This document shows positions 1 to 64,000 of a stretch of 64,000 bases of DNA, in pieces. The stretch comes from Candidatus Methanocrinis natronophilus. Lineage in GTDB: Archaea; Halobacteriota; Methanosarcinia; Methanotrichales; Methanotrichaceae. The stretch is from contig JARFPK010000007.1 of NCBI GenBank assembly GCA_029167045.1, forward strand, positions 1 to 64,000, in the 5' to 3' direction. Position 1 is the stretch's first letter. Each line of letters begins with the position of its first letter. A program made the position numbers and the translations under genes. The notes beneath the pieces are model-generated. The model had not been told where the DNA came from and ran no database searches. It was given only the letters and a program-made list of their open reading frames with translations.

Positions 1-1
1 G

Positions 2-547
2 GCGGCGGAGATCTCCGCCCTATGCTCCGCCTCCGCCGCTTCAGTGGCGACCGCCTCCGGGGCCGGGGAGATGGAGGAGATCTGGGCCGCCCGCCGGCTC
101 GTGGGGGCGGCCGTCTCCCGCCTCGACCCGACGAAGAGCCGCATCTACGTCGGCGAGGACGTCGGCGTCCCCATCAAGATGATCCCGGCGCTGATAAGGG
201 AGGTGGCGGAGATCTCGGACCGGTTCGGTATCCCGGCGATGAAGTACGGCCACATCGGCGACGGAAACCTCCACGTCGCCCTCTTCATCGACGTTCTGGA
301 TGACGAAGAGAGGGCGAGGCTCGCCGGGGCGGCCGACGCCATCCACCGGGCGGCGATCCGCCTCGGGGGGACGGTCAGCTCCGAACACGGGATCGGCGCC
401 GCCCGGTCGGAGTACATGATGGAACAAGTGGGCTCCGGCGCCCTCTCGGTGATGAGGGCGATAAAGGGGGCTCTGGACCCGCGAGGGATCATGAACCCCG
501 GAAAGCTCGGCCTCGAGGGCGGCCCCTCCCCGGGGGGCGACGGATGA
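2..547 (+). CDS. FAD-linked oxidase, C-terminal part (GlcD/D-lactate dehydrogenase type), cut by window edge
   Basis: The reading frame is open from base 2, so the N-terminal FAD-binding (PCMH) domain lies outside the window. The visible part is the C-terminal substrate and cap domain of the glycolate oxidase/D-lactate dehydrogenase flavoprotein family. The family signatures KYGHIGDGNLH and SSEHGIG are present, and the end KGALDPRGIMNPGKL is typical. Such enzymes oxidise a 2-hydroxy acid and pass electrons to an Fe-S partner. The stop overlaps the next gene, a CCG-domain Fe-S protein, by 4 bp (ATGA), so the two are translationally coupled and probably form one complex. The exact substrate cannot be told from sequence. 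Confidence 0.9.
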   Translation, partial: AAEISALCSASAASVATASGAGEMEEIWAARRLVGAAVSRLDPTKSRIYVGEDVGVPIKMIPALIREVAEISDRFGIPAMKYGHIGDGNLHVALFIDVLDDEERARLAGAADAIHRAAIRLGGTVSSEHGIGAARSEYMMEQVGSGALSVMRAIKGALDPRGIMNPGKLGLEGGPSPGGDG

Positions 548-1743
548 GGGGGATGAAGAGAGAGGCGGAGGATTCGAGGAGCCGGGCCAAGACGAAGAAC
601 AAGAACAAGACCAAGAACAAGACCAAGAACAAGACCGAGACGAAGACCGAGGCGGAGATCGAGACTGCCGGGATCTCCATCGACCCCCGGGCCCTGGAGG
701 TCTGCGTCCGGTGCGGCACCTGCCGGTCGGTCTGCCCCGCCTTCGAGGTCCTCGGCTGGGAGTCGCGAAATACCCGGGGGAGGATCATGGTGGCAAAAGC
801 CCTAGGCGAAGGGCTCACCCCCGACGCCTCCGTCCTCGAGAGCCTCAACACCTGCACCACCTGCGGTATCTGCGCCGCGAGCTGCCCCGCGGGGGCAAAC
901 CCCCCCGAGATCGTCCAGGAGGCGAGGAAGGGGCTCGTCTCCCAGGGGATCATGACCGAGGCCCAGGCCGGTTTCAGGACTAAGGTGGCGGGGAGCGGCA
1001 ACACCTTCGGCGAGGCCGGCGAGAGGCTCGCCTGGCTCTCGGACGCCGGCGCCATAAAAGAGAAGGCCGAGGCCGTCTACTTCGTCGGCTGCCTCGACTC
1101 CTACCGCTACCCAGAGGTGGCGGCAAAGACCTTCAGAATCCTAAAGCTGTTCGGCGTCTCCCTCCTCCGGGAGGAGAGGTGCTGCGGTTCTCCCCTCATC
1201 AGGACCGGCTCTTCGGCTGGGAAGGTCATGGAGGAGAACCTGCGCCAGATCCGGGAGATGGGAGCAAAGACCGTCGTCACCGGATGCGCCGGCTGCCTCT
1301 CGACCCTCAAGAGGTACTACCCCCCCGAGTTTGAGGTGGTGAGCGTCCCCGAGTTCCTCGCCGGGCGGCTCTCGGAGCTTGGACCAAGGCGGCTCGACCT
1401 GACCGTCACCTACCACGACCCCTGCCATCTGGGCAGGCACGCCGGGGTCTACGACCCCCCCCGGAATGTGATAAAGGCGATCTGCCGCCTCGTGGAGATG
1501 AATAGGAGCCGGGAGGACGCCCGGTGCTGCGGCGGCGGGGGCGGCGTCCGGGCCGGATACCCCGACCTATCCCTCCAGATCGCCAAGCTCAGGCTCCAGG
1601 ACGTGCCGGACGGCGTCGATGCCATCGTCTCCTGCTGCCCCCTCTGCATCAGGAACCTCTCGGACGCCGGGGCCGGAGCCGGAGCTGGGATCGAGGTGAT
1701 CGACCTCATAGACCTGGTGGCGAGGGCGATAGATCCTGCCTGA
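544..1743 (+). CDS. (Fe-S)-binding CCG-domain protein, GlcF/HdrD-like
   Basis: This is an electron-transfer subunit with two N-terminal [4Fe-4S] motifs, CxxCxxCxxxC at about residues 54-64 and 104-114. Two C-terminal cysteine-rich CCG domains follow (CCGSPL near residue 215 and CCGGGGGVR near residue 335), as in GlcF, LutA and the HdrD subunit. The start overlaps the upstream flavoprotein stop (ATGA); a second ATG lies at 553. Together the pair resembles a glycolate/D-lactate oxidase feeding electrons to a membrane carrier or heterodisulfide-type acceptor. The segment at residues 16-40 is a low-complexity Lys/Asn/Thr/Glu linker encoded by a tandem DNA repeat and is not part of the usual family fold. 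Confidence 0.85.
   Translation: MRGMKREAEDSRSRAKTKNKNKTKNKTKNKTETKTEAEIETAGISIDPRALEVCVRCGTCRSVCPAFEVLGWESRNTRGRIMVAKALGEGLTPDASVLESLNTCTTCGICAASCPAGANPPEIVQEARKGLVSQGIMTEAQAGFRTKVAGSGNTFGEAGERLAWLSDAGAIKEKAEAVYFVGCLDSYRYPEVAAKTFRILKLFGVSLLREERCCGSPLIRTGSSAGKVMEENLRQIREMGAKTVVTGCAGCLSTLKRYYPPEFEVVSVPEFLAGRLSELGPRRLDLTVTYHDPCHLGRHAGVYDPPRNVIKAICRLVEMNRSREDARCCGGGGGVRAGYPDLSLQIAKLRLQDVPDGVDAIVSCCPLCIRNLSDAGAGAGAGIEVIDLIDLVARAIDPA
591..655 (+). repeat. 12-bp coding tandem repeat (Lys/Asn/Thr tract)
   Basis: Copies of a roughly 12-bp unit, AAGACCAAGAAC with variants, run through the 5' end of the CCG protein gene. They encode alternating K-N-K-T residues. The unit is a multiple of three, so copy-number change would lengthen or shorten the linker without shifting the frame. 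Confidence 0.75.
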
Positions 1744-1908
1744 CGGCGGCCGGCGGGCCTTGGATAGAGATCCGGAGATCGGCTCCCTCGCCGAGAGGTC
1801 CGCCTCCACACTTTAAAAACCAATCCCGAACCTCTTTAGCCACCTTCTTCATAGGATCCGGCAAATTTATCAGGTTCCTCGGGCTTAACCAGCCGGTTGA
1901 GGATGACC

Positions 1909-2379
1909 ATGGCTCCTAGATGCGGACCCTGCGATTTTGATCCTGAGGAGAAGGGGATCTACACCATCGTCCTGCGGCTCCGCAGCGACGCGATCGTCGA
2001 GGTCGGATCCCTGGGACCGGTCACCTTCAGGGCCGGCTGGTACGCCTACACCGGCTCGGCCCGGGGGACCGGCGGCTTCAAGCGGGTCCTCCGCCACATA
2101 GCGGTGATGGAGGGGTTGAACGTTACCAGAAGGTGGCACATCGACCACCTCCTACCCCTGGCGGAGGTGGTGGAGGTGGTGGCGACGCCGACCGGCGAGG
2201 ACCTGGAGTGCTCCGTAGCCCGGAGGATAGGCGAGAGATTTCCTTCCGTCCGGGGCTTTGGCTCCTCCGACTGCTCCTGCCCGTCCCACCTCCACTACTC
2301 CGGGGGGGTGGAGATCGTCCAGGCGGTCCGGGAGGCCCACGGATCCGCATCATCATCGGCATCATCATCATCGGGATAG
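1909..2379 (+). CDS. DUF123 / Uri-superfamily GIY-YIG-like protein
   Basis: This short protein of about 156 aa has the DUF123 (COG1833, Uri endonuclease-like) pattern: GIYTIVL near the N terminus, GWYAYTGSA, then HIDHLL and a Cys-rich SSDCSCPSHLHY segment. The family carries a GIY-YIG-like fold and is widespread in archaea, but its target is unknown. The ATG at 1909 is preferred because GAGG lies 6 nt upstream; TTG 1897 and ATG 1903 are in frame. A TATA-like AAATTTATC sits at about 1862-1870, giving a very short leader. The last 12 residues are a Ser/Ala/Gly tail encoded by repeated TCA/TCG codons, probably disordered. Confidence 0.8.
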   Translation: MAPRCGPCDFDPEEKGIYTIVLRLRSDAIVEVGSLGPVTFRAGWYAYTGSARGTGGFKRVLRHIAVMEGLNVTRRWHIDHLLPLAEVVEVVATPTGEDLECSVARRIGERFPSVRGFGSSDCSCPSHLHYSGGVEIVQAVREAHGSASSSASSSSG

Positions 2380-2457
2380 GCATCGGTTTCGGCGTCGGCG
2401 TCCGTCGGACCCTCCACCTCCATCCCCGGATCCTGCGGCGTCCGTCGGATGGAGGGG

Positions 2458-3684
2458 TCATATGAGGAGGTGCCACCGGAGGACGGCGGCTGCGAAGACC
2501 AAGAGGCCGCAGAGGGTGAGGGGGAGGGTGTACCAGAGGAGCGCCTCCTTCAGGTTCGAGCCGGTTGTCTCCTTCACCAGCCAGAAGTAGGGGTCGCTGA
2601 AGCTCGATAGGGCGAAGGCCCCCGCCGATATGAGGAAGAGGAGGGTGACCGGCTCCAGGGGGTATCCCCTCATCATCTCGGCGGCGATCACCACCGTCAC
2701 CACCCTCGACCCCTGGGCGAGCTGGATGAGGGAGGCCGCCAGGAAGGGGAGGAGGAGGACGGGGACGACCGGCCCGAGGGTGGCGTATAGCTCGGGACCG
2801 ATGCCGCCCTGGGCGACAACGTATCCGAAGGCTCCGGCGCCACAGAGGTCGAAGATGATCGTCCCCGCCCTCCTCGTCGCCCTCTTGATCATATCACCCG
2901 CCTCCTTCTTTGCCAGGGCTGCCGAGAGGAGAGCCCCCGAGAGGAGGGCTACATCCGGCGATCCGACGAGCCAGGCAGCCGGATGGAGGACCCCCAGGAG
3001 GATCATGGCCAGGGGGAGGATGAGGGGGGCCCAGGATAGGAGCCTCGACGGGAGGGGCCCCTCCCCGGAAGGGGCGTGAGCCCCGACGGCGGGAAAGCGC
3101 GCCATCCAGATGAGAACGGGGACGAAGAGGAGGAGGGATACGGGGAGGCCGAACTTCAGCGCCTCCGCTGGGGAGACCGCAAGGGACCCCGTGAGGGTGA
3201 CCAGGACCGGGGACGGGTAGACGAGGTTGAAGGATATGATGGAGAAGACCGCCGCCGAGAAGAGGAACCTCCTCTCATGCCCCCCGGCCTTCCTCCCCAT
3301 CTCCCTCACCACCGGCTCCAGGATCATGTAAGAGGTGATGGAGCACATCGCCGGGAGGGCGACGATGTATCCAGATAGCCCCGAGGCGAGGGACCCCCTC
3401 CTCCTCCCTACGAGGGCGAGAAGGTCTGAAACGACCCTATCCTCACCCCCCGACCTCCTCAGATGCTCGGCGATCACCGACCCCGAGAAGACGATGATGG
3501 CGAGGGCGGAGAATATCCGGGCGAGCCCCGCTGTCATGTAGCCGATGAGATCCGGCCCCATCCCCAATAGGAGGCCGTAGACGAGGGAGGCTACGAGGAG
3601 GCTTAGGAAGGGGGAGAGGCCCGTCTTCACCGTCAGGAGGGCTACCAGGAGGATGGCCAGGACGAAGGCGGCTAGGGGGTCCAT
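2458..3684 (-). CDS. GntP-family permease (gluconate:H+ symporter type)
   Basis: This is a very hydrophobic protein of about 408 aa with at least ten predicted membrane segments and no soluble domain. Its length and pattern (long N-terminal hydrophobic pair, GLSGYIVALPAM and a conserved PSPVLVTLTG loop, a second half with LLLPFLAASLIQLAQGS) fit the GntP/DUF401 permease family, which imports organic acids such as gluconate. The ATG at 3684 is preferred over the in-frame TTG immediately upstream. No sugar-acid catabolic gene lies beside it, so the substrate is open. It is divergently placed to the large secreted protein at 3873. Confidence 0.75.
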   Translation of the reverse strand: MDPLAAFVLAILLVALLTVKTGLSPFLSLLVASLVYGLLLGMGPDLIGYMTAGLARIFSALAIIVFSGSVIAEHLRRSGGEDRVVSDLLALVGRRRGSLASGLSGYIVALPAMCSITSYMILEPVVREMGRKAGGHERRFLFSAAVFSIISFNLVYPSPVLVTLTGSLAVSPAEALKFGLPVSLLLFVPVLIWMARFPAVGAHAPSGEGPLPSRLLSWAPLILPLAMILLGVLHPAAWLVGSPDVALLSGALLSAALAKKEAGDMIKRATRRAGTIIFDLCGAGAFGYVVAQGGIGPELYATLGPVVPVLLLPFLAASLIQLAQGSRVVTVVIAAEMMRGYPLEPVTLLFLISAGAFALSSFSDPYFWLVKETTGSNLKEALLWYTLPLTLCGLLVFAAAVLRWHLLI

Positions 3685-3872
3685 CAAGGAGTTATATCAG
3701 TCCAAACTTATAAAAGGTACCCTCGGATATCATCACATTAATATCTTAAATGATCTCTCGGTATCTCGGAGGGTCGATGGAGACTTCATTCTTATATATC
3801 AGATTCCCGCCTAATTGTTCCGAAATTCCTTTATAGAAGAAAAACAATAAAACGTTTGCTCAGGGGGAGCTT

Positions 3873-6800
3873 ATGAAGGGCGGCTGCAGAAATATATCCC
3901 CCGAATGGGGCGGAGCTGTTCGTTTTATATGTCTAGCTGGCCTCATCCTAATTTTTTTCTCACTTCCCCTCGCCTCTGCCTGGTCTCTTCCCTTCTCTAT
4001 CCCCTTTCTTTCGAGCTCCGACGGTGGGCCGGAGATCTTCCTGGAAGTGGACCAGATCCTGGTGGATCAGGGTAAACCGGCGAGTTACACCATAAATCTT
4101 AGAAACTCTGGGAAGTTGACCCTGACGGATATCTCCTTGAGGGACAACTTCGGACAGGCGGGGTTCGTAGCCCGCCTCCAGGAAGGGGAGGCGGTCACCC
4201 TCTCCAGGACCACGCCGCCCCTCGCCACCAGCACCCGGCTCGAGGTGGTGGCGACCTCCGGGGGCGAGGAGATATGCAGGGCCGAGGCCCGCCTCCAGGT
4301 AGGCCTCCCCGGAGAGGGTATCTCGATACCGGACCTCGATTTCGAGAGGTCGATCCCGATAGATGACCGCAGGCTGAGGACGATGTCCACCTCCGCCGAG
4401 ATCGAGCTGGCGGTGGGAGCCGACCCCCCCGCCGTCAGGCCGGGGGAGAGGACGACGGTGAGGATGACCGTCACCAACCGAGGGCAACCCCCCCTGAGGG
4501 GGGTTGAAATAAACGGCCCGGGCTTCGCTGTCGAGGCCGGCGACCTCTCCCCCGGGGAGTCGAAGACCTTCTCAAGAACCCTGACGATAGCAGGAGACCT
4601 CTCGGCGGAGGTTGTAGCCGCCGGGACCACCGATGCCGGCGAGAAGGCGTCAGATAAGAGATCCCTGATGGTGGCTGCCAAAAGCTCGGACCTCTCCGTC
4701 ACCGTCATCTCAGATCCGGGGTCATCAGGCCAGCCCGCCACCACCGAGTACAGGATCGCGAACAGCGGCGAGGAGTTTCTGAGCAGGGTAACCCTCAAAG
4801 ATGGGGATGGGGCCACCCTCGGGATCCTCGCCCGACTGGGTGCGGGAGAGTCTAAGAGCCTCACCCGGACGAGCCTGCGGGGCGAGGACCCCCGGGGGCC
4901 TATCGAGGTCTCAGCGGTCTCATCTGGTGGAAGGACGGTTACAGGAGATGTGATACTCCGCCCCGCGGCCACCAGCCCCGAGACGGATCCGTCCCGAAAG
5001 ACCACCAGGTCCGGCTCCTCCTCCGCCCCATCCCCGGGGTTTGTACCGAATTTTGAGGAGATGGCCTTTGAACTGAGCTTCGATGAGATCGACGCTGGAT
5101 TCGACCTCTTCGGCGCGAGATCCGAGGGCGGCGACGTAAGAAGCAGCCGCCCCCGACCCCAGGGATCGGGATATGACCCCTTGTTTGATGCGGGATTTGA
5201 CTTCGCCGATCTCCACCTCTTCACCGGCCTTCCCACCCCGTCGGCCGTTGGGAGCGGTGAGGCGGTCGCCCCTCCGGCCGGAAGGGAGAGGGAAACCGGC
5301 TCGCCGAAGCTGGTCGTCACCCTCCAGGTCAACAGGACCAGGGTCCACCAGGGGGATACGGTAGGTTACAGGGCCGTCGCCGTCAACCGGGGGACGGCGA
5401 GCCTCTTCGATCTGGAGCTAAGATGCGGCGATGAGACGGCAACCGCCCCCCGCCTCGCCCCCGGAGACGGCCTCCCCCTAGAAGGAGCGGTCATAGCTGA
5501 TGGAAACCTCAACCTCACGGCCGCCGCCAGGGGCAGGGGTGAGGGAGGTCCAGAGCTCTCCGACGAGGCGACCCTCGATATAGTGGCGATATCGCCAGAC
5601 CTGAAGGTCGAGGTCTACAAGGAACCCGAGAAGATCTCCCGGGGGGAGAGGATCTCCATCACCGTACGGTTGGAGAACGTCGGCGACGACCCCCTCTCAG
5701 AGGTGAGGGTCTCTGACGAGATCGGCGAGATAGGAAGGATCCCGGTCCTGAGACCCGGCGAAGTTAGGCTCCTCACCAGGAACACCACCCTCGACGAGAG
5801 CCTCGAAGACGTGGTGAGGGTGGAAGCCATCGATTCTGCCGGGTTCCGCCTCCAGAGGTCTATGGTTCTGACGCTTCAGCTCCTGGCCCCGGGGCTTCAT
5901 CTGACCGTCGATCCCGGAGAGGTCGCCACCTATCCGGGAGAGGCGGCGGAGGTGGTCTGGACCATAAGAAACTCCGGAGAGGTGGACCTTCTGGACGTCA
6001 CCTTCGAGGTGGAGGGGATGAGCAGGTTCAGGCTCCCCGCCGTCCCCGCCGGCGGTTCAATGCCGGTATCCACCGTCCATCTCGCCGAAGAGAGCCGGCA
6101 GGTCATGGGCCGGGCCGAAGGGAGGACCGCCGGAGGCGAGACGGTATTCGCAACAGAAGCCCTGAAGATCAGGGTGGTATCCCCGGGGATCGGCCTCAGC
6201 GTCAAGCCCTCCGGGGTGGAGGCGAGCCAGAAGAGGCCCTTCAACCTCACCTTCGTGGTGACCAACACCGGTGACGACGTCCTCAGGGACGTGACCCTCT
6301 TGGAGAAGAGCCTTGGAACCCTCGAGAGGATCGGGAGGCTCGAAGCCGGAGACTTCAAAGTTGTGACCATCGACTTCCTCGCCGAGAAGAACACCACCTT
6401 CCGCCTCGAGGCGGCAGGGACCGACTCCAGAGGGGAGGTCTGGAGAGATTCCCGGGAGGTGGGGGTGAAGATCGTCTCCGCCTCCATATCCCTCACCGTC
6501 AGGGCCGAACCGGCCCAGATCGCCCCCGGCGGGACTGTGGAAGTCGTCTCCACCGTCGAGAATAGGGGGGATTCCCCCATATTCAGCACCTTCATCATGA
6601 CCTCCTCCCTGGAGCACCTTGGGACGATAGACTACATCTCCCCCGGATCCAGCAGGACGGTGGTTAAGAGGATAGAGGCGTCATCGGATATAGAGGAGGA
6701 GATAACCGCCGAAGGCTTCACGAGGGAGAGGACGTCGGTGAGGGACACCGACGTCCTCCGGGTGGTGGTAAAAGAGCCGGAGACCTACCCCCGGAAGGAC

Positions 6801-8744
6801 CATCCCCGGGAGGAACCCGATCCTTCCGCACCTGCGGTATCAGGCCGTGGTTCCGCCGGGTCCGTCCCGGTGGAGGAGTTGGTGGAGGAGTCGGCGGGTT
6901 ATGAGGGTAGGGAGGTGAGAAGAGACGACCCCGCCCTCCGCGAAGACGGAGGCTATGGGGTGGCAGGCCTCTTGAACCGACTCAGGGAGATCTTGGAGGA
7001 GTTCAGGATGAAGAAAGATGGCTCCAAGGCCGGATCCTCCATCAAGGACGGCTTCCCTGAAGGATCGCAGGCCGGATACGCCTCGGCCGGAGTACGGGAG
7101 AGAGGGCTTTATCCCACCCCAGCCCAGGGGCCTCTATACGCCCCCCAGGGCGGCGAGAGGGTGGATCCGCCCCTCTCCCCAGGTAGCGCCCTTCCGGAGG
7201 GGGCGAGGTACGCGCCGTCGATGGGGGAGACCCTGGCTTCCTCTGCCTCCGGGAAGACGGTCCCCGGCGCCTCAGGGTACACCTATTCTCCGGTAGAGTC
7301 GGCCTCAGGGAAGGAGACCGGGGCTCTTGGACACCCATCCTCAATCGGCGGGATGGCTTCGTCATATCTATCATCTCCGGGGAGATCTCCGGAGAGACCG
7401 CCGGGGAGTGGAGGATACACCTACTCGTCCAGCGCCCCCGCCATCTCATACCTCTCGTCTCCATCGGCGATTCCCGGAGGCGGTGCTAGCTACGCATCCG
7501 CCTCCGGCGATCCCTTCTCGTCCCTCTCCTCCCCCGCCGGGATCTCTCCCGCCATAACGGGACCATCGACCCCTGTCGGTCGCGAGAGCGCCGACCCCAG
7601 GTCTGCCCTGGAGGCATCCGCCAAGGTGGCCGAGCCGGAAGGGGTGTTGGGGATCCCCGGCGGCCAGATCTCCGCCCAGGTCTCGCCCGGTTACGCCGGG
7701 GCATCGGCCCCGGCAGGAACCCCGGCCCAAGAGAGAGCCACCCTCTCCAGGTCGCCGGCCAAGAACATCAGGCTCAAGGTAGGCGATATCGGCACCATCG
7801 AGATCGACCGACCCCCGAAGATCATCGATGTCGGGGCGTTCCCACCGGATCCGACGGCCTGGACTCCGGTGATGGTGGTGGTCCACGCCACCGACGATAT
7901 TGGGGTCAGATCGGTGGATATGCTCTGGAATATACCCAGCGCCACCGTCAGCAGGATGGACCTGGGCGACATCAACAGGATCAACTCCCAGAAGATGAAG
8001 CTCGAGGATGGAGACGCGAGAGAAGGCTACTGGAGCTACGAGATCCCTGGTCAGGCTCCAGGAACCTACATGGCGGTCTTCGTCAGAGTGAGCGACGGTG
8101 AAAGGTGGGCCGAAGACGGCCCGTACATCCTCTTCTGGTCAAGCAAGCCCCCTGAAGAGGGGCCAAGAAAGGTCCCTAGCCAGGAGAGGGGTCCTCTCGT
8201 CCAGGACGACCTCCCCACGGCTTCGGCGAGGGGAGAGAAGACGACGGAGATGAGGGGTGACGGTATGCTCTTCGTCGAGTCGACGACCGTCATCGGGAGG
8301 GGTGACGTCTCCATTAAAAACGAGTTCAGAGAATCGTCAGCCCTATACAGGGAGGTCCTCGACGGCAGTGGATCGATAGAGATGCAGTCCGATAAGAAGA
8401 TAAACAGAGGAAATCCCGTAGTCAACATAACCGACAGCCGTGTTCTGGTCTTTGATCAGGGAGTCTTAAAGGGATCGAAGCTGATGCAATCTCCAGGCTT
8501 CCACGGCGGTATGGGGGCGAGCGTCCTTGAGCGGTTCAACGCCACCACCCTTGAGAAGAGGGAGACCGGTACCATATCCTCGGTCAACAGAGCGGATAAC
8601 GTCCTCCTCTTCAACACCCAGCAGGCCTTCGAAGGGATATGGGGGACCAGAACCGAGTACTCCAGCTTCAACAAGAGGATAAAAGCCGACCAGAGGCTGA
8701 GCGGGACCTTCGAGACCCAAAGGAGGATAACCTTCGAGGACTAG
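3873..8744 (+). CDS. Giant secreted CARDB/DUF11-type repeat protein
   Basis: This 1623-aa protein begins with a signal sequence (hydrophobic stretch at about residues 17-36 ending LASAWS). At least nine Ig-like repeats of about 100 aa follow, each with a pattern such as V-x-Y-x-I-x-N-x-G-x-x-x-L-x-x-V and a distal L-x-x-G-E-x-x-x-L. These are CARDB/DUF11-like adhesion modules. Residues about 1050-1290 are a Ser/Gly/Pro/Tyr-rich low-complexity stalk. After it come another Ig-like domain and a polar C-terminal domain rich in short repeated strands. There is no LPXTG or clear C-terminal anchor. It is probably an envelope or sheath component. TATA-like elements lie at about 3791-3800 and 3829-3839. 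The coding sequence is uninterrupted despite its size. Confidence 0.8.
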   Translation: MKGGCRNISPEWGGAVRFICLAGLILIFFSLPLASAWSLPFSIPFLSSSDGGPEIFLEVDQILVDQGKPASYTINLRNSGKLTLTDISLRDNFGQAGFVARLQEGEAVTLSRTTPPLATSTRLEVVATSGGEEICRAEARLQVGLPGEGISIPDLDFERSIPIDDRRLRTMSTSAEIELAVGADPPAVRPGERTTVRMTVTNRGQPPLRGVEINGPGFAVEAGDLSPGESKTFSRTLTIAGDLSAEVVAAGTTDAGEKASDKRSLMVAAKSSDLSVTVISDPGSSGQPATTEYRIANSGEEFLSRVTLKDGDGATLGILARLGAGESKSLTRTSLRGEDPRGPIEVSAVSSGGRTVTGDVILRPAATSPETDPSRKTTRSGSSSAPSPGFVPNFEEMAFELSFDEIDAGFDLFGARSEGGDVRSSRPRPQGSGYDPLFDAGFDFADLHLFTGLPTPSAVGSGEAVAPPAGRERETGSPKLVVTLQVNRTRVHQGDTVGYRAVAVNRGTASLFDLELRCGDETATAPRLAPGDGLPLEGAVIADGNLNLTAAARGRGEGGPELSDEATLDIVAISPDLKVEVYKEPEKISRGERISITVRLENVGDDPLSEVRVSDEIGEIGRIPVLRPGEVRLLTRNTTLDESLEDVVRVEAIDSAGFRLQRSMVLTLQLLAPGLHLTVDPGEVATYPGEAAEVVWTIRNSGEVDLLDVTFEVEGMSRFRLPAVPAGGSMPVSTVHLAEESRQVMGRAEGRTAGGETVFATEALKIRVVSPGIGLSVKPSGVEASQKRPFNLTFVVTNTGDDVLRDVTLLEKSLGTLERIGRLEAGDFKVVTIDFLAEKNTTFRLEAAGTDSRGEVWRDSREVGVKIVSASISLTVRAEPAQIAPGGTVEVVSTVENRGDSPIFSTFIMTSSLEHLGTIDYISPGSSRTVVKRIEASSDIEEEITAEGFTRERTSVRDTDVLRVVVKEPETYPRKDHPREEPDPSAPAVSGRGSAGSVPVEELVEESAGYEGREVRRDDPALREDGGYGVAGLLNRLREILEEFRMKKDGSKAGSSIKDGFPEGSQAGYASAGVRERGLYPTPAQGPLYAPQGGERVDPPLSPGSALPEGARYAPSMGETLASSASGKTVPGASGYTYSPVESASGKETGALGHPSSIGGMASSYLSSPGRSPERPPGSGGYTYSSSAPAISYLSSPSAIPGGGASYASASGDPFSSLSSPAGISPAITGPSTPVGRESADPRSALEASAKVAEPEGVLGIPGGQISAQVSPGYAGASAPAGTPAQERATLSRSPAKNIRLKVGDIGTIEIDRPPKIIDVGAFPPDPTAWTPVMVVVHATDDIGVRSVDMLWNIPSATVSRMDLGDINRINSQKMKLEDGDAREGYWSYEIPGQAPGTYMAVFVRVSDGERWAEDGPYILFWSSKPPEEGPRKVPSQERGPLVQDDLPTASARGEKTTEMRGDGMLFVESTTVIGRGDVSIKNEFRESSALYREVLDGSGSIEMQSDKKINRGNPVVNITDSRVLVFDQGVLKGSKLMQSPGFHGGMGASVLERFNATTLEKRETGTISSVNRADNVLLFNTQQAFEGIWGTRTEYSSFNKRIKADQRLSGTFETQRRITFED

Positions 8745-8767
8745 GGGAAGGATCAAACATCTCTTAA

Positions 8768-9130
8768 CTACGGCCTTCCGGCCCTGATCGCTCCCTTCCA
8801 GATCTCGTCGGCCCTGTCCACCGCCGCCACGATCTGATCGTGGATCTCTATCCGGTGCTTTATGTCTCCAGCCTGAAGGGCGCTATCTACGGCGAGCCTC
8901 ACCATCTCCCTGCTCTCGACCCTTAGCTCCTCGGACTCCTGCCACATCTCCTCAGCGGCCGCCGGGTCCTCTGGCCGCAGGTCGATCGATCGTCTCCGAA
9001 GGTCGTCAGATCTTCTCAAGAGTTCAGAAGCCTCCTCCTTGAGCCTCTGCGACTCCTCCGCCAGCCTCTTCATATCCTCCTCCATCTCTTCAAAGGACCT
9101 CTCTACAAACTCATCTTCTATCCCCAACAT
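8768..9130 (-). CDS. Small coiled-coil protein downstream of pdxT
   Basis: A 120-aa, highly charged protein that is almost entirely alpha-helical, with heptad-like Leu/Ile/Met spacing (FEEMEEDMKRLAEESQRL and onward). It has no membrane segment, Cys cluster or known catalytic motif. The start ATG overlaps the 3' end of pdxT, and a strong GAGGTGA lies 6 nt upstream inside pdxT, so it is translated as part of the pdxS-pdxT operon. I do not recognise the family. It could be a scaffold or regulator of its neighbours, but that is only inferred from position. Confidence 0.7.
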   Translation of the reverse strand: MLGIEDEFVERSFEEMEEDMKRLAEESQRLKEEASELLRRSDDLRRRSIDLRPEDPAAAEEMWQESEELRVESREMVRLAVDSALQAGDIKHRIEIHDQIVAAVDRADEIWKGAIRAGRP

Positions 9131-9716
9131 CGGTCTTCACCTCCTGGATCATCCTCAAAAATATATCGTGGAACCTGCCGTCCGCCGTCAGCTCTGGGTG
9201 GAAGGCGAGCCCCAAAAGGCGGCTCTGCTTCACCGCCACCGCAGCGTCATCGATCTTTGCCAGGACCTCCACGTCCCGGGACCAGCCGACTATGGCAGGT
9301 GCCCTTATGAAGACGCCCCGGTAAGGAGATGCGAATCCCTCCACCTCTATATCCGCCTCGAAGGACTCCTTCTGGGAGCCGAAGGCGTTCCTTCCAACCC
9401 TGACCTTCAGAAGGCCCAGGGGAACGAACCTCGTTTCCTCGACGATCTCCTCGGAGATGACGATGAGCCCCGCGCATGTGGCCATGATGGGAACCCCGGA
9501 CCCGGCTGCAGCCCTTATCTCCTCGCCGACTCCGGTTCGGGCGAGGTGCCTTGAGATGGTGGTGCTCTCCCCGCCGGGGAGGATTACGCCGTCACAGCCG
9601 GGAACGATCCCGGGCCCCCGGATCTCCACCACCAAATCATCTCCATCCAGGGACAGCTCCATCGCCTTGACGTGCTCTGAGACGTCCCCCTGGAAAGCGA
9701 CGACGCCGACCTTTAA
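9111..9716 (-). CDS. pdxT: Pyridoxal 5'-phosphate synthase glutaminase subunit PdxT (no canonical start)
   Basis: This is a class I glutaminase that supplies ammonia to PdxS. The catalytic triad is visible: the Cys in MATCAGLIVIS, and His and Glu in AFHPELT near the C terminus. The substrate loop is ILPGGESTTISRHL. The first in-frame ATG (9662) would remove the family's conserved first beta strand. That strand is nevertheless encoded upstream in frame (LKVGVVAFQGDVSEHVKA, from about 9716), directly after the pdxS stop. No ATG, GTG or TTG is available there; the codon at the expected start is TTA (9714-9716). I annotate from that codon because of the conserved protein sequence. The reason for the missing start is unresolved. 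Confidence 0.85.
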   Translation of the reverse strand, partial: LKVGVVAFQGDVSEHVKAMELSLDGDDLVVEIRGPGIVPGCDGVILPGGESTTISRHLARTGVGEEIRAAAGSGVPIMATCAGLIVISEEIVEETRFVPLGLLKVRVGRNAFGSQKESFEADIEVEGFASPYRGVFIRAPAIVGWSRDVEVLAKIDDAAVAVKQSRLLGLAFHPELTADGRFHDIFLRMIQEVKTDVGDRR

Positions 9717-9717
9717 T

Positions 9718-10611
9718 CTACCAGCCCCTGGTCTGAAGGACCTCGCCCTCCGGGAGCGTCCCGGCGTCTATACCCTTCATGGGGTCGCCGAGGCCTCTGG
9801 AGATCTCGACCATCTTCTTTGGGTCCCGGTAGTTGTTCACCGCCTCGACGATCGCCGAGGCCATAACCTCCGGCTTTTCGGATTTGAATATCCCCGACCC
9901 GACGAAGACGCCGTCAGCCCCCATCTGCATCATCAGGGACGCATCGGCGGGGGTGGCGATACCGCCAGCCGCGAAGTTCACCACCGGAAGCCGCTGCATC
10001 TGCCTGCACTCGAGGACGAGGTGGTAATCAGCCTCGATATCCCTTGATACCTTCAAAAGCTCCTCCTCGTTCATCCCCTTGAGGGACCGGATGGTGCCCC
10101 ATATCAGCCTCATGTGGCGGACCGCCTCCCGGACGTCGCCGGTCCCGGCCTCTCCCTTCGTCCTGATCATCGCCGCCCCCTCCTTGATCCTTCTAAGGGC
10201 CTCCCCCAGGTTCCTTGCGCCGCAGACGAAGGGGACGGTGAACCTGGCCTTATCGACGTGGAATTCATCGGCAGGGGTCAAGACCTCCGATTCGTCGATC
10301 ATGTCTACCCCGATAGCCTCCAGGATCTGAGCCTCCGCGAAGTGGCCGATCCTCACCTTGGCCATGACGGGTATCGATACCGAGTCGATGATCTCCATGA
10401 TGATCTTTGGGTCTGCCATCCTGGCGACCCCACCCATCTTCCTTATGTCTGCCGGCACCGCCTGGAGGGCCATGACCGCCACGGCCCCGGCCTCCTCAGC
10501 GATCACGGCCTGCTCAGAGGTGGTGACGTCCATGATCACCCCCCCCTTCTGCATCTTAGCAAAGCCGCGTTTGAGCAGCTCCGTGCCGAAACGAAGTTCT
10601 TCCAGTTGCAT
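9718..10611 (-). CDS. pdxS: Pyridoxal 5'-phosphate synthase lyase subunit PdxS
   Basis: A 297-aa protein matching PdxS/SNZ along its whole length. It makes PLP from ribose 5-phosphate, glyceraldehyde 3-phosphate and ammonia. Recognisable blocks are [13 protein letters not shown], the lysine-bearing [20 protein letters not shown] and [13 protein letters not shown] with the phosphate-binding GSGIFKS. The C terminus ends in the family-typical RGW. It is the first gene of a pdxS-pdxT-coiled-coil operon on the minus strand, with pdxT in the next frame right after the stop codon. Upstream on the sense strand is a long polypyrimidine tract (10693-10805). Confidence 0.97.
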
Positions 10612-10692
10612 GATAGTCAGATGCCCCGATCTTTTTAAGCCGTCTACAAGTGAGGGGCGAATAAATAAACTTTGCTCCCCCCGGCCGCCACC

Positions 10693-10805
10693 AGAGGAAG
10701 AGCGGGAAGGGGGGAGGGAAAGAAGAGCTGAGGGAAGGGATCGGAAAGAGAGGAGGGGCAGAGAGAAAGGGCGGGAAGGGAAAGAGAGAGAGAGGGGGGC
10801 AGGGC
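10693..10805. repeat. Polypurine/polypyrimidine tract
   Basis: About 113 bases are nearly all purine on the plus strand, broken by only about eight pyrimidines, with runs such as GGGGGGAGGGAAAGAAGAG. It lies between the 3' end of the beta-propeller gene and the start of pdxS, both on the minus strand, so the transcript across it would be C/U-rich. It may be a U/C-rich termination region, a triplex-prone tract or the pdxS upstream region. No reading frame is supported. Confidence 0.7.
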
Positions 10806-10865
10806 CCTGATATAGCCACCCCGTCTACTCAACGGGCTGGGCCCCCATCCTGATCACCTTCACGG

Positions 10866-13800
10866 CTAATCCCTGTAGATCTCGTACATATAGACGTCCT
10901 TCTTCCCGTCCCGGTCGTCTACCCAGACGATCTTGGAGCTTCCAGTCCGGGGATCGGTCTGGTTTCCGGGACCCGAGTAGATCTCCATCTCCCTGCCCGT
11001 CGATATATCCAGGGCTCGGATGTCCCAGTCGCCGTTCCTGTTGTCCTGCCATACGAGGATGCCATCGGCGATGTGGGGTTTCGTCTGGTCCGATGGATGG
11101 TCTGTCAACTGGGATACCTTCCTCGTGGCTATCTCGTAAGAGTAGAGGTCCCAGCTCCCGCTCCTATCGTCCTGCCATACTATCAGATTGCCGTCGGTCG
11201 TCGGGTTGATCTGGTTTCCGGGGCCGGTATAAACGGGGATCCGGTTCTGACCCACCCACATATAGATGTCCCAGTTGTTGTTCTGGAACGACTGATATGC
11301 TACGATAGATCCTCCGGCGGAGGGGCTCTCTCCCCGGGGCGGGACGGCCTCCCTCGGCTCTACTGTGTAGAGGGGCTTCTTGTTGACGAACCACCCGAAG
11401 GCCGGAACCGGCCGGTCGCCCCAGGCGAGCATCTCTTCGCTGATCGAGGGCCTCGATGGCTCGGTGATACCCCGTTCCAGCTGGGTCCTGTTGACGGCGA
11501 CTATGTCCAGGGCCCGGATCGCCCAGGATTCGAACTGCTCCTCATAGTGCATCCAGACCACAATATCGTCCTTGATGTTGGGGAACATATCCAGCTCCTG
11601 CCCCGCGGCGAGGGGCCACTCGACGTTCTCCACCAGGTTGTAGAGGTAGATGTCGGGGTTTCCGGTCCTATTGTCCATCCAGACCACCCAGTCACCGCTG
11701 ACCGCCGGATGGGTCTGGTCTCCTGGAGCCTGGCTTATGATGCTGATCTGGTCAGATCCCAGGTTATAGTAACCGAACCTCCCGCTGGGGGATATCAGCC
11801 AGGCCAGCCTGTGGTCGAGGTCGAGGCGAACCTCCCCCGGCCCCCTCGCCAACTCCCGGTCCCTCCAGGTGTTCGGATCGAAGGTGCGGATCAACCATTC
11901 ATCCCCGGTCCTCTCCTGGTATACGATCCGGTTTCCGTAGACCTTCGGTTCGGCCTGGTAGCCGGGCCTCGCGTAAGCGCGCCCCCACTTCCTATCCCAG
12001 AAGTAGTAGCTGATGTCGCCGGTCGTCGAGTCCTCCCATACGATGACGTTGCCGCTGACATCGGGGTTTATCTGGTCTCCATCGCCGGTGAGCCTCGTCT
12101 CCGCCCCGCTGTTCAGATCCTGGACGTAGATGTCCCAGTTCCCGTTCCTGTCGTCCTGCCATACGAGGAGGTCCCCGCTGATCGCCGGATTGATCTGGTC
12201 TCCCCCCTTTCGGGCAGGGACGTTCAATGGCGCCCCGGCCAGGTCCTTGACCATCACCGCCCAACCCCCAGAAGAGTCGTCCATCCAGGCGATCCTCCTG
12301 TTGTGGACCGAAGGCCTGATCTGATCGCCCCTCCCCTCGGCGACGACGATCTCATCCCTGGTGGCGAGGTCGAGGGCCCGGATATCCCAGTTCCCGTTCC
12401 TGTCGTCCTGCCATACGAGGAGATCGCCTCCGACGGCGGGGCTCCTCTGGTCGCCGGGTCCCCGGACGAGGGGGCTCTCGCGCCTGTTGTAGAAGTCGAA
12501 GCCGAAGATGTCCCAGTCCCCGCCCCGGTTGTCCGCCCAGACGATGAGGTTCCCGCCGGTGGCGACGTCAGCCTTCTCCACCAGAAGGATGGGGTCGTCG
12601 GAGACCCTCCTCGTCATGATCTGGGGCGTTTCGGAGGCGTAGTCCATCCAGACGATCCGGTCGCCGCTGAGGAACTGGGTGCCACCGGCGACCTTCACAA
12701 AGAAGGGAAAGCCTACCCCGTCGTTCGGCCTCTGATGGCCTGGCCCGGTGACGATCGGCACCTCCCTCTGGAGCCTCAGGTCGTAGAGGTAGATGTCGAA
12801 GTTGCCGTTCCTGTCGTCGAGCCAGGCGACCCGGTCGCCTGATATCACCGGCTGTACCTGGTTTCCTATGGCGGTGGTTATAACCGTCTCGACGCCGGTG
12901 GTGAGGTTCTTTGCCCTGACATCCCAGATTTCGTTCCTCTCATCGGTCCAGACGATGACGTCCCCGCAAATCCAGGGCTGCTGCTGCTTTGCTGGATCTG
13001 TAGTCACCTGGGACTCGGTCCCGGTGATGAAGTCGTATACGAAGATGTCCCAGTTCCCGTTCCTGTTGTCCATCCAGGCGAGAAGATCTCCCCGGATCGT
13101 GGGGGTCGCCTTCTTCGAGGCTACGTTCGTGATCTGCTCCACCTTCCCGGAGGCCACATCGTATACGTAGACCTGATCTTGGTCTTCTCCCGTCCGCGCG
13201 TCGATCCAGACTACCTTCCCGTCGGCGACCATCCCGTACCTCTGATCCATCGGCTCGGAGGTGACCACCGTCTCCCTCCCCGTCGATAGGTCGTAGAGGA
13301 AGATGTCGAGGTTTCCGTTTCTATTGTCAGTGTAGACGATCAGATCGCCGCTGATGCTGGGACTACTCTTCTCGTCCTTCGAGTCGGTGATCTTCCGCTC
13401 CTCCCCGGTCTTGAAGTCGTACATGTAGACGTTGTAGATCCCGGTCCGGTCGTCGGTCCAGACGACCCTATCCCCGTCGATCCAGGGGTTGGTGTGGTTG
13501 TAAGGGGTTGATGTTATCCGGTCGTCGGCTACCAGGTTGAAGTCGTAGATATATATGTCAGAGTCCCCGGCCCGATGATCGGTCCAGACGACGCCCCACT
13601 CGCCCAAGGCGGGCGCCATCTTCATCGAACCGGGACTTATGGCCATCTCGCCGCCGGTCCTGACATCGTAGAGGTAAATCTCGGCGACGTCTCTCCTGTG
13701 ATCCTGCCAGGCGACGAGGTGGCCCTTCACCGAGGGAGCGGTCTGCAGGCCAGGCCTCTCGATCACCGTCTCCTTCTTCGTCGTCAGATCGAATATGACG

Positions 13801-14492
13801 ATGTCAGATAGCCCCGTCCTGTTGTCGGCCCAGACGACGAGGGAGCCGTCGATGTCGGGGAAGGCCTGGTCCGCCCCGGTGGGGCTGACGGCCCCCTCCC
13901 GCCCGGTGGAGAGGTCATAGAGGTAGATCTCGGATACCCCCTTTCGGTTGTCGGTCCAGACGATCAGGTCGCCGCTGATCTTCGGCTGGATCTGATCATT
14001 GGGGTCGGTGGTGATCCGCATCTCTTCATCTCTGGAGAGGTCATAGAGGTAGATGTTCCAGCCGCCGTCCCGGTTGTCCATCCAGACCACCCTATCCCCA
14101 TCAATATCTGGCAGGAACTGGTTTCCCGGCGCGGTGCTGATCGACCTCTCTTCCCGGGTCAGCGTATCATAGAGATATATATCCGCCTCCCCCGTCCTCA
14201 TATCCTGCCAGACGATCCGATTTCCCGAGACCGCGGGGTGATCCTGGAAGCCGGGATAGAAGGATACCCCTCGCTCCGTCCTGGTCTCGAGGTCGTACAT
14301 GAATATGTCGAAGTTACCGCCTCTGTTGTCCGCCCAGACCACTATGGAGCCGTCTATGGCAGGCTGTTCCTGCAGGCCTGCCCAGGTGCAGATGGGCCGC
14401 TCTTTTCCCCCACTCAATCCAGATGCAACGCCCGCAAAAAGGAGCGATGCTGCCAATAAAACTATGATCTGCCTCGACATCTTAGCACTCAT
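10866..14492 (-). CDS. Giant secreted TolB/WD40-like beta-propeller repeat protein
   Basis: A 1208-aa protein with an N-terminal signal peptide (IIVLLAASLLFAGVASG). The rest is a chain of more than twenty units of about 43 aa. Each unit carries the core VVWxDNRxGNxDIYxYDL followed by a turn such as PGNQxxPxISG. These are TolB-type beta-propeller blades, enough for three or more propellers. Such proteins are common in the envelopes of Methanosarcina and Methanothrix relatives and are thought to mediate surface contacts; no enzymatic residues are evident. The minus-strand promoter has a TATA (CTTATATATTC, about 14540) and a short leader. The repeats stay in frame throughout, and the complementary strand is also open for long stretches, a by-product of GC-rich repeats. 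Confidence 0.85.
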   Translation of the reverse strand: MSAKMSRQIIVLLAASLLFAGVASGLSGGKERPICTWAGLQEQPAIDGSIVVWADNRGGNFDIFMYDLETRTERGVSFYPGFQDHPAVSGNRIVWQDMRTGEADIYLYDTLTREERSISTAPGNQFLPDIDGDRVVWMDNRDGGWNIYLYDLSRDEEMRITTDPNDQIQPKISGDLIVWTDNRKGVSEIYLYDLSTGREGAVSPTGADQAFPDIDGSLVVWADNRTGLSDIVIFDLTTKKETVIERPGLQTAPSVKGHLVAWQDHRRDVAEIYLYDVRTGGEMAISPGSMKMAPALGEWGVVWTDHRAGDSDIYIYDFNLVADDRITSTPYNHTNPWIDGDRVVWTDDRTGIYNVYMYDFKTGEERKITDSKDEKSSPSISGDLIVYTDNRNGNLDIFLYDLSTGRETVVTSEPMDQRYGMVADGKVVWIDARTGEDQDQVYVYDVASGKVEQITNVASKKATPTIRGDLLAWMDNRNGNWDIFVYDFITGTESQVTTDPAKQQQPWICGDVIVWTDERNEIWDVRAKNLTTGVETVITTAIGNQVQPVISGDRVAWLDDRNGNFDIYLYDLRLQREVPIVTGPGHQRPNDGVGFPFFVKVAGGTQFLSGDRIVWMDYASETPQIMTRRVSDDPILLVEKADVATGGNLIVWADNRGGDWDIFGFDFYNRRESPLVRGPGDQRSPAVGGDLLVWQDDRNGNWDIRALDLATRDEIVVAEGRGDQIRPSVHNRRIAWMDDSSGGWAVMVKDLAGAPLNVPARKGGDQINPAISGDLLVWQDDRNGNWDIYVQDLNSGAETRLTGDGDQINPDVSGNVIVWEDSTTGDISYYFWDRKWGRAYARPGYQAEPKVYGNRIVYQERTGDEWLIRTFDPNTWRDRELARGPGEVRLDLDHRLAWLISPSGRFGYYNLGSDQISIISQAPGDQTHPAVSGDWVVWMDNRTGNPDIYLYNLVENVEWPLAAGQELDMFPNIKDDIVVWMHYEEQFESWAIRALDIVAVNRTQLERGITEPSRPSISEEMLAWGDRPVPAFGWFVNKKPLYTVEPREAVPPRGESPSAGGSIVAYQSFQNNNWDIYMWVGQNRIPVYTGPGNQINPTTDGNLIVWQDDRSGSWDLYSYEIATRKVSQLTDHPSDQTKPHIADGILVWQDNRNGDWDIRALDISTGREMEIYSGPGNQTDPRTGSSKIVWVDDRDGKKDVYMYEIYRD

Positions 14493-14617
14493 CCTGTCGA
14501 AGTTCAGCCGAATATCTCAACCCCGCCTCTTGGGCGGAGAATATATAAGCCCTTACCCCGGGCCGGGGTGTATCCCCAGATGTGTGTATTGGTCCTCCTT
14601 TCCAGGGGAGGGAGGAT

Positions 14618-15721
14618 CTACTTCCCCCTTGTGACGATGGTGAGGACGTCCTCGTCGGCGAGGATGTGATCGAGGCCCACCGATTGGCCGGGGAACTTGG
14701 CGCTCTTCCCCCAGACCTTGGCGTACCGGAAGAGCCGGACGAAGTCCCTGTGGAGGTGGTCGCAGACCGTCCTGATGTTGGACCCCTCCAGGATCACCAG
14801 GGGCTCTTCCATATCCGCCTTCCCCCTCTGGGGCTTGAGGTATACCCTGATGAAGCCGAGGGTATCATATATCAGCTCTTTGAGCTCCTCGACCCCGACC
14901 CCCTCCTCGACAGATATGGGTATGAAGTCGCGGCCGATGGTATTTCTTATATCATCCCGGACGTTGTCGTACTCGAGGTCGATCTTGTTTATGACGGCTA
15001 CCTGGGGGACGTAGATCCTGTTCCCGGCGAGGAAGTCGACGAGGGTATCGGTGTCTATATCCTCCCTGATGGTGATGATCCCGTTGACGATCCCGTAGGC
15101 CCGGAGGATCTCGGCGATCTCGACCTCCGTCATCCTGGTGAGAGGGAGGGTGTTTCTGATGATGATACCCCCCTTATCCGAGGGGCTGAGGGTGATGTCA
15201 GGGGGGACCTTGTCGAGCCTGATCCCGGCATCGTATAGCTCCCGCTCCAGGACGTCGAGGCGGTAGCTGTAGACGTCCCCCATCAGGAGGATTATGTCTG
15301 CGGCTCTAGCCGCCGTTATCACCTCGCGACCCCTCCCCTTACCCCGAGAGGCGCCCTTTATTATACCGGGCATATCCAGGATCTGAATCTTGGCGCCCTT
15401 GTAATCCATAACCCCCGGTATAACCTCCAGGGTGGTGAAGTTGTAGGCCCCCACCTCGGAGTCCGACCCCGTCAGCCGGTTGAGGAGGCTCGACTTTCCG
15501 ACGGAGGGGTAGCCTACGAGGGCGACGGTGGCATCTCCCGACTTCTTGACATAGTAGCCCTTCCCGCCCCCGGAGCCCTTGATCCTCTGAAGCTCCTGCT
15601 GAGCCTTCAACTTCGCGATCTTGGCCTTGAGCTTGCCTATATGATGCTCCGTGGCCTTATTCTTCTGGGTGTTGAAGATCTCCTCTTCAATAGCCTGGAT
15701 CTGCTCGTCGATCGTCGCCAT
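14618..15721 (-). CDS. DRG/OBG-family GTP-binding protein
   Basis: A 367-aa archaeal DRG homologue, a translation-associated GTPase. A Lys-rich N-terminal helix precedes the G domain: G1 VALVGYPSVGKSSLL, G2 NFTTLEVIPG, G3 ILDMPGI and G4 NKID. A C-terminal TGS domain (about residues 290-365) ends ADEDVLTIVTRG. The typical insertion after G3 is present (GASRGKGRGREVITAARAAD). It sits upstream of the beta-propeller gene on the same strand with a 125-bp gap holding that gene's own promoter, and divergently from rps8e. Confidence 0.95.
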   Translation of the reverse strand: MATIDEQIQAIEEEIFNTQKNKATEHHIGKLKAKIAKLKAQQELQRIKGSGGGKGYYVKKSGDATVALVGYPSVGKSSLLNRLTGSDSEVGAYNFTTLEVIPGVMDYKGAKIQILDMPGIIKGASRGKGRGREVITAARAADIILLMGDVYSYRLDVLERELYDAGIRLDKVPPDITLSPSDKGGIIIRNTLPLTRMTEVEIAEILRAYGIVNGIITIREDIDTDTLVDFLAGNRIYVPQVAVINKIDLEYDNVRDDIRNTIGRDFIPISVEEGVGVEELKELIYDTLGFIRVYLKPQRGKADMEEPLVILEGSNIRTVCDHLHRDFVRLFRYAKVWGKSAKFPGQSVGLDHILADEDVLTIVTRGK

Positions 15722-15914
15722 CTATGACCTGCCTTCATCCTCCCCGGGTCATCCCTTCCGCCGGCGGGGAGACGGATTTCTCAGCCCCCTGGGGTGCCCT
15801 TACATATTAATGGTTTGGGTTCTTCGTCGATCGATCAGATGGTGGCCCGGCCCATGGGGGAGGAGGAAAGTATAAATATCGCCCTTCATGACTATCTCCG
15901 GTCCGGGGTATAGT

Positions 15915-16295
15915 ATGAAATGGCAAGGAAAATCGAAGAGAAAGTTCACGGGCGGAAGGCTGATCTCTAACCGGGGAAAGAAGAAGTACGAGCTGGGAAG
16001 AGAGGCCGGAGAGCCATACATAGACGCCACCAGGAAGAAGAATATCAGGACAAGGGGAGGCAACTCCAAGGTGAGGCTCCTCAGGTGCGACGTAGCCTGC
16101 GTCTCCGATCCCAAGACTGGAAAATCCAAGACCGCCAAGATCGAGAGCGTCAAGGAGAACAGCGCTAACCTCAACTACATCAGGAGGAGCATAATCACCA
16201 AGGGCGCCATAATAAAGACCTCCCTGGGAACGGCCCGGGTCACCAGCAGGCCGGGTCAGGAAGGGGTCGTCAACGCCGTCTTGGTCTTTGAGTGA
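15915..16295 (+). CDS. rps8e: Small ribosomal subunit protein S8e
   Basis: A 126-aa protein starting MKWQGKSKRKFTGGR, the standard archaeal S8e N terminus, which decides the ATG at 15915 over the one at 15888. Basic residues are spread along the chain, and the family blocks TRGGNSKVRL and RRSIITKGAII are present. It is found only in archaeal and eukaryotic ribosomes, which fixes the domain of this organism. A TATA (AAGTATAAATATC, about 15868-15880) gives a short leader of roughly 10-15 nt. The next gene, a DUF1922 zinc ribbon, follows 31 bp downstream. Confidence 0.97.
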   Translation: MKWQGKSKRKFTGGRLISNRGKKKYELGREAGEPYIDATRKKNIRTRGGNSKVRLLRCDVACVSDPKTGKSKTAKIESVKENSANLNYIRRSIITKGAIIKTSLGTARVTSRPGQEGVVNAVLVFE

Positions 16296-16326
16296 GCGGC
16301 AGATCCCATATATCCAATCTATTTTG

Positions 16327-16536
16327 ATGTACCTGATATTCAGGTGTGCCGGGTGCGGCCGCCACCTCTACGCGGAGGAGCGGACCGCCACCAGGACCTG
16401 TCCCTGCGGCAAGAGGATCGCCTTGAATAGAGCGGTGATCATCTCCAGGGCACAGGACGAGAGGGAGGCGGGAGATCTGGTCAGGGCCCTACAGATGGGG
16501 GGGCGGGATATGACCGGCTTCTCCCCTGCGGGATGA
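16327..16536 (+). CDS. DUF1922-type zinc-ribbon protein
   Basis: A 69-aa protein starting MYLIFRCAGCGRHLY, with a second Cys pair CPCG, together a small zinc ribbon (CxxC-x15-CxC). Length and sequence match the archaeal DUF1922 family, which usually lies beside ribosomal or translation genes, as here after rps8e. Function is unknown. An in-frame TTG at 16288 would overlap the rps8e stop, but conservation starts at the ATG used here. Confidence 0.8.
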   Translation: MYLIFRCAGCGRHLYAEERTATRTCPCGKRIALNRAVIISRAQDEREAGDLVRALQMGGRDMTGFSPAG

Positions 16537-16726
16537 TACGTCTTCAAACCCCAGCCCCCCTCCTCAAAGCAGGCCATATCTGACGGTCATAGATCATATC
16601 CCCATCTCTTGTCCGGGGGAGGTAGCCCCGCTGCCGCGCAGATCTAGGCCCCACCAACCTCCGGCAGTATCGTGGAGGTTGTACATCGCCCCAACATAAG
16701 ATCTACGTGAAAAATAACCATTTAAG

Positions 16727-16820
16727 CCCCTCGGACCGAGGGGGGTCTGGAGGCGGGATCGAACGAAGCCGTTTCGTCCAGCTCCGCCTCCAAAAAGGAG
16801 GGAGGGGGCCCTCCCCTCTC
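16727..16820 (+). promoter_or_regulatory. Palindrome and structured leader before the curlin-like gene
   Basis: A TATA-like CATTTAAGC (16719-16727) is followed at once by the perfect palindrome CCCCTCGGACCGAGGGG (16727-16743), placed where an archaeal repressor could block polymerase. Next comes a strong hairpin: TGGAGGCGG (16748-16756) pairs with CCGCCTCCA (16784-16792), enclosing an ACGAA/TTCGT inner stem. A second GGAGGGAGGG/CCCTCCC-type stem lies at about 16796-16820, and a CTTGGCGC/GCGCCCAAG stem runs just before the coding sequence. The start codon used is ATG 16861. The stems are direct observations; control of the secreted repeat protein is an inference. Confidence 0.55.
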
Positions 16821-16860
16821 CTTGGCGCGTTGCGCCCAAGAACCATGGGGGTTAGTGAGA

Positions 16861-17606
16861 TGAAAATGTCAAAGATATCGAGGTGGACCACAGCCCTGCT
16901 GGTGGTCCTGCTCGCAGCATCGTCTTCGTCTCTAGGCTACGCGAATACCGTAAGCCAGAGCATCAGCATGAACGGACAGGGTGGCTACGTCAGCCAGAGC
17001 TCATCGAGTTCGGTGATCGTCTACGGCTCCAACAACTATGTGAGCCAGAGCGTCACCCAGAACGCCCAGGGCAACTACATCACCCAGTCCGCCGCCAACG
17101 CCGCCGTCGTCGTTGGGGACGGAAACACCGTCCACCAGGGGGTCCATCAGAACGCCGATGGTAGCTACATAATGCAGGCGGGGGCCAACGCCGTGGCCGT
17201 CGTCGGAGACAATAACGACGTATACCAGGACGTCTCCCAGACGGCAGTTGGGGACGATATCTTCCAGACCGGGTGGAACTCGGGGACGATCATAGGGGAC
17301 GCAAACTCCCTCACCCAGACCACCTTCGCCTCCGCCAGGACGAGGCCTGCTCCCCACGCCGACCCGGTCCAGGATATGAGCAACTTCGCCTACATCGCCG
17401 GCTCCTACAACGACGTCGGCCAGTCGATCATCGGCTACGCCTTCGTAGCCACCGGCGACGGCCCCATAATCCAGGGCGGAAGAAACGTCGTCCAGACCCC
17501 AGACCCCCATCGGAACTCCTTCCGTCAGGGGATAAGCTTTTCAGGACATTCGGGGCCTGGGTCGCTGTTGATGCAGTCTGCCCAGAACGAGGTGAGGATC
17601 GGCTGA
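16861..17606 (+). CDS. Secreted curlin-like repeat protein
   Basis: A 248-aa protein with a signal peptide (TALLVVLLAASSSSLGYAN) and then about six imperfect units of about 31 aa. Each unit contains V-x-Q-x(3)-Q-x-A-x-G-x-Y-I-x-Q followed by N-x-x-x-V-x-G-D-x-N. Regularly spaced Gln, Asn and Gly, with small residues between, resemble curlin (CsgA/CsgB) strands that stack into a cross-beta amyloid. The last two units diverge and contain a Pro/Arg/His stretch. There is no Csg export machinery nearby. The ATG at 16861 is preferred over the longer frame because it sits directly before the signal peptide. It could build fibres of the cell envelope or sheath; another beta-solenoid fold is possible. 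Confidence 0.65.
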
Positions 17607-17745
17607 GTTCTCGGAAGAGCAGTAGAACCCTCCGTCCCTTATTTTTTCTATATCCGTCATCGAGGGATCTATCTAAGGTCGATAGGCCCGACTTTTTCCA
17701 TAAGTATATAAACCTCTGGGGCTACAGCCCCCCTGGGGTGATAGA

Positions 17746-18192
17746 TTGCCAGAAAGGCGATTTAATCCGTTAACCATAACGGTGATGGCCTTCGCCATCA
17801 TCCTCTTTGCAGAGGCGGCCGGAGCGACGACCTGGAGCCCGGGGACGTACAGCCTCGGTGTCGGCGCCTTCTCCCCGGCTTCCCTGGAGAAGAGCGCAGA
17901 CAAGAATTTCGTACAGCTGAGCGGCTACGGGTTGCTCGGGAGCCGGACGGTTCCGACTCTACCGGCGGCCCAGCAGGGGTCGGGAGGAGAGGTGGTATCC
18001 ACCAGCTCCGCCGCTCCGGTCCAGCTGGGAAGCGTCGGCCTGGCCAGCTGGCAGCCGGCCGCCCCGGGGACCCTCCAGCTGAGCGGCTACCACGGGAACA
18101 TGGGCGGCTATACGAACATATTCTATCCGTCCTTCTTGCTCGGCGGCAGCTTCGGTGGAGCTGGAGGCGGCGGTTGCGGCGGTTGCGGCTGA
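17746..18192 (+). CDS. Small secreted protein with Gly/Cys tail
   Basis: A 148-aa protein beginning at TTG 17746, supported by GGTGAT 3 nt upstream and a TATA (AAGTATATAAACC, 17701-17713). A signal peptide (ITVMAFAIILFAEAAGA) precedes a mature region rich in Ser, Gly, Pro and Gln. LQLSGYHG and VQLSGYGL are repeated phrases. The C terminus is FGGAGGGGCGGCG, with two cysteines suited to cross-linking or thioether attachment. I do not recognise the family. It follows the curlin-like gene by 139 bp but has its own promoter; a joint envelope role is inferred from position and secretion. Confidence 0.65.
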   Translation: MPERRFNPLTITVMAFAIILFAEAAGATTWSPGTYSLGVGAFSPASLEKSADKNFVQLSGYGLLGSRTVPTLPAAQQGSGGEVVSTSSAAPVQLGSVGLASWQPAAPGTLQLSGYHGNMGGYTNIFYPSFLLGGSFGGAGGGGCGGCG

Positions 18193-18278
18193 CCACTCAC
18201 CGCTCTGCCGATCCATCTTTTTTTCCCCTCAACATTCCCCTGATCGGAAGCTTGCGCCGGGATATTTTCGCCAGCGGT

Positions 18279-19256
18279 TCAGATCCACCGATAACGGGCC
18301 AACACCTCAGGCCGCAGGTCGTAGAGGAGGCTGTTCTCGACGTAGCCGAAGAATAGGCAGCCTGCACACCCCCGGACTATCTCCTCCCGCCTCTCCTTCG
18401 ATGACTCCCAGACCTTGGCGAGGCCCTGGGAGACGTTTCCCAGGGGCTCTTTATGGACCCGGCAAGCCTGGACCGTCCCGTCGGAGGAGACGGAGAGGAC
18501 GATCTCTGGAGCATGACACCTGAAGTCGGTCCTTCGATCTCTTACCATCCGCAGGTACGTCAGGGAGTTTATGATGGGACTGCCCCTCTTCTTCATCTCC
18601 ATGAGCCGGTCCATCGACCGTCTGTAGGCGGGAAGGTCCTCCTCTCCGATACCGAAATCGTCCCAGACCTCCGCTGCCACATCCTGGGCCTCATGGATCG
18701 GCTCAAAGGAGATCTGGGCACCGAGATCTGCGGCCAGATAGACGAGGTCAGAAAGCTCTGATAGATTCTTTCTGCTGATGACGCAGTTGATCAGGACGGA
18801 GTGGCCCGCCTCCTGGGCTGCCCCCACCCCCTCGAGGACCGGGTCGACGGAGACGCCCCGGATCTCTTTGTACGAGTCGATCCCGTCGACGGAGACGGAG
18901 AGGAGGTCGAGGTCGGAGAGGTCGCCGATCCTCTCAGAGAGGAGGAGGCCGTTGGTGATGAGGGACGTGACCATCCCCAGGGACCTGGCGTGGCGGAGGA
19001 TGGCGGGAAGGTCGGAACGGAGGAGCGGCTCCGCCGTCCAGGCGTTGTAGACGCCGATGCCGAAGGATTTGGCATCGTCCAGCATCGCCATGATAGCCTC
19101 GGTGGCCATCTCCGGGCCGGGGTTACGCCAGTACTCGCAGAAGGGGCACCGCAGGTTGCACCGGGCGTTGATACCGTGGGAGAGGACGAAGGGCCTCTTC
19201 CCCACCCTCATCTGGAGGAGGGCCCTTGCGGCGATCCGGGGGTTGAAGGCGGCCAT
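18279..19256 (-). CDS. Radical SAM protein with SPASM-like C-terminal region
   Basis: A 325-aa enzyme with the radical SAM cluster motif CNLRCPFC (Cys33, 37, 40) and a following TIM-barrel pattern (LITNGLLL, LSVSVDG). The C-terminal region contains further cysteines (FRCHAP, VQACRVHKE, RGCAGCLF), as in SPASM/twitch auxiliary-cluster enzymes that modify peptides or act in cofactor biosynthesis. It starts 26 bp after lysA on the same strand, so the two are probably cotranscribed, though no functional link is known. No small precursor peptide was recognised beside it; the Gly/Cys-tailed secreted protein on the other strand is a conceivable but unproven substrate. Confidence 0.8.
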   Translation of the reverse strand: MAAFNPRIAARALLQMRVGKRPFVLSHGINARCNLRCPFCEYWRNPGPEMATEAIMAMLDDAKSFGIGVYNAWTAEPLLRSDLPAILRHARSLGMVTSLITNGLLLSERIGDLSDLDLLSVSVDGIDSYKEIRGVSVDPVLEGVGAAQEAGHSVLINCVISRKNLSELSDLVYLAADLGAQISFEPIHEAQDVAAEVWDDFGIGEEDLPAYRRSMDRLMEMKKRGSPIINSLTYLRMVRDRRTDFRCHAPEIVLSVSSDGTVQACRVHKEPLGNVSQGLAKVWESSKERREEIVRGCAGCLFFGYVENSLLYDLRPEVLARYRWI

Positions 19257-19282
19257 GACTGCTGGACCCCGGTGGCGGCTCC

Positions 19283-20566
19283 TTACCTGAGGAGCCTCGC
19301 CGGGACGATCTGCCCCGCCAGGAAGGCGCTTTCGTCCTCACCCCGTCGGATCAGCTCCGCGCGGCCTCCGTTCACCAGGACCTCGGGACAGCGGGGCTGG
19401 CCGTTGTAGACCGAGGCCATGGAGAAGCCGTAGGCTCCGGCGTCTAAGATCGCCAAGACGTCGCCCCTCTCCACCTCCGGGAGGTCCCTATCTCTGGCGA
19501 GGACGTCGCCGCTCTCGCAGATCGGTCCTACGACGGTGTATTTGCCGACCGCCTCCTGGTCCATCTTGTTGGCGACGACGGCGTGATGGTAGGCGTCGTA
19601 GAGCATCGGCCGAGCCAGGAGGTTGAATCCTCCGTCGACGCCGACGAAGTTGACGTGGGCCCTCTTGACGACGTTCACCCCGGTGACGAAGAGGGTAGAG
19701 TCGGCGACGATGCTTCGGCCGGGTTCCAAGACCATCTGCGGGCTTATGCCGAGCCTTTTGCACCCTTCCAGAAAGACGGGGAGGATCCCGGCGGCCAGCT
19801 CGTCCGGCGTCGGCGCCCGGGTCTCGGGGGCGTAGGCGATGCCGAGGCCCCCACCGAAGTCCATCATCTCGATCTCGCCGCCGATATCGACGATTTCTCC
19901 GGCCAGCTCCATCATCTTCGCCGCGGCGTCGACGAAGGGGGCGACGTCCAGGATCTGGGAGCCGATGTGGCAGTGGAGGCCGATGGGCTTCACACCTTCC
20001 AGGCCCATGGCGGTCCTGTAGACCTCGACGATCTCCTGCCAGGGGATCCCGAACTTGGAGGTCTTCAGGCCGGTGGCGATCTTGGGGTGGGTCATGGCGG
20101 AGACGTCGGGGTTGACCCGGAAGGCGACCTCTGCCACTTCCCCCATCTCCGAGGCTACCTCGGACAAATTGAGAAGCTCGTCTCTGGAGTCGGCGGAGAC
20201 CCGGACTTTCGCCTCGACGGCCATCTCCAGCTCTTCGAGGCTCTTGGAGTTGCCGTTGAAGAGGATCTTGTCCATCGCCATCCCCGCCATCCTCACCAGG
20301 TTCAGCTCCCCGGCGGAGAAGACGTCCGCCCCCAGCCCCTCCTCCGCCAGAATCCGCAGGATGGCGAGGTTCCCGTTGGCCTTGACGGCAAAATAGATCT
20401 CAGCCTCAGGGAAGGCCTTTCGGTAAGCCCTGGCGTTCTCCCTGAGCCGCCTCTCGCTCGTAACGTAGAGGGGGGTCCCGAAGACATCGGCCAGGTCCAC
20501 CACGTCGACCCCGTCGATGGTCAGATCGCCCCCTTCCGCCCTCAGATGATCCTTCGTCCCGAACAT
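19283..20566 (-). CDS. lysA: Diaminopimelate decarboxylase
   Basis: A 427-aa fold-III PLP enzyme that converts meso-diaminopimelate to lysine. The PLP lysine lies in YFAVKANGN (Lys62). Other signatures are HCHIGSQI, the Gly-rich FGGGLGIAY, EPGRSIV and the CESGDVLA motif of the dimer partner active site. Length and motif order match LysA rather than the longer SpeA at 36538. It heads a likely operon with the radical SAM gene. The TATA-like AAATCTTTTC upstream (about 20590) reads on the minus strand. Confidence 0.95.
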   Translation of the reverse strand: MFGTKDHLRAEGGDLTIDGVDVVDLADVFGTPLYVTSERRLRENARAYRKAFPEAEIYFAVKANGNLAILRILAEEGLGADVFSAGELNLVRMAGMAMDKILFNGNSKSLEELEMAVEAKVRVSADSRDELLNLSEVASEMGEVAEVAFRVNPDVSAMTHPKIATGLKTSKFGIPWQEIVEVYRTAMGLEGVKPIGLHCHIGSQILDVAPFVDAAAKMMELAGEIVDIGGEIEMMDFGGGLGIAYAPETRAPTPDELAAGILPVFLEGCKRLGISPQMVLEPGRSIVADSTLFVTGVNVVKRAHVNFVGVDGGFNLLARPMLYDAYHHAVVANKMDQEAVGKYTVVGPICESGDVLARDRDLPEVERGDVLAILDAGAYGFSMASVYNGQPRCPEVLVNGGRAELIRRGEDESAFLAGQIVPARLLR

Positions 20567-20624
20567 AGGACTGGATCTTGGATCCGGGACCGTAAAATCT
20601 TTTCGTGGCCTTCGACCCGGGGGG

Positions 20625-21086
20625 TCAGACCTCTCCGGAGAGGGGAAGAGAAGGCATCATCGCCACCTCCACCCCCGCCGCCTCCAGGAAACGGAGCGCC
20701 TCGTCGTCGGGGTAGGGGTTGCCGTAGACGACCCGTTTTATCATGGAGTTGATGATGATCTTGGCGCAGAGGATGCAGGGCTGGTGGGTGCAGTAGAGGG
20801 TGGCGCCGCTGGTGCTGACGCCGTGGATCGCCGCCTGGATGATGGCGTTCTGCTCGGCGTGGACGGCGCGGCAGAGCTCGTGGCGGTATCCGCTCTCCAC
20901 GTTCTCGCGGCGGCACCCGGCCTCCAGACAGTGGGAGAGGCCCGTCGGCGCGCCGTTGTAGCCGGTGGAGAGGATCCTCTTATCCCTCACCAGGACGGCG
21001 CCGACGTGATGGCGCAGACAAGTGGACCTGGTGGCCACCACCGAGGCTATCTCCATGAAGTACTCGTCGAGGGAAGGCCTTCCCAT
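20625..21086 (-). CDS. dCMP deaminase (ComEB type)
   Basis: A 153-aa zinc-dependent deaminase that makes dUMP from dCMP for thymidylate synthesis. The zinc site is HAEQNAI with PCILCAK, and the extra metal-binding Cys/His residues of the family are present ([15 protein letters not shown]). The start [14 protein letters not shown] at 21086 fits the family; a much longer open frame upstream is GC-rich shadow. It lies divergent from lysS with a 216-bp gap. Confidence 0.9.
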
Positions 21087-21302
21087 GGGCCGGGCTTTCA
21101 ACGCGATCCGATATCTCTCTTTCCGTCCCCGCCGGGATCTGCCCTCGGCCGTACCATATCCCCCTTTCTCTAGCTCCCCTTTCTCTAGCCGCAGATCAAC
21201 CCCCAGGAGGAAGCTCTTAAGCCGCCGCCCCCGCCCTCCGGCCCGAAGGTGGCAACGGGGGGGCGGAAAGTTAATATCACCATCTCGATCGATGGAGAGG
21301 CC

Positions 21303-22796
21303 ATGACGATTCACTGGGCCGACGTGGCGGCGGATAAGCTCGTAGATCTGGGCCCTCAGACGGTGGCGACGGGGATCACCCCCTCCGGCCAGATCCATCT
21401 CGGCAATATGCGGGAGGTGATGACCGCCGACGCCGTCTACCGGGCCCTCCTGGACCGGGGGGTCGGCGCCCGGCTGATATACATCGCCGACAGCTACGAC
21501 CCCCTCCGGCGGCTCTACCCCTTCCTCCCCAAGAGCTTCGAAGAGCATGTGGGCAGGCCCTTATCGGAGATCCCCTGCCCCGAAGGCTGCTGCGCCAGCT
21601 ACGCAGACCACTTCCTCCTCCCCTTCTTCGAATCTCTGGAGAGGCTCGGGATCCGCCCCCAGATATACAGGGCGGACAGGATGTACAAGGACGGTCTCTA
21701 CGTCGAGGGGATCAAGACCGCCCTCGAGAAGAGAGAAGATATCGCCCGGATCCTAAAGGAGGTCTCGGGAAGGGAACTTCCCACCGACTGGTCTCCCCTG
21801 GACGCGATATGTGCGGATTGCGGCCGGCTGAACACCACCCGGATCGTCGCCTTCGACCTCGCTGGCGAGACGGCCGATTACCTCTGCCGGTGCGGCCATG
21901 AGGGTACCGCCTCCTTCAGGGGCGGGGGCAAGCTCGCCTGGAGGGTCGACTGGCCCGCCCGGTGGTCTATCCTCGACGTCAGCGTGGAGCCCTTCGGAAA
22001 AGACCACGCCACCGCTGGGGGCTCTTACGATACGGGAAAGAGGATCTCCGAGGAGGTCTACCGCCGCCCCGCCCCATACCCGGTCGTCTACGAATGGATC
22101 CATCTGAAGGGGAAGGGGGCGATGCACTCCTCCACCGGGATCGTGGTGACGATAAGGGATATGCTGGAGGTCGTCCCACCGGAGGTCCTCCGCTACCTCA
22201 TCATCAGGACGAAGCCGGAGAAGCATATCGAGTTCGATCCGGGCCTTTCCCTCCTCTCCCTCATAGAGGATTACGACCGGCGGGCGGGGGACGAGAGGGC
22301 CCTGGAGCTATCCCGGATCGGGGGAGAGGAGGCGGCACCGATCCCCTACCGCCACATGGTGACGGCGGTCCAGATCGCCGGAGGCGACATCGACCAGCTC
22401 TTCGTCGTCCTGAAGAGGAGCGGCTACGACACCACCGACCGGGAACGGATCCTCTCCCGGGCCGCCAACGTCAGGGCCTGGCTCGACCGGTACGCCCCCC
22501 CCTTCGTCAAATTCGTCCTCCAGGAGACCCTTCCAGCGAAGGCCAAGAACCTGGATCCGGAATCGAAGGCAGCCCTCGGACTCCTGGCGGGGAGGCTGGG
22601 GGGGAAGGGCGGCGAGGAGATCCACAACGAGGTATACGCCGTCGCCGAGGAGATGGGGATGGAGGGTAAGAAGCTCTTCGAGGCGATCTACGTCGCTTTC
22701 CTGGGGCAGAAGCAGGGGCCGAAGGCGGGCTGGTTCCTCTCGAGCCTCGACGCGGATTTCGTGAGGGAGAGGCTCATCGCCGTCTCCGCCGCCTAG
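21303..22796 (+). CDS. lysS: Class I lysyl-tRNA synthetase
   Basis: A 497-aa class I LysRS, the archaeal type unrelated to bacterial class II enzymes. The HIGH-like motif is [11 protein letters not shown] and the KMSKS-equivalent loop is KGAMHSSTG. Two Cys pairs (CADCGRLN and CRCGHEG) form the zinc-binding insertion. The C-terminal helical anticodon-binding region is complete. ATG 21303 is chosen because [13 protein letters not shown] matches the family start; the open frame extends further upstream without support. Confidence 0.95.
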
Positions 22797-22838
22797 ATCC
22801 GACGGGTTCTGGGGTAAGATTTGAGATGGGTGGAGAAG

Positions 22839-23273
22839 ATGGGCGAAAAGATATCCGTCTACCTCGCTGGCCCCATCTTCTCCAGGTCCGAGATAGAAGG
22901 GGGACGGTCCCTGAAGAGGGAGATCGAGGCGGCCCTGGGGGAGAGGGTTGAGGTCCTCTGGCCCTTCGAGACCGCCTCCGGGACGATCGAGGAGATCTTC
23001 GACGCGAACCTTTCAGCCCTGGAGAGGTCGCCCCTGATGGTGGCGATCCTCGACGGAGCCCAGGTCGACGACGGGACCGCCTGGGAGGTGGGGTGCCACT
23101 ACGCCCTCTTCGGCAGGAGGGCTATCGGGATCAGGACCGACATCAGGAAGGCTGGTGAGGCCCCCGAGTCCATCGTCAACCTGATGATCGAGCTCTCCTG
23201 CCGGAGGGTGGTCAGGGACGTCCCCGAGCTGATCGGAGAGCTGGAGAGGGCCCTGGCGGAGACGATTCTATAA
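22839..23273 (+). CDS. Nucleoside 2-deoxyribosyltransferase-like protein
   Basis: A 144-aa Rossmann-type protein with the family N-terminal pattern VYLAGPIFS, the middle segment DANLSALERSPLMVAILDGAQVDDGT and a following WEVGCHYALF. These match nucleoside 2-deoxyribosyltransferase or N-glycosidase relatives that cleave or exchange bases on deoxynucleosides. GGTGGAG just upstream supports ATG 22839 over TTG 22821. It is packed between lysS and a metallophosphoesterase on the same strand, with pyrE shortly downstream, which suits a nucleotide-metabolism role. Confidence 0.8.
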   Translation: MGEKISVYLAGPIFSRSEIEGGRSLKREIEAALGERVEVLWPFETASGTIEEIFDANLSALERSPLMVAILDGAQVDDGTAWEVGCHYALFGRRAIGIRTDIRKAGEAPESIVNLMIELSCRRVVRDVPELIGELERALAETIL

Positions 23274-23297
23274 TCTCTCGATCCGTAACCCCCTGAT

Positions 23298-24080
23298 ATG
23301 ACGATGGCAAGGCCGATCCCCAACGAGCCCCTCCTCCTGGTGGAGGGGGGCGAGAGGGTCCTGGTGGCAGCCGACCTCCACATAGGGATCGAACACCACC
23401 TCTGGCTCGGCGGCGCCAGCGTCCCCAGCCAGACAGGCAAGATGCTGGAGGGGCTCGCCGCCCGGGTCGAAGAGGCCTCCCCAGACCGGCTCCTCCTCCT
23501 GGGAGACGTCAAGCACAACCTTCCCTGGACATCTTTTCAGGAGAAGAGCGAGGTCCCGAGGTTTCTCAAGTGCCTCTCCGGCGCCGTCAAAGTTGAGGTC
23601 GTAGCCGGAAACCACGACGTCGGCCTCTCCGACCTGGCGCCCCAGGAGGTCGAGATCCACCCCGCAACAGGGACCGTCATCGACGGCGCCGGATACTTCC
23701 ACGGCCACACCTGGCCGGACCCTAAGGTCTTCGAGGCGGAGGTCCTGGTGGCCTCCCACCTCCATCCTGCGGTGAGGCTCGCCGACCGGATCGGCTCCGG
23801 CCCCCCCGAGAGGGCGTGGTTGAGGGCGCCCCTCTCGTCGGAGGGGCTCTCGGAGGAGTACGGACGAGAGATAACTGGCCCCGATGTGACGATAGTACCC
23901 GCCTATAACCCCCTCTGCGGCGGTTACCCTCTGGACTCCCCCTCCCGGGAAGAGAGGGGGGCCCTCCCCAGGATCGTCCGCCTCGACGAGGGGAGGGTCT
24001 ACCTCCTGGACGGGACCGACCTGGGGAGGCTGCAGAGGGTGAGGGCTGTCCAGTCGAGGATGACCGGAAGAGGACGCTGA
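23298..24080 (+). CDS. Calcineurin-like metallophosphoesterase
   Basis: A 260-aa protein with all metal-binding motifs in order: VAADLHIGIEHH, LLLGDVKHN, VAGNHDVG and HGHTWPDP. Archaeal proteins of this length and pattern belong to a family of predicted phosphoesterases related to bacterial LigD-associated or DUF2666-like enzymes; the substrate is unknown. It starts 24 bp after the deoxyribosyltransferase gene, so they are probably one transcript. Confidence 0.85.
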   Translation: MTMARPIPNEPLLLVEGGERVLVAADLHIGIEHHLWLGGASVPSQTGKMLEGLAARVEEASPDRLLLLGDVKHNLPWTSFQEKSEVPRFLKCLSGAVKVEVVAGNHDVGLSDLAPQEVEIHPATGTVIDGAGYFHGHTWPDPKVFEAEVLVASHLHPAVRLADRIGSGPPERAWLRAPLSSEGLSEEYGREITGPDVTIVPAYNPLCGGYPLDSPSREERGALPRIVRLDEGRVYLLDGTDLGRLQRVRAVQSRMTGRGR

Positions 24081-24116
24081 AAACGGTTATATCTCCAGGC
24101 TGCAATGGGCCGACTC

Positions 24117-24671
24117 ATGGACGAGAGAGAGAAGCTTTTGGAGCTTTTGAGGACGGAGGGGCTCCGGTTGGGGAAGATCACCCTCTCCTCGGGGAAGGTG
24201 AGCGATTACTACGTCGACGCCCGAAAGGTCGTCCTCCATCCGGAGGGGGCTTACCTGACGGGGAAGCTTATCCTCGAGATGATAGACCCCGAGGCGGTCG
24301 CCGTCGCCGGGATGACCCTGGGGGCAGATCCTATAGTTGCGGCCGTATCCGTCGTAGGCCACCTGGGAGGGAGGGACCTCTCGGCGCTGATAATAAGAAA
24401 GGAGGCGAAGGACCATGGGACCGGGAAGTTCGTGGAAGGGCCCACCCTCCCCCAGGGGTCGAAGGTGGCGGTCGTCGACGACGTCGTCACCACCGGCTCG
24501 TCCCTCATAAAGTCGATCGAGAGGCTGAAGGGAGAGGGTTACGACCCGATCCAGACTATCGCCATCCTCGACCGGGAGGAGGGCGGAAGCGAGCGGCTCA
24601 GTGGTGCCGGATACCGCCTTGAGTCTATATTCACCAGGTCAGACCTCGTTCCACGAGATCCATCTAGCTGA
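24117..24671 (+). CDS. pyrE: Orotate phosphoribosyltransferase
   Basis: A 184-aa type I phosphoribosyltransferase that forms OMP from orotate and PRPP. The PRPP-binding loop VAVVDDVVTTGSS and the N-terminal KITLSSGKVSDYYVDAR block identify PyrE. A TATA-like GGTTATATC at about 24085-24093 places initiation close to the ATG at 24117, so that start, giving a leaderless message, is preferred over ATG 24105. The 3' end overlaps the convergent gene at 24664 by 8 bp. Confidence 0.95.
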   Translation: MDEREKLLELLRTEGLRLGKITLSSGKVSDYYVDARKVVLHPEGAYLTGKLILEMIDPEAVAVAGMTLGADPIVAAVSVVGHLGGRDLSALIIRKEAKDHGTGKFVEGPTLPQGSKVAVVDDVVTTGSSLIKSIERLKGEGYDPIQTIAILDREEGGSERLSGAGYRLESIFTRSDLVPRDPSS

Positions 24672-25038
24672 CGATCAGAGGCCAGCCGTTTCTATCGCCG
24701 CATCTGAAATGGCGGGACCGCCCCTCTTCGTCAGTGTAGATCACCTGAGATGATATGGCGTACTGGCCTGGGATCTCGCCCCTGACAGGATAATCGATAA
24801 CCACCGAAGATCCTGGGGGCATCTTCGCTGTCCTGACGCCGGTATCGAGGACGATGAGCCCATCGGGCGCCCCCGGAACTACGCTTACGTCCAGGGCCGA
24901 CTCGCCGGTATTGCCGAGGCGGATCTTCACGAACACGTCTTCTCCCACACCCACATGGTACCGGTCCAGCTCCTGCTCTATGTGGATCCCCACCACCAGC
25001 ACGACCAGGAGGGCCGGCGCCAAAAGAAGCGTCTTCAT
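24664..25038 (-). CDS. Small exported protein with CARDB-like domain
   Basis: A protein of about 124 aa that begins MKTLLLAPALLVVLVVG, a signal peptide or anchor, followed by a single beta-rich domain (VFVKIRLGNTGESALDVSVVP) resembling one CARDB/DUF11 unit. The start at 25038 is favoured because a TATA (CTTTAAATTG) lies about 30 nt upstream on the minus strand, giving a short or absent leader; an upstream ATG at 25083 would lie within or upstream of that promoter. The family is not assigned. It converges with pyrE. Confidence 0.65.
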   Translation of the reverse strand: MKTLLLAPALLVVLVVGIHIEQELDRYHVGVGEDVFVKIRLGNTGESALDVSVVPGAPDGLIVLDTGVRTAKMPPGSSVVIDYPVRGEIPGQYAISSQVIYTDEEGRSRHFRCGDRNGWPLIVS

Positions 25039-25182
25039 CAGACCCGAGGTTTGGGGCCGGAGCAATTTAAAGGTAGCTTTCATGTAAGGGCTACGTGAGA
25101 CCTCCACCATCCCATTTCATATATATCGATGGTCGGGTAGGACACAAAAATACTTATCATGGCGGATGCGTTTCTACCTCCA

Positions 25183-26784
25183 ATGGACGTTTCCTACTCG
25201 GTCTGGCGCGAGGTCGCGGCGGAGAGGGGGGTGGTGAGCGGCGAAAGCTTCTCCTTCCTCTTCGATCGGCGGTATACCAACCGCCTCAACAGGATGAGCC
25301 GGGTATTCTTCGAGGCTTACGCCACGGCTACAAGAGAGGTCGCGGCGGAGGAGGACCGCTTCCCGAGCTTGAGCGAGATCGAGTCGAGGATGGAGAGCGG
25401 CGCCATCTACGCCTACAAGGATCGGCTGATGAGGTCCACCGGGTTCTTCGAGGAGGTGAAGATCTCCGGGATATCCTACCTGATACCGAAGGCCAAAAGC
25501 TTCGCCGACGAGACGGGGACGTATACCGACCTCATTTTGGACCTGGAGAAGGGCGAGGTGGTGCTGCCGAGGAGGGAGAAACCCTCGGCCGGTCCGCGGC
25601 CCGAGGCGATCGGGGACGAAGAAGAGGAGATGGAACCGGATCTTCAGGACGGATCTGGGGAGCTCTCTGAGCCGTCGTCGGAGTTGGGGGAGGATCGGCC
25701 GGAAGAAGCCGCACCGCCCCCCCAGAAGCCTCCAGGGGTCGCTGGTGGTGGAGAGACGGCCCAGGAGCTGGAGGCTTTTGGCGCCAAAAGAGGCGAGGAA
25801 GAATCCGGCGTCACCCCCGGGGCTAAAGTCGACGCCTCGCAGGCTTGCCAGGAGGATCTCCCCCTAGTGGTCGGGGATGAAAAGGGCGTCGATGCCTACG
25901 AATCCGGGATCCCCGCCGGAGGTCCGGCCGATGAGATGGGGGAGAAGAAGGGGGCTGGAGAGGAAGGAGAGCTCCCCCCCCCCGGGGATGATATCTTCGT
26001 CGAGATGGAAGAGTCGGAGGCTAAGTCTGAGGGGAGGGCCGCCGATCTGGGAGCGGTGGATCCGGGGGCGCAGGCCAGCGGGCCTGATAGAAAGCCTCAG
26101 GGCGAGATGGTGGCGCTGCCGCCTTCGAAGCCCTCTGCGCCATCGAGGAAGCCGGATGAAGGGCGGGGCGGCTGGTGGAGAGATAAAAAGGCCCTCCTCC
26201 TCGCCGGGATCGCCCTCCTCCTCATCGTATCGGGCGTCTATTTATGGTCGCCCGGCACCCCGGAGCCTCCACCGGTCCCGGTGAAGCCATCGGATTTTGT
26301 CAGCTTCTCCGCCTACCTCACCACCGCCTCCGAAAGCACGTACATGAACCTGGACATAACAAACCGCCAGGGGCTGGATAGCAAGGTCGAGCTCGTCCTC
26401 CCTGCGGACGTGGACAAGAGCATCAGCGCCACCGGCGGGATCGTCACCATATACTATACCAACAACACCATCATCCGCCTCGTCTCCAGCAACAACGCCA
26501 GCATCTCGGTGGCCCTCACCGACGAGTACGTCCTCGTCCCCGTCACCTTCAACCTGGGGATACCCGAAGAGCACGAGTCTTCCATCCTCGTCTACGACAA
26601 AGACTATCGGGTCAGCAGGACCAACAACACCATCATCCTCTGGTCCAACATCACCACTGACCCCCTGGAGTTCGATCAGATCTACAATGTCAAGAGAGCA
26701 TCTGGCGGTTCCGGTCCCGAGGCGGCAGGCCCAGGGAACGCTACAGCTGGCCCTCGAGCTGGGGCTCCTGGACCGGAGGCGTAA
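25183..26784 (+). CDS. Bitopic membrane protein with long acidic linker
   Basis: A protein of about 533 aa in four parts: a globular N-terminal domain (about residues 1-125, RRYTNRLNRMSR and helical); a low-complexity acidic Pro/Glu/Gly region (about 130-330); one membrane helix (ALLLAGIALLLIVSGVYLW); and an outer beta-rich domain with many N-x-S/T sites, which could be glycosylated. The TATA (AAAAATACTTATC, 25145-25157) is about 30 nt before ATG 25183, so a leaderless start there is preferred over ATG 25159. I do not recognise the family. The 3' end overlaps the taw2 gene by 98 bp in another frame. Confidence 0.65.
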   Translation: MDVSYSVWREVAAERGVVSGESFSFLFDRRYTNRLNRMSRVFFEAYATATREVAAEEDRFPSLSEIESRMESGAIYAYKDRLMRSTGFFEEVKISGISYLIPKAKSFADETGTYTDLILDLEKGEVVLPRREKPSAGPRPEAIGDEEEEMEPDLQDGSGELSEPSSELGEDRPEEAAPPPQKPPGVAGGGETAQELEAFGAKRGEEESGVTPGAKVDASQACQEDLPLVVGDEKGVDAYESGIPAGGPADEMGEKKGAGEEGELPPPGDDIFVEMEESEAKSEGRAADLGAVDPGAQASGPDRKPQGEMVALPPSKPSAPSRKPDEGRGGWWRDKKALLLAGIALLLIVSGVYLWSPGTPEPPPVPVKPSDFVSFSAYLTTASESTYMNLDITNRQGLDSKVELVLPADVDKSISATGGIVTIYYTNNTIIRLVSSNNASISVALTDEYVLVPVTFNLGIPEEHESSILVYDKDYRVSRTNNTIILWSNITTDPLEFDQIYNVKRASGGSGPEAAGPGNATAGPRAGAPGPEA

Positions 26785-27700
26785 GACCGTATCGAAGGGC
26801 GGCTGGGTAGAGATACCGGTAACCTCGCCCCTACCAGGAAGAGAGGTCGTCCTCCAGGAAGATCCCGAGTTCTACGAGACCTCTCCAGACCTGGCGGCTC
26901 TCTTCGGCGACGAGATCTCCGCCGAAGAGAGGAGACTCCTCCCCCAGGGGTGGTCGATACTGGGGAATGTCATCGCCGTCAAGATCGACCCCCGGATCGA
27001 TCACCTGAAAGGGCGGATCGGAGACGCCCTCCTCGAGATCTACCCCCGGTGCCGATCGGTCCTCCTGGACAGAGGCGTCGCCGGCCCCTTCCGGGAGCCC
27101 GAGAGGGAGCTGATCGCAGGTGACCTGCGGACCGAGACTGTCCACCGGGAGGACGGGGTAGTCTTCAAGCTCGACCCCATGAGGGTGATGTTCTCGCCGG
27201 GGAACATGCGGGAGAGGATGAGGATGGGCCGCCTCGGATCCGGCGAAACCGTAGTCGATATGTTCGCCGGGATAGGCTACTTCACCCTCCCCATGGCGGT
27301 CCACTCCCGGCCTAAGAGGATCTTCGCCATCGAGATCAACCCGGTCGCCTACGGTTACCTCGTCGAGAACCTCCAGCTCAACGGCGTCGATGGGATCGTC
27401 GTCCCCCTTCACGGCGACTGCGCCGCTTTGACCCCCGAAGGCGTAGCCGACCGGGTCGTGATGGGGTACGTCGGGACGACGGACCGCTACCTAGACGCCG
27501 GGATCGCCGCCCTTCGGACCGGTGGGGTCCTCCACTACCACCAGACCGTCCCCGAGAAGCTATACCCACGAAAGCTAGAAGAGGATCTGGCCGAGGCGGC
27601 GGAGCGGGCGGGAAGGTCGGCGCAGATCGAGAGGGTCGACCGGGTGAAGAAGTACTCGCCGGGGATGCTCCACGCCGTCATCGACGCCCGGGTCGACTGA
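26687..27700 (+). CDS. tRNA wybutosine-pathway transferase Taw2 / Trm5-family enzyme
   Basis: A 337-aa class I SAM-binding enzyme with an N-terminal D1-type domain (LELGLLDRRRKT), a middle segment FKLDPMRVMFSPGNMRERMRM, and the SAM site VVDMFAGIGYFTLP. The active-site region reads DRVVMGYVGTT rather than the NLPP of Trm5 methyltransferases, which favours Taw2, the aminocarboxypropyl transferase that acts on tRNA-Phe position 37. Trm5 activity cannot be excluded. The ATG at 26687 restores the family N terminus (LAVPVPRRQAQ) even though it overlaps the previous gene by 98 bp. Confidence 0.8.
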   Translation: MSREHLAVPVPRRQAQGTLQLALELGLLDRRRKTVSKGGWVEIPVTSPLPGREVVLQEDPEFYETSPDLAALFGDEISAEERRLLPQGWSILGNVIAVKIDPRIDHLKGRIGDALLEIYPRCRSVLLDRGVAGPFREPERELIAGDLRTETVHREDGVVFKLDPMRVMFSPGNMRERMRMGRLGSGETVVDMFAGIGYFTLPMAVHSRPKRIFAIEINPVAYGYLVENLQLNGVDGIVVPLHGDCAALTPEGVADRVVMGYVGTTDRYLDAGIAALRTGGVLHYHQTVPEKLYPRKLEEDLAEAAERAGRSAQIERVDRVKKYSPGMLHAVIDARVD

Positions 27701-27774
27701 CCCTCCGCCCGAACGACCGCGCCGCCCGAATGATTGTTATCCTTTGAGGTCAATAATTGGAGAGGGTGATCGTT

Positions 27775-28422
27775 TTGAAGATAACATGGCTCGGACACTC
27801 CTGCTTCAAGATAGAGGACGGCTCGGGGAGGGTAGTTGTAACAGACCCCTTCGACGAGGCCGTCGGCTACCCCCTCCCAAAGGCGAGGGCGGACGTCGTA
27901 ACAGTCAGCCACGACCACCACGACCACAACCACGTCGAGGCCGTCGGGGGCCGTCCGGCGGTGGTCCGGGGTCCCGGAAAGAAGGCCGCCGCTGGGATCG
28001 AGTTTGAGGGCGTTGCCACATATCACGATGAGAAGGGAGGGAAGCTGCGGGGCAAGAACATCATCTTCTCCTTCGAGGTGGACGATATCCGCATCTGCCA
28101 CCTCGGCGACCTGGGCCATCCCCTCAGCGAGAGAGAGGCCGCCGCCCTCGGCGAGGTGGACGTTCTGATGATCCCCGTCGGCGGGGTCTACACCCTCGAC
28201 GCCGAGGGCGCCAAGAAGGTCGTCGGCCAGATTAAGCCGAAGGTCGTCATACCGATGCATTTTTTGACCCCGGCCCTCACCTTCCAGGTCGATCCCCCCG
28301 ACAGGTTCCTCTCGGGGCGGAAGGTCGAGAGGCCGGGACGGACCCTGGAGATCTCGAAGGAGAGGCTGCCGAAGGGCGGCGAGGGGGAGGAGCCGGTGAT
28401 CGTCCTTCTCGACTACAAATGA
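27775..28422 (+). CDS. UPF0173-type metallo-beta-lactamase-fold hydrolase
   Basis: A 215-aa protein of the metal-dependent hydrolase family UPF0173. The start MKITWLGHSCFKI is diagnostic, and TVSHDHHDHNHV gives the metal-binding HxHxDH-like cluster, with further ligands in ICHLGDLGH and IPMHF. The start is TTG 27775, decided by GGGTGATC 4 nt upstream and the conserved N terminus. Substrate is unknown. It lies just before the tRNA-Gln gene. Confidence 0.88.
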   Translation: MKITWLGHSCFKIEDGSGRVVVTDPFDEAVGYPLPKARADVVTVSHDHHDHNHVEAVGGRPAVVRGPGKKAAAGIEFEGVATYHDEKGGKLRGKNIIFSFEVDDIRICHLGDLGHPLSEREAAALGEVDVLMIPVGGVYTLDAEGAKKVVGQIKPKVVIPMHFLTPALTFQVDPPDRFLSGRKVERPGRTLEISKERLPKGGEGEEPVIVLLDYK

Positions 28423-28484
28423 GGGCCGGGGGTGGCGGCCTGATCGACAGATTAATACATGAAAAGCGAAATCTCGCCTGCTGA

Positions 28485-28557
28485 AGCCCGGTGATGTAGC
28501 GGTCAATCATACGAGGCTCTGGACCTCGTCACCTAGGTTCGAATCCTAGCCGGGCTA
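28485..28557 (+). tRNA. tRNA-Gln (CTG anticodon)
   Basis: A 7-bp acceptor stem (AGCCCGG with CCGGGCT), a CGAGG/CCTCG anticodon stem with loop CTCTGGA giving anticodon CTG, a CTAGG-TTCGAAT-CCTAG T-arm and discriminator A. The 3' CCA is not encoded. There is no intron. An ATTAATACATG TATA-like box lies about 30 nt upstream. The region after it drops in G+C and carries mobile DNA, so it may be an integration site, though no repeated tRNA end was seen. Confidence 0.95.
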
Positions 28558-28754
28558 TGAGATATATTTTGTGGGTTTTTCCAGTCGATAGAGTTCTCTG
28601 GTCAAAAGATCCTGATATCGGCTACAATCAGTGGCCAGAACGTAACAGGGATATTGACAATTGGAAATAGGTATATATCGAATGTCGATGGACCATCTGT
28701 TGACTTGGGACGATCGAGGGTAGAAAATCAGCAAGCTTTAATGAGGTCTGGAAA

Positions 28755-29660
28755 ATGAGCGGAAATTTCACTAATTTTGAGCAGACCCCTACGGACCGAC
28801 CCTTTTCCATCAAAGTATTTTGCCCTGATGGAAACCCCGCTGGGTTGCGGATAGTATCAAAATCTAACTGGACGGGAGTCGGTCTGGTCTGTCCAAGACC
28901 TCTTCTGCCTACCGTAAGGGGCAGGAAGGAATTCACCCAGCCAGGAGTTTACGTCCTGGTAGGACCACCAGAAGAGGGGGAGCTGCCCAAGATATACGTG
29001 GGAGAGGGGGATGCCGTCGGTCCAAGGCTGGAGCAACACTATGCCAACAGGGAGTTTTGGACTTGGGCGGTCTTCTTCGTCGCCACCGATGGCAGCCTGA
29101 ACAAGGCCCACGTCCAGCATTTAGAGGCGAGGTTGCTGGACATGGCCAGACAAGCTAAAAGGTCTGCTCTGGAAAATATGAACTCGCCCCAAATGCCCGC
29201 CCTATCCGAAGCCGACGCTGCTGACGCTGAAAGTTTCCTGGCGGACATGTTGAGCATATTCCCCCTTCTGGGCCTGACAGTCTTTGAAAAGGCTCTCGGG
29301 ACAAAGGTGAGATCAAGGCGTATATTCTCGATCGAGGCGAAAGGAATCTCTGCAAAAGGTTATGAGATCCCAGAGGGTTTTCTGGTCCTCCAGGGATCGA
29401 AAGCCGTTTCTTCGGAAGTCGCATCTATTCATCGTTATCTCTCTGACCTGAGGAGAGACCTTCGATCGCAGGGGGTTTTGATACCTAGCGGAGATAATCT
29501 TGAGTTCTCGCAGGAATACCTATTCAACTCGCCTTCGACTGCTGCAGGGGTAGTCCAGGGCAGATCGGCCAATGGCCGTATCGACTGGAAAGATAATCGG
29601 GGTAGGACTCTCAGGGAGGTCCAAGAGGAGAAGATGGGTAGTGACCTCTCAATAGGTTGA
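28755..29660 (+). CDS. GIY-YIG nuclease-like protein with C-terminal DUF4357
   Basis: A 301-aa protein whose first half carries a GIY-YIG-like core (GVYVLVG, then KIYVGEGDAVGPRLEQH) and whose C terminus carries DUF4357 (FNSPSTAAGVVQGRSANGR then IDWKD). This arrangement occurs in mobile or restriction-linked proteins of many prokaryotes. The gene is AT-richer than its neighbours and sits 197 bp after a tRNA, suggesting transfer. Its stop codon lies inside the left end of an IS1-type element, so the last few residues may be supplied by the insertion. The function is probably DNA-related but is not shown. Confidence 0.75.
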   Translation: MSGNFTNFEQTPTDRPFSIKVFCPDGNPAGLRIVSKSNWTGVGLVCPRPLLPTVRGRKEFTQPGVYVLVGPPEEGELPKIYVGEGDAVGPRLEQHYANREFWTWAVFFVATDGSLNKAHVQHLEARLLDMARQAKRSALENMNSPQMPALSEADAADAESFLADMLSIFPLLGLTVFEKALGTKVRSRRIFSIEAKGISAKGYEIPEGFLVLQGSKAVSSEVASIHRYLSDLRRDLRSQGVLIPSGDNLEFSQEYLFNSPSTAAGVVQGRSANGRIDWKDNRGRTLREVQEEKMGSDLSIG

Positions 29661-30745
29661 TTTTTATACTTGTAACTTGCTATTGATATCGAGGGATAGC
29701 AAGATGGCAAGGAGGGGTCCAAAGCCAAAGTTCATAGATCTGCCATCCCCTAACGAAGATTGTACTTTGCATGGTGTAACCGGCGAAGGAAACTTTATCG
29801 CTAACGGTAGATATATTACCAAAGTGGGAAGGTCCAAAAGTACATCTGCCGCCACTGTGGTCGGGTGTTTTGCGGGAGGAATAACACGGTCTTTTATGAT
29901 CTGAGGAGAGAAGAAGATCAGATCCTCATCTCTTTGAAGATTTAAGCTGGATACAGTGAGGCGTTGGCTTTCAAGGGCTGCAGAAGAGAGCGAAGAGGTA
30001 AACAAAGCTCTCATGAAGGAGATCGTCGTCTCAAAGGTCGAGCTTGACGAGCTTTGGACCTTTGCTAAAAAAAACAAGTACCTCGAATGGAAGCATATGA
30101 AGAAGATGGGCCCTGGGTCTGGGTAGGCTTTGCATCAGAATCCCGTCTTGTGGTCGCTCATGCGGTAGGGGAACGTAAGCAGTACATGGCTGATAAAGTG
30201 GTAAAGACCACTAAGAAGCGCATCGGATCGATGCCGCTCTTTGTTTCTGATGGTTTGAAGTTCTACACCAGGGCGTTGCTGAAATCATATGGAAAGCTGG
30301 TCGCCTTTCCAAAGACGGGAAGGAGAGGACGGCCAAGAAAGCCAAAGTTGGTGCAAAATGCTGATCTGAGGTACGCTCAGGTTATCAAGTTCAAAGCAAG
30401 AGCAGCTATCAGGAAAGTCAAAAATAAGGTGATATTCGGGAAGGATATCGATCCAAAAGACATTTCAACAAGCCAGGTCGAGAGACAGAACCTGACGTTG
30501 AGACAGGACAAAAACCGCATATCGAGGAAGACCATCGGCTTCTCAAAGAAGATCTCTGAGCTTGATAAGCAAATGACACTCTACTTTGCCCATTTTAACT
30601 TTTGCAGAGGGCATTGGTCCCTGATAAGCTTGGATCGCTTGGGGAGGAAAAGAAAGAACACCCCCCTGCGAAGAGATCTGGTTTGACTGACCACGATTGG
30701 TCGTTTAGGGGGCAGTTGACTTATCCGTATCAAAGAATATAAACC
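29655..30745 (+). mobile_element. Degenerate IS1-family insertion sequence
   Basis: The element contains a broken IS1-type transposase flanked by imperfect ends. The left end begins GGTTGATTTTTATAC (29655) and the right end, read on the minus strand, begins GGTTTATATTCTTTGA (to 30745); both are preceded by CAAT on the same side. A target duplication is not clear. A small GACCA/TGGTC hairpin lies just after the transposase frame (30689-30702). Confidence 0.65.
29704..30686 (+). pseudogene. IS1-type transposase, broken by frameshifts and deletion
   Basis: The N-terminal part (zinc finger and HTH region) starts at ATG 29704. The frame is lost at about 29825-29830 and resumes as KVQKYICRHCGRVF in another frame. 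After SLKI (about 29943) about 20 residues are missing before LDTVRRWLSRAAEES. The DDE domain (ASESRLVVAHAVGERKQY and onward to RRDLV) lies in a frame reached through the run of eight A at 30068-30075. That A-run matches the slippery A6C-type site by which IS1 elements make InsA-B' through -1 frameshifting, so this last shift may be original. The first two lesions make the element non-functional. Confidence 0.8.
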
Positions 30746-30828
30746 AATTGGGGGTGCAGTGCCGTGCTAATCTCGAAGCCTCTTTTCTCTAAAGGTATCC
30801 TGCGCAGCGATCGTCAGCGCAGGGATCG

Positions 30829-31251
30829 TCAGAGTTCGGCTCCGAGAGATGTGGTCGTTAACTTGACGTGCTTGACACCTTTCAGCGCCATCATCTTATC
30901 CGCGGCTGTTTTCACATCCTGGCCCTCGCCCCTAATGGTAATGATCTCAAGGCAGTTCTCGTGATCCAGGTGGACGTGGAGGGTAGACTGGATCATATCT
31001 GAGAATTCGTGCTGGATGTTCGTCAAAGCGTCTGAAAGCCCTCGCTGGTTATGGGAGTAGACCATCGTGATAATACCGAGCCGGTCACCTTTGACATCGC
31101 TCATCCACTCATAGTTGATTATGTAGTTTCTGATTGCGTCCCTGATCCCCTCAGAACGAGAGGAGTAACCCCTCTCTTCGATGATCCCGTCGAACCTGGT
31201 CAAGAGCGATTCCGGTAGAGACACTCCGATTCTCATCAGTTCCTGTTCCAT
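30829..31251 (-). CDS. nikR: Nickel-responsive regulator NikR
   Basis: A 140-aa ribbon-helix-helix regulator. The N-terminal DNA-binding strand and helices are MRIGVSLPESLLTRFDGII and GYSSRSEGIRDAIRNY. The C-terminal ACT-like domain carries the nickel ligands in TMVYSHNQRG, LHVHLDHENC and the following strand. ATG 31251 is supported by CGGTGAT 5 nt upstream. NikR represses nickel uptake genes when nickel is abundant; nickel is needed for F430, CO dehydrogenase and hydrogenases. No nickel transporter lies in this window, and no clear GTATGA-type operator pair was found near the gene. Confidence 0.92.
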   Translation of the reverse strand: MEQELMRIGVSLPESLLTRFDGIIEERGYSSRSEGIRDAIRNYIINYEWMSDVKGDRLGIITMVYSHNQRGLSDALTNIQHEFSDMIQSTLHVHLDHENCLEIITIRGEGQDVKTAADKMMALKGVKHVKLTTTSLGAEL

Positions 31252-31260
31252 GAATATCAC

Positions 31261-31981
31261 CGATTAAGATGGTTGTAGTCTTATTTTGTAATAAATGTAT
31301 TGGACCGAATTCATAATGATTAGATCGCCCTGGATAGTGTGGATTGAAACTATGCAATCCTGCAATACCAATAGCAAGAGACGTTTTAAACTTCTCTAAA
31401 TTATGCGCCAAGCCTACAGCTCTACAACTCATGGGTTCAAGTCTGCGATAAATCTCCTACCCGCGATATCTAAGTCACCATCGAGTGAGGAGTTCAGGCT
31501 GCGTACCCGAATATCTACGATCATCGCGTCCAGGGTTTCATCCAATTGTTTGGGATATTGTGCTTGGTATCCATGACGCTGCGATGGGTCTGGGTCTCAT
31601 CTTAATGCAAGACGAGATCGATATCGAAATGAAGGTTATGCCCTTGACCGAATGCGATCCTCTCCTGAGCCTTGATCGAATGCGATGGAGGTAGATTATT
31701 CCTGAGCCATTCAGCAACAGAAAGTTCGTAAAGGCGAGGGTTGTTAACGCCAATCCGCAGATGAATATATTGTGAGAGGGGTCGTCTAGCAACTGCTTAG
31801 AAGCCCTCGTTAGTTTACCTCAATCGAGTTAACCTCACGTCTCAGCTGCTTTTTGCTCGCAACAAGCAAATATTACCAATATTTTTCACACCTGAATCGA
31901 GTAATTTGGAAATGAGGCTGAATAGATATACGAAAAGATTTTATGATATAATGACCTATTATCTATTAGAGATCCCTTGTC
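31261..31981. other. AT-richer region without a supported gene
   Basis: About 720 bases between nikR and the next secreted protein. Short frames occur but are interrupted and lack ribosome sites; none resembles a known family. The composition is like the nearby transposon debris, so this may be a decayed mobile gene. A TATA-like TTTATGATATAA at about 31939-31950 belongs to the gene at 31982. Confidence 0.5.
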
Positions 31982-32644
31982 ATGGATCTTCAATTGGGTT
32001 TGGTGGTGTTTTTCGTGAAGAGTATGAATGTATTGATCTTTCTCGGGGTGAGCGCTCTAGTGATTCCTATATTGGCATTTGCCTCACCGGCCGACATCGG
32101 TATTGACGGATCTAAGGCTTTGTTGCTGAGAGACCCGATACAAATGGTACCGATAGTTAGAGGCCCAGATCTGACGGTTGAATCCGCACAAGTCATGGGA
32201 CCACCGCTAAAAGGATTAGGTGCGGTTCTCATGCCTCTTGAGATAAAGATTAAGAATATTGGGACTTCAGCTGTCACGGAAGATTTCAACGTTGGTGCTG
32301 AGGGCTGGGCGACGGATGGGAATGTCTATGGATTCGACTTCTTTGTTACAGGGGAGACGACTCACGAGCGAGGGGGGGTGTCCGTAGGCGGCCTGGCTGC
32401 GGGCGCTGAAAGGACTTATCAGGGAATGCTTTTAATGGCTCCCACTCCCTTGGGGTCAGAGATGAATTCGGGAAGTAGATACGAGATTCATGCAATGGTG
32501 GACTATAACTTGGACCCGGATGCAGGCTATTACGAATGGGGGGTTAGAGAGACCAATAAGACTAACAATGCTCTGGTCATCTACTATCCGCTGACTTTTA
32601 TGAGGCCTATATCTATAGGACAATTGAGCATCCTGAATCCTTAA
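31982..32644 (+). CDS. Secreted protein with CARDB-like domain
   Basis: A 220-aa protein with an N-terminal membrane-targeting segment (MNVLIFLGVSALVIPILAF) and a beta-rich domain containing EIKIKNIGTSAVT, the N-x-G strand typical of CARDB modules. A TATA about 30-40 nt upstream fits a short leader before ATG 31982; ATG 32024, right at the signal peptide, is an alternative start. Codon use is AT-richer than in the giant repeat protein at 3873, in keeping with the surrounding island. Probably cell surface; partner unknown. Confidence 0.65.
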   Translation: MDLQLGLVVFFVKSMNVLIFLGVSALVIPILAFASPADIGIDGSKALLLRDPIQMVPIVRGPDLTVESAQVMGPPLKGLGAVLMPLEIKIKNIGTSAVTEDFNVGAEGWATDGNVYGFDFFVTGETTHERGGVSVGGLAAGAERTYQGMLLMAPTPLGSEMNSGSRYEIHAMVDYNLDPDAGYYEWGVRETNKTNNALVIYYPLTFMRPISIGQLSILNP

Positions 32645-32674
32645 AAAGCTGTTAAAGGGTCGTTAGAGCGGGCC

Positions 32675-32704
32675 AGTGGCGTGCTTCCCCCATGCCACGC
32701 CACT
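32675..32704. terminator. Strong hairpin after the secreted protein gene
   Basis: AGTGGCGTG (32675-32683) pairs perfectly with CACGCCACT (32696-32704) around a C-rich loop. It lies 30 bp after the stop codon at 32644. No T-run follows, so it may stabilise the 3' end of the transcript or be a repeat-element end. Confidence 0.45.
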
Positions 32705-32934
32705 ACAGCCCAAATTAATTTCAGACATTGATAGCCTATGGGGTCTTTTATTCAACAGACTCTTGCTGCTCTGAAGAGCGACTATGAGAGAGATATTCGA
32801 ATGAGATTTTGAGTGATAGTAGCAGGTACCGCAGGTCCATTCCAGATATTATTGTCACTGGCGGTCTAAAACTGTCCAATTATGGCGGATTAAAACTGTC
32901 CACCTGCTAATCCCTGAGTTGAAACTCAGGGGTT

Positions 32935-33104
32935 GTGCCGATTCTGGACATGGAGGAGTTCCTCATGTTGCGAGATTTATTCAACCAGGGATTGAGCATA
33001 AGTGAGATCGCCAGAAAGGCATGTCATAGCCGGGTGACGGTGCGTAGGTACATACAGTCTCAAGTTCCTCCGACATCCGAGAAGAGATCGAAGAGAAGAT
33101 CCGG
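32935..33104 (+). pseudogene. istA: IS21 transposase IstA, N-terminal fragment
   Basis: From GTG 32935 the frame encodes about 45 aa of an IstA helix-turn-helix region (LRDLFNQGLSISEIARK, then VTVRRYIQ). Similarity stops at about 33070, where the catalytic domain should follow and the sequence instead runs into the distal half of istB in another frame. The element cannot make its own transposase. Confidence 0.8.
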
Positions 33105-33401
33105 GGACTTGCCAAGTTCCAGCTTCTTATCGTCGATGAGATGGGGTATCTACCCTTCGATGATAATGGTTTCAATTGCTTCTTTCAGCTCATATCAAGA
33201 AGGTACGAGCGAGCTTCGACGATATTCACCTCGAATAAGTCGTACGGCGAATGGGGTTACATATTCAGGGATCATGGGATCGCGGCGGCTATCCTCGATA
33301 GGATCCTTCACCATTGTACTACGGTCAGCATCAAGGGGGATAGCTACAGGCTGAAGGAACGAAAACGGCAGGGACTGATCCCCACGAGCCATTCTCTATA
33401 A
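33105..33401 (+). pseudogene. istB: IS21 helper ATPase IstB, C-terminal fragment
   Basis: The frame begins within the Walker B region (LLIVDEMGYLPF) and continues through ISRRYERASTIFTSNKSYGEW and ILDRILHHCTTVSIKG, the normal IstB C-terminal half, to a stop at 33401. The Walker A half is missing because of the deletion that joins istA to istB. Confidence 0.85.
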
Positions 33402-33494
33402 TTGAGAGAAGTGGTCAGGTCAAGCAGAAGGCTTATCTGTAGGTGGACAGTTTTTATCCCGCCATAATTGGACAGTTTTAGACCGGCGATGATA

Positions 33495-33842
33495 CCTTTA
33501 AGGCTCCTCGCTGTTTACTGTGGGTAAACCTTAGGGGCCGCAGATCCAGATCCATTAGTCCGTTCTTCACGACTTCATGATCGCCTGAAATCAGAACCCT
33601 CAATTGATGTATCGCTGCCTGCCTAGCTATCGGCAGGATTCATGGCAGGCATTTGTATCATTGAGATCGATAATCGCTATCCTGAAGTTACCCACACAGA
33701 ATAGCGAAGAGCCACCTTTAATCTATCTCGGATCCAAAAACGCTATTATGCAGCTCTCTAAGAACTATAAGTGATATATCAACCGAATCAAGGCGCACCA
33801 CCCTCCGTTGAGATATTCTGCAAAAAATTTTGCCAAAGCGCC
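33495..33842. other. Intergenic region after the IS21 remnant
   Basis: About 350 bases with no supported gene. It contains short inverted repeats (TGCCTGCC with GGCAGGC copies at about 33618-33652). It separates the mobile-element remnant from the core gene at 33843. Confidence 0.5.
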
Positions 33843-34457
33843 TCAGCTCAGGACGAAGGAGTTGATCATCCTCTTCGCGTCGTCCTCAAACTGGGCGTAA
33901 CTCTCGGACAGGGCGTAGTATGTGATGATGTACGCCTTGTCACCCTTGATGGTATAGGCCAGGAGGACCTGGTAAGCCGTCCCTTCGACGGTCACGCCGT
34001 AGGCGATGACGTGGCCCGGCCTTTCGGAGATCTTCATGTCGGCTTCGGCGAGGAGCTGAAAGTCGGGGTAGGAGCCCCTAAGGTTAGCCAAGATCGCTTC
34101 GGTGTACCCCTCCAGGGTGAGCCCGGCGGGCAGTACCTCGAACTGGACGGTGAGATAGTTTTTTGGGTCATCTATATCTTCATCCGGCGCGAGAAATCCC
34201 ACCACGACGCCGAGGTCGTTTGGATCCGGCTCTTCTGCCCTCCAGGATGAAGGATAGGCGACGGAGAAGCCGTGCTCGCTGTTCTCGTATAGGAGCATCT
34301 CACCGAGATCTGATAGGCCGAGAGCCCCTGAAACGTCGATGGGCTTATCGATAATCCATGCATCTGTCATCGGCTCGGCACACTCCTCTCCGCTCGCTGC
34401 CATGCAGGCGACGAATAGAAAGAAGAATAGAAGACTTTTTTGGACATTCTGGTCCAC
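33843..34457 (-). CDS. Exported PsbP/DUF1795-like protein
   Basis: A 204-aa protein with a signal peptide (SLLFFFLFVACMAASG). It then has the pattern YENSEHGFSVAYPSSWRAEE and a later LLAYTIKGDKAYIITYYA and FEDDAKRMINSF, which define the PsbP-like/DUF1795 fold. Such proteins are widespread exported or lipid-linked proteins of unknown role. The annotated start is GTG 34457; no better codon precedes the signal peptide. Its 5' end lies opposite the next plus-strand gene, leaving a short shared promoter region. Confidence 0.7.
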   Translation of the reverse strand: MDQNVQKSLLFFFLFVACMAASGEECAEPMTDAWIIDKPIDVSGALGLSDLGEMLLYENSEHGFSVAYPSSWRAEEPDPNDLGVVVGFLAPDEDIDDPKNYLTVQFEVLPAGLTLEGYTEAILANLRGSYPDFQLLAEADMKISERPGHVIAYGVTVEGTAYQVLLAYTIKGDKAYIITYYALSESYAQFEDDAKRMINSFVLS

Positions 34458-34584
34458 CTCAAGCCTGTATCCCTCCCGACTTATGATAAATACTTTTCGA
34501 GGTGTTCCCAGAAAAACCCTGAGATCGATCCGACCCGATATCCAGCAAAGCCTTTATCAGTCAGCAGCCGGTCTTCTAGACCTC

Positions 34585-35136
34585 ATGAGCCTGAAGTACG
34601 CGGTTTGCATGCTGATCATCGCCTCAACGGTCCTCACCGCCGGCTGCATCAGCTCGGATGGGGCCGGAGGCGAGGGGGCGAAGGTGCCGACCGAAAACCT
34701 CCCCGAGGGGTTCACCCTCATCGCCGTCATCGACGAGGATACCCTGGGGATAAATATCGAGGACGAGATCGCCCATTTCAGGGGAGATGAGGATATCGGG
34801 ACCGTCCGGGCCACCATCGGCATATACCATTGGGCGGAGATGGGCATCGGCTACGACTCGAAGATAACGGTTATGGACTGCGAAGACGAGGCAAAGGCTG
34901 AGGCGGCGGTGAGCAACTACGTCGGCCAGCGTAAATTCGAAAACCCGCCCTTCGTGGGGGTCGACCGGTTCAGCACCGCCGTCGTCAACGGCCGGGAAGT
35001 GACGGAGATCAGGTCGTCGGTCGGACAGGGGCTGAAGTACATCTACATCTGGAACGACGGCAAACAAGTCGTCCTGGTGGAGGGTAACGGCGACCGGGCC
35101 GAGAGCCTGGAGCTCGCGAGCGCGACGGCCTCCTGA
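34585..35136 (+). CDS. Exported lipoprotein-like protein, function unknown
   Basis: A 183-aa protein starting MSLKYAVCMLIIASTVLTAGC, with a lipobox-like LTAGC ending the signal segment. The mature part is a single alpha/beta domain without a family I can name. A TATA-like CCTTTATCAG at about 34550-34560 lies 25-30 nt upstream of ATG 34585, so the message is probably leaderless; the longer open frame upstream is rejected for that reason. It is divergent to the PsbP-like gene. Confidence 0.65.
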   Translation: MSLKYAVCMLIIASTVLTAGCISSDGAGGEGAKVPTENLPEGFTLIAVIDEDTLGINIEDEIAHFRGDEDIGTVRATIGIYHWAEMGIGYDSKITVMDCEDEAKAEAAVSNYVGQRKFENPPFVGVDRFSTAVVNGREVTEIRSSVGQGLKYIYIWNDGKQVVLVEGNGDRAESLELASATAS

Positions 35137-35193
35137 GATGAGAGCCCTCCCCCATCTACCTTTATATCCCCCTTTTTGTCCTCTCTCCTGGTA

Positions 35194-36243
35194 CTATTGG
35201 CCGTCCCCGTAACTGAGGGTGAGTTCGCCGTCCTCCCAGCCGTACCGCGGCGGAGACCTCCGCCTCGTCCCGCTCTCGTCCAGGGCGTGGACGACTATGG
35301 GGAGGGCGATCGTCGCGTCGACGAAGACCTGGATCATCCTCGCCTCCTTCGATATCTTCCCCCAGGAGACCCCCTCGCTGAAGGTGCAGCCGGAGAGGCC
35401 CCCGAAGTGGGGGGGATCGATGGTATACTGGATGGCGTAGTTGTGGCCGCCCCGGTACCTGCCGGAGAGTTCTGCCACCACTTTAGTCTGCTGGATGAAG
35501 TTCTTGGGGACGCCTCCGCCGACGAAGACGACCCCGGTCTGGCTCGACTTCTCGGTGATCTGGCTGATCTCGTCTACGTCCTTGATCTGGTCGACGACGG
35601 CCCGGTGCCCCTCCCTCCAGGCGAGGACCATCCCTATCCCGATGGAGCTGTCGGAGAGGGCGGGGACGTAGATGGGAACCCCGGCCCGGGCCGCGCTCCC
35701 CAGGATCGTATCCTCCGGCATATCCGCCCCGAGCATCTCCATAACCTCCCTCGAAGAATACGGACGGCCCGGATCGAGGCCTTTGGTGAAGTCGGCGATG
35801 TATCGGTCCCCCTTTAGGAGGCCGGCTTCGGATACGTAGACGTCGAATATCCGATCTATCCCCTCCTCCCTCAGGCTTCCGTCGTCAGCGCCAGGGTCTC
35901 CTCGGTAGTGGACGACGCCGAGGCCTTCGCAGAGGTCGTGGAAGATGTTGGCTCCGGTGCTGACGACGCAGTCGACCATCCTTTCGGAGATCATGAAGGA
36001 TATGAGCTTTCGCAGACCGGCCGGGACCATGGCTCCCGCAAGCCCCAGGAAGACGGTGATCTCGTCCTCGGATATCATCCTCTCCCAGGCCTCCACAGAT
36101 CTGCCGAGCTGGCCTGCCTGAAACCCGAGCCTCGCCATCTCCCGGGCGAGCTGCAGGACGCTACGATCCTCCATCCCTATGGTGGTGGCGAGGTCGTCGA
36201 TGCTGCCGGAGAGATGGTAGGTATCTTTAGCGGTCATTTTCAT
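35194..36243 (-). CDS. dys: Deoxyhypusine synthase
   Basis: A 349-aa NAD-dependent enzyme that transfers the aminobutyl group to a lysine of aIF5A. The catalytic lysine lies in EGVSWGKIS, with NAD-binding segments VVSTGANIFHDL and VFVGGGVPKNF. ATG 36243 and ATG 36237 are both possible starts; GTGATG overlaps the first. It stands divergent to speA, which makes the agmatine from which archaeal polyamines and the hypusine side chain can derive, so the pair may be a functional unit for translation-factor modification. Confidence 0.95.
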   Translation of the reverse strand: MKMTAKDTYHLSGSIDDLATTIGMEDRSVLQLAREMARLGFQAGQLGRSVEAWERMISEDEITVFLGLAGAMVPAGLRKLISFMISERMVDCVVSTGANIFHDLCEGLGVVHYRGDPGADDGSLREEGIDRIFDVYVSEAGLLKGDRYIADFTKGLDPGRPYSSREVMEMLGADMPEDTILGSAARAGVPIYVPALSDSSIGIGMVLAWREGHRAVVDQIKDVDEISQITEKSSQTGVVFVGGGVPKNFIQQTKVVAELSGRYRGGHNYAIQYTIDPPHFGGLSGCTFSEGVSWGKISKEARMIQVFVDATIALPIVVHALDESGTRRRSPPRYGWEDGELTLSYGDGQ

Positions 36244-36246
36244 CAC

Positions 36247-36537
36247 GCAACGGGGGATCGTCCCGGGGATTATTAAACGTTGTCACCGGCCCCACTCCAT
36301 CCTATAAAAAAGGTCGATCTCGAAGTTTTATATATCGGCATAGCCCTCAATGCCAGGCTTAAGTCCGGATATGACGGTCTATGGTTTAATACCGGGGAGG
36401 GAAGTCTTGTTCGTCCTCTCCGGTTACAGGGGTTGAAGAAGTGATGTCGAGATCGATTTATAAGAGGCGAAACAAGGAATTAGATGCCGGAAAAAAGGGG
36501 CAGATGAGTCAGGCGGTTTTCTGCAGGAGGAGGATTG
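36247..36537 (+). promoter_or_regulatory. Long leader with two promoters upstream of speA
   Basis: A strong TATA (GTTTTATATATCG) lies at about 36323-36335, more than 200 nt before the start codon. A second (CGATTTATAAGAGG) lies at about 36453-36466. Between them is a hairpin ACCGGGGAGG (about 36390-36399) with CCTCTCCGGT (about 36416-36425), one G-T pair. A perfect CAGGAGGAGG ribosome site precedes ATG 36538. The first promoter could drive a leader RNA or a small RNA; no known motif was recognised. Confidence 0.5.
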
Positions 36538-38445
36538 ATGTGGACGATTGAAGATTCCGTCGACCTCTACGGGATAGAAGGCTGGGGGAACGATTACTTC
36601 GCCATAAACGGCCGCGGGAACCTCGCCATATCGCCGAGGAAGGAAGTGGGAGGTTCGGTCGACGTGATGGAGATCGTCGAGGGTATCAACCGTTCCGAGG
36701 CCATCCAGTTTCCGATCCTCTTCAGGTTCCCCCAGATCCTGGAGGACCGGCTGGAGGAGATAAACGGCGCCTTCCTCTCCTCCATCGAAGAGCTGGAGTA
36801 TCCAGGGGGTTACAGGCTCGTATTCCCTATGAAGGTGAACCAGAGGAGAGAGGTCGTCGGATACATCGTCGAGGGGGGCAGGAGGCTCAAGGTCGGCATG
36901 GAGGTGGGGACGAAGGCTGAGCTTCTGGCAGCGCTCTCCCTCGGCCTCGACCCCGAGGCGTTGATCATCTGCAACGGCTACAAGGATAAAGACTACCTCA
37001 ATCTCGCCCTCAGCTTCTCAGAGGCGAACAACATCATCATAGTCATCGACATCTTCGAGGAGATCTTCGATGTTCTCCGGTGTTCAAAGGAGCTCTCGGC
37101 GACGCCGAGGCTCGGCCTGCGGACGAAGCTATTCTCGAGGGGGAGCGGCCGGTGGGAGGAGTCCGGCGGGGAACTGTCCAAGTTCGGCCTATCGACCGCC
37201 GAGATACTGGAGTCGATCCGGATCCTCTCGGAGAACGGGATGATCGACCAGCTCAAGATGCTCCACTTCCACATCGGCTCCCAGATCACGGACATCAGAA
37301 AGATCAAGATCGCCATGAACGAGGCGGCCAGGATCTACTCCAAGGTGAGGAAGGTGGCCGATGTGGAGTACTTCAACGTAGGCGGCGGCCTCAGCGTCGA
37401 TTACGACGGGTCCCAGACCCCTACCTCCGCCAGCGCCAATTACACCCTCCAGGAGTACTCCAACGACGTCGTCTATACCCTGCAGAGGACCTGCGATGAG
37501 GAGCAGGTCCCCTGTCCCACCATCGTATCCGAGAGCGGCCGAGCGATCGCCGCCTACCACTCCTTCCTCGCCTTCAAGGTGATAGGAAAGAAGAACTCCA
37601 AGGACGGTCTCGACGTCCTGGCCGATGACGACGACCCGGTCCAGATAGAGGATATGCGCCAGGCGCTGGAGAACATGGACCTGGAGAACTACGCCGAGTT
37701 CTACCACGACGCCCTCCATTACCGGGAGGAGCTCTTCGACGCCTTCAACCTCGGAAACATAGGCCTTGAAGAGAGGTCCAAGGGGGACCTGTTATTCTGG
37801 AGGGTCTGCCAGAAGGCCGCCACCTTCGCCGACGCCGACGAGAACGACTCCGAGGAGTTCGAGAGCTTGAAGAAGCTTTTGAGCAAGAAGTACATCGGAA
37901 ACTTCTCCCTATTCCAGTCCGTCCCCGACATGTGGGGGGTTCAGCAGTTATTCCCGACTATGCCGCTTCACAGGCTCGGAGAGGAGCCGACGGTCCGGGG
38001 GACGATCGCCGACATCACCTGCGACTCCGACGGCGAGATCAGAAGATTCGCCGGGGAGAAGAGCGACTTTCTCGCCCTCCATAACCTCAGAGACGACGAG
38101 GATTACTACCTGGGAACCTTCCTCCTGGGGGCGTACCAGGACACCCTGGGGGACTTTCACAACCTCCTCGGATGCGTCAACGAGGTCCACATCATCGTGA
38201 AGGACGGGGGCTGGCGGATATCCAAGGTCGTGGAAGGGGACGACTGCGAGAAGCTCCTGAGGTTCTTCAACTACGAACCGGAGGAGGGGCTCCACGAGAT
38301 GGTCGAACGGTCCTGCGTCGGGGAGGAGGCGAGGGCCAGGGTGACGGAGACGATACGCAAGGCCCTAAGAGAGTACTCCTACTTTAAAGACAGGTACCTT
38401 CGGGAGGAATCCCCGGCCTCCGGCGGCGACGGCCCCCGGAGTTAA
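36538..38445 (+). CDS. speA: Biosynthetic arginine decarboxylase, SpeA type
   Basis: A 635-aa fold-III PLP enzyme that makes agmatine from arginine. The PLP lysine is in RLVFPMKVNQRR (Lys99). HFHIGSQI, the Gly-rich FNVGGGLSVDYDG and SESGRAIAAYHS follow in family order, and the C-terminal extension (about residues 450-635) distinguishes SpeA from LysA. Many archaea instead use the small pyruvoyl enzyme PdaD, so this bacterial-type enzyme may replace it. ATG 36538 follows TTG 36535 and an excellent ribosome site. It is divergent to deoxyhypusine synthase. Confidence 0.93.
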   Translation: MWTIEDSVDLYGIEGWGNDYFAINGRGNLAISPRKEVGGSVDVMEIVEGINRSEAIQFPILFRFPQILEDRLEEINGAFLSSIEELEYPGGYRLVFPMKVNQRREVVGYIVEGGRRLKVGMEVGTKAELLAALSLGLDPEALIICNGYKDKDYLNLALSFSEANNIIIVIDIFEEIFDVLRCSKELSATPRLGLRTKLFSRGSGRWEESGGELSKFGLSTAEILESIRILSENGMIDQLKMLHFHIGSQITDIRKIKIAMNEAARIYSKVRKVADVEYFNVGGGLSVDYDGSQTPTSASANYTLQEYSNDVVYTLQRTCDEEQVPCPTIVSESGRAIAAYHSFLAFKVIGKKNSKDGLDVLADDDDPVQIEDMRQALENMDLENYAEFYHDALHYREELFDAFNLGNIGLEERSKGDLLFWRVCQKAATFADADENDSEEFESLKKLLSKKYIGNFSLFQSVPDMWGVQQLFPTMPLHRLGEEPTVRGTIADITCDSDGEIRRFAGEKSDFLALHNLRDDEDYYLGTFLLGAYQDTLGDFHNLLGCVNEVHIIVKDGGWRISKVVEGDDCEKLLRFFNYEPEEGLHEMVERSCVGEEARARVTETIRKALREYSYFKDRYLREESPASGGDGPRS

Positions 38446-38673
38446 GAGGGGATGAGGATAATCGGGAGTCTCCGCCGCCTCGGGGTGGTGGATGGGCTGG
38501 GGGGGTGCCCCTATGTTCGGGGGCCCCTCCAGCAACCAGGCCAGCACCTCTGCCCAGAGGCTCTATTAACGGGGCTCTGCTCCACCGATCAGCCACCGAT
38601 CAGCCGCCGGTAGAGCCGGTCGCCTAGAAGATCTTACCATGAAAGCATATACGGGAAAGGAGGCAGCTAGGAG
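38446..38673. other. GC-rich intergenic region with inverted repeats
   Basis: No supported gene. It holds a GGGGGGGTGCCCC/GGGGGCCCC region (38507-38531) that could form a stem after speA. AGGAGGCAGCTAGGAGCTATCCTCCT (about 38659-38683) is an inverted repeat overlapping the end of the IS110 remnant. Confidence 0.45.
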
Positions 38674-39225
38674 CTATCCTCCTTCCCATCTATCTCTTCT
38701 TTGAACCACATATCCGGCTTTGGCCAGCATCTCAATCGCGTCGTCGATGGTCAGTTTGCCTGCCGAGATCGTTCCTTTTATCTTTGATCCCTTAGCTCTC
38801 TGAGTCGACTCGTCTTTGAACATCTCCCGGTTGATTATCAGATGGTGCAGTATGCAGACGATCTCTCTTGCTAGAGCGACGATAGCAACTTTGGCTCCAC
38901 CCCTGGCCTTTATCCTGAGGTAAAATCTTTTCAGCCTAGAATCGCCTCTAGTCCGCTATACCGCATCTTCTACCTCGATCCCGCAATAAGAGGCCAGTTG
39001 ATCGCCCGTTGTAAAGTCGTTGAAATCTCCTATTTCAGCGATGATAGTCGATGCGGAGACTAAACCCATTCCTGGAATTGAAATCGCGATCTTCAAATCC
39101 TCGTTCCTTCTATGAACGAGCACCAGGATCTGCTGGTCAATCAAGGCGATCTGGCTGGTCAGAAAATCGACCGAATAAAGGAGCTGGCCGATCAGATAGA
39201 TCTGGATAGGAGATAGGCTTGCCAC
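38674..39225 (-). pseudogene. IS110-family transposase, C-terminal remnant
   Basis: The minus strand encodes the distal Transposase_20 part of an IS110 transposase: LIDQQILVLVH, then IAISIPGMGLVSASTIIAEIGD and LASYCGIEVED. A TAG stop interrupts at 38956-38958, and about 30 family residues are missing there. The same frame then continues with RLKRFYLRIKARGGAKVAIVAL to a stop at 38674. The N-terminal DEDD catalytic half is absent. It is a dead fragment. Confidence 0.8.
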
Positions 39226-39243
39226 GATCGCAGCACGTATTTC

Positions 39244-39543
39244 CTATTTCTTGGCCTTCAGGATCCTTGCGGGGTAGTACTGGCGGCGCTAACGACCCCT
39301 GTTTATGGTCAGGCAACGGCGGAAGACTGGCTTAGTGAGGGCCGTGCTCTCGGTCAACTGGGCAGATACGAGGAGGCGATCGATCCCCTCATCAAGGCTC
39401 TCCAGGATCAGAATGCGATGGTACGACCGGGAGCTACCCGGTCTCTTGGCGATATCGGCGATGCCAGAGCATCTGATGCATTGACCTACTTGGCATCAAA
39501 CGATGAGAATGCCGATGTCAGATCGATACCCCTGGGGCGGTGA
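39244..39543 (+). pseudogene. Fragment of an exported TPR/HEAT-repeat protein
   Basis: The plus strand encodes the end of a signal peptide (VVLAALTTPVYGQA), one TPR-like unit (WLSEGRALGQLGRYEEAIDP) and one HEAT-like unit (MVRPGATRSLGDIGDA), then stops at 39543. There is no start codon in the frame: upstream sequence is the IS110 remnant, which probably removed it. It is a truncated copy of a secreted helical-repeat protein. Confidence 0.65.
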
Positions 39544-39596
39544 GATCGGCATCTTTAAAAAGTTGGATATCAGATAATTGAAGGAGGTGAAAGCAG

Positions 39597-39806
39597 ATGC
39601 AGATAAGCGCAAGGAACGTCCTCTCTGGCAGAGTGAAGTCGGTGACTTACGGCGTCGTCAGCGCCGAGGTGGTGGTGGAGCTATCCGGCGGGGACGAGAT
39701 CGTCTCCGTGATCACGAAGAGGTCCGCCCAGGAGCTGGGTCTCTCGGAGGGAAAAGAGGTCTCGGTGGTGGTGAAGGCGACGAGCGTCATGATAGCCCTG
39801 GAGTGA
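39597..39806 (+). CDS. Molbindin (TOBE-domain molybdate/tungstate-binding protein)
   Basis: A 69-aa single TOBE/Mop domain. The start MQISARNVLSGRVKSVTYG and the end VVVKATSVMIAL are the family signatures; such proteins oligomerise and bind molybdate or tungstate. A perfect GGAGGTGA is 6 nt before the ATG, and CTTTAAAAAG (about 39553) is the TATA. It could buffer metal for the formate dehydrogenase (fdhA, 51121). Its stop is overlapped by the convergent YgjP-like gene. Confidence 0.9.
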   Translation: MQISARNVLSGRVKSVTYGVVSAEVVVELSGGDEIVSVITKRSAQELGLSEGKEVSVVVKATSVMIALE

Positions 39807-40305
39807 GGCCGTCGCTCCCCTTTCGCCGCTCCATCATATCGAGGGCTATGAGAAAGCCGATCGCCCTCTCCGTCAGAGGATAGCGGCCCACCAGCTCCTT
39901 GAACCTCCGGTTGTGGCTCGGCTCGAGGAGGTGGGCGAGCTCGTGGACGACGACGTAGTCCTCGACCCACTGGGGTGCGTCCCTCAGCCGGGAGCTGATC
40001 CTGATCGTCCCGTCCTCGAAAGTGCAGCTCCCAAACCTCTTCATCTGCCTGTCGGAGTAGCAGATCCCCTGCCATCGAAGAAGGCCGCCGAAGTACTTCC
40101 CGTTGAGGTGGCGGGCCCTCTTCTCGAGGTGGGAGTCGTCCCGGGGGCCAAGCCTCCGCTCCATCCTCGCCCGCAGGCTGGAGACGTGCTCGGCCAGCTC
40201 CCGGTCGCAGATCGCCGCCGGCGCCATCACTACCAGGTTTCCGTCCACCATCCTCGCCTGGACGGTCTTCTTGCGCCTCTTGGACCTCTTGACGATCACT
40301 TCCAT
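39787..40305 (-). CDS. YgjP-like (DUF45) predicted metallopeptidase
   Basis: A 172-aa protein with the zinc motif VVVHELAHLLEPSHNRRF (HExxH-like, HELAH) and the family C-terminal pattern. The N-terminal half is a basic beta-rich segment (RSKRRKKTVQARM). DUF45/YgjP proteins are single-domain zinc peptidase relatives without known substrates, often near restriction genes. It converges with the molbindin gene by 20 bp of overlap. Confidence 0.88.
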   Translation of the reverse strand: MEVIVKRSKRRKKTVQARMVDGNLVVMAPAAICDRELAEHVSSLRARMERRLGPRDDSHLEKRARHLNGKYFGGLLRWQGICYSDRQMKRFGSCTFEDGTIRISSRLRDAPQWVEDYVVVHELAHLLEPSHNRRFKELVGRYPLTERAIGFLIALDMMERRKGSDGLTPGLS

Positions 40306-40611
40306 CCTGACATCTCCACTTATCCATCGATGTGATGGTATGAATCTCTTTCGGCGATCCGGCGTTCATCGGCCAGGATCCGGGAGGAGTCTCATCGCGC
40401 CTGCGATCTCCTCCGATATCTTCCGATCTCCTCTGATCCCCCGCCTCTGTTAACATCGACGGTCAAAGGAGAATGATCCCTCCCCGACTCGGGGGATACC
40501 GCCAGCCTTCGGCGGTTATGAACAGTTCCTAAATTTTCATATAATTTGTGAAAACATCTCAAACAAATACTAATCCTATCCGGCGGAAAAGTGGTTGCGA
40601 GGCGCTGGATC
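40306..40611. other. Intergenic region upstream of the Cys-rich protein
   Basis: No supported gene. It contains a TATA-like TTCATATAATTTG at about 40536-40548, which suits the gene at 40612. A CCGCC/GGCGG hairpin (CCGCCAGCCTTCGGCGG, 40499-40515) lies just before it. Confidence 0.5.
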
Positions 40612-40938
40612 ATGGGAACCATGGAGACGAGACTGTTTAAGGGCGGATCGGAGATCGATGAGATCTTCTGCGTGGTATCGAAGGTCATCTTCGGCCCGAA
40701 CTTCGAGTGGGAGGTCTCCGGCTCGTCGGAGGAGAGGCTGGTGATGAAGATTACCGCTTGCCCCCTCCTCCGGGTGGCTGAATCGACGGGGCGGGATCCC
40801 GGGGAGCTCTCGAACGCCTGCTCAGCCTACCTGAGATCGGCGGTGGAGAATCTTAACCCTCGATGCACCCAGAGGTACGGGACGATGATGTGCACCGGCG
40901 ACGGCTGCTGCGAGAATGTGATCGAAATCCGGTCGTGA
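40612..40938 (+). CDS. Small Cys-rich protein, possibly hydrocarbon-binding/ATC-hydrolase-like
   Basis: A 108-aa protein with six cysteines spread along it (CPLLRVAESTG, LSNACSAYLRS, NPRCTQRYG, CTGDGCCENVIEI). The pattern A-C-P-L and a C-terminal C-x(4)-GC resembles proteins annotated as L-2-amino-thiazoline-4-carboxylate hydrolase-like or V4R-like in methanogens, but I cannot name the family firmly. ATG 40612 or 40621 may be the start; GTG 40591 is less likely. Confidence 0.5.
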   Translation: MGTMETRLFKGGSEIDEIFCVVSKVIFGPNFEWEVSGSSEERLVMKITACPLLRVAESTGRDPGELSNACSAYLRSAVENLNPRCTQRYGTMMCTGDGCCENVIEIRS

Positions 40939-41145
40939 GCGTAGCAAACGTCTCCCATAGGTCTTGCTCGATATGGCCGCGTCGGCTCTGAAGCGGTCAT
41001 CGAACCTTCGGATCTTCTGCATTCGAACTGAAGCCGGGATGAGTATTGCGGGTTGGAGACTTTCGGGGCCTTTGGCCCCCGCCAATCCCTTCATATTGCA
41101 GCTGCGCGCTCCAAAGCGGAGCGCCGGTGATTCAAAAACAAAATG

Positions 41146-41430
41146 TTAGTTACTGTCCAAGGCATCCAGTGCCTGAGAAGCCCTCTCCCTCACCATAAAA
41201 TAAGGATGCTCCCTTGCAGATTTTAGCAGCCTGACGGCCTTTGGCCCACCTATCTCCGCAATGGAGCATACAGATTCCAGGACCAGATAGGGATCAGATT
41301 CGGCCAAGAATTCTTCCAGAGTATCCAAAGCTCTCTCATCCCGCAGCCTTCCAAGGATGTAGATCATCTCTATCCTCTTCTCCGGCCGCCTATGGCACTT
41401 TGCCGAATGAAGGACCTTCTCGAAATACAA
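41146..41430 (-). CDS. HEAT-repeat segment following the toroid protein (may be one gene)
   Basis: About 94 aa of HEAT-like repeats (EKRIEMIYILGRLRDERALD and GGPKAVRLLKSAREHP). The only possible start is TTG 41430, with no ribosome site. The frame is exactly continuous with the upstream protein: that gene ends in TGA (41434-41436), one codon (GAC) follows, and then this frame continues. The upstream gene plus HEAT tail may therefore have been one protein, now split by a stop codon or read through. Confidence 0.55.
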   Translation of the reverse strand: MYFEKVLHSAKCHRRPEKRIEMIYILGRLRDERALDTLEEFLAESDPYLVLESVCSIAEIGGPKAVRLLKSAREHPYFMVRERASQALDALDSN

Positions 41431-41433
41431 GTC

Positions 41434-42318
41434 TCAGACACCCCCTCTGATACAGCCACAATTGACTCTCTTGTCCTCGATATCAGAGAGAATGTTCAAG
41501 GCAAGATGAGAGTATTCCAGGGTGGATATTCCGCCAAAGGGAGAGCGCCTAAATCCTCCGTTTGCGTTTTGGAGCGAATTTATAAAAGATGAGAGGCCGG
41601 AAGGGTCAGATAATCCGAGATATTTTGCGATCTTATGGCCAGCATAGACCCTTTCAATGGTGATCGAACTCGAAATAGGACTGGCTGTATATCCATTCCT
41701 GGTGGTGCATCTCCTCAAGAAGACCCTAATCTCCTGGAGCTCTCCAGAAGTAAGCCGAGCTGAACCGCCCTTAGAATTTATTGAATTCAATATCTCTAGA
41801 GCCATAAAGAGGGTCATAATATCCCGATTTCCGATGCGCTTTAGAAAAGTATGAATCAGGTTCGCCAATCCGCTGTTTGGAGCCGTCTCGCCCAGATCTA
41901 TCCGTTTTAATAAAGCGCTCAAAGGTGATGAAAAAATGTTTTCCCCATAGGCTCCGTGTAAATCATATCTGAAGTAGTTGGAGACGGGGGTTTTTGGTAT
42001 AAAACATGGTATGATCGATTCATCCCCCATATAACGCCACCATATATTTCCATCTCTGTACTCCACCCCGGCTCCGGTAAGTTCGAGACATTTCTTGGCA
42101 AAATACCCAGAATTCAAATCGTAATGGTCATAACCCGACAGGAACAGGACTATATCTTCATCTGGCGATGGCAATTTTAGCGTTTTGAGGGAGCTCATGG
42201 CAAAATACGTATCGCGAATATTAGGCGGAAGCCCCCTAACAAAAGAGTAACCTAATCCAGAGCCGATCCGTATTTGTCTCTCTTCGAGATATCTGATAAC
42301 CGCCTGAATATCTGGCAT
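41434..42318 (-). CDS. Prenyltransferase/squalene-cyclase-like alpha-alpha toroid protein
   Basis: A 294-aa protein with repeated helical units containing DTYFAMSSLKTLKL, LMALEILNSI and EYSHLALNIL, and G-G-F motifs (NGYTAS, NGGFRRSP), as in the terpenoid cyclase/prenyltransferase alpha-alpha toroid. The catalytic DxDD of cyclases is not seen, so it may be a non-catalytic member. GGTGGAGGATC just before ATG 42318 is a good ribosome site. The coding sequence is AT-richer than core genes. Confidence 0.65.
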   Translation of the reverse strand: MPDIQAVIRYLEERQIRIGSGLGYSFVRGLPPNIRDTYFAMSSLKTLKLPSPDEDIVLFLSGYDHYDLNSGYFAKKCLELTGAGVEYRDGNIWWRYMGDESIIPCFIPKTPVSNYFRYDLHGAYGENIFSSPLSALLKRIDLGETAPNSGLANLIHTFLKRIGNRDIMTLFMALEILNSINSKGGSARLTSGELQEIRVFLRRCTTRNGYTASPISSSITIERVYAGHKIAKYLGLSDPSGLSSFINSLQNANGGFRRSPFGGISTLEYSHLALNILSDIEDKRVNCGCIRGGV

Positions 42319-42488
42319 GATCCTCCACCATATTCAGGAGTCATCAGCCTTGAGGCGGTTTGGGTGGACTCCATCACCATCTTAAAAGGTCTAAGTTGAG
42401 GGGCTATTAAAGCATTTCTGCATGGGATATAGGAATACTATATAAATATGTTACATAGAATATTTTTAAATCTTTTCCTGTTGGAAAA

Positions 42489-42615
42489 GACTTATAAACG
42501 ACATATGCAACCTGAGGTTGCCTTTAGGGCGATGGCGTCCGCCCAGGCTTAGATGCCTAAATCGCCTCGCTAGGCTAATGACACCTACTAGAAATACATA
42601 CGAAGTGATAGTAGG
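42489..42615 (+). promoter_or_regulatory. Fluoride riboswitch (crcB motif) with translational switch, upstream of the antiporter
   Basis: A TATA (GACTTATAAACG, 42489-42500) is followed by a 6-bp hairpin (GCAACC/GGTTGC, 42507-42521) and the aptamer at 42527-42588. P1 is GGGCG(42527)/CGCCC. The P1 loop is ATGGCGTC. Then come an extra AGGC/GCCT hairpin, AAATCGCC, P3 GCC/GGC, and the conserved 3' strand GGCTAATGACACCTAC. The loop GGCGTC can form the pseudoknot with GACACC at five of six positions. The aptamer end CCTACTA (42584-42590) pairs perfectly with TAGTAGG (42609-42615), which abuts the ribosome site GTGAT and ends on the first base of the GTG start. Fluoride binding would hold CC in the pseudoknot and free the start: an ON switch. 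Confidence 0.88.
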
Positions 42616-43730
42616 TGGCAGTAGATCTATATTCAACCGCTCTGATAGCAGCGGTCGTCGTCTTAACCGGCATCCTCAGCATCAGGTTGCGGATCTCTTC
42701 CTCCATTCTCGAAGCTGGAGCAGGCATAATACTTGCCAGCGTCCTCGGGGTGGGGATAGAGGCCTGGCTCGATTTCCTCGCTACCTTCGGTGGCTTGATG
42801 CTCACCTTCCTGGCAGGAGCGGAGGTGGATCTGTATCTTTTGAGGAATAGTGCGAAGCAGAGCTTCACTATAGGCAGCATGGCCTTCGCGGTCCCCCTCA
42901 TCGGCGAAGTGGCCTTCTTGTCTTTGTTCACAGATTGGTCCACCTTGGCCGTCCTGGCAGCAAGCATCGCCCTGACGACCACGTCGGTAGCGGTGGTATA
43001 TTCCGTGCTACTGGAGTACGAACTGATGGATCTCAAGGCGAGCCGGATGATAATTGCGGCGACCTTTGTGAACGACATCTTAACACTAATAGCGATCACC
43101 CTCATATCGCCCAGCTTCAACTTTTACACCATCGCCTTCCTCCTCATAATCGCCTTCCTGATCCTGGTGTTGCCGAAGATCCTGGAGTACGTGGTCGAAA
43201 GCTACGGCAAAAGGGCGGTGGAGCTGGAACTTCGGTTCATATTCGCCGCCATGCTCGGCGTCTCCTTCATCGCCGACGTCGGCAAGCTCCACGCCGTCTT
43301 CGGGGCCTTCGTCCTGGGTCTCGTCTTCGCAAACTGTATCCACAGCTACAGTGACATACTCCCCAAGATCCGATCGGTCACCTTTTCGCTCCTCTCCCCA
43401 GCCTTCTTTTTGAGGGCCGGGATGCTCATCTCCATCTCAGCCGTTGCTCAGAATATCGGGATCATATTGGGACTATTGGGGGTCAAGATGCTCTCCAAGT
43501 TCATTGGAACATATTACTTCAATAAGAAGTGGATTCCCGAGGCTCCGATCTTCTCCACCATGCTCCTCTCCACGGGGCTTACTGTAGGAACGATAACCGC
43601 CACCTTGGGGCGTGATCTGGGGTTCCTCGATCAAACTCAGTTCTCCATCGCCATAACCACAGTGATCCTCAGCGCTATCGTTCCAACTTTGATCGCAAAG
43701 CGGTTTGTGCCTGACAAGAGTGTAAAATGA
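42615..43730 (+). CDS. CPA-family cation:proton antiporter under fluoride riboswitch
   Basis: A 371-aa integral membrane protein with about eleven helices and the Na+/H+ exchanger (CPA2/KefB-like) pattern, including TTTSVAVVYSVLLEYEL and the ion-site FVNDILTLIAIT. There is no cytoplasmic NAD-binding tail. The start is GTG 42615, preceded by GTGAT and controlled by the fluoride aptamer described above. Antiporters of this superfamily are among the gene classes known to follow fluoride riboswitches, where they may help expel fluoride or manage pH, so a role in fluoride tolerance is strongly suggested. True crcB/Fluc and CLC-F genes are not visible in this window. Confidence 0.88.
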   Translation: MAVDLYSTALIAAVVVLTGILSIRLRISSSILEAGAGIILASVLGVGIEAWLDFLATFGGLMLTFLAGAEVDLYLLRNSAKQSFTIGSMAFAVPLIGEVAFLSLFTDWSTLAVLAASIALTTTSVAVVYSVLLEYELMDLKASRMIIAATFVNDILTLIAITLISPSFNFYTIAFLLIIAFLILVLPKILEYVVESYGKRAVELELRFIFAAMLGVSFIADVGKLHAVFGAFVLGLVFANCIHSYSDILPKIRSVTFSLLSPAFFLRAGMLISISAVAQNIGIILGLLGVKMLSKFIGTYYFNKKWIPEAPIFSTMLLSTGLTVGTITATLGRDLGFLDQTQFSIAITTVILSAIVPTLIAKRFVPDKSVK

Positions 43731-43805
43731 AATCTGATGAGGTGTCTTGGTATGAGGCGCTCTCTTATAGTTGAAGATCATAATAAAAATTGAGAGGTGC
43801 AGAAT

Positions 43806-44258
43806 ATGGATATGGAAAGTGTCGAGGATTATGGGATCAAGAAGATCGTAGTCTCTATCGATACCTCGGAGTACTCGAAGATGGTGATGGCCAGGGCTTC
43901 GGCCATAGCGATCGCCTTCGAAGCCGAGATCCATGTGATAAGCGTTGTGAGCCTTCCAAAGCTGGTCGCTTCTGTGGCAGATATCGGAAGGGAGGATCTC
44001 CGCCGGAGCGAAAATGAGTTTCAAGATCACCAGAAGAGGCTCATCGACGAATATATGAGAGGGTACAATTTGCGTGTCGAATCTCGAGTGCTCCATGGAG
44101 ACCCCTCTGCCAAGATCCTTTCATATGCAGATGAGATCGGCGCAGATCTGATCGTCATGGGAAGTAAGGCCTATGGAAAGGTCCAAAGGTTCCTCTTGGG
44201 CGGGGTCTCGGAGGAAGTCGTCAGAAACGCAAAGTGCTCGGTCATGATCGCAAGATAA
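43806..44258 (+). CDS. Universal stress protein (UspA family)
   Basis: A 150-aa single-domain Usp: N-terminal KKIVVSIDTSEYSKM, and the ATP-binding signature GADLIVMGSKAYGKV with the following GGVSEEVV. ATG 43806 is preferred; GAGAGGTG lies 6 nt upstream. It has a TATA-like TCTTATAG at about 43762 and follows the riboswitch-controlled antiporter by 75 bp, so it may be transcribed both alone and with it. UspA genes are recurrent partners of fluoride-riboswitch operons. Confidence 0.92.
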   Translation: MDMESVEDYGIKKIVVSIDTSEYSKMVMARASAIAIAFEAEIHVISVVSLPKLVASVADIGREDLRRSENEFQDHQKRLIDEYMRGYNLRVESRVLHGDPSAKILSYADEIGADLIVMGSKAYGKVQRFLLGGVSEEVVRNAKCSVMIAR

Positions 44259-44458
44259 TAACTTTAGGAAAGAGACCCCGTTGAAAGAATGCTATCCGCT
44301 TCCTGGTGCCACCCTTCATCCTGGTGGATGATAGCGATGAATGGAGCCGGGACAGCAGATCCTCTATTGGAAGATTCAGGGCCATATTGGAGATCGAAAG
44401 TCAGCTCGTAATCCTGAAACGAATTACAGAGCCGAAGTAAGCGGGTTCTGTAAAATCT

Positions 44459-44905
44459 TCACTGTGATCTCCTGAGAAGCTCCGCAATCCCTTCCATGGA
44501 TACTTCACCTCGCAGAGCTGTAAGCTCGGGAGGGGACTCCTGGAATAGCTCCAGGGCGTTGAAGAATCTGTCCAGCACGTCTCCGACATAGGTCGGAACC
44601 AGGAATATGTGGGTATGAGGTATCCTCCTGCCGCGAGCATACATACAGACAAAGTCTGGTTTTAAGGTCTCCATCATCCGCTCGGCCACCACCTTCGCCA
44701 CCCCAAAGAGGCTGGCATTCTCGTCATCGGTAAGCTCATGCCACCATGGCACGTGCCTCTTGGGGATTACGAGACAGTGACCTTTTGAAAAGGGGTTGAT
44801 GTCGAGGATGGCGAGGGAGAGCTCATCCTCATAGACCTTGTAACAAGGTGCTTTTCCTTCGACGATATCGCAGAAGATGCATCCTTCTACATTTATTCCA
44901 ACCAT
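44459..44905 (-). CDS. HIT-family nucleotide-binding protein
   Basis: A 148-aa protein with the HIT N-terminal CIFCDIVEGKAPCYKVYED and SKGHCLVIPKRHVPWW. The histidine triad reads IPHTHIFLVP: the nucleophile position (second His) is kept, but the third His is Phe, unlike the usual HxHxH. Adenylate hydrolase or transferase activity may therefore be altered. GGAGGAGC precedes ATG 44905. It is on the opposite strand to the antiporter-usp genes and may not belong to their regulon. Confidence 0.85.
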   Translation of the reverse strand: MVGINVEGCIFCDIVEGKAPCYKVYEDELSLAILDINPFSKGHCLVIPKRHVPWWHELTDDENASLFGVAKVVAERMMETLKPDFVCMYARGRRIPHTHIFLVPTYVGDVLDRFFNALELFQESPPELTALRGEVSMEGIAELLRRSQ

Positions 44906-45015
44906 AAAGCTCCTCCAACAGATAAAATCGCGATTATTGGTGATTAATACTTCGCCTTTCTCGAAGTGATGGAAACGCTTATTAGATGAAATATGCTAAG
45001 CCTGATTATATTTTT

Positions 45016-45090
45016 GGGCGATGCTGTCCGCCTGAGCGCGGTGCTCAAACTGCCGGGGAGGCTGATGACCACTACCAAGAAGACGGTAGG
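45016..45090 (+). promoter_or_regulatory. Second fluoride riboswitch (crcB motif), upstream of enolase
   Basis: The aptamer spans about 45016-45076: GGGCGATG with CGCC (P1), an extra TGAGC/GCTCA hairpin (45032-45046) in the same place as in the first copy, AAACTGCC, P3 GCC/GGC, and the conserved 3' strand GGCTGATGACCACTAC, which matches the crcB consensus more closely than the first copy. Pseudoknot pairing is weaker than in the first copy: loop GTC with GAC plus one more pair. Downstream, CTACC (45072-45076) can pair with GGTAG (45085-45089), again an alternative stem using the aptamer end. A TATA-like CGCTTATTAGATG lies at about 44976-44988. Confidence 0.9.
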
Positions 45091-45271
45091 TGTAATCGCC
45101 ATAGCAGGACTTCGAGATCTAGACGCCCACGTTGTGATGGTGGCCGCTATGTGGGGCGGCGTTCACTACTATTCTCTGGCTTTTCGGATGGCGAATTTTG
45201 AGCAACCCGATAGTAAAGCCATCCTGCTCTTTCTGCCGCATAAAGACCGATTTGAAGACGTAAAAAATTAG
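45065..45271 (+). CDS. Possible 68-aa protein between riboswitch and enolase
   Basis: An open frame runs to 45271. Its first ATG (45065) lies inside the aptamer, so GTG 45134 or ATG 45137 would be more natural starts. It contains a hydrophobic stretch (VVMVAAMWGGVHYYSLAF) but resembles nothing I recognise. At the position where the first riboswitch places its GTG start (GTAGGTG), this copy reads GTG TAA. It may be a decayed gene or a non-coding spacer before enolase. Confidence 0.3.
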   Translation: MTTTKKTVGVIAIAGLRDLDAHVVMVAAMWGGVHYYSLAFRMANFEQPDSKAILLFLPHKDRFEDVKN

Positions 45272-45283
45272 GTTGAATTAAAT

Positions 45284-45974
45284 ATGTCTTTGGAAATCGA
45301 AATGATCCGGGCCAGGGAGATCCTGGACTCGAGGGGAAATCCGACGGTAGAGGTAGATGTCTGGACGCACTGCGGCTTCGGGAGGGCATCTGTTCCCAGC
45401 GGAGCATCCACAGGAATCCACGAAGCTCTGGAGCTTCGCGACGGCGTAGACAGGTACGATGGCAAAGGCGTCCTGAAGGCTGTCGAGAACATTCGAGAAG
45501 TGATAGCTCCCAAGATCGTCGGAATGGATGTTTCGGTTCAATCTGAGATCGATAAGCTGATGATAGAGCTGGACGGCACGCCGAACAAATCCAATCTTGG
45601 AGCTAATGCCATCCTTGGGGTGTCCCTTGGGGTGGCCAAAGCAGCTGCCTCTTCTTTGGGCATGCCGCTCTACAGGTACCTTGGGGGCGTCAGCACGTCC
45701 AAGCTGCCGGTTCCATCCTTCAACGTCCTAAATGGGGGCAAACATGCCGGAAATGATCTCTCTATCCAGGAGTTCATGATCGAACCTGTAGGTGCGAAGA
45801 GCTTCCAGGGGAGGCTGAGGATGGCCGCTGAAACCTATCATGCTCTGGGCAAGATACTCCGGAGGAGATATGGCGAAGGGGCCACCAATGTGGGCTTTGA
45901 AGGAGGCTATGCACCACCACTCTCAAAGACTAGGGATGCCCTAGATGCCATAAAAGACTCCCTGTACGCTGCAG
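45284..45974 (+). pseudogene. eno: Enolase, 5' part, interrupted by an insertion sequence
   Basis: The first 230 residues of enolase (2-phosphoglycerate to phosphoenolpyruvate) are intact: [55 protein letters not shown]. At [10 protein letters not shown] the reading frame enters an IS element and stops at 45997. The metal ligands and catalytic lysines of the C-terminal barrel are in the separated distal part. The gene follows a fluoride riboswitch, which fits its role: enolase is a classic target of fluoride inhibition, and extra enolase copies occur in fluoride operons. A housekeeping copy is expected elsewhere. Confidence 0.9.
45967..45974. repeat. 8-bp target-site duplication, left copy
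   Basis: CGCTGCAG directly before the left inverted repeat GGCACAATC; an identical copy follows the right inverted repeat at 47595-47602. Both copies lie within the enolase codons for A-A-G. Confidence 0.9.
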
Positions 45975-47594
45975 GGCACAATCTATTTTTCCAGTGATGA
46001 AGTTGGAGGCTGGATAGATTCTCCCAAAAGTTATTAACCTTTGAGGAGAACTACCCAGTGTGACCCTCCAATGACCCAGATACACTTAAACTTGATAAAT
46101 TTTCCGTATCGCGAAATTCTCTACCGTATCCTTGGTGCGTATCCCGACGACTATGAGTTTACTGCAAAGGGAGTATTTCGTAAAGCTTCACCGCCGCTTT
46201 GCCCCGACTGCAGTACACAAATGGTTCACAACGGCTTCAACCATCGATGCAAAGAGCACCTCGGAACGGTTAAAGTAGGTAGATATCTCTGCCCTGCTTG
46301 CCGGAAAAACGTCTCCGAGGACAGCGGCTTTTGGGATGATCTGACTGGACAGCTATTCGATATTCTCTCAGAAATCTGCCAGCTATTGAGATTTCATCAT
46401 GTATCATATGAAGGAATCGAATCAACACTCAATTTCCTGATCCCCCGCGATAAGGATACGATACGTAATATGGTAAGGCAAGCTTTGGACAGATCAAAGT
46501 TATTCGAGTCAGCAGATATTCGCGTCGTCCATTACGATGAACAGCATCCTAAGGCTGGTAGGAACCAGAAGTACCGGTTAACCCTTCTTGACGCTTTAAC
46601 GAACCAAGTGATTGCAGAAAAACTCTCAGACTCGAAAGACCGCGAAACTATAATAAAATTTTTTAAGGAACATCTAGACACAGATAAACCGATATTCATC
46701 GTGACCGACTTATACAGGGGATATGAGGGTATAATTGAAGAAATTTTCGGCAACAAAGCGACCCATCAACTCTGCTTGTTTCACTTGAACCAGCTTATAG
46801 TTCTCGATTTTCCCAAGAACACAACAATCGAACAGGAATTGACTAAATATGAAATGCTGAATATTTTCTACAATCGTGACCTTGAGATTGAATTTCTCAA
46901 GCGCTTGGCGGATGAAGAACAGGTTATGAAGGTCTGTGACAAGGAAAAATATAATCAATGGTTTCGAGGGGCAAAGCGGCAATTTACAAATTTCGTCCAT
47001 ACCCTTAAACTCAAACGCAGAAGAAAAGGCCAAAATTTGGAACAGAGACCCTATCATGATGCGTTAAAAAATTTCCATAATTTGGTCGATAGAATAGAAT
47101 CTTTCGAGATAGCTGTGAGGAAAAGGTTGAGGAGAATCGAAAAGCTATGGCCTAACCTCACAGCATTTTATTTCGTTGATGGTGCCCCTGCTACTAACAA
47201 CGCCATAGAAAATTATTATTCTACAAGCCTTAAAACTCACAGGAAAAAGCAGCTACATACTCCAGGAATAGAAGATCAAATGAAGCTCTCCGCCTTGAAG
47301 AGAGCTGGAATATTCGGAAAGCCTGGCATAACGTTGTTCGAAGCTCTATTCATGTTTGCCCCTTTCCACGATCCTGGTTAAAGCTATTTTAATAAAAATA
47401 GTATTATGATTAACTTATAGCCGACGCTATCTCCACAATATTTAATATATGATATTATATTGTTATATTGAACAACTTATTCTGGAATAATATTGTACTT
47501 GCTCAGGTTCGATAAGACCTTAGAAATAGAGAGTTAAAGTAAAGTAGCGGTATATTTTCAAAAACGCGAAATCACTTGATTTTTAGATTGTGCC
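45975..47594 (+). mobile_element. Complete 1620-bp insertion sequence inside enolase
   Basis: The terminal inverted repeats are about 24 bp: left GGCACAATCTATTTTTCC then AGTGAT, and right, on the minus strand, GGCACAATCTAAAAATCA then AGTGAT, with 19 of 24 identical. An 8-bp duplication of CGCTGCAG flanks them exactly. One intact transposase gene fills most of the element, and the composition is clearly AT-richer than the host. The family is not certain; the 8-bp duplication and Zn-ribbon DDE transposase should allow assignment by comparison with ISfinder. Confidence 0.92.
46071..47381 (+). CDS. DDE transposase with N-terminal zinc ribbon
   Basis: A transposase of about 436 aa. An N-terminal zinc ribbon (CPDCSTQMVHNGFNHRC and CPAC) is followed by a helical region and an RNase H-like DDE core: VVHYDEQHPKAG (first Asp), IFIVTDLYRGYEG (second Asp) and APATNNAIENYYS (Glu). 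The frame is undamaged. ATG 46071 (MTQIHLNLINF) is preferred over 46041. It is the only obvious gene of the insertion sequence and may still be active. Confidence 0.88.
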   Translation: MTQIHLNLINFPYREILYRILGAYPDDYEFTAKGVFRKASPPLCPDCSTQMVHNGFNHRCKEHLGTVKVGRYLCPACRKNVSEDSGFWDDLTGQLFDILSEICQLLRFHHVSYEGIESTLNFLIPRDKDTIRNMVRQALDRSKLFESADIRVVHYDEQHPKAGRNQKYRLTLLDALTNQVIAEKLSDSKDRETIIKFFKEHLDTDKPIFIVTDLYRGYEGIIEEIFGNKATHQLCLFHLNQLIVLDFPKNTTIEQELTKYEMLNIFYNRDLEIEFLKRLADEEQVMKVCDKEKYNQWFRGAKRQFTNFVHTLKLKRRRKGQNLEQRPYHDALKNFHNLVDRIESFEIAVRKRLRRIEKLWPNLTAFYFVDGAPATNNAIENYYSTSLKTHRKKQLHTPGIEDQMKLSALKRAGIFGKPGITLFEALFMFAPFHDPG

Positions 47595-47602
47595 CGCTGC
47601 AG
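47595..47602. repeat. 8-bp target-site duplication, right copy
   Basis: CGCTGCAG immediately after the right inverted repeat end GATTGTGCC, identical to 45967-45974. Confidence 0.9.
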
Positions 47603-48162
47603 GCTACGGGGAATAGATTAAGATCGGGCTTGATTCGGCAGCATCCAGCTTTTATGCGGATGGCAGTTATTCGATCGATGGCGTCCATCTCTCCCCAGGC
47701 GATATGGTCGATTACTACGCCGATTTGGTGGCATACTATCCGATCATCCTTCTCTAATATCCCTTCGAGGAGGAGGCGTAAGATGACTTTGCAGAGATCA
47801 CGGCGATGCTGCCCGAAACGATCGTGGTGGGCGATGACATCTACGTAACAAATCCCAAGCGGCTGAGAAAGGGGATATAGATGGGTGCCACCAACGCCCT
47901 GCTGCTGAAGCTCAATCAGATAGGGTCCGTCTCAGAGGCGTTTGATACGGCTAAAATGGCCTTTCGAGCGGGCTTCAAGATCATGGCAAGCCACAGGTCG
48001 GCTGAGACTGAGGATTCTGCGTTGGCAGATGTGGCGGTTGCCCTGGGCGTTGAGCTTCTGAAGACCGGAGCTCCGGCTCGCAGCGAGAGGACGGCAAAGT
48101 ACAACCAGCTATTAAGGATACAGGAGGAGCTTGGTGATGCGGCAGAGTGCGTCAATCTTTGA
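47595..48162 (+). pseudogene. eno: Enolase, 3' part, with four premature stops
   Basis: Directly after the target duplication the enolase frame resumes (IKIGLDSAASSFYADGSYSI). It passes the [26 protein letters not shown] and [13 protein letters not shown] blocks and ends normally at NL (48162). Excising the insertion and one duplication would restore the frame, but four in-frame stops now interrupt it: TAG and TAA codons near 47615, 47756, 47778 and 47878. The third replaces the W of EEAWDDF. Decay of this half after the insertion indicates the gene is dead. Confidence 0.9.
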
Positions 48163-48310
48163 AGCGGATAATCAGATCTCGCCAAATTAATTTAAAAAAA
48201 TGGTTCGATTGAACCGGCAGAATGCGACGGCAAAGATGAAGAGGTTCCTGGTCCGAGGTCTGCCAGTGATTGGTGAGGACGATGGGACCTCTGCAGCAGT
48301 TTTTTTTGAG

Positions 48311-49096
48311 TCAATCCTTCCGGCCGTATACGTACCAGTAGATCCCGCCGACGAAGAGCGCTCCACCGACGATGTTCCCCAGGGTGACGGGGATCAGGTT
48401 GACGACGAAGAACTCGGTCCAGGTGACGCTCGCCCCGTACATGATCCCCGAGGGGATGAAGAACATGTTGGCGATACTGTGCTCAAAGCCTATGGCGACG
48501 AAGGCCATGATCGGAAACCAGACCCCAAAGATCTTGCTCACCACGTCATCGGAGGCGATGGCGAGCCAGACGGCGAGGCAGACGAGCCAGTTGCATCCGA
48601 CACCCTTGAAGAAGAGGGGCCAGAAATCCTGAGCGACCTTCGCCTCGGCGATCCCCGTGATGCTCGAAAGCCACGGATCTGAGGCGAAGAGGCCGGTCAT
48701 GTAGGTGAGGAAGATGACGACGAATATGGAGCCGAGGAAGTTTCCGAAGTAAGATACCGTCCAGTTCCTCGCCAGCCCCGACCAGGGTGCCTTCTTGGAT
48801 AGGACCGCCGGGATGCAACTGGCGTTGTTGCCGGTGAAGAGCTCTGCTCCCGCCACCACCACCAGCATCAGCCCCACCGGGAAGACGGCCCCGAAGATGA
48901 ACTTCTGCAGGCCGGGGTTTGCCGCCTGGATATCGGGAACTCCGCCGCCGACGATCACCGCCAGGAGCCCTCCAAAGGCGATGAAAGCGCCAGCCAAAAA
49001 GGATAGCGTCAACAGAGGGCCAAATTCTATACCGATCTTGTTACATCCGATGTTGTCGACGGAGCAGGTAGTCTCTTTTGGTGATTTGAATCCCAT
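48311..49096 (-). CDS. Formate/nitrite transporter family protein (FdhC-like)
   Basis: A 261-aa protein with six membrane helices and FNT features: AGAFIAFGGLLAVIVGGG, GAELFTGNNASCIPAVL (the conserved FTGN loop) and IGFEHSIANMFFIP with the central histidine region. In methanogens such proteins import formate. It lies 195 bp downstream of the NfnB/GltA-like gene on the same strand and close to the formate dehydrogenase, so formate is the likely substrate. GGAGAGAG precedes ATG 49096, and a TATA-like TTTTTGATAAG lies about 40 nt upstream. Confidence 0.9.
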   Translation of the reverse strand: MGFKSPKETTCSVDNIGCNKIGIEFGPLLTLSFLAGAFIAFGGLLAVIVGGGVPDIQAANPGLQKFIFGAVFPVGLMLVVVAGAELFTGNNASCIPAVLSKKAPWSGLARNWTVSYFGNFLGSIFVVIFLTYMTGLFASDPWLSSITGIAEAKVAQDFWPLFFKGVGCNWLVCLAVWLAIASDDVVSKIFGVWFPIMAFVAIGFEHSIANMFFIPSGIMYGASVTWTEFFVVNLIPVTLGNIVGGALFVGGIYWYVYGRKD

Positions 49097-49291
49097 CGAT
49101 CTCTCTCCTGCGAATCTACGTAATAGGTTGACAGCTTATCAAAAATGAGTTGGAGGCGGCTCTCCTCGATCCCGACACCATCCCCTGGAAGAGGGACCTG
49201 TCGAGATGCAGCTGTAAGCCGGCCTTTCTTGCGAGCCGCCGGAGATCCTCCGGTCGGGGTGCTGTCACCTCGACCAGGGGCAGCGGTACGG

Positions 49292-50728
49292 TCATCTCGA
49301 CCAAGGGCCGTCCTCTCGGAGCCACCGGTCGATATCCTCCGCCGCCTTCTTTCCGGCTCCCATGGCGCTGATGACCGTGGCCCCACCGGTGGTGATGTCG
49401 CCTCCTGCCCAGACCCCTTCCCGGGTCGTCCTCCCGGCGTCGTCGACGACGAGCGTCCCCCATCTGGTCGTCTCAAGATCAGGGGTGTTCTTCGGGATGA
49501 GGGGGTTTGGTATGGTGCCGACGGCTATGATGACCGTCTCCACGTCCATTATATGTTCGGACCCGGCCTCGACTACGGGCCTTCGCCTCCCGCTCTCATC
49601 CGGCTCCCCCAGGACCATATCTACCACCTCCATCCCGGCGACCCTGCCCCGGTCGTCTCCCAGGATCCTGGTGGGGTTGGCGAGAAAGTCGAAGATCACC
49701 CCCTCCTCTTTGGCGTTCTCGATCTCTTCGAGCCTCGCCGGCATCTCCGCCTCGGACCGGCGGTAGACGACGTGGACCTCCTCGGCGCCGAGCCTCACGG
49801 CGCACCTGGCGGCGTCCATGGCGACGTTTCCGCCGCCGACGACCGCCACCTTCTTCCCCTGTCTTATGGGGGTGTCGTACTCGGGGAACCTGTAGGCCTT
49901 CATCAGGTTGACCCTCGTCAGATACTCGTTGGCGGAGTAGACCCCGTTGAGGTTCTCGCCGGGGACTTTGAGAAAACGGGGCGCCCCAGCTCCGATCCCG
50001 AGGAAGACGGCGTCAAACTCCCCATCCAGGAGCTCGTCTACCTGAAGGAGCCTTCCGACCACAGAGTCGAGCTCGAAATTGACCCCCAGGCTCTTGACGT
50101 AATCGACCTCGCCGCGGACGATATCTTTTGGGAGGCGAAACTCCGGGATACCGTATATCAGGACCCCCCCGGCGTCGTGGAGCGCCTCAAAGACGGTGAC
50201 CTGGTGGCCCCTCCTGGCGAGATCGGCGGCGGCTGTCAGGCCCGCAGGCCCCGCCCCCACCACGGCCACCTTTTTGCCCGTCGGCTCCGCCTTGCCGGCC
50301 CCCTTCGGGCCGGGACCTCCCTCTTTGGAAATGCCGTCGCTCCCCTCCCAGTCTGCCACGAACCTCTCGAGACGGCCGATGGCGATCGGCGCCCCCTTCT
50401 TGCTGAGGACGCACCTCTTTTCACACTGGACCTCCTGGGGGCATACCCTCCCGCAGATGCCGGGGAGGCTGTTCTTATCCTTGATGGTCCGGACGGCCCT
50501 TTCCATATCACCTTCCCTTACGGCCTCGATGAAGGCCGGGATCTCAATACCCACGGGGCAGCCTTCGATGCATCTGGGCTTTTTGCACTGGAGGCATCTG
50601 TCGGCCTCTTCGGCTGCCTCCTCCTGAGAATAGCCGTACGCCACCTCGAGGAAGTTCCTCCGTCTATCCTCGGGAGACTGCTTGGGCATGGAAACCCGGT
50701 TGAGGTTCAGCTTCTTTTTATCTGACAT
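49292..50728 (-). CDS. NfnB/GltA-like FAD oxidoreductase (glutamate synthase small-subunit family)
   Basis: A 478-aa flavoprotein. The N-terminal Fe-S region CLQCKKPRCIEGCPVGIEIP and GICGRVCPQEVQCEKRC bind clusters. The FAD site is VAVVGAGPAGL and the NAD(P)H site VAVVGGGNVAMDAA, with a final GVWAGGDITTGGATV. It matches both the NADPH-dependent glutamate synthase small subunit and NfnB, the electron-bifurcating partner of NfnA. An NfnA-like gene is present 3 kb away (53883) beyond fdhA, which favours an Nfn-type role; glutamate synthase activity with the gene at 56574 is the other option. Confidence 0.85.
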   Translation of the reverse strand: MSDKKKLNLNRVSMPKQSPEDRRRNFLEVAYGYSQEEAAEEADRCLQCKKPRCIEGCPVGIEIPAFIEAVREGDMERAVRTIKDKNSLPGICGRVCPQEVQCEKRCVLSKKGAPIAIGRLERFVADWEGSDGISKEGGPGPKGAGKAEPTGKKVAVVGAGPAGLTAAADLARRGHQVTVFEALHDAGGVLIYGIPEFRLPKDIVRGEVDYVKSLGVNFELDSVVGRLLQVDELLDGEFDAVFLGIGAGAPRFLKVPGENLNGVYSANEYLTRVNLMKAYRFPEYDTPIRQGKKVAVVGGGNVAMDAARCAVRLGAEEVHVVYRRSEAEMPARLEEIENAKEEGVIFDFLANPTRILGDDRGRVAGMEVVDMVLGEPDESGRRRPVVEAGSEHIMDVETVIIAVGTIPNPLIPKNTPDLETTRWGTLVVDDAGRTTREGVWAGGDITTGGATVISAMGAGKKAAEDIDRWLREDGPWSR

Positions 50729-51120
50729 CGTATCCCGCTTTCGATTTATTGATGCTCTGCGGCTCTTCGGATCGACCCGTCCTCCGCCGTCAGAGTTGGC
50801 GGCTGGAGCCGGGGTCTACGAGGCAGACGTATAGATGAAATGCCGACGTCTGCACCCCAAGCGGAGTCTGCCCGCCATCGATATCCCTCGGCGATGGGTT
50901 TTGGAGTTCAACCTATGCCTCGATATTTAAATCTTTTCGGCTTTCCCTACTGATGGCTAACCTGACGCTATCGTCCCCTTTGTAATTATATATTTTTATA
51001 ACATTCCCTGGAGGCTTCTTCGACCTCATCTAGCTAGAATACGCCCCGTAGAAGGCTCTTTTCCAGGGGAAGATCGAGAGCAACTTAGAAATACGACTAC
51101 GCCGCTCCTGAGATCACGCG
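50729..51120. promoter_or_regulatory. Divergent promoter region for nfnB-like and fdhA genes
   Basis: About 390 bp without a gene. The plus-strand TATA cluster AATTATATATTTTTATAAC (50984-51002) gives fdhA a leader of roughly 100 nt. The minus-strand TATA GATTTAAATATC (about 50920-50930) serves the flavoprotein gene with a leader of about 170 nt. Shared control is plausible but no operator repeat was identified. Confidence 0.6.
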
Positions 51121-53880
51121 GTGGTGAAAGTGGACGAGATCGCCCTGACCATTGACGGACTAGAGGTGAGGACTCGGAAGGGAGCCACAGTCCTCGAAGC
51201 AGCTCGGAAGGCCGGAATTTACATACCCGCCTTATGCGACCACCCCGACCTTTCGCCGATCGGCTCGTGCAAGCTCTGCATCGTCGAGGTGGAGGGCCAG
51301 AAGGCGTACCCCACCGCCTGCACCACCATAGCAGAAGATGGGATGGCGGTGATGACGAGGACCGAAGATCTCCAGGAGATGCGCCGCCACACCCTGGAGA
51401 TGCTCCTGGCCCTGACGAACCACCCGACGAGCTGTCTATTCTGCGACCGGAAGGACGACTGCGGCGACCTTCGGGAGTGCATGAGAAAATTTCCCATGGC
51501 GGTGGGGTGCAAGTACTGCCCCAACGACGGCGAATGCGAGCTGCAGGCGGCGGTGGAGTATACAGGCCTCGACGAGATCAGGTACGAGACCTCTTACCGA
51601 AACCACCCGGTCCTGAGGGAGCCGTTCTTCGACCGCGACTACAACCTATGCATCCTTTGCAGCCGGTGCGTCCGGACCTGCCGGGAGGTGAGGGGGGAGG
51701 GGGTCCTCGACTTCGAGGTCGACTACCATCGTCAACATGGGATAGGCCCCCTATGCCTCCTGGAATCCGACTGCAAGTTCTGCGGCGCCTGCGTCGACGT
51801 CTGCCCGACGGGGGCGCTCCGGGCGAGGTCCGAGAGGTGGGAGAGGCCGGAGAATTTCGTCACCACCGTCTGCCCCTTCTGCGGCGTAGGCTGCGTCATG
51901 GACGTCGGCGTCGCCTCCGGCCACATCGTCCGGGTCAGGGGGACGAGGGGCGATACCCCCAACAACGGCCAGCTCTGCGTCAAGGGGAGGTTCGGCCTCG
52001 ACTTCGTCGATAGCCCCGAGCGGCTGAAGACTCCCCTCATCCGAAAGGAGGGCAAGCTCGTCGCTGCCAGCTGGGAGGAGGCGCTCTCCCTCATCGTCGA
52101 TAGATTCTCTCGGTCCAAAGGCGACCGCTTTGCCCTCCTCTCCTCCGCCAAATGCACCAATGAGGAGAACTACCTCGCCCAGAAGCTATGCCGTCTCGTA
52201 ATGGAGACGAACAACGTCGACCACTGCGCCCGCCTCTGTCACGCCTCCACCGTAGCCGCCCTGGCAGCGGCCTTTGGGAGCGGGGCGATGACCAACACCA
52301 TCGATGAGCTGGCGGAAGCAGGCTCGATCTTCATCATCGGATCCAACACCCCGGAGCAGCACCCCGTCATCGCCCTCAAGATCAAGGAGGCGAAGAGGGG
52401 GGGGGCGAAGATCGTCGTCGCCAACCCCCGGTGGATCGGCCTGTGCAAGATCGCCGACGTTTGGCTGAGGCAGACCCCCGGGACCGACGTCCCCCTGACC
52501 CTCGGCCTCTGCAAGGTGATCCTCGACGAGGGGCTCATCGACGATCAGTTCATCCGCGAGAGGTGTGAGGGTTTTGATCCCTTCCGGGAATCCCTCGCCG
52601 ATCTATCCCTGGATGAGGTGGGGAAGATCACCGGGGTCGAGCCGGAGCTGATCAGAGATGCGGCCCGGATCTACGCCCAGAACGGCCCCTCTTCCATCGT
52701 CTACTCCATGGGGATAACCCAGCACTCCCACGGGACCGAGAATATCTTGGCCCTTGCAAACCTGGCCATGATGACCGGGAACTTAGGAAAATCCGGCAGT
52801 GGCATGAACCCCCTCCGGGGCCAGAACAACGTCCAGGGCGCCTGCGATATGGGGGCCCTCCCCAACGTATTCCCCGGCTACCAGCCGGTAGTCGGTGAAG
52901 AGCAGAGGAGGAAGTTCGAGGAGGCGTGGTGCCGGGATCTCCCGAAGAGGCCGGGGCTGACCCTGATGGAGATCTTCAGCGCCATCGAAGAAGGCGATAT
53001 CGACTGCATCTACATCATCGGCGAAAACCCCGTCATCAGCGACCCCGACTCTACCCACGTCGCCGAGGCGCTGGAGAAGGTCGACTTTCTGGTGGTCCAG
53101 GAGATATTCCTCTCGGAGACGGCGGCCTTCGCCGACGTCGTCCTCCCCGCCACCTCCTTTGCCGAGAAGGACGGGACCTTCACCAACACCGAACGGCGGG
53201 TCCAGAGGGTGAGGAAGGTGCTGGAGCCCCTGGGAGATTCGAGGCCCGACTGGATGATCATATCGGAGATAGGGAAGAGGATGGGTCGTCCCGACCAGTT
53301 CTCTTATTCTGATCCCTCCGAGATCATGGAGGAGATAGCGTCCCTCACCCCCAGCTACGGTGGCATCAGCTACCATAGGATCGATGAGGGGGGGCTACAG
53401 TGGCCCTGCCCGGCCCCCGACCATCCCGGTACGGGGATCCTCCACAGAGACGGCTTCACTCGGGGGAAGGGGCTCTTCTCGGCCTTGACTTACCGGCCCT
53501 CTGCGGAGCTCCCCGACGACGATTACCCCTTCATCCTCACCACCGGACGGATCCTCTGCCACTTCCACACCGGGACTATGACGAGGAAGGTCTCGGGACT
53601 GAACCTCCTCAGAGACGAAGAGCTGGTGGAGATCAACCCCGGTGATGCGGTAGACCTGGGGATCGAGGACGGCGACCTGGTGAAGGTCTCCTCCCGGAGG
53701 GGCTCGGTCACCGCCAGGGCGAAGCTGACGGAGAGGTCGCCGCCGGGGGTCACCTTCATGACCTTCCACTTCGCCGAGACGCCGACGAACGTCCTCACGA
53801 ACCCCGCCCTCGACCCCGTAGCCAAGATACCGGAGCTGAAGGTCTGTGCCGTTCAGCTGTCAAAAGCGGCTGGTGATTGA
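51121..53880 (+). CDS. fdhA: Formate dehydrogenase alpha subunit with NuoG-like N terminus
   Basis: A 919-aa molybdo/tungsto enzyme. In order it has an N-terminal [2Fe-2S] ferredoxin domain (CDHPDLSPIGSCKLC), a His/Cys NuoG-type cluster region (HPTSCLFCDRKDDC), two [4Fe-4S] clusters (CILCSRCVRTC, CKFCGACVDVCP), the catalytic-domain cluster VCPFCGVGC and the bis-MGD domains. The metal ligand is Cys373 (ARLCHAST), coded by TGT, not selenocysteine. The C-terminal molybdopterin-binding domain is complete. The start is GTG 51121 (GTG 51130 possible). NuoG-fused enzymes of this kind pass electrons to NAD(P)-linked partners, and an NfnA-like gene follows 2 bp downstream. Confidence 0.9.
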   Translation: MVKVDEIALTIDGLEVRTRKGATVLEAARKAGIYIPALCDHPDLSPIGSCKLCIVEVEGQKAYPTACTTIAEDGMAVMTRTEDLQEMRRHTLEMLLALTNHPTSCLFCDRKDDCGDLRECMRKFPMAVGCKYCPNDGECELQAAVEYTGLDEIRYETSYRNHPVLREPFFDRDYNLCILCSRCVRTCREVRGEGVLDFEVDYHRQHGIGPLCLLESDCKFCGACVDVCPTGALRARSERWERPENFVTTVCPFCGVGCVMDVGVASGHIVRVRGTRGDTPNNGQLCVKGRFGLDFVDSPERLKTPLIRKEGKLVAASWEEALSLIVDRFSRSKGDRFALLSSAKCTNEENYLAQKLCRLVMETNNVDHCARLCHASTVAALAAAFGSGAMTNTIDELAEAGSIFIIGSNTPEQHPVIALKIKEAKRGGAKIVVANPRWIGLCKIADVWLRQTPGTDVPLTLGLCKVILDEGLIDDQFIRERCEGFDPFRESLADLSLDEVGKITGVEPELIRDAARIYAQNGPSSIVYSMGITQHSHGTENILALANLAMMTGNLGKSGSGMNPLRGQNNVQGACDMGALPNVFPGYQPVVGEEQRRKFEEAWCRDLPKRPGLTLMEIFSAIEEGDIDCIYIIGENPVISDPDSTHVAEALEKVDFLVVQEIFLSETAAFADVVLPATSFAEKDGTFTNTERRVQRVRKVLEPLGDSRPDWMIISEIGKRMGRPDQFSYSDPSEIMEEIASLTPSYGGISYHRIDEGGLQWPCPAPDHPGTGILHRDGFTRGKGLFSALTYRPSAELPDDDYPFILTTGRILCHFHTGTMTRKVSGLNLLRDEELVEINPGDAVDLGIEDGDLVKVSSRRGSVTARAKLTERSPPGVTFMTFHFAETPTNVLTNPALDPVAKIPELKVCAVQLSKAAGD

Positions 53881-53882
53881 AG

Positions 53883-54809
53883 ATGTACGAGATTGTAGAG
53901 AAGCGGCCCATCGTCCCCAACATAATCTCCATGAAGATAAAGGCCCCCAAGGTGGCGAAGGCCGCCCTCCCCGGCCAGTTTGTGATGATAAGGGTCGACG
54001 AGACCGGGGAGAGGATCCCCATGGGGTTGTCGGGCTGGGACCCCGGAGAGGGGACCGTCGATATACTCTTCTTCGTTCTGGGAACCTCCACCATGAAGCT
54101 AGGGGCCCTCAAGGTCGGCGACACCATCCAGAACCTCGTCGGCCCCTTAGGTGCCCCCACCGAGATCGAGAACTTCGGGACCGTCATCTGCGCCTGCGGC
54201 TGCTTCGGGATCGGCCCTACCCTACCCCTGATAAAGGGGCTCAAAGAGGCGGGAAACCGGGTGATAACGGTGGTGGAGGGGCGGAGCCGGGAGTTCATCT
54301 TCTGGGAAGAGAGGCTGCAGGAGGAGAGCGACGAGCTCCACGTCCTCGCCGGGAACGAAAGCTGCGGCCAGCCGGGCTGGACAGACGACTTCATAAGAGG
54401 AAGGCTTGAAGGCGGCGAGAGGATCGACAGGATCTTCGTCCACGGTTGCCCCTTCATGATGATGGAGGCGGCCAAGGCTAGCAAGCCCTATGGCGTCAAG
54501 ACGATCGTCAGCCTCACCCCCCTGATGGTCGACGGGACCGGTATGTGCGGCGCCTGCAGGGTGGAGGTGGGAGGGGAGACGAAGTTCGGCTGCGTCGACG
54601 GCCCCGACTTCGACGGCCACCAGGTCAACTGGGAGACCCTGGCCCTCCGCCTTCGCCAGTTCATCCCCGAGGAGGACCGGTCCTCCATGCTCTGGGAGCG
54701 GGATAACTGGCACAAGCTGGTGGAGATGGCGCCCCAGGCTTTGAACCCCACCCTGGGGAGGGGTGAAGGAAAAGAGAAGAAGAAGGCATCCTGCAACGGC
54801 CAGGCTTGA
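53883..54809 (+). CDS. NfnA/SudB-like ferredoxin-NADP+ reductase subunit
   Basis: A 308-aa flavoprotein with a ferredoxin reductase-like FAD domain (GQFVMIRVDE then IPMGLSGWD), an NAD(P)-binding domain (CACGCFGIGPTLPLI) and a C-terminal [2Fe-2S]-type Cys region (GMCGACRVEVGG with the following GCVDGPDFDGHQV). This is the NfnA/sulfide dehydrogenase beta layout. GGTGATT overlaps the fdhA stop and lies 5 nt before ATG 53883, so the genes are coupled. With the NfnB-like gene at 49292 it could form a bifurcating complex linked to FdhA. Confidence 0.88.
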   Translation: MYEIVEKRPIVPNIISMKIKAPKVAKAALPGQFVMIRVDETGERIPMGLSGWDPGEGTVDILFFVLGTSTMKLGALKVGDTIQNLVGPLGAPTEIENFGTVICACGCFGIGPTLPLIKGLKEAGNRVITVVEGRSREFIFWEERLQEESDELHVLAGNESCGQPGWTDDFIRGRLEGGERIDRIFVHGCPFMMMEAAKASKPYGVKTIVSLTPLMVDGTGMCGACRVEVGGETKFGCVDGPDFDGHQVNWETLALRLRQFIPEEDRSSMLWERDNWHKLVEMAPQALNPTLGRGEGKEKKKASCNGQA

Positions 54810-54934
54810 AGCTATCGAATCATCAAAGGTAACTCCTCTTAAGAAGGATTTTAAAAAAGGGTGATTCTCAGGGAGGGGTGGACCCCCACCCCACGATCCG
54901 TCCCAAGCTCTTCTATGGATCAGAGGGATGAGGG

Positions 54935-56197
54935 CTAAGAGAACTTGATCCAGCCCCGGATCTTCATCGCCTCGACGACCCGGTTGACGGCGACGACGTA
55001 AGCTGCCTGACGCATATTTATATTATATGCCCTGGAGGTCTCAAGGACGCTGTGGTAGGCGCGGGTCATCCTCTCGTCGAGCCTCTTACGGACTTCTTCG
55101 ACGTCCCAGCAGTAACGATCGATGTTCTGGACCATCTCGAAGTAGGAGACGGTGACGCCGCCGGCGTTGCAGAGGAAGTCGGGGATGATGTGGACCCCTT
55201 TCTCGAAGAGGATCTCGTCCGCCTCGGGGGTGGTGGGGCCGTTGGCGAGCTCGGCTATGATCTTCGCCTTGATGTAGGGGGCGTTCTCTTTTGTGATGAC
55301 GTTCTCGAGGGCAGCGGAGATGAGGATGTCGACATCCAGCTCCAGAAGCTCCTGGTTTGAGATCTTCTGAGTCTCATCCTTCGGGAAGTTGACGACGGTG
55401 CAGGTATCCTTCTTGACGCTGCAGGCGAGCTCGATATCGAGGCCGTCCTTGTTGTATATGCCGCCCTGGGAGTCGCTGATAGCCACCACCTTGGAGCCGA
55501 AGAGATCCCGGCAGAGGATAGCAGCATTGGATCCGGCGTTTCCGTATCCCTGGATCGCCACCGTAGCCTTGGAGAGGTCTATCCCCAGCTCCTTGGCAGC
55601 CTCCCGGATGGTGAACATCCCGCCCCGAGCGGTGGCGTCGTCCCTGCCACAGGAGCCGCCTACGCAGATGGGTTTTCCGGTGATGCAGCCGAACTCGTTG
55701 CTACCGGTGATCTTGGAGTACTCGTCCATCATCCAGGCCATGACCTGAGGGGTGGTATAGACGTCGGGGGCGGGGACGTCCTTATTCGGTCCCATGAACT
55801 GCCATATCATATCGATATAGCCGCGGCTGAGACGCTCCAGCTCATTTTCTGATAGCTCTTTGGGGTTGCAGATGACGCCGCCCTTCCCCCCGCCGAGGGG
55901 TAGGTCCATTAGGGAGCACTTCCAGGTCATCCACGCCGCTAGAGCCCTGACGGTGTCGATCGTCTCTTCGGGGTGGAACCTGATCCCCCCCTTCGTTGGC
56001 CCCTTGGCGTCGTTGTACTGGACCCTAAACCCCTTGAAGACCTTCGTCCTCCCGTCGTCCATCCGGACGGGGATGGAGACGTGAAGCTCCCTCATCGGGC
56101 TCTTCAGCATCTCGCGTACGTCTTCATTTAGATTAAGTATCTTTGCACAGTCATCCAGCTGTTCACATGCTATATCAAACGGGTTGAGTTCTGCCAT
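54935..56197 (-). CDS. gdhA: Glutamate dehydrogenase
   Basis: A 420-aa hexameric-type GDH that interconverts glutamate with 2-oxoglutarate and ammonia. The substrate lysine region KGGIRFHPEE and PLGGGKGGV, the Rossmann-fold QGYGNAGSNAA and the C-terminal NAGGVTVSYFEMVQN are present. ATG 56197 is chosen because GGTGATTTAGGG precedes it and MAELNPFDIAC is a plausible family start; the longer frame to 56263 is not supported. The TATA (TCATAAATAAATG) is about 56300 on the minus strand. Confidence 0.95.
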   Translation of the reverse strand: MAELNPFDIACEQLDDCAKILNLNEDVREMLKSPMRELHVSIPVRMDDGRTKVFKGFRVQYNDAKGPTKGGIRFHPEETIDTVRALAAWMTWKCSLMDLPLGGGKGGVICNPKELSENELERLSRGYIDMIWQFMGPNKDVPAPDVYTTPQVMAWMMDEYSKITGSNEFGCITGKPICVGGSCGRDDATARGGMFTIREAAKELGIDLSKATVAIQGYGNAGSNAAILCRDLFGSKVVAISDSQGGIYNKDGLDIELACSVKKDTCTVVNFPKDETQKISNQELLELDVDILISAALENVITKENAPYIKAKIIAELANGPTTPEADEILFEKGVHIIPDFLCNAGGVTVSYFEMVQNIDRYCWDVEEVRKRLDERMTRAYHSVLETSRAYNINMRQAAYVVAVNRVVEAMKIRGWIKFS

Positions 56198-56573
56198 CCC
56201 TAAATCACCCTCATCTCGCGTTCCGCCAAAGACCGTCTCGCCGCGAGTTAGGAGGAAGCCCATGTCAGCTTCCCATAGTTAAATCTTATGAGAAACATTT
56301 ATTTATGACTAAACTGACGATGAACCCCGGATATTGATATTTAATACTTTGTGAAAGCAATTTTGGGTGGATGGGGCGGGAGGATGGGACGAGACAGATG
56401 GCCCTCATCTATCTGAAGAAATGTCAAAGCCTAAAGATGGTAGTTTAAAAGGGGATGATCCGACAGAACCTGGCGATGCCTGCCGGATCGAGGAAGGAGG
56501 TCGATGTCGTTCATCCCCTTATGGCCGGAAATACTCCCTATCGAAGGGATGTCATCTACCGGCTCAAGGATCT
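56198..56573. other. Intergenic region between gdhA and glutamate synthase
   Basis: About 375 bp holding the gdhA promoter (56290-56320) on the minus strand and the 3' flank of the glutamate synthase gene. No gene or strong hairpin was found. Confidence 0.55.
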
Positions 56574-58163
56574 TCATCCTTCCAATATCTCCTCGGCGGC
56601 GTCTCTGTGGGCGTCCATGACGTAGGCGATCCCCGAGACCTTCGCGGCCTCCTCGGTGAGCGCCATCAGGTCGTCTCTATTGACCGTCTCCAGGCTGAAG
56701 TTCCTGCTCCCGGCCATCAGCTGCTGCAGGCCGATCTGGAACTTCTGGGTATAGGTGTAGATCCCCATAGCCCCCAGAGGGATATTGTCGATATCTCTTC
56801 CGTACCTCTCGGCCAGCTCCCCATAGGTGACGAAGAGCTGCCTTGCCGTCGTCCCGTACCTTGAGACGGACTTGGGAAGCTCCCCCGCCTCGATCCACTT
56901 CTGGATGTTCTTTCCTACCATCCCCGGTATCATGAGGGCTCTGCCCATGCATACAGCTTTGAAGTAGGGGGCGCCCATGGCGATCGCCTTGAATACCCCA
57001 TCCTCGCTGGAGAAGCCTCCCGCCATGGCGAGGTCGGGGACCCTCATCCCCTTCTTGGCGAGCCGCTCTGCGAACTCCCATGCGAGGGACTGGAGGTAGA
57101 AGGTGGGGACCCCCCACTCGTTCATCATCGGCCAGGGGCTCATCCCGGTGCCGCCGGGGGCGCCGTCTATGGTGAGAAGGTCTATCTTCGCCTCTGACCC
57201 GTATCGTAGGGCCATGGCGAGCTCCGCCATGGAATAGGCCCCGGTCTTGAGGGTGACCCTCTTGAACCCCAGATCCCGAAGCCGGTCCACCTCCTCGAGG
57301 AAGCCCTCTCTGGTGACGAAGCCGAGGCGCGAGTGCCTCTCAAACTCCTTGATGGAACCGTCCTGGAAGGCCTGCTGGACGTCCTTTCTGGAGGGGTCAG
57401 GCCTCACTATGTAGCCCCTTCTCTGTAGCTCCAGCGCCCTATCGAGGGATCGGACCTTGATCTCGCCTCCGATGCACTTTGCCCCCTGCCCCCACTTCAG
57501 CTCCAGGGTGTCGAGCTCGTGCTTCATGGAGACGTATTCGGCGGTTCCAAGGCGAGTGTCCTCGACGTTCATCTGGACGAGGATCTCGCCGTAACCCTCG
57601 TGGAACCGCCTATAGGTCTCGATCCTTCGGTCCATCTCCGGAGAGCTGACGACTTTGCCCCTGCGGTCGATGACCAGGTCGGGGTCGACGCCGCAGACGT
57701 TCTCGCCGCAGACGAGGGTGATCCCGGATATGGCGGCTCCGATGGCGAAGTGCTCCCAGTTGGCGCCAGCTATGTCGGTGGACCCTAGGGCGCCGGTGAA
57801 GATCGGCACCTTCATCTTCACCTTTCTATCCCATCCATAATCAGTCTCGGTATCCACCTCGGAGAATACGGCGGTGTCGGAGTTCCCCTCGACCCCCTCG
57901 GGGAGGCCCTTGGCGCCGACGGCGTAACCATGGATGTTGAGGTGAGAGTAGTCGAGGGGGTAGTCCTTACCCGCTCCGGCGGTGACCTCTCCGAAGGGGC
58001 CGGGATAAAGGACCTCCCGACCTCTGAAGGAGGATAACCAGATATCACAGCCGCCCCTGCAGCCGTCGACGCACCGGGTGCAGATCCCGGACATGGGGGC
58101 GACGTCTCTCGACCGGTTGAAGGTGCCGATCGCTTCGTTGGCGTTTGGCCGTCTGAGATTCAT
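56574..58163 (-). CDS. Archaeal FMN-binding glutamate synthase (GltB central-domain type)
   Basis: A 529-aa protein. The N-terminal Cys cluster CTRCVDGCRGGC is followed by an FMN/TIM-barrel core with GALGSTDIAGANWEHFAIGAA, GQGAKCIGGEIK and TIDGAPGGTGMSP, the glutamate synthase domain 2 signature with its cofactor glycine loop. It lacks the class II amidotransferase domain, which archaea encode separately. Its neighbours gdhA and the NfnB/GltA-like gene place ammonia assimilation here. The TATA ATTTATATACG lies at about 58258-58268 on the minus strand. Confidence 0.92.
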   Translation of the reverse strand: MNLRRPNANEAIGTFNRSRDVAPMSGICTRCVDGCRGGCDIWLSSFRGREVLYPGPFGEVTAGAGKDYPLDYSHLNIHGYAVGAKGLPEGVEGNSDTAVFSEVDTETDYGWDRKVKMKVPIFTGALGSTDIAGANWEHFAIGAAISGITLVCGENVCGVDPDLVIDRRGKVVSSPEMDRRIETYRRFHEGYGEILVQMNVEDTRLGTAEYVSMKHELDTLELKWGQGAKCIGGEIKVRSLDRALELQRRGYIVRPDPSRKDVQQAFQDGSIKEFERHSRLGFVTREGFLEEVDRLRDLGFKRVTLKTGAYSMAELAMALRYGSEAKIDLLTIDGAPGGTGMSPWPMMNEWGVPTFYLQSLAWEFAERLAKKGMRVPDLAMAGGFSSEDGVFKAIAMGAPYFKAVCMGRALMIPGMVGKNIQKWIEAGELPKSVSRYGTTARQLFVTYGELAERYGRDIDNIPLGAMGIYTYTQKFQIGLQQLMAGSRNFSLETVNRDDLMALTEEAAKVSGIAYVMDAHRDAAEEILEG

Positions 58164-58385
58164 AAAATGCCTCTTGTTATTTCATTTCGTCCTGGGTCCG
58201 AGCGGGTCCTCCGCCCAGGTTTGGGCGAGGTGTCAGAAATGATCTTCCGGCCTTCTCGTATATAAATCTTCTTCAAAAGAGATTATAGCCCAAGCTCATC
58301 CGACATCTGCAAATCTGGCGGCAGCCATTTGGATCAGATCGGGGTATGGGTGGCTTAAGGGTGAGGTCCTCGACGGGCTACTTGG

Positions 58386-58877
58386 TCAACCCCCCCCACC
58401 TCCCTTGAGCCCCACGATCTTCTCGACGTCGACGAGCTTCCAGATGAGAGAACGCTCCTCCTCGACTATGGAGTCTAGGGGATCATCGGGGGAGTGGCCG
58501 AGGGCGAGGAGGACGTTTCGGGATAGGTTCCTCGTTCTGATCAGGTCGACGAACCCCACCCTGATGCGCTTCTTTTCCTCAGGGTCGCCGACCTCCTCGA
58601 GCCGTCCCCGGAGGGTGACGAACATATAGCTTGATAGGTCCGGGGCGTACCTCTCCACCTCCACTGATACGTGGGGATCCTCCCGAAAATAGTCCATCTT
58701 CTTGCCGTACTTCGTCGATAAGAAGTACATGAACCGACCGTCGAATAGGTAGACGAAGGGGGCGACATAAGGGTATTTGTCCCCCTTGAAGGCTATCCTG
58801 CATACGTGCTCCTCCTCGATCAGTCGGTCGTACTCCCTCTTCTCCATGGTCGGGATCTTCACAACTTCCGGAACCAT
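58386..58877 (-). CDS. Pyridoxamine 5'-phosphate oxidase-family flavin-binding protein
   Basis: A 163-aa split-barrel protein with the pattern EEHVCRIAFKGDKYPYVAPFVYLF and FLSTKYGKKMDYFREDPHVSVEV, typical of the PNPOx-like superfamily that binds FMN or F420. ATG 58877 follows GAGGTGAGGAG; the upstream ATG 58901 is less likely. No neighbour links it to vitamin B6. Confidence 0.85.
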   Translation of the reverse strand: MVPEVVKIPTMEKREYDRLIEEEHVCRIAFKGDKYPYVAPFVYLFDGRFMYFLSTKYGKKMDYFREDPHVSVEVERYAPDLSSYMFVTLRGRLEEVGDPEEKKRIRVGFVDLIRTRNLSRNVLLALGHSPDDPLDSIVEEERSLIWKLVDVEKIVGLKGGGGG

Positions 58878-59031
58878 CTCCTCACCTCTGAGCAATTTCA
58901 TTATGGGATATGGTTTCGATCCTATTTAAACCGTCCAGAAAACGGGAGAGTCCGGGGAGGATGATATCCATCGAAGAGAGGATAGAAAGGGAGAAAAGAG
59001 CACGCCTCTTGGTCAAGACCGAAGACGTCGG

Positions 59032-59280
59032 TCAAAGGCCCTGGATCTTCTCTTTTATGAGCGACCTCAGGGCCACCTCAGCCTCGGGTTTCTGCTCCGG
59101 CTTGTGGTACATGGTGCACCTCGAGGGCATCGGGATCAGACCCTCGTCCAGAAGGGTGTAATGGACCTCTTCCAGCCCTGTCTCACCCTCGGCGTACTTT
59201 TTTAATATAGCGGCCACCTCTGACCGCTCCCTCTCTTTCAGGCTCTCAAACCTCTCCACCAGCCCCACGATCTCTTCCAT
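59032..59280 (-). CDS. Small conserved-looking protein, function unknown
   Basis: An 82-aa, helix-rich protein ending KPEAEVALRSLIKEKIQGL, with two cysteine-free central helices and one CTMYHKPEQ segment. ATG 59280 is chosen because it is preceded by CAGCGGTG, and the TATA (CTATATATCCG, about 59317-59326) lies 35-45 nt upstream; GTG 59340 is the longer alternative. I do not recognise the family. Confidence 0.55.
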   Translation of the reverse strand: MEEIVGLVERFESLKERERSEVAAILKKYAEGETGLEEVHYTLLDEGLIPMPSRCTMYHKPEQKPEAEVALRSLIKEKIQGL

Positions 59281-59409
59281 CACCGCTGACGCCTCGCAGG
59301 ATACCACCATCCCATCGGATATATAGGTCTCGCAGGCCACCCAAACCCCACCAAATAAATACCATCGGTTCTAACCGTCCAGCCCGCAACTTCACCATAG
59401 GAGACGATC

Positions 59410-60816
59410 ATGACCAATACCCCAGATAAAGTCGGGATCGACGACATAGCCGTCGCCGTACCGAGGCTATTTCTCTCCACCACCGGCGAGTTCGCCCGGG
59501 CGAGGGGGATCGAGCCGGCGAAGCTCTCCCGGGGGATCGGGGTCGAGAAGATGGCGGTCCCCGACGCCCACGAGGACGCCGCCACCCTGGCCGCGTCCTC
59601 GACCCTGGATCTGATGCGAAATAACGACCTTCTGCCCGAGGAGGTCGGGAGGTTATACATCGGGACCGAGTCCGGGGTCGACGAGGCGAAGGCGATGGGG
59701 ACCTACGTCATCGGGATGCTGGAGGAGGTCTACGGCTCCGGGACCTTCTCCGAATGCTCCACCGTGGAGTTCAAGTCGGCGTGCATAGGCGCTACTCACG
59801 CCCTCGAGAGCGTCGCCTGCTGGCTGAAGGCGGGGGACGATTGCGGATGGGGCGAAGGCAGCGGCAGCGACGTCTCGGGCCGGCGGAGGGGCAGGGTGGG
59901 GATCGTGGTGGCGACGGACGTCGCCCGTTATGGGATAGGCTCCCCCGGCGAGTACACCCAGGGGGCGGGGTCCGTCGCCCTCCTCGTCGATAGGGACCCA
60001 AGGATCCTCGCCCTCGACCCCGTCATGGGGGTCTATACCAGGGACGAGAACGACTTCTTCCGCCCCATCGGGATGAGATGCGCCGTGGTGAACGGAAAGT
60101 ACAGCAATCAGTGCTACCTGACGGCTATGGACGGCGCCTTCGGTTCCTATCGAAAGAGGGCTCTATCCCGGGGGATCTTCCGCCTCGGTGACGGAGAGGG
60201 CGTCACAGACCACCTCGACAGGATCATCTTTCACATCCCCTACCCCCGGATGGCGGAGTACGCGGCCGCCTCATTGTTCCGTCGGGAATGGCGCAGCCTC
60301 CCCCGGTGGCGGGAGGTGGAGGAGGAGATCGGTACCGGGCCCGGGGAGCCGGGAGGCGAGGAGGGGGGGCCGGTGGAGGTGAAGGCGAAGGAAGAGGCCG
60401 ATTACCAGAGGAGGTTCTCGAAGTCGGCGAAGTTTCTGGAGGCCTACGTAAAGAAGGTCAAACCCTCGACCCTCATATCCTCGGTCGTCGGAAACATCTA
60501 CACCGGATCGATCTACCTGGGCCTGGCAAGCCTCCTCGCGCAGGACCTCCTCATCCCGGGCAAGAGGATCGGCCTGGGCTCCTACGGGAGCGGCTGCTCT
60601 GCCGCCTTCTTCTCCGGGACGGTCGAAGAGGGGATCGGATCGGTGGCCAGAGGCTCCGTCCTCAAAAAGCTGGACGAGAGGGTCGAGATCGGCCTGGCGG
60701 AGTACGAGGACCTTCACCGGGGAGAGAGGAGGGAGAGCGTCATACCCCCCGCGGGGGAGTTCGCCCTACTGCGGATCGACGGTGACGGGTACAGGCGGTA
60801 CGGCTTCGTCCAATGA
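59410..60816 (+). CDS. Hydroxymethylglutaryl-CoA synthase, long type
   Basis: A 468-aa thiolase-superfamily enzyme that condenses acetyl-CoA and acetoacetyl-CoA for the mevalonate pathway to archaeal lipids. The catalytic cysteine is in EFKSACIGATHAL (Cys125) after the ESGVDEAKA block; GSYGSGCSAAFFSGTV is the C-terminal active-site region. Archaeal enzymes are usually near 350 aa and are encoded beside a thiolase and a DUF35 protein. This one is longer and stands alone, resembling the bacterial/eukaryal type. A TATA AAATAAATACC lies at about 59352-59362. Confidence 0.88.
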   Translation: MTNTPDKVGIDDIAVAVPRLFLSTTGEFARARGIEPAKLSRGIGVEKMAVPDAHEDAATLAASSTLDLMRNNDLLPEEVGRLYIGTESGVDEAKAMGTYVIGMLEEVYGSGTFSECSTVEFKSACIGATHALESVACWLKAGDDCGWGEGSGSDVSGRRRGRVGIVVATDVARYGIGSPGEYTQGAGSVALLVDRDPRILALDPVMGVYTRDENDFFRPIGMRCAVVNGKYSNQCYLTAMDGAFGSYRKRALSRGIFRLGDGEGVTDHLDRIIFHIPYPRMAEYAAASLFRREWRSLPRWREVEEEIGTGPGEPGGEEGGPVEVKAKEEADYQRRFSKSAKFLEAYVKKVKPSTLISSVVGNIYTGSIYLGLASLLAQDLLIPGKRIGLGSYGSGCSAAFFSGTVEEGIGSVARGSVLKKLDERVEIGLAEYEDLHRGERRESVIPPAGEFALLRIDGDGYRRYGFVQ

Positions 60817-61179
60817 TGGTGGATAGGAGATGATGGCAGGATCAACAGAATCCCCCGTATCTGCGAGATCCGCGATATCGGCATTATCGGCAATATCTGC
60901 GATATCTGCGATATCGGCCGCATCATCAATATCTGCGATATCGTCGGTATCCCCCCACCTTTTGACCGGCGGGATCTCGCCCTCGCCGTCCTGGTCGTCG
61001 TTGCCGGGCTCTCTATCTTCGGCTGGATGGCATATTCGGCTTTATCGGATATAGGAAGCGCCCTCTTCGGGTCGATCGTCGTCGGAGCCGCCATCCTCAT
61101 CTGGGGCGAGAGGAAGAGGGAGAGGGAGGAGGTGCGGCTCCGAGAGGAGGACCGGATCCTCCGGAGGAAGGGGATCTGA
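60817..61179 (+). pseudogene. Two-helix membrane protein frame without start codon
   Basis: Immediately after the HMG-CoA synthase stop the same frame stays open to 61179. It encodes an Ile/Asp/Cys-rich repetitive stretch (ICDICDIG-like), then LALAVLVVVAGLSIFGWMAYSAL and GSALFGSIVVGAAILIW, two membrane helices, and a charged tail. No ATG, GTG or TTG precedes the first helix in this frame. ATG 60830 with AGGAG upstream is in another frame. Either a frameshift has occurred in the repeat, or an unusual start or readthrough is used. Confidence 0.4.
60858..60950 (+). repeat. Imperfect 9-bp tandem repeat (GATATCTGC)
   Basis: About ten degenerate copies of GATATCTGC/GATATCGGC. The unit is a multiple of three and therefore encodes repeated D-I-C/G or, one frame away, S-A-I triplets. 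It forms the 5' part of the membrane protein frame above. Confidence 0.75.
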
Positions 61180-61295
61180 GGGGTGGGTTTTAGAGGGATC
61201 GGAGGGAGAACCGCCCCGTCAACCCCGCCAAATATCGAAGAAGGATCGATGAAGAGGATCGATTAAGGATCGAAGAAGGAAGGAGGAGGAGAGAC

Positions 61296-62121
61296 CTGTC
61301 AGCCGATGAAACGCCGGCCATCGTCCTGGTGGCCTATGGGAGCCTCGACTTCGAGGCGAGGAAGACCTACGAGAAGATAAGAGCCGTTTACCGGCGTGAG
61401 TTTGAATCCCCGGCCGTCGAGATCGCCTTCACCGCCGGGTTCATCCGGCGACGGCTCGCCGGGATCGAGGGGACGGCGGTCGAAAGCCCCCTGACGGCCC
61501 TCGCAAAGCTTCACGACGCCGGCCACGAGGACGTAGTCGTCCAGTCGCTGCACGTCGCCCCCGGATCGGAGTTTCACGAGGCTGCGGCCCTCGTCTCCGC
61601 CCTCGGGACCGTCCGGGGCAAGTTCGGATTCCGCAGGCTCGCCATGGGCCCGCCCCTCCTGGCCGCAGCTCCGGACTACGACGCCGTCTCAAAAGCCCTA
61701 GCCCCGGAGTTCGACAGGACCACCGTCGGGGGGGTGGTGGCGGAATCGCCGCGAGATCCGGAGGAGACGGCCGTCGTCCTCCGACGCCGCCTACGCCCGG
61801 ATGGCGCGGGTTTTGAAGAGAGATTACAGAAACGTATTTCTCGGGACGATCGACGGCTTTCCGGGGCTGGAGGATGTGATGGCCGAGGTGAGGGAGGCCG
61901 GCGTGCCGAGGGTGAGGCTCCTGCCCTTCCTCCTCGTCGCCGGAGGCCACGCCTCAAAGGATATCGCCGGAGACGGCCCCGGATCGTGGAAGAGGTCCTT
62001 TGAGGAGGCGGGCTACGAGGTCGACTTGAACCTTCTGGGGATGGGGGAGAACCCCCGGGTGGTGGAGGTCTTCCTGGAGCATACGAGGCGGGCGGCGGAG
62101 GGGTTTCGGAGGTCCGGCTGA
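61296..62121 (+). pseudogene. cbiK: Sirohydrochlorin cobaltochelatase (CbiK type), frameshifted
   Basis: The first frame encodes the N-terminal half of an anaerobic CbiK-type chelatase, which inserts cobalt into sirohydrochlorin: VLVAYGSLDFEARKTYEKI and VVVQSLHVAPGSEFHEA. At about 61740-61780 the GHGT-type histidine motif is replaced by VVAESPRDPEE and similarity moves to another frame. That frame encodes the C-terminal half (LGTIDGFPGLEDV, LLPFLLVAGGHASKDIAGD, with the second catalytic His) to 62121. No standard start codon precedes the N-terminal half; CTG 61296 follows AGGAGGAGGAG. Gene decay or sequence error are both possible. Confidence 0.8.
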
Positions 62122-62217
62122 TAACGCCCCGGAAAATGCCGAAGGAAGTTTATATTTAGAAAGTAGAGGCTGAGAGACCTCTGACCACTCCTCTGAAATG
62201 TAGACAGGTGAACGACC

Positions 62218-64000
62218 TTGGCCACCCCACCTCCCCCCGCCCAGCCATCGACGGGAGAGCCGCCCTTCCGCGTCCTCGTGATCATATCCCGCCCCCTGGA
62301 TGAGAGCGAGCTTCCGAATATCGCCGACCAGTGGGCGCTCTATAGCGGCCTCTCGGCGGTGAAGACCCCTGCCAAACTGGATTTTTTGAGGCCGCCGACG
62401 ATCGAGCATCTCAGAACCGAGATCCTGGGAGGCTACGACGTCGTCCACTTCGACGGCCACGGCAGCTTTGGGCGCAGATGCCCGAACTGCTCCGGCCTCA
62501 ACCCTCCCGAGAGCAATATATGCGGCCGCTGCTCCGCGTCCCTGGAAGATGAAGAGGCCGGGGGCTACCTCGCCTTCGAGGGGGAGGACGGGACGGTGGA
62601 CTCCCTCGCCGCCGAGGATCTGGCGAGGATGATAAACGCCGTCCCCGGCAGACCTACAAAGCTCGTCATCCTCTCCGCCTGCGAGTCGGCGAAAGGAGGG
62701 GAGGCGAGCCTCCTCGCGGTCCTGAGGCGGGAGGGGGTCCCCGCCGTCCTGGGAATGAAGGAGCCGGTCCCGGTGGAGCTGACGGTGGCCCTCTCCCGGC
62801 CATTATACGCCTTCTTGGGCGCGGGCCTGGAGATCGGCGAGGCCTTCTGTCAGGCGCTTTCTTCCATATCGAAACTTTCGCAAAGCGAGCCTGGAACGCC
62901 GGCCCCTGATATTCCGGTCCTGGAGGGCGAGGGAACCCGCGCCCGGATCGTCGATCGACCGATGCGGGGCGAGGTAGTCGTCGGGAGGGAGAGGATCTTT
63001 GGGGTCCCTGAGTACGACTTCGTCGGTGAGTTCATCCGGGGCGATCCGCCCCGGGGCCGAAAGGGGCTCCTCGCCCGGACGGTCCGGGCCCTCCTCGCGG
63101 GGGAGAGGCTCGTCGTCCTCACCGGCCAGGGCGGGATTGGCAAATCGGTCCTGGGCGCCGAGGCTGCCCGCAGGATAGCATGGCGATATCCCGGCGGCGT
63201 CTTCTGGAGGAGCGGAGCCGACATAGAAAACCTGGGCTTGAACGAGCTGTTAGATGGTTTTGTCAACGTCTTCGGCTACGAATTCCGGACTCGTTTGGTG
63301 GACGAAAAGCGAGACATTGTCCTCGGATACCTGCGAGACTTCGGGACGGCAAGCCTGATCGTCGTTGACAACGCTGAGACGATAAAAGATCCCGCCGTCT
63401 TTCGGTTCCTGGAAGGGATGCCGAAGCCGTCAGCGTCTCTCGTGACGAGCCGGGAGGCGCTGGAGCGGGAGGGCGCCCACATCGACATCGACGAGATGGA
63501 GCCCTCCGAGGCGACGCGGCTCTTCATCGTCGAGGCGAGACGGCGAAAGTCAGGATGGGGGAAGAAGCTGACCTCCTCGGATTTGGAGGCGTTGGAGGTT
63601 ATATCGAGGCACCTGGACGGCCACCCCCTGGCGATCAAGCTCGCGGCGGCGATGGTGGGGAGCGACTCTCTCGCGACTATTTGCCAGAGGGTCCTCGCTG
63701 CGCCCCACAAGGAGGTCTCCACGCGGTTCGACTTCTCTTACAATCCACTACCCGCGAGCGAGAAGGAGCTCCTCCACCGGATGGCCGCCTTCGCCAGCTC
63801 CGCGACTGAGGAGGTGATCCAGCTGGCCTGCGCCCATCCAGATTTCGTGGGGGATAAAGTTCTACCTCAGTGGCGGGACGACCTGACGGAGCTCGTCCGA
63901 AAGTCCTTCGTGGACACGGTGCCCGTGACGGCCTTCGACGATTCAGGAAATGAGGTCACGTGGCAGCGCTATCGATTGCATTCGCTGATGCGCCAGTACG
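62218..64000 (+). CDS. CHAT protease-STAND NTPase fusion with zinc-ribbon insertion (cut by window edge)
   Basis: The start is TTG 62218, with AGGTGA 6 nt upstream and a TATA (GTTTATATTTAG, about 62148-62159). Residues 15-200 form a CHAT (caspase-like) protease: catalytic His81 in VHFDGHGS and Cys155 in ILSACESA. Between them a zinc ribbon is inserted (Cys88, 91, 102, 105: CPNC then CGRC). Residues about 270-520 are an NB-ARC/STAND NTPase: Walker A GQGGIGKS (Lys309), Walker B LIVVDN (Asp384) and a GHPLAIKL motif. Helical sensor repeats probably follow beyond the window, at residue 594. Such fusions are linked to programmed death and antiviral defence. Confidence 0.85.
   Translation, partial: MATPPPPAQPSTGEPPFRVLVIISRPLDESELPNIADQWALYSGLSAVKTPAKLDFLRPPTIEHLRTEILGGYDVVHFDGHGSFGRRCPNCSGLNPPESNICGRCSASLEDEEAGGYLAFEGEDGTVDSLAAEDLARMINAVPGRPTKLVILSACESAKGGEASLLAVLRREGVPAVLGMKEPVPVELTVALSRPLYAFLGAGLEIGEAFCQALSSISKLSQSEPGTPAPDIPVLEGEGTRARIVDRPMRGEVVVGRERIFGVPEYDFVGEFIRGDPPRGRKGLLARTVRALLAGERLVVLTGQGGIGKSVLGAEAARRIAWRYPGGVFWRSGADIENLGLNELLDGFVNVFGYEFRTRLVDEKRDIVLGYLRDFGTASLIVVDNAETIKDPAVFRFLEGMPKPSASLVTSREALEREGAHIDIDEMEPSEATRLFIVEARRRKSGWGKKLTSSDLEALEVISRHLDGHPLAIKLAAAMVGSDSLATICQRVLAAPHKEVSTRFDFSYNPLPASEKELLHRMAAFASSATEEVIQLACAHPDFVGDKVLPQWRDDLTELVRKSFVDTVPVTAFDDSGNEVTWQRYRLHSLMRQY

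Follow-up and report, generated by a model that had tools for sequence, protein, structure and literature searches.

Which genes does an archaeon place behind fluoride riboswitches when no CrcB is found in its family? Fluoride defence is known chiefly from bacteria, based on exporters, and earlier protein functions have come to light through riboswitch partners, that of CrcB among them. The locus lies in a 64-kb stretch of DNA (64,000 nucleotides, hereafter the window) from a Methanothrix-family (Methanotrichaceae) archaeon. A covariance-model search of the window, and of 10 kb around the locus, with RF01734 (Rfam gathering score, 34 bits) returned three matches, RS1, RS2, and RS3 (Table 1). 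The preliminary description, made from the letters alone, had proposed two crcB-motif aptamers about 2.5 kb apart. Both are present beyond chance, with their starts 2.49 kb apart; RS2 passes the gathering score, while RS3 falls 1.2 bits short of it. The count of two was incomplete, as the strongest match, RS1 before a toroid gene, had gone unmentioned. The antiporter, UspA, and enolase genes named there were borne out by Pfam matches, and the partial decay of the island could be located in the enolase (insertion sequence and stops). We consider it likely that this is a fluoride-stress island with three arms, toroid plus HEAT, antiporter plus UspA, and formerly enolase, each behind an RNA of the fluoride-riboswitch class.

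Table 1. Features of the island (positions in the window).
Feature	Position	Strand	Evidence and remarks
HEAT-repeat protein	41146-41430	-	PF13646, 43 bits; directly downstream of the toroid gene
Alpha/alpha-toroid protein, 294 aa	41434-42318	-	PF00432, 19.6 bits, under the cut-off of 26.5; behind RS1
RS1 expression region	42316-42341	-	pseudoknot 3' strand ACUCC (42341-42337); Shine-Dalgarno-like GGAGG from 42326; ATG at 42318
RS1, RF01734 aptamer	42328-42387	-	53.9 bits; pseudoknot pairs 5/5
RS2, RF01734 aptamer	42519-42594	+	45.1 bits, E 2.8e-9 (64-kb window); pseudoknot pairs 4/5
RS2 expression platform	42582-42617	+	42582-42590 CACCUACUA pairs with 42609-42617 UAGUAGGUG, the latter holding the GTG start 42615-42617
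Cation:proton antiporter family protein, 371 aa	42615-43730	+	PF00999 (Na_H_Exchanger), 128.6 bits
Universal stress protein (UspA type)	43797-44258	+	PF00582 (Usp), 99.2 bits; next after the antiporter
HIT-domain protein	44459-44905	-	PF01230, 68.1 bits; between UspA and RS3
RS3, degenerate RF01734 match	45008-45081	+	32.8 bits, E 4.8e-6 in 10 kb; pseudoknot pairs 3/5
Enolase pseudogene, N-terminal part	45284-45973	+	PF03952 (Enolase_N), 200.5 bits; frame open as far as the insertion
Insertion sequence	45974-47595	+	inverted ends GGGCACAATCTA; transposase 46041-47381
Enolase pseudogene, C-terminal part	47596-48162	+	four in-frame stops

Versions of the island occur in five related genomes (G004, G016, G026, G028, and G045), three of which also hold a unit of a riboswitch and glutamine synthetase, and the HIT gene neighbours the antiporter–Usp pair in G004, G026, G028, and G045. 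Outside the island contig, the genome gave only weak RF01734 matches (21.4 bits and lower), similar to those in most control genomes. The preliminary description saw no crcB/Fluc or CLC-F gene, and neither CrcB (PF02537) nor CLC (PF00654) matched anywhere in the genome, a draft that is 94.5% complete, so that a missed gene is possible.

The pseudoknot was compared in 119 of 120 archaeal aptamers, read at fixed model positions; the incomplete match L060 was left out. All five pairs are present in 106 of the 119, and the two strands co-vary: position 2 alternates between G-C and A-U, and position 3 among A-U, C-G, and G-U. Over the 24 distinct strand combinations, 92.5% of the pairs are kept, whereas 1000 re-pairings keep 80% on average and never more than 86.7%. 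RS3 is the sole aptamer with fewer than four pairs.

The 3' strand of the pseudoknot also has the potential to pair with the translation start. At RS2, which ends 20 nt before the GTG start of the antiporter gene, the start-codon helix comprises 9 pairs (-13.9 kcal/mol, a strength that none of 200 shuffles reaches) and forms part of the minimum-energy fold (z -2.90). The helix is equally strong at the RS2 counterpart in G004, and in G026 and G045 the riboswitches ahead of glnA reach -14.2. We infer that the aptamers bind fluoride and that binding turns translation on: without fluoride, the pseudoknot 3' strand of RS2 would pair with the stretch containing the start codon, and with fluoride docked the strand would be drawn into the pseudoknot, leaving the start free. 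At RS1, 9 nt ahead of the toroid start codon, the same competition in a weaker form would mask the Shine-Dalgarno stretch. Pairing in this expression region is weakly supported: CUCC pairs with GGAG in the minimum-energy fold, which is not significant (z -1.09), and the platform duplex has a shuffle rank of 0.055. A scan of 42300-42700 for sigma-70 promoters and terminators returned one promoter-like site (chance 0.8) and no terminator, and hence no evidence for transcriptional control by a terminator. Sequestration of the Shine-Dalgarno stretch or start codon was not borne out as a universal platform of archaeal fluoride riboswitches, the median shuffle rank over the 119 aptamers being 0.24, with only 21 below 0.05; the counterparts in G016 rank at 0.685 and 0.70.

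RS3 is a degenerate copy rather than an intact member of RF01734. Its fold is not significant (z -0.31; platform duplex shuffle rank, 0.085), and its counterpart ahead of an intact enolase gene in G028 scores 44.4 bits. The enolase itself is interrupted by an insertion sequence flanked on both sides by GCTGCA (45968-45973 and 47596-47601). Six full or nearly full copies of this element, including the island's own, are present in the genome, all 100% identical after rounding. Pfam matches lie in reading frames 45284-45997 for the N-terminal half and 47881-48162 for the C-terminal half (124.3 bits). The broken aptamer pairs, the stops, and the insertion show that this third arm is decaying. The search for a second enolase, proposed in the preliminary description, found an intact copy on another contig. 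The same description saw an extra hairpin between the two stems in both RS2 and RS3, which is visible in the model alignments, and read the pair as if duplicated. A recent duplication is disfavoured: the two are 65% identical to each other, versus 97% for RS2 and its counterpart in G004 and 82% for RS3 and its counterpart in G028, each counterpart preceding the same gene. Other archaeal aptamers carry the hairpin too, for example those upstream of crcB in G082 and of the Thermococcales toroid gene. A small reading frame between RS3 and the enolase (45075-45271) was rejected as a gene, since the longer frame 44993-45271 has no Pfam match and the fetched loci yielded no relative at E 1e-3.

The link between toroid gene and riboswitch recurs in other archaea. 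Among 34 toroid loci found by protein sequence, RF01734 lies just upstream in 22, including 10 of 10 in Thermococcales, and crcB directly follows the toroid gene in five further loci. The set is not neutral, as the query alignment (A2) consisted of toroid proteins chosen for standing behind a riboswitch, and two of the 34 (L139 and L141) are the query members' own loci; among the 17 loci without DNA common to earlier fetched loci, 13 have the aptamer upstream. The toroid gene is followed directly by crcB in L155, L162, L164, and L168-L170, has crcB close by in L151-L153, and is followed directly by enolase in L145-L148 and L165. In a phylum sample, 65 genomes had a toroid match, of which 53 strong ones were kept and 12 weak or short ones dropped. 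No listed riboswitch stood upstream on the same strand at 23 of 55 toroid places; among the 20 of these that were fetched, crcB adjoins in six and a dynamin-like gene in one. Five Methanotrichaceae genomes, all of one genus, carry the toroid gene without any listed riboswitch.

The toroid gene might be a passenger: the island may simply have been handed down as one unit, or the true target of the riboswitch may be the following gene, crcB or enolase, which stands second in the toroid operon at several loci. The compared genomes are related, and the Fisher test for the association (odds ratio 17.8, p 2e-18) ignores relatedness. However, it is the toroid gene that comes first, 4-90 nt behind the aptamer, in Methanothrix, Methanomicrobiales, Archaeoglobi, Thermococcales, and a Bathyarchaeota genome, and the second genes differ. 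Moreover, some Archaeoglobaceae toroid genes that lack a riboswitch at the cut-off still directly precede crcB (L162, L164, and L168-L170). We regard a passenger role as unlikely and favour a toroid gene that is itself a target of the riboswitch.

Alternatives also exist for the other two arms. CrcB matches occurred in 58 genomes among 119 relatives, none of them from Methanotrichaceae, and the genome studied here has no CLC match, yet possesses fluoride riboswitches and the antiporter, which might suggest that in this family without CrcB the antiporter exports fluoride, as the preliminary description also proposed. The protein belongs by PF00999 to the cation:proton antiporter family (95.9 bits against the TIGR00932 subfamily, under the model cut-off of 238.3), and a review explains riboswitch-linked Na+/H+ antiporters by pH homeostasis (PMC11139923). 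Riboswitch-linked antiporters, 31-37% identical, are also found in G102, G356, and G281, and G102 is not among the CrcB genomes listed. Fluoride export by this protein appears improbable, and we retain the reading as a cation:proton antiporter. The enolase arm is less secure. RS3 lies 202 nt from the pseudogene, a spacing seen at neither RS1 nor RS2, and may instead be the relic of a switch for a gene since lost from this spacer, never having served enolase. The spacers in the window and in G028 (226 nt) are long, since most switches of toroid, antiporter, and glnA genes stand 4-21 nt away; only 100 of the 202 positions can be aligned between the two, which have no conserved reading frame in common. 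Against this, the order aptamer, spacer, enolase is also found in G028 with the enolase intact, and an aptamer lies 103 nt upstream of the enolase gene in G091. The relic is a serious but lesser candidate, and judging from gene order RS3 would have controlled enolase.

What the toroid protein does can be approached through its fold. The AlphaFold2 model of the window protein (mean pLDDT 91.7) matches 3c72_B with a VIA-align Z of 19.3 (rmsd 3.1 over 237 residues, nearly the whole model). Four relatives score 29.7-59.5 bits against PF00432, over the gathering score of 26.5, and the toroid profile matches the prenyltransferase beta subunits of this family at E 2.5e-10. The predicted alpha/alpha-toroid fold resembles that of the beta subunits of RabGGTase, GGTase-I, and FTase, to which identity is 12-18%. 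The zinc ligands of these enzymes, which we take to be Asp, Cys, and His, seem not to have been retained; RabGGTase LPDVCY is aligned with LPPYLE of the toroid profile, at a site where the alignment is weak. The toroid gene and the adjoining HEAT-repeat gene are probably co-transcribed. Our working guess, less certain than any other step here, is a soluble toroid that binds isoprenoids or proteins and would curb damage to the membrane or to enzymes sensitive to fluoride.

Judged from its sequence context, the toroid protein probably belongs to the fluoride defence of archaea, a role so far overlooked. Its family is marked as fluoride-related by the riboswitch itself, and as functions have been found through riboswitch partners in the past, it offers a direct lead. 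On balance, we lean toward a broader proposal, in which the prenyltransferase-fold toroid of Thermococcales, Archaeoglobi, methanogens, and one Bathyarchaeota genome would be a core, so far unrecognised component of this defence, commonly first behind a fluoride riboswitch and in an operon with crcB or enolase. Some archaea would add islands with as many as seven fluoride riboswitches, whose further targets would be glutamine synthetase, F420 ligase, chaperonin, dynamin-like GTPases, and MutS-like proteins, so that the fluoride regulon would exceed that of bacteria. To have glutamine synthetase and F420 ligase as partners would indicate additional steps in methanogens that are sensitive to fluoride.

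The links of the riboswitch to antiporters and to enolase, rightly called known in the preliminary description, are already in print, both being described as partners in PMC11139923, and mutS is so described in PMC2864571. The toroid protein and glutamine synthetase were not found as partners in the literature searched, and searches for the fluoride riboswitch with prenyltransferase, Thermococcus, or dynamin were empty; in both cases, earlier mention in main texts or supplements is possible. Only C. difficile work surfaced for the riboswitch with glutamine synthetase, none of the best 10 of 16 matches for the riboswitch with "alpha-alpha toroid" contained that term, and nothing relevant to inhibition of glutamine synthetase by fluoride was among the matches listed.

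The island aptamers share with the fluoride riboswitch or crcB motif (RF01734) the consensus sequence, two stems, the pseudoknot, and a place before stress genes. They differ from known cases in that three stand in a short span, one of them degenerate, and no exporter gene was found. For Enterobacter cloacae FRM, an operon for resistance to fluoride is reported in a paper that also contains the terms fluoride riboswitch, enolase, antiporter, and universal stress (PMC5533749); that operon is bacterial, whereas the island is archaeal. The closest parallel for the toroid arm is Thermococcus kodakarensis, in which the crcB RNA was reported upstream of TK0513 rather than of TK0514, the crcB gene (PMC4247193). 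Passages from that paper do not name the TK0513 product, which may be a toroid protein, and the order aptamer, toroid, crcB at the Thermococcales loci L151-L153 agrees with what they report.

The putative fluoride-tolerance island in the window consists of a toroid arm, an antiporter-Usp arm, and a former enolase arm, each with an aptamer matching the fluoride-riboswitch model RF01734 (RS1, RS2, and RS3, respectively); RS1 and RS2 are divergently oriented. The best score elsewhere in the 2.41 Mb draft genome (100 contigs, 94.5% complete) was 21.4 bits. The GTG start of the Na+/H+-exchanger-family gene lies 20 nt past the end of RS2 and the gene is followed by Usp, with a HIT gene convergent to the pair. 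The enolase start is 202 nt past the end of RS3.

Positions of the island features and of selected aptamer loci in other genomes (G, genome; C, contig; L, fetched locus; FNT, formate/nitrite transporter)
Feature	Position	Strand	Remark
RS1	42328-42387	-	53.9 bits
RS2	42519-42594	+	45.1 bits
RS3	45008-45081	+	32.8 bits, below the cut-off of 34
Toroid ORF, 294 aa	41434-42318	-	PF00432 match below cut-off; start 9 nt past RS1 end
HEAT-repeat ORF	41146-41430		downstream of toroid ORF
Insertion sequence in enolase	45974-47595		ends GGGCACAATCTA, flanked by GCTGCA
FNT gene, window	48311-49096
FNT gene, L042	11593-12612
FNT gene, L043	2327-3364
FNT gene, L044	1945-2859
FNT gene, L045	6449-7234
Seven-match island	G416 C3:201740-214613
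Seven-match island	G356 C16:70098-82052
Tandem aptamers	G356 C16:76959-77023 + 77156-77222		one strand, single antiporter gene
Tandem aptamers	G281 C1:1058849-1058916 + 1058667-1058733		one strand, single antiporter gene
Overlapping matches	G129 C10:8086-8147 + 8136-8197		same strand, about 12 shared bases
Aptamer at extreme contig end	G114 C36:5546-5602

The protein behind RS1 is predicted to adopt an alpha/alpha-toroid fold. AlphaFold2, run with the window protein and 23 relatives, gave a mean pLDDT of 91.7 and a pTM of 0.89. The model resembled the beta chains of RabGGTase, GGTase-I, and FTase most closely (VIA-align Z 16.5-19.3), ahead of ribophorin II of OST (13.4-13.5) and squalene-hopene cyclase (12.9), and a sequence-profile match to RabGGTase beta reached E 2.5e-10. 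Foldseek gave a weaker result, with 1n4p_B as the single match at E <0.001 (8.0e-4, TM 0.60/0.51), and NCBIfam held no fitting model. As in the window, three Archaeoglobi-type loci (L165, L189, and L192) have a HEAT-repeat ORF close to the toroid gene (30-31% identity, E 5.9e-5 to 1.8e-8, HEAT repeats being generic).

At 102 riboswitch places with fetched flanks, a subset of all those listed, the first ORF by a simple rule and best match was toroid in 24, CrcB in 14, antiporter in 10, GlnA in five, enolase in three, and none of these in 46. One toroid case, L132, is spurious, having arisen from a fused reading frame, which reduces the toroid count to 23. A dynamin-like query matched at 15 of the 102, and Dynamin_N was the first-gene Pfam at four tested loci (L099, L102, L103, and L117). 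Further first-gene matches were to ABC transporter, MFS_1, F420_ligase, Cpn60_TCP1, MutS_V, NUDIX, inorganic pyrophosphatase, and Na_H_Exchanger; some of these other partners, on the wrong side or distant, may not be regulated by the riboswitch. The tandem aptamers, each pair ahead of one antiporter gene, are spaced by about 115-135 nt.

Scanning 84,980 species genomes with a seven-row toroid alignment, whose rows were chosen for standing behind a riboswitch, yielded 34 loci, 22 with an RF01734 match at cut-off just upstream. Some of the 34 repeat DNA of previously fetched loci. Seventeen shared no 60-base word (sampled every 30 bases) with those; 13 of these had a riboswitch, including 10/10 Thermococcales loci, and the remaining four (L160, L163, L171, and L172) all have short or cut reading frames. 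Among the 12 riboswitch-less loci, crcB directly follows the toroid gene in five (L162, L164, L168, L169, and L170). In a phylum sample of 392 genomes, the riboswitch was matched in 72 and the toroid profile strongly in 53, with 36 genomes positive for the two together (odds ratio 17.8, p 2e-18, ignoring relatedness and with a profile built from riboswitch-linked rows). A listed riboswitch lay at most 220 nt upstream of 25 of 55 toroid places and 548-1951 nt away on the same strand at seven; 23 had none. Toroid genes 42-45% identical to the window's occur in five genomes of one Methanotrichaceae genus (L198-L202 in G025, G021, G013, G027, and G029), with no listed riboswitch or crcB within the fetched 3.4-4.8 kb.

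RF01734 matches at E 0.001 or better were found in 15 of 119 relatives and, within the window's genus, in two of nine genomes (its own and G004). CrcB was detected in 58 of the 119, none of them Methanotrichaceae. G028 carries RS-toroid, RS-antiporter-Usp, HIT, and RS-intact enolase (416 aa). G026 and G045 carry RS-toroid, RS-glnA, RS-antiporter-Usp, and HIT, with no enolase in the fetched stretch; GlnA has 445 aa in G026, whereas its frame in G045 is truncated to 103 aa. The same units are spread over separate contigs in G016, where the antiporter and toroid frames are not intact within the fetched pieces. G004 has RS-toroid, in which there is an assembly gap (N), together with RS-antiporter-Usp, HIT, and then FNT; its island contains neither an RS3 match nor enolase. 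An FNT gene adjoins the island in 5/5 genomes (own, G004, G026, G028, and G045), on differing sides, in two groups about 51% identical to each other and with no preceding aptamer.

The island enolase frame is open up to 45973, and the part after the insertion sequence contains four in-frame stops. Six full or nearly full copies of the element in the genome are each 100% identical after rounding. Because the element is pristine and the C-terminal enolase half is not, the stops probably predate the insertion. The second enolase raised in the preliminary description exists as an intact copy on contig C17. In a tree of 25 enolases, with the window row joined from two pieces, the pseudogene grouped with the G028 island enolase (93/94), nested in nine Methanotrichaceae rows (95/93); the C17 enolase and its genus fell outside this set (100/100). 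By this placement, the island copy probably did not descend from the enolase of its own genus. The enolases that follow a riboswitch or toroid gene in Methanomicrobiales, Archaeoglobales, and G091 (L145-L148, L165, and L053) formed their own clade (100/100), apart from the included housekeeping enolases, which come from genomes other than these.

Across 119 aptamers, the pseudoknot has five pairs in 106, four in 12, and three in RS3 only; one mismatch is common to the aptamers ahead of antiporter, glnA, and enolase genes in Methanotrichaceae. The RS2 pseudoknot strand could form a 9-bp pairing with the stretch containing the GTG start. In the RS1 fold, pseudoknot-strand CUCC pairs with GGAG of the likely Shine-Dalgarno site, with a z not beyond chance. 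Such start or Shine-Dalgarno pairing was not a general feature of the 119.

The motif is described in bacteria and archaea, ahead of mutS and of genes for formate hydrogen lyase and for K+ or Cl- transport (PMC2864571), and a review lists among its partners exporters and Na+/H+ antiporters as well as enolase and pyrophosphatase (PMC11139923). The riboswitches with antiporter, Usp, and enolase arms are of an already known type. The T. kodakarensis crcB RNA is reported to lie, 'surprisingly', before TK0513 and not crcB (PMC4247193); TK0513 is probably the toroid gene, which suggests an explanation for this arrangement. As far as a limited literature search extends, three things are new: the recurrence of the toroid gene as a partner, glutamine synthetase as a partner, and archaeal islands with multiple switches.
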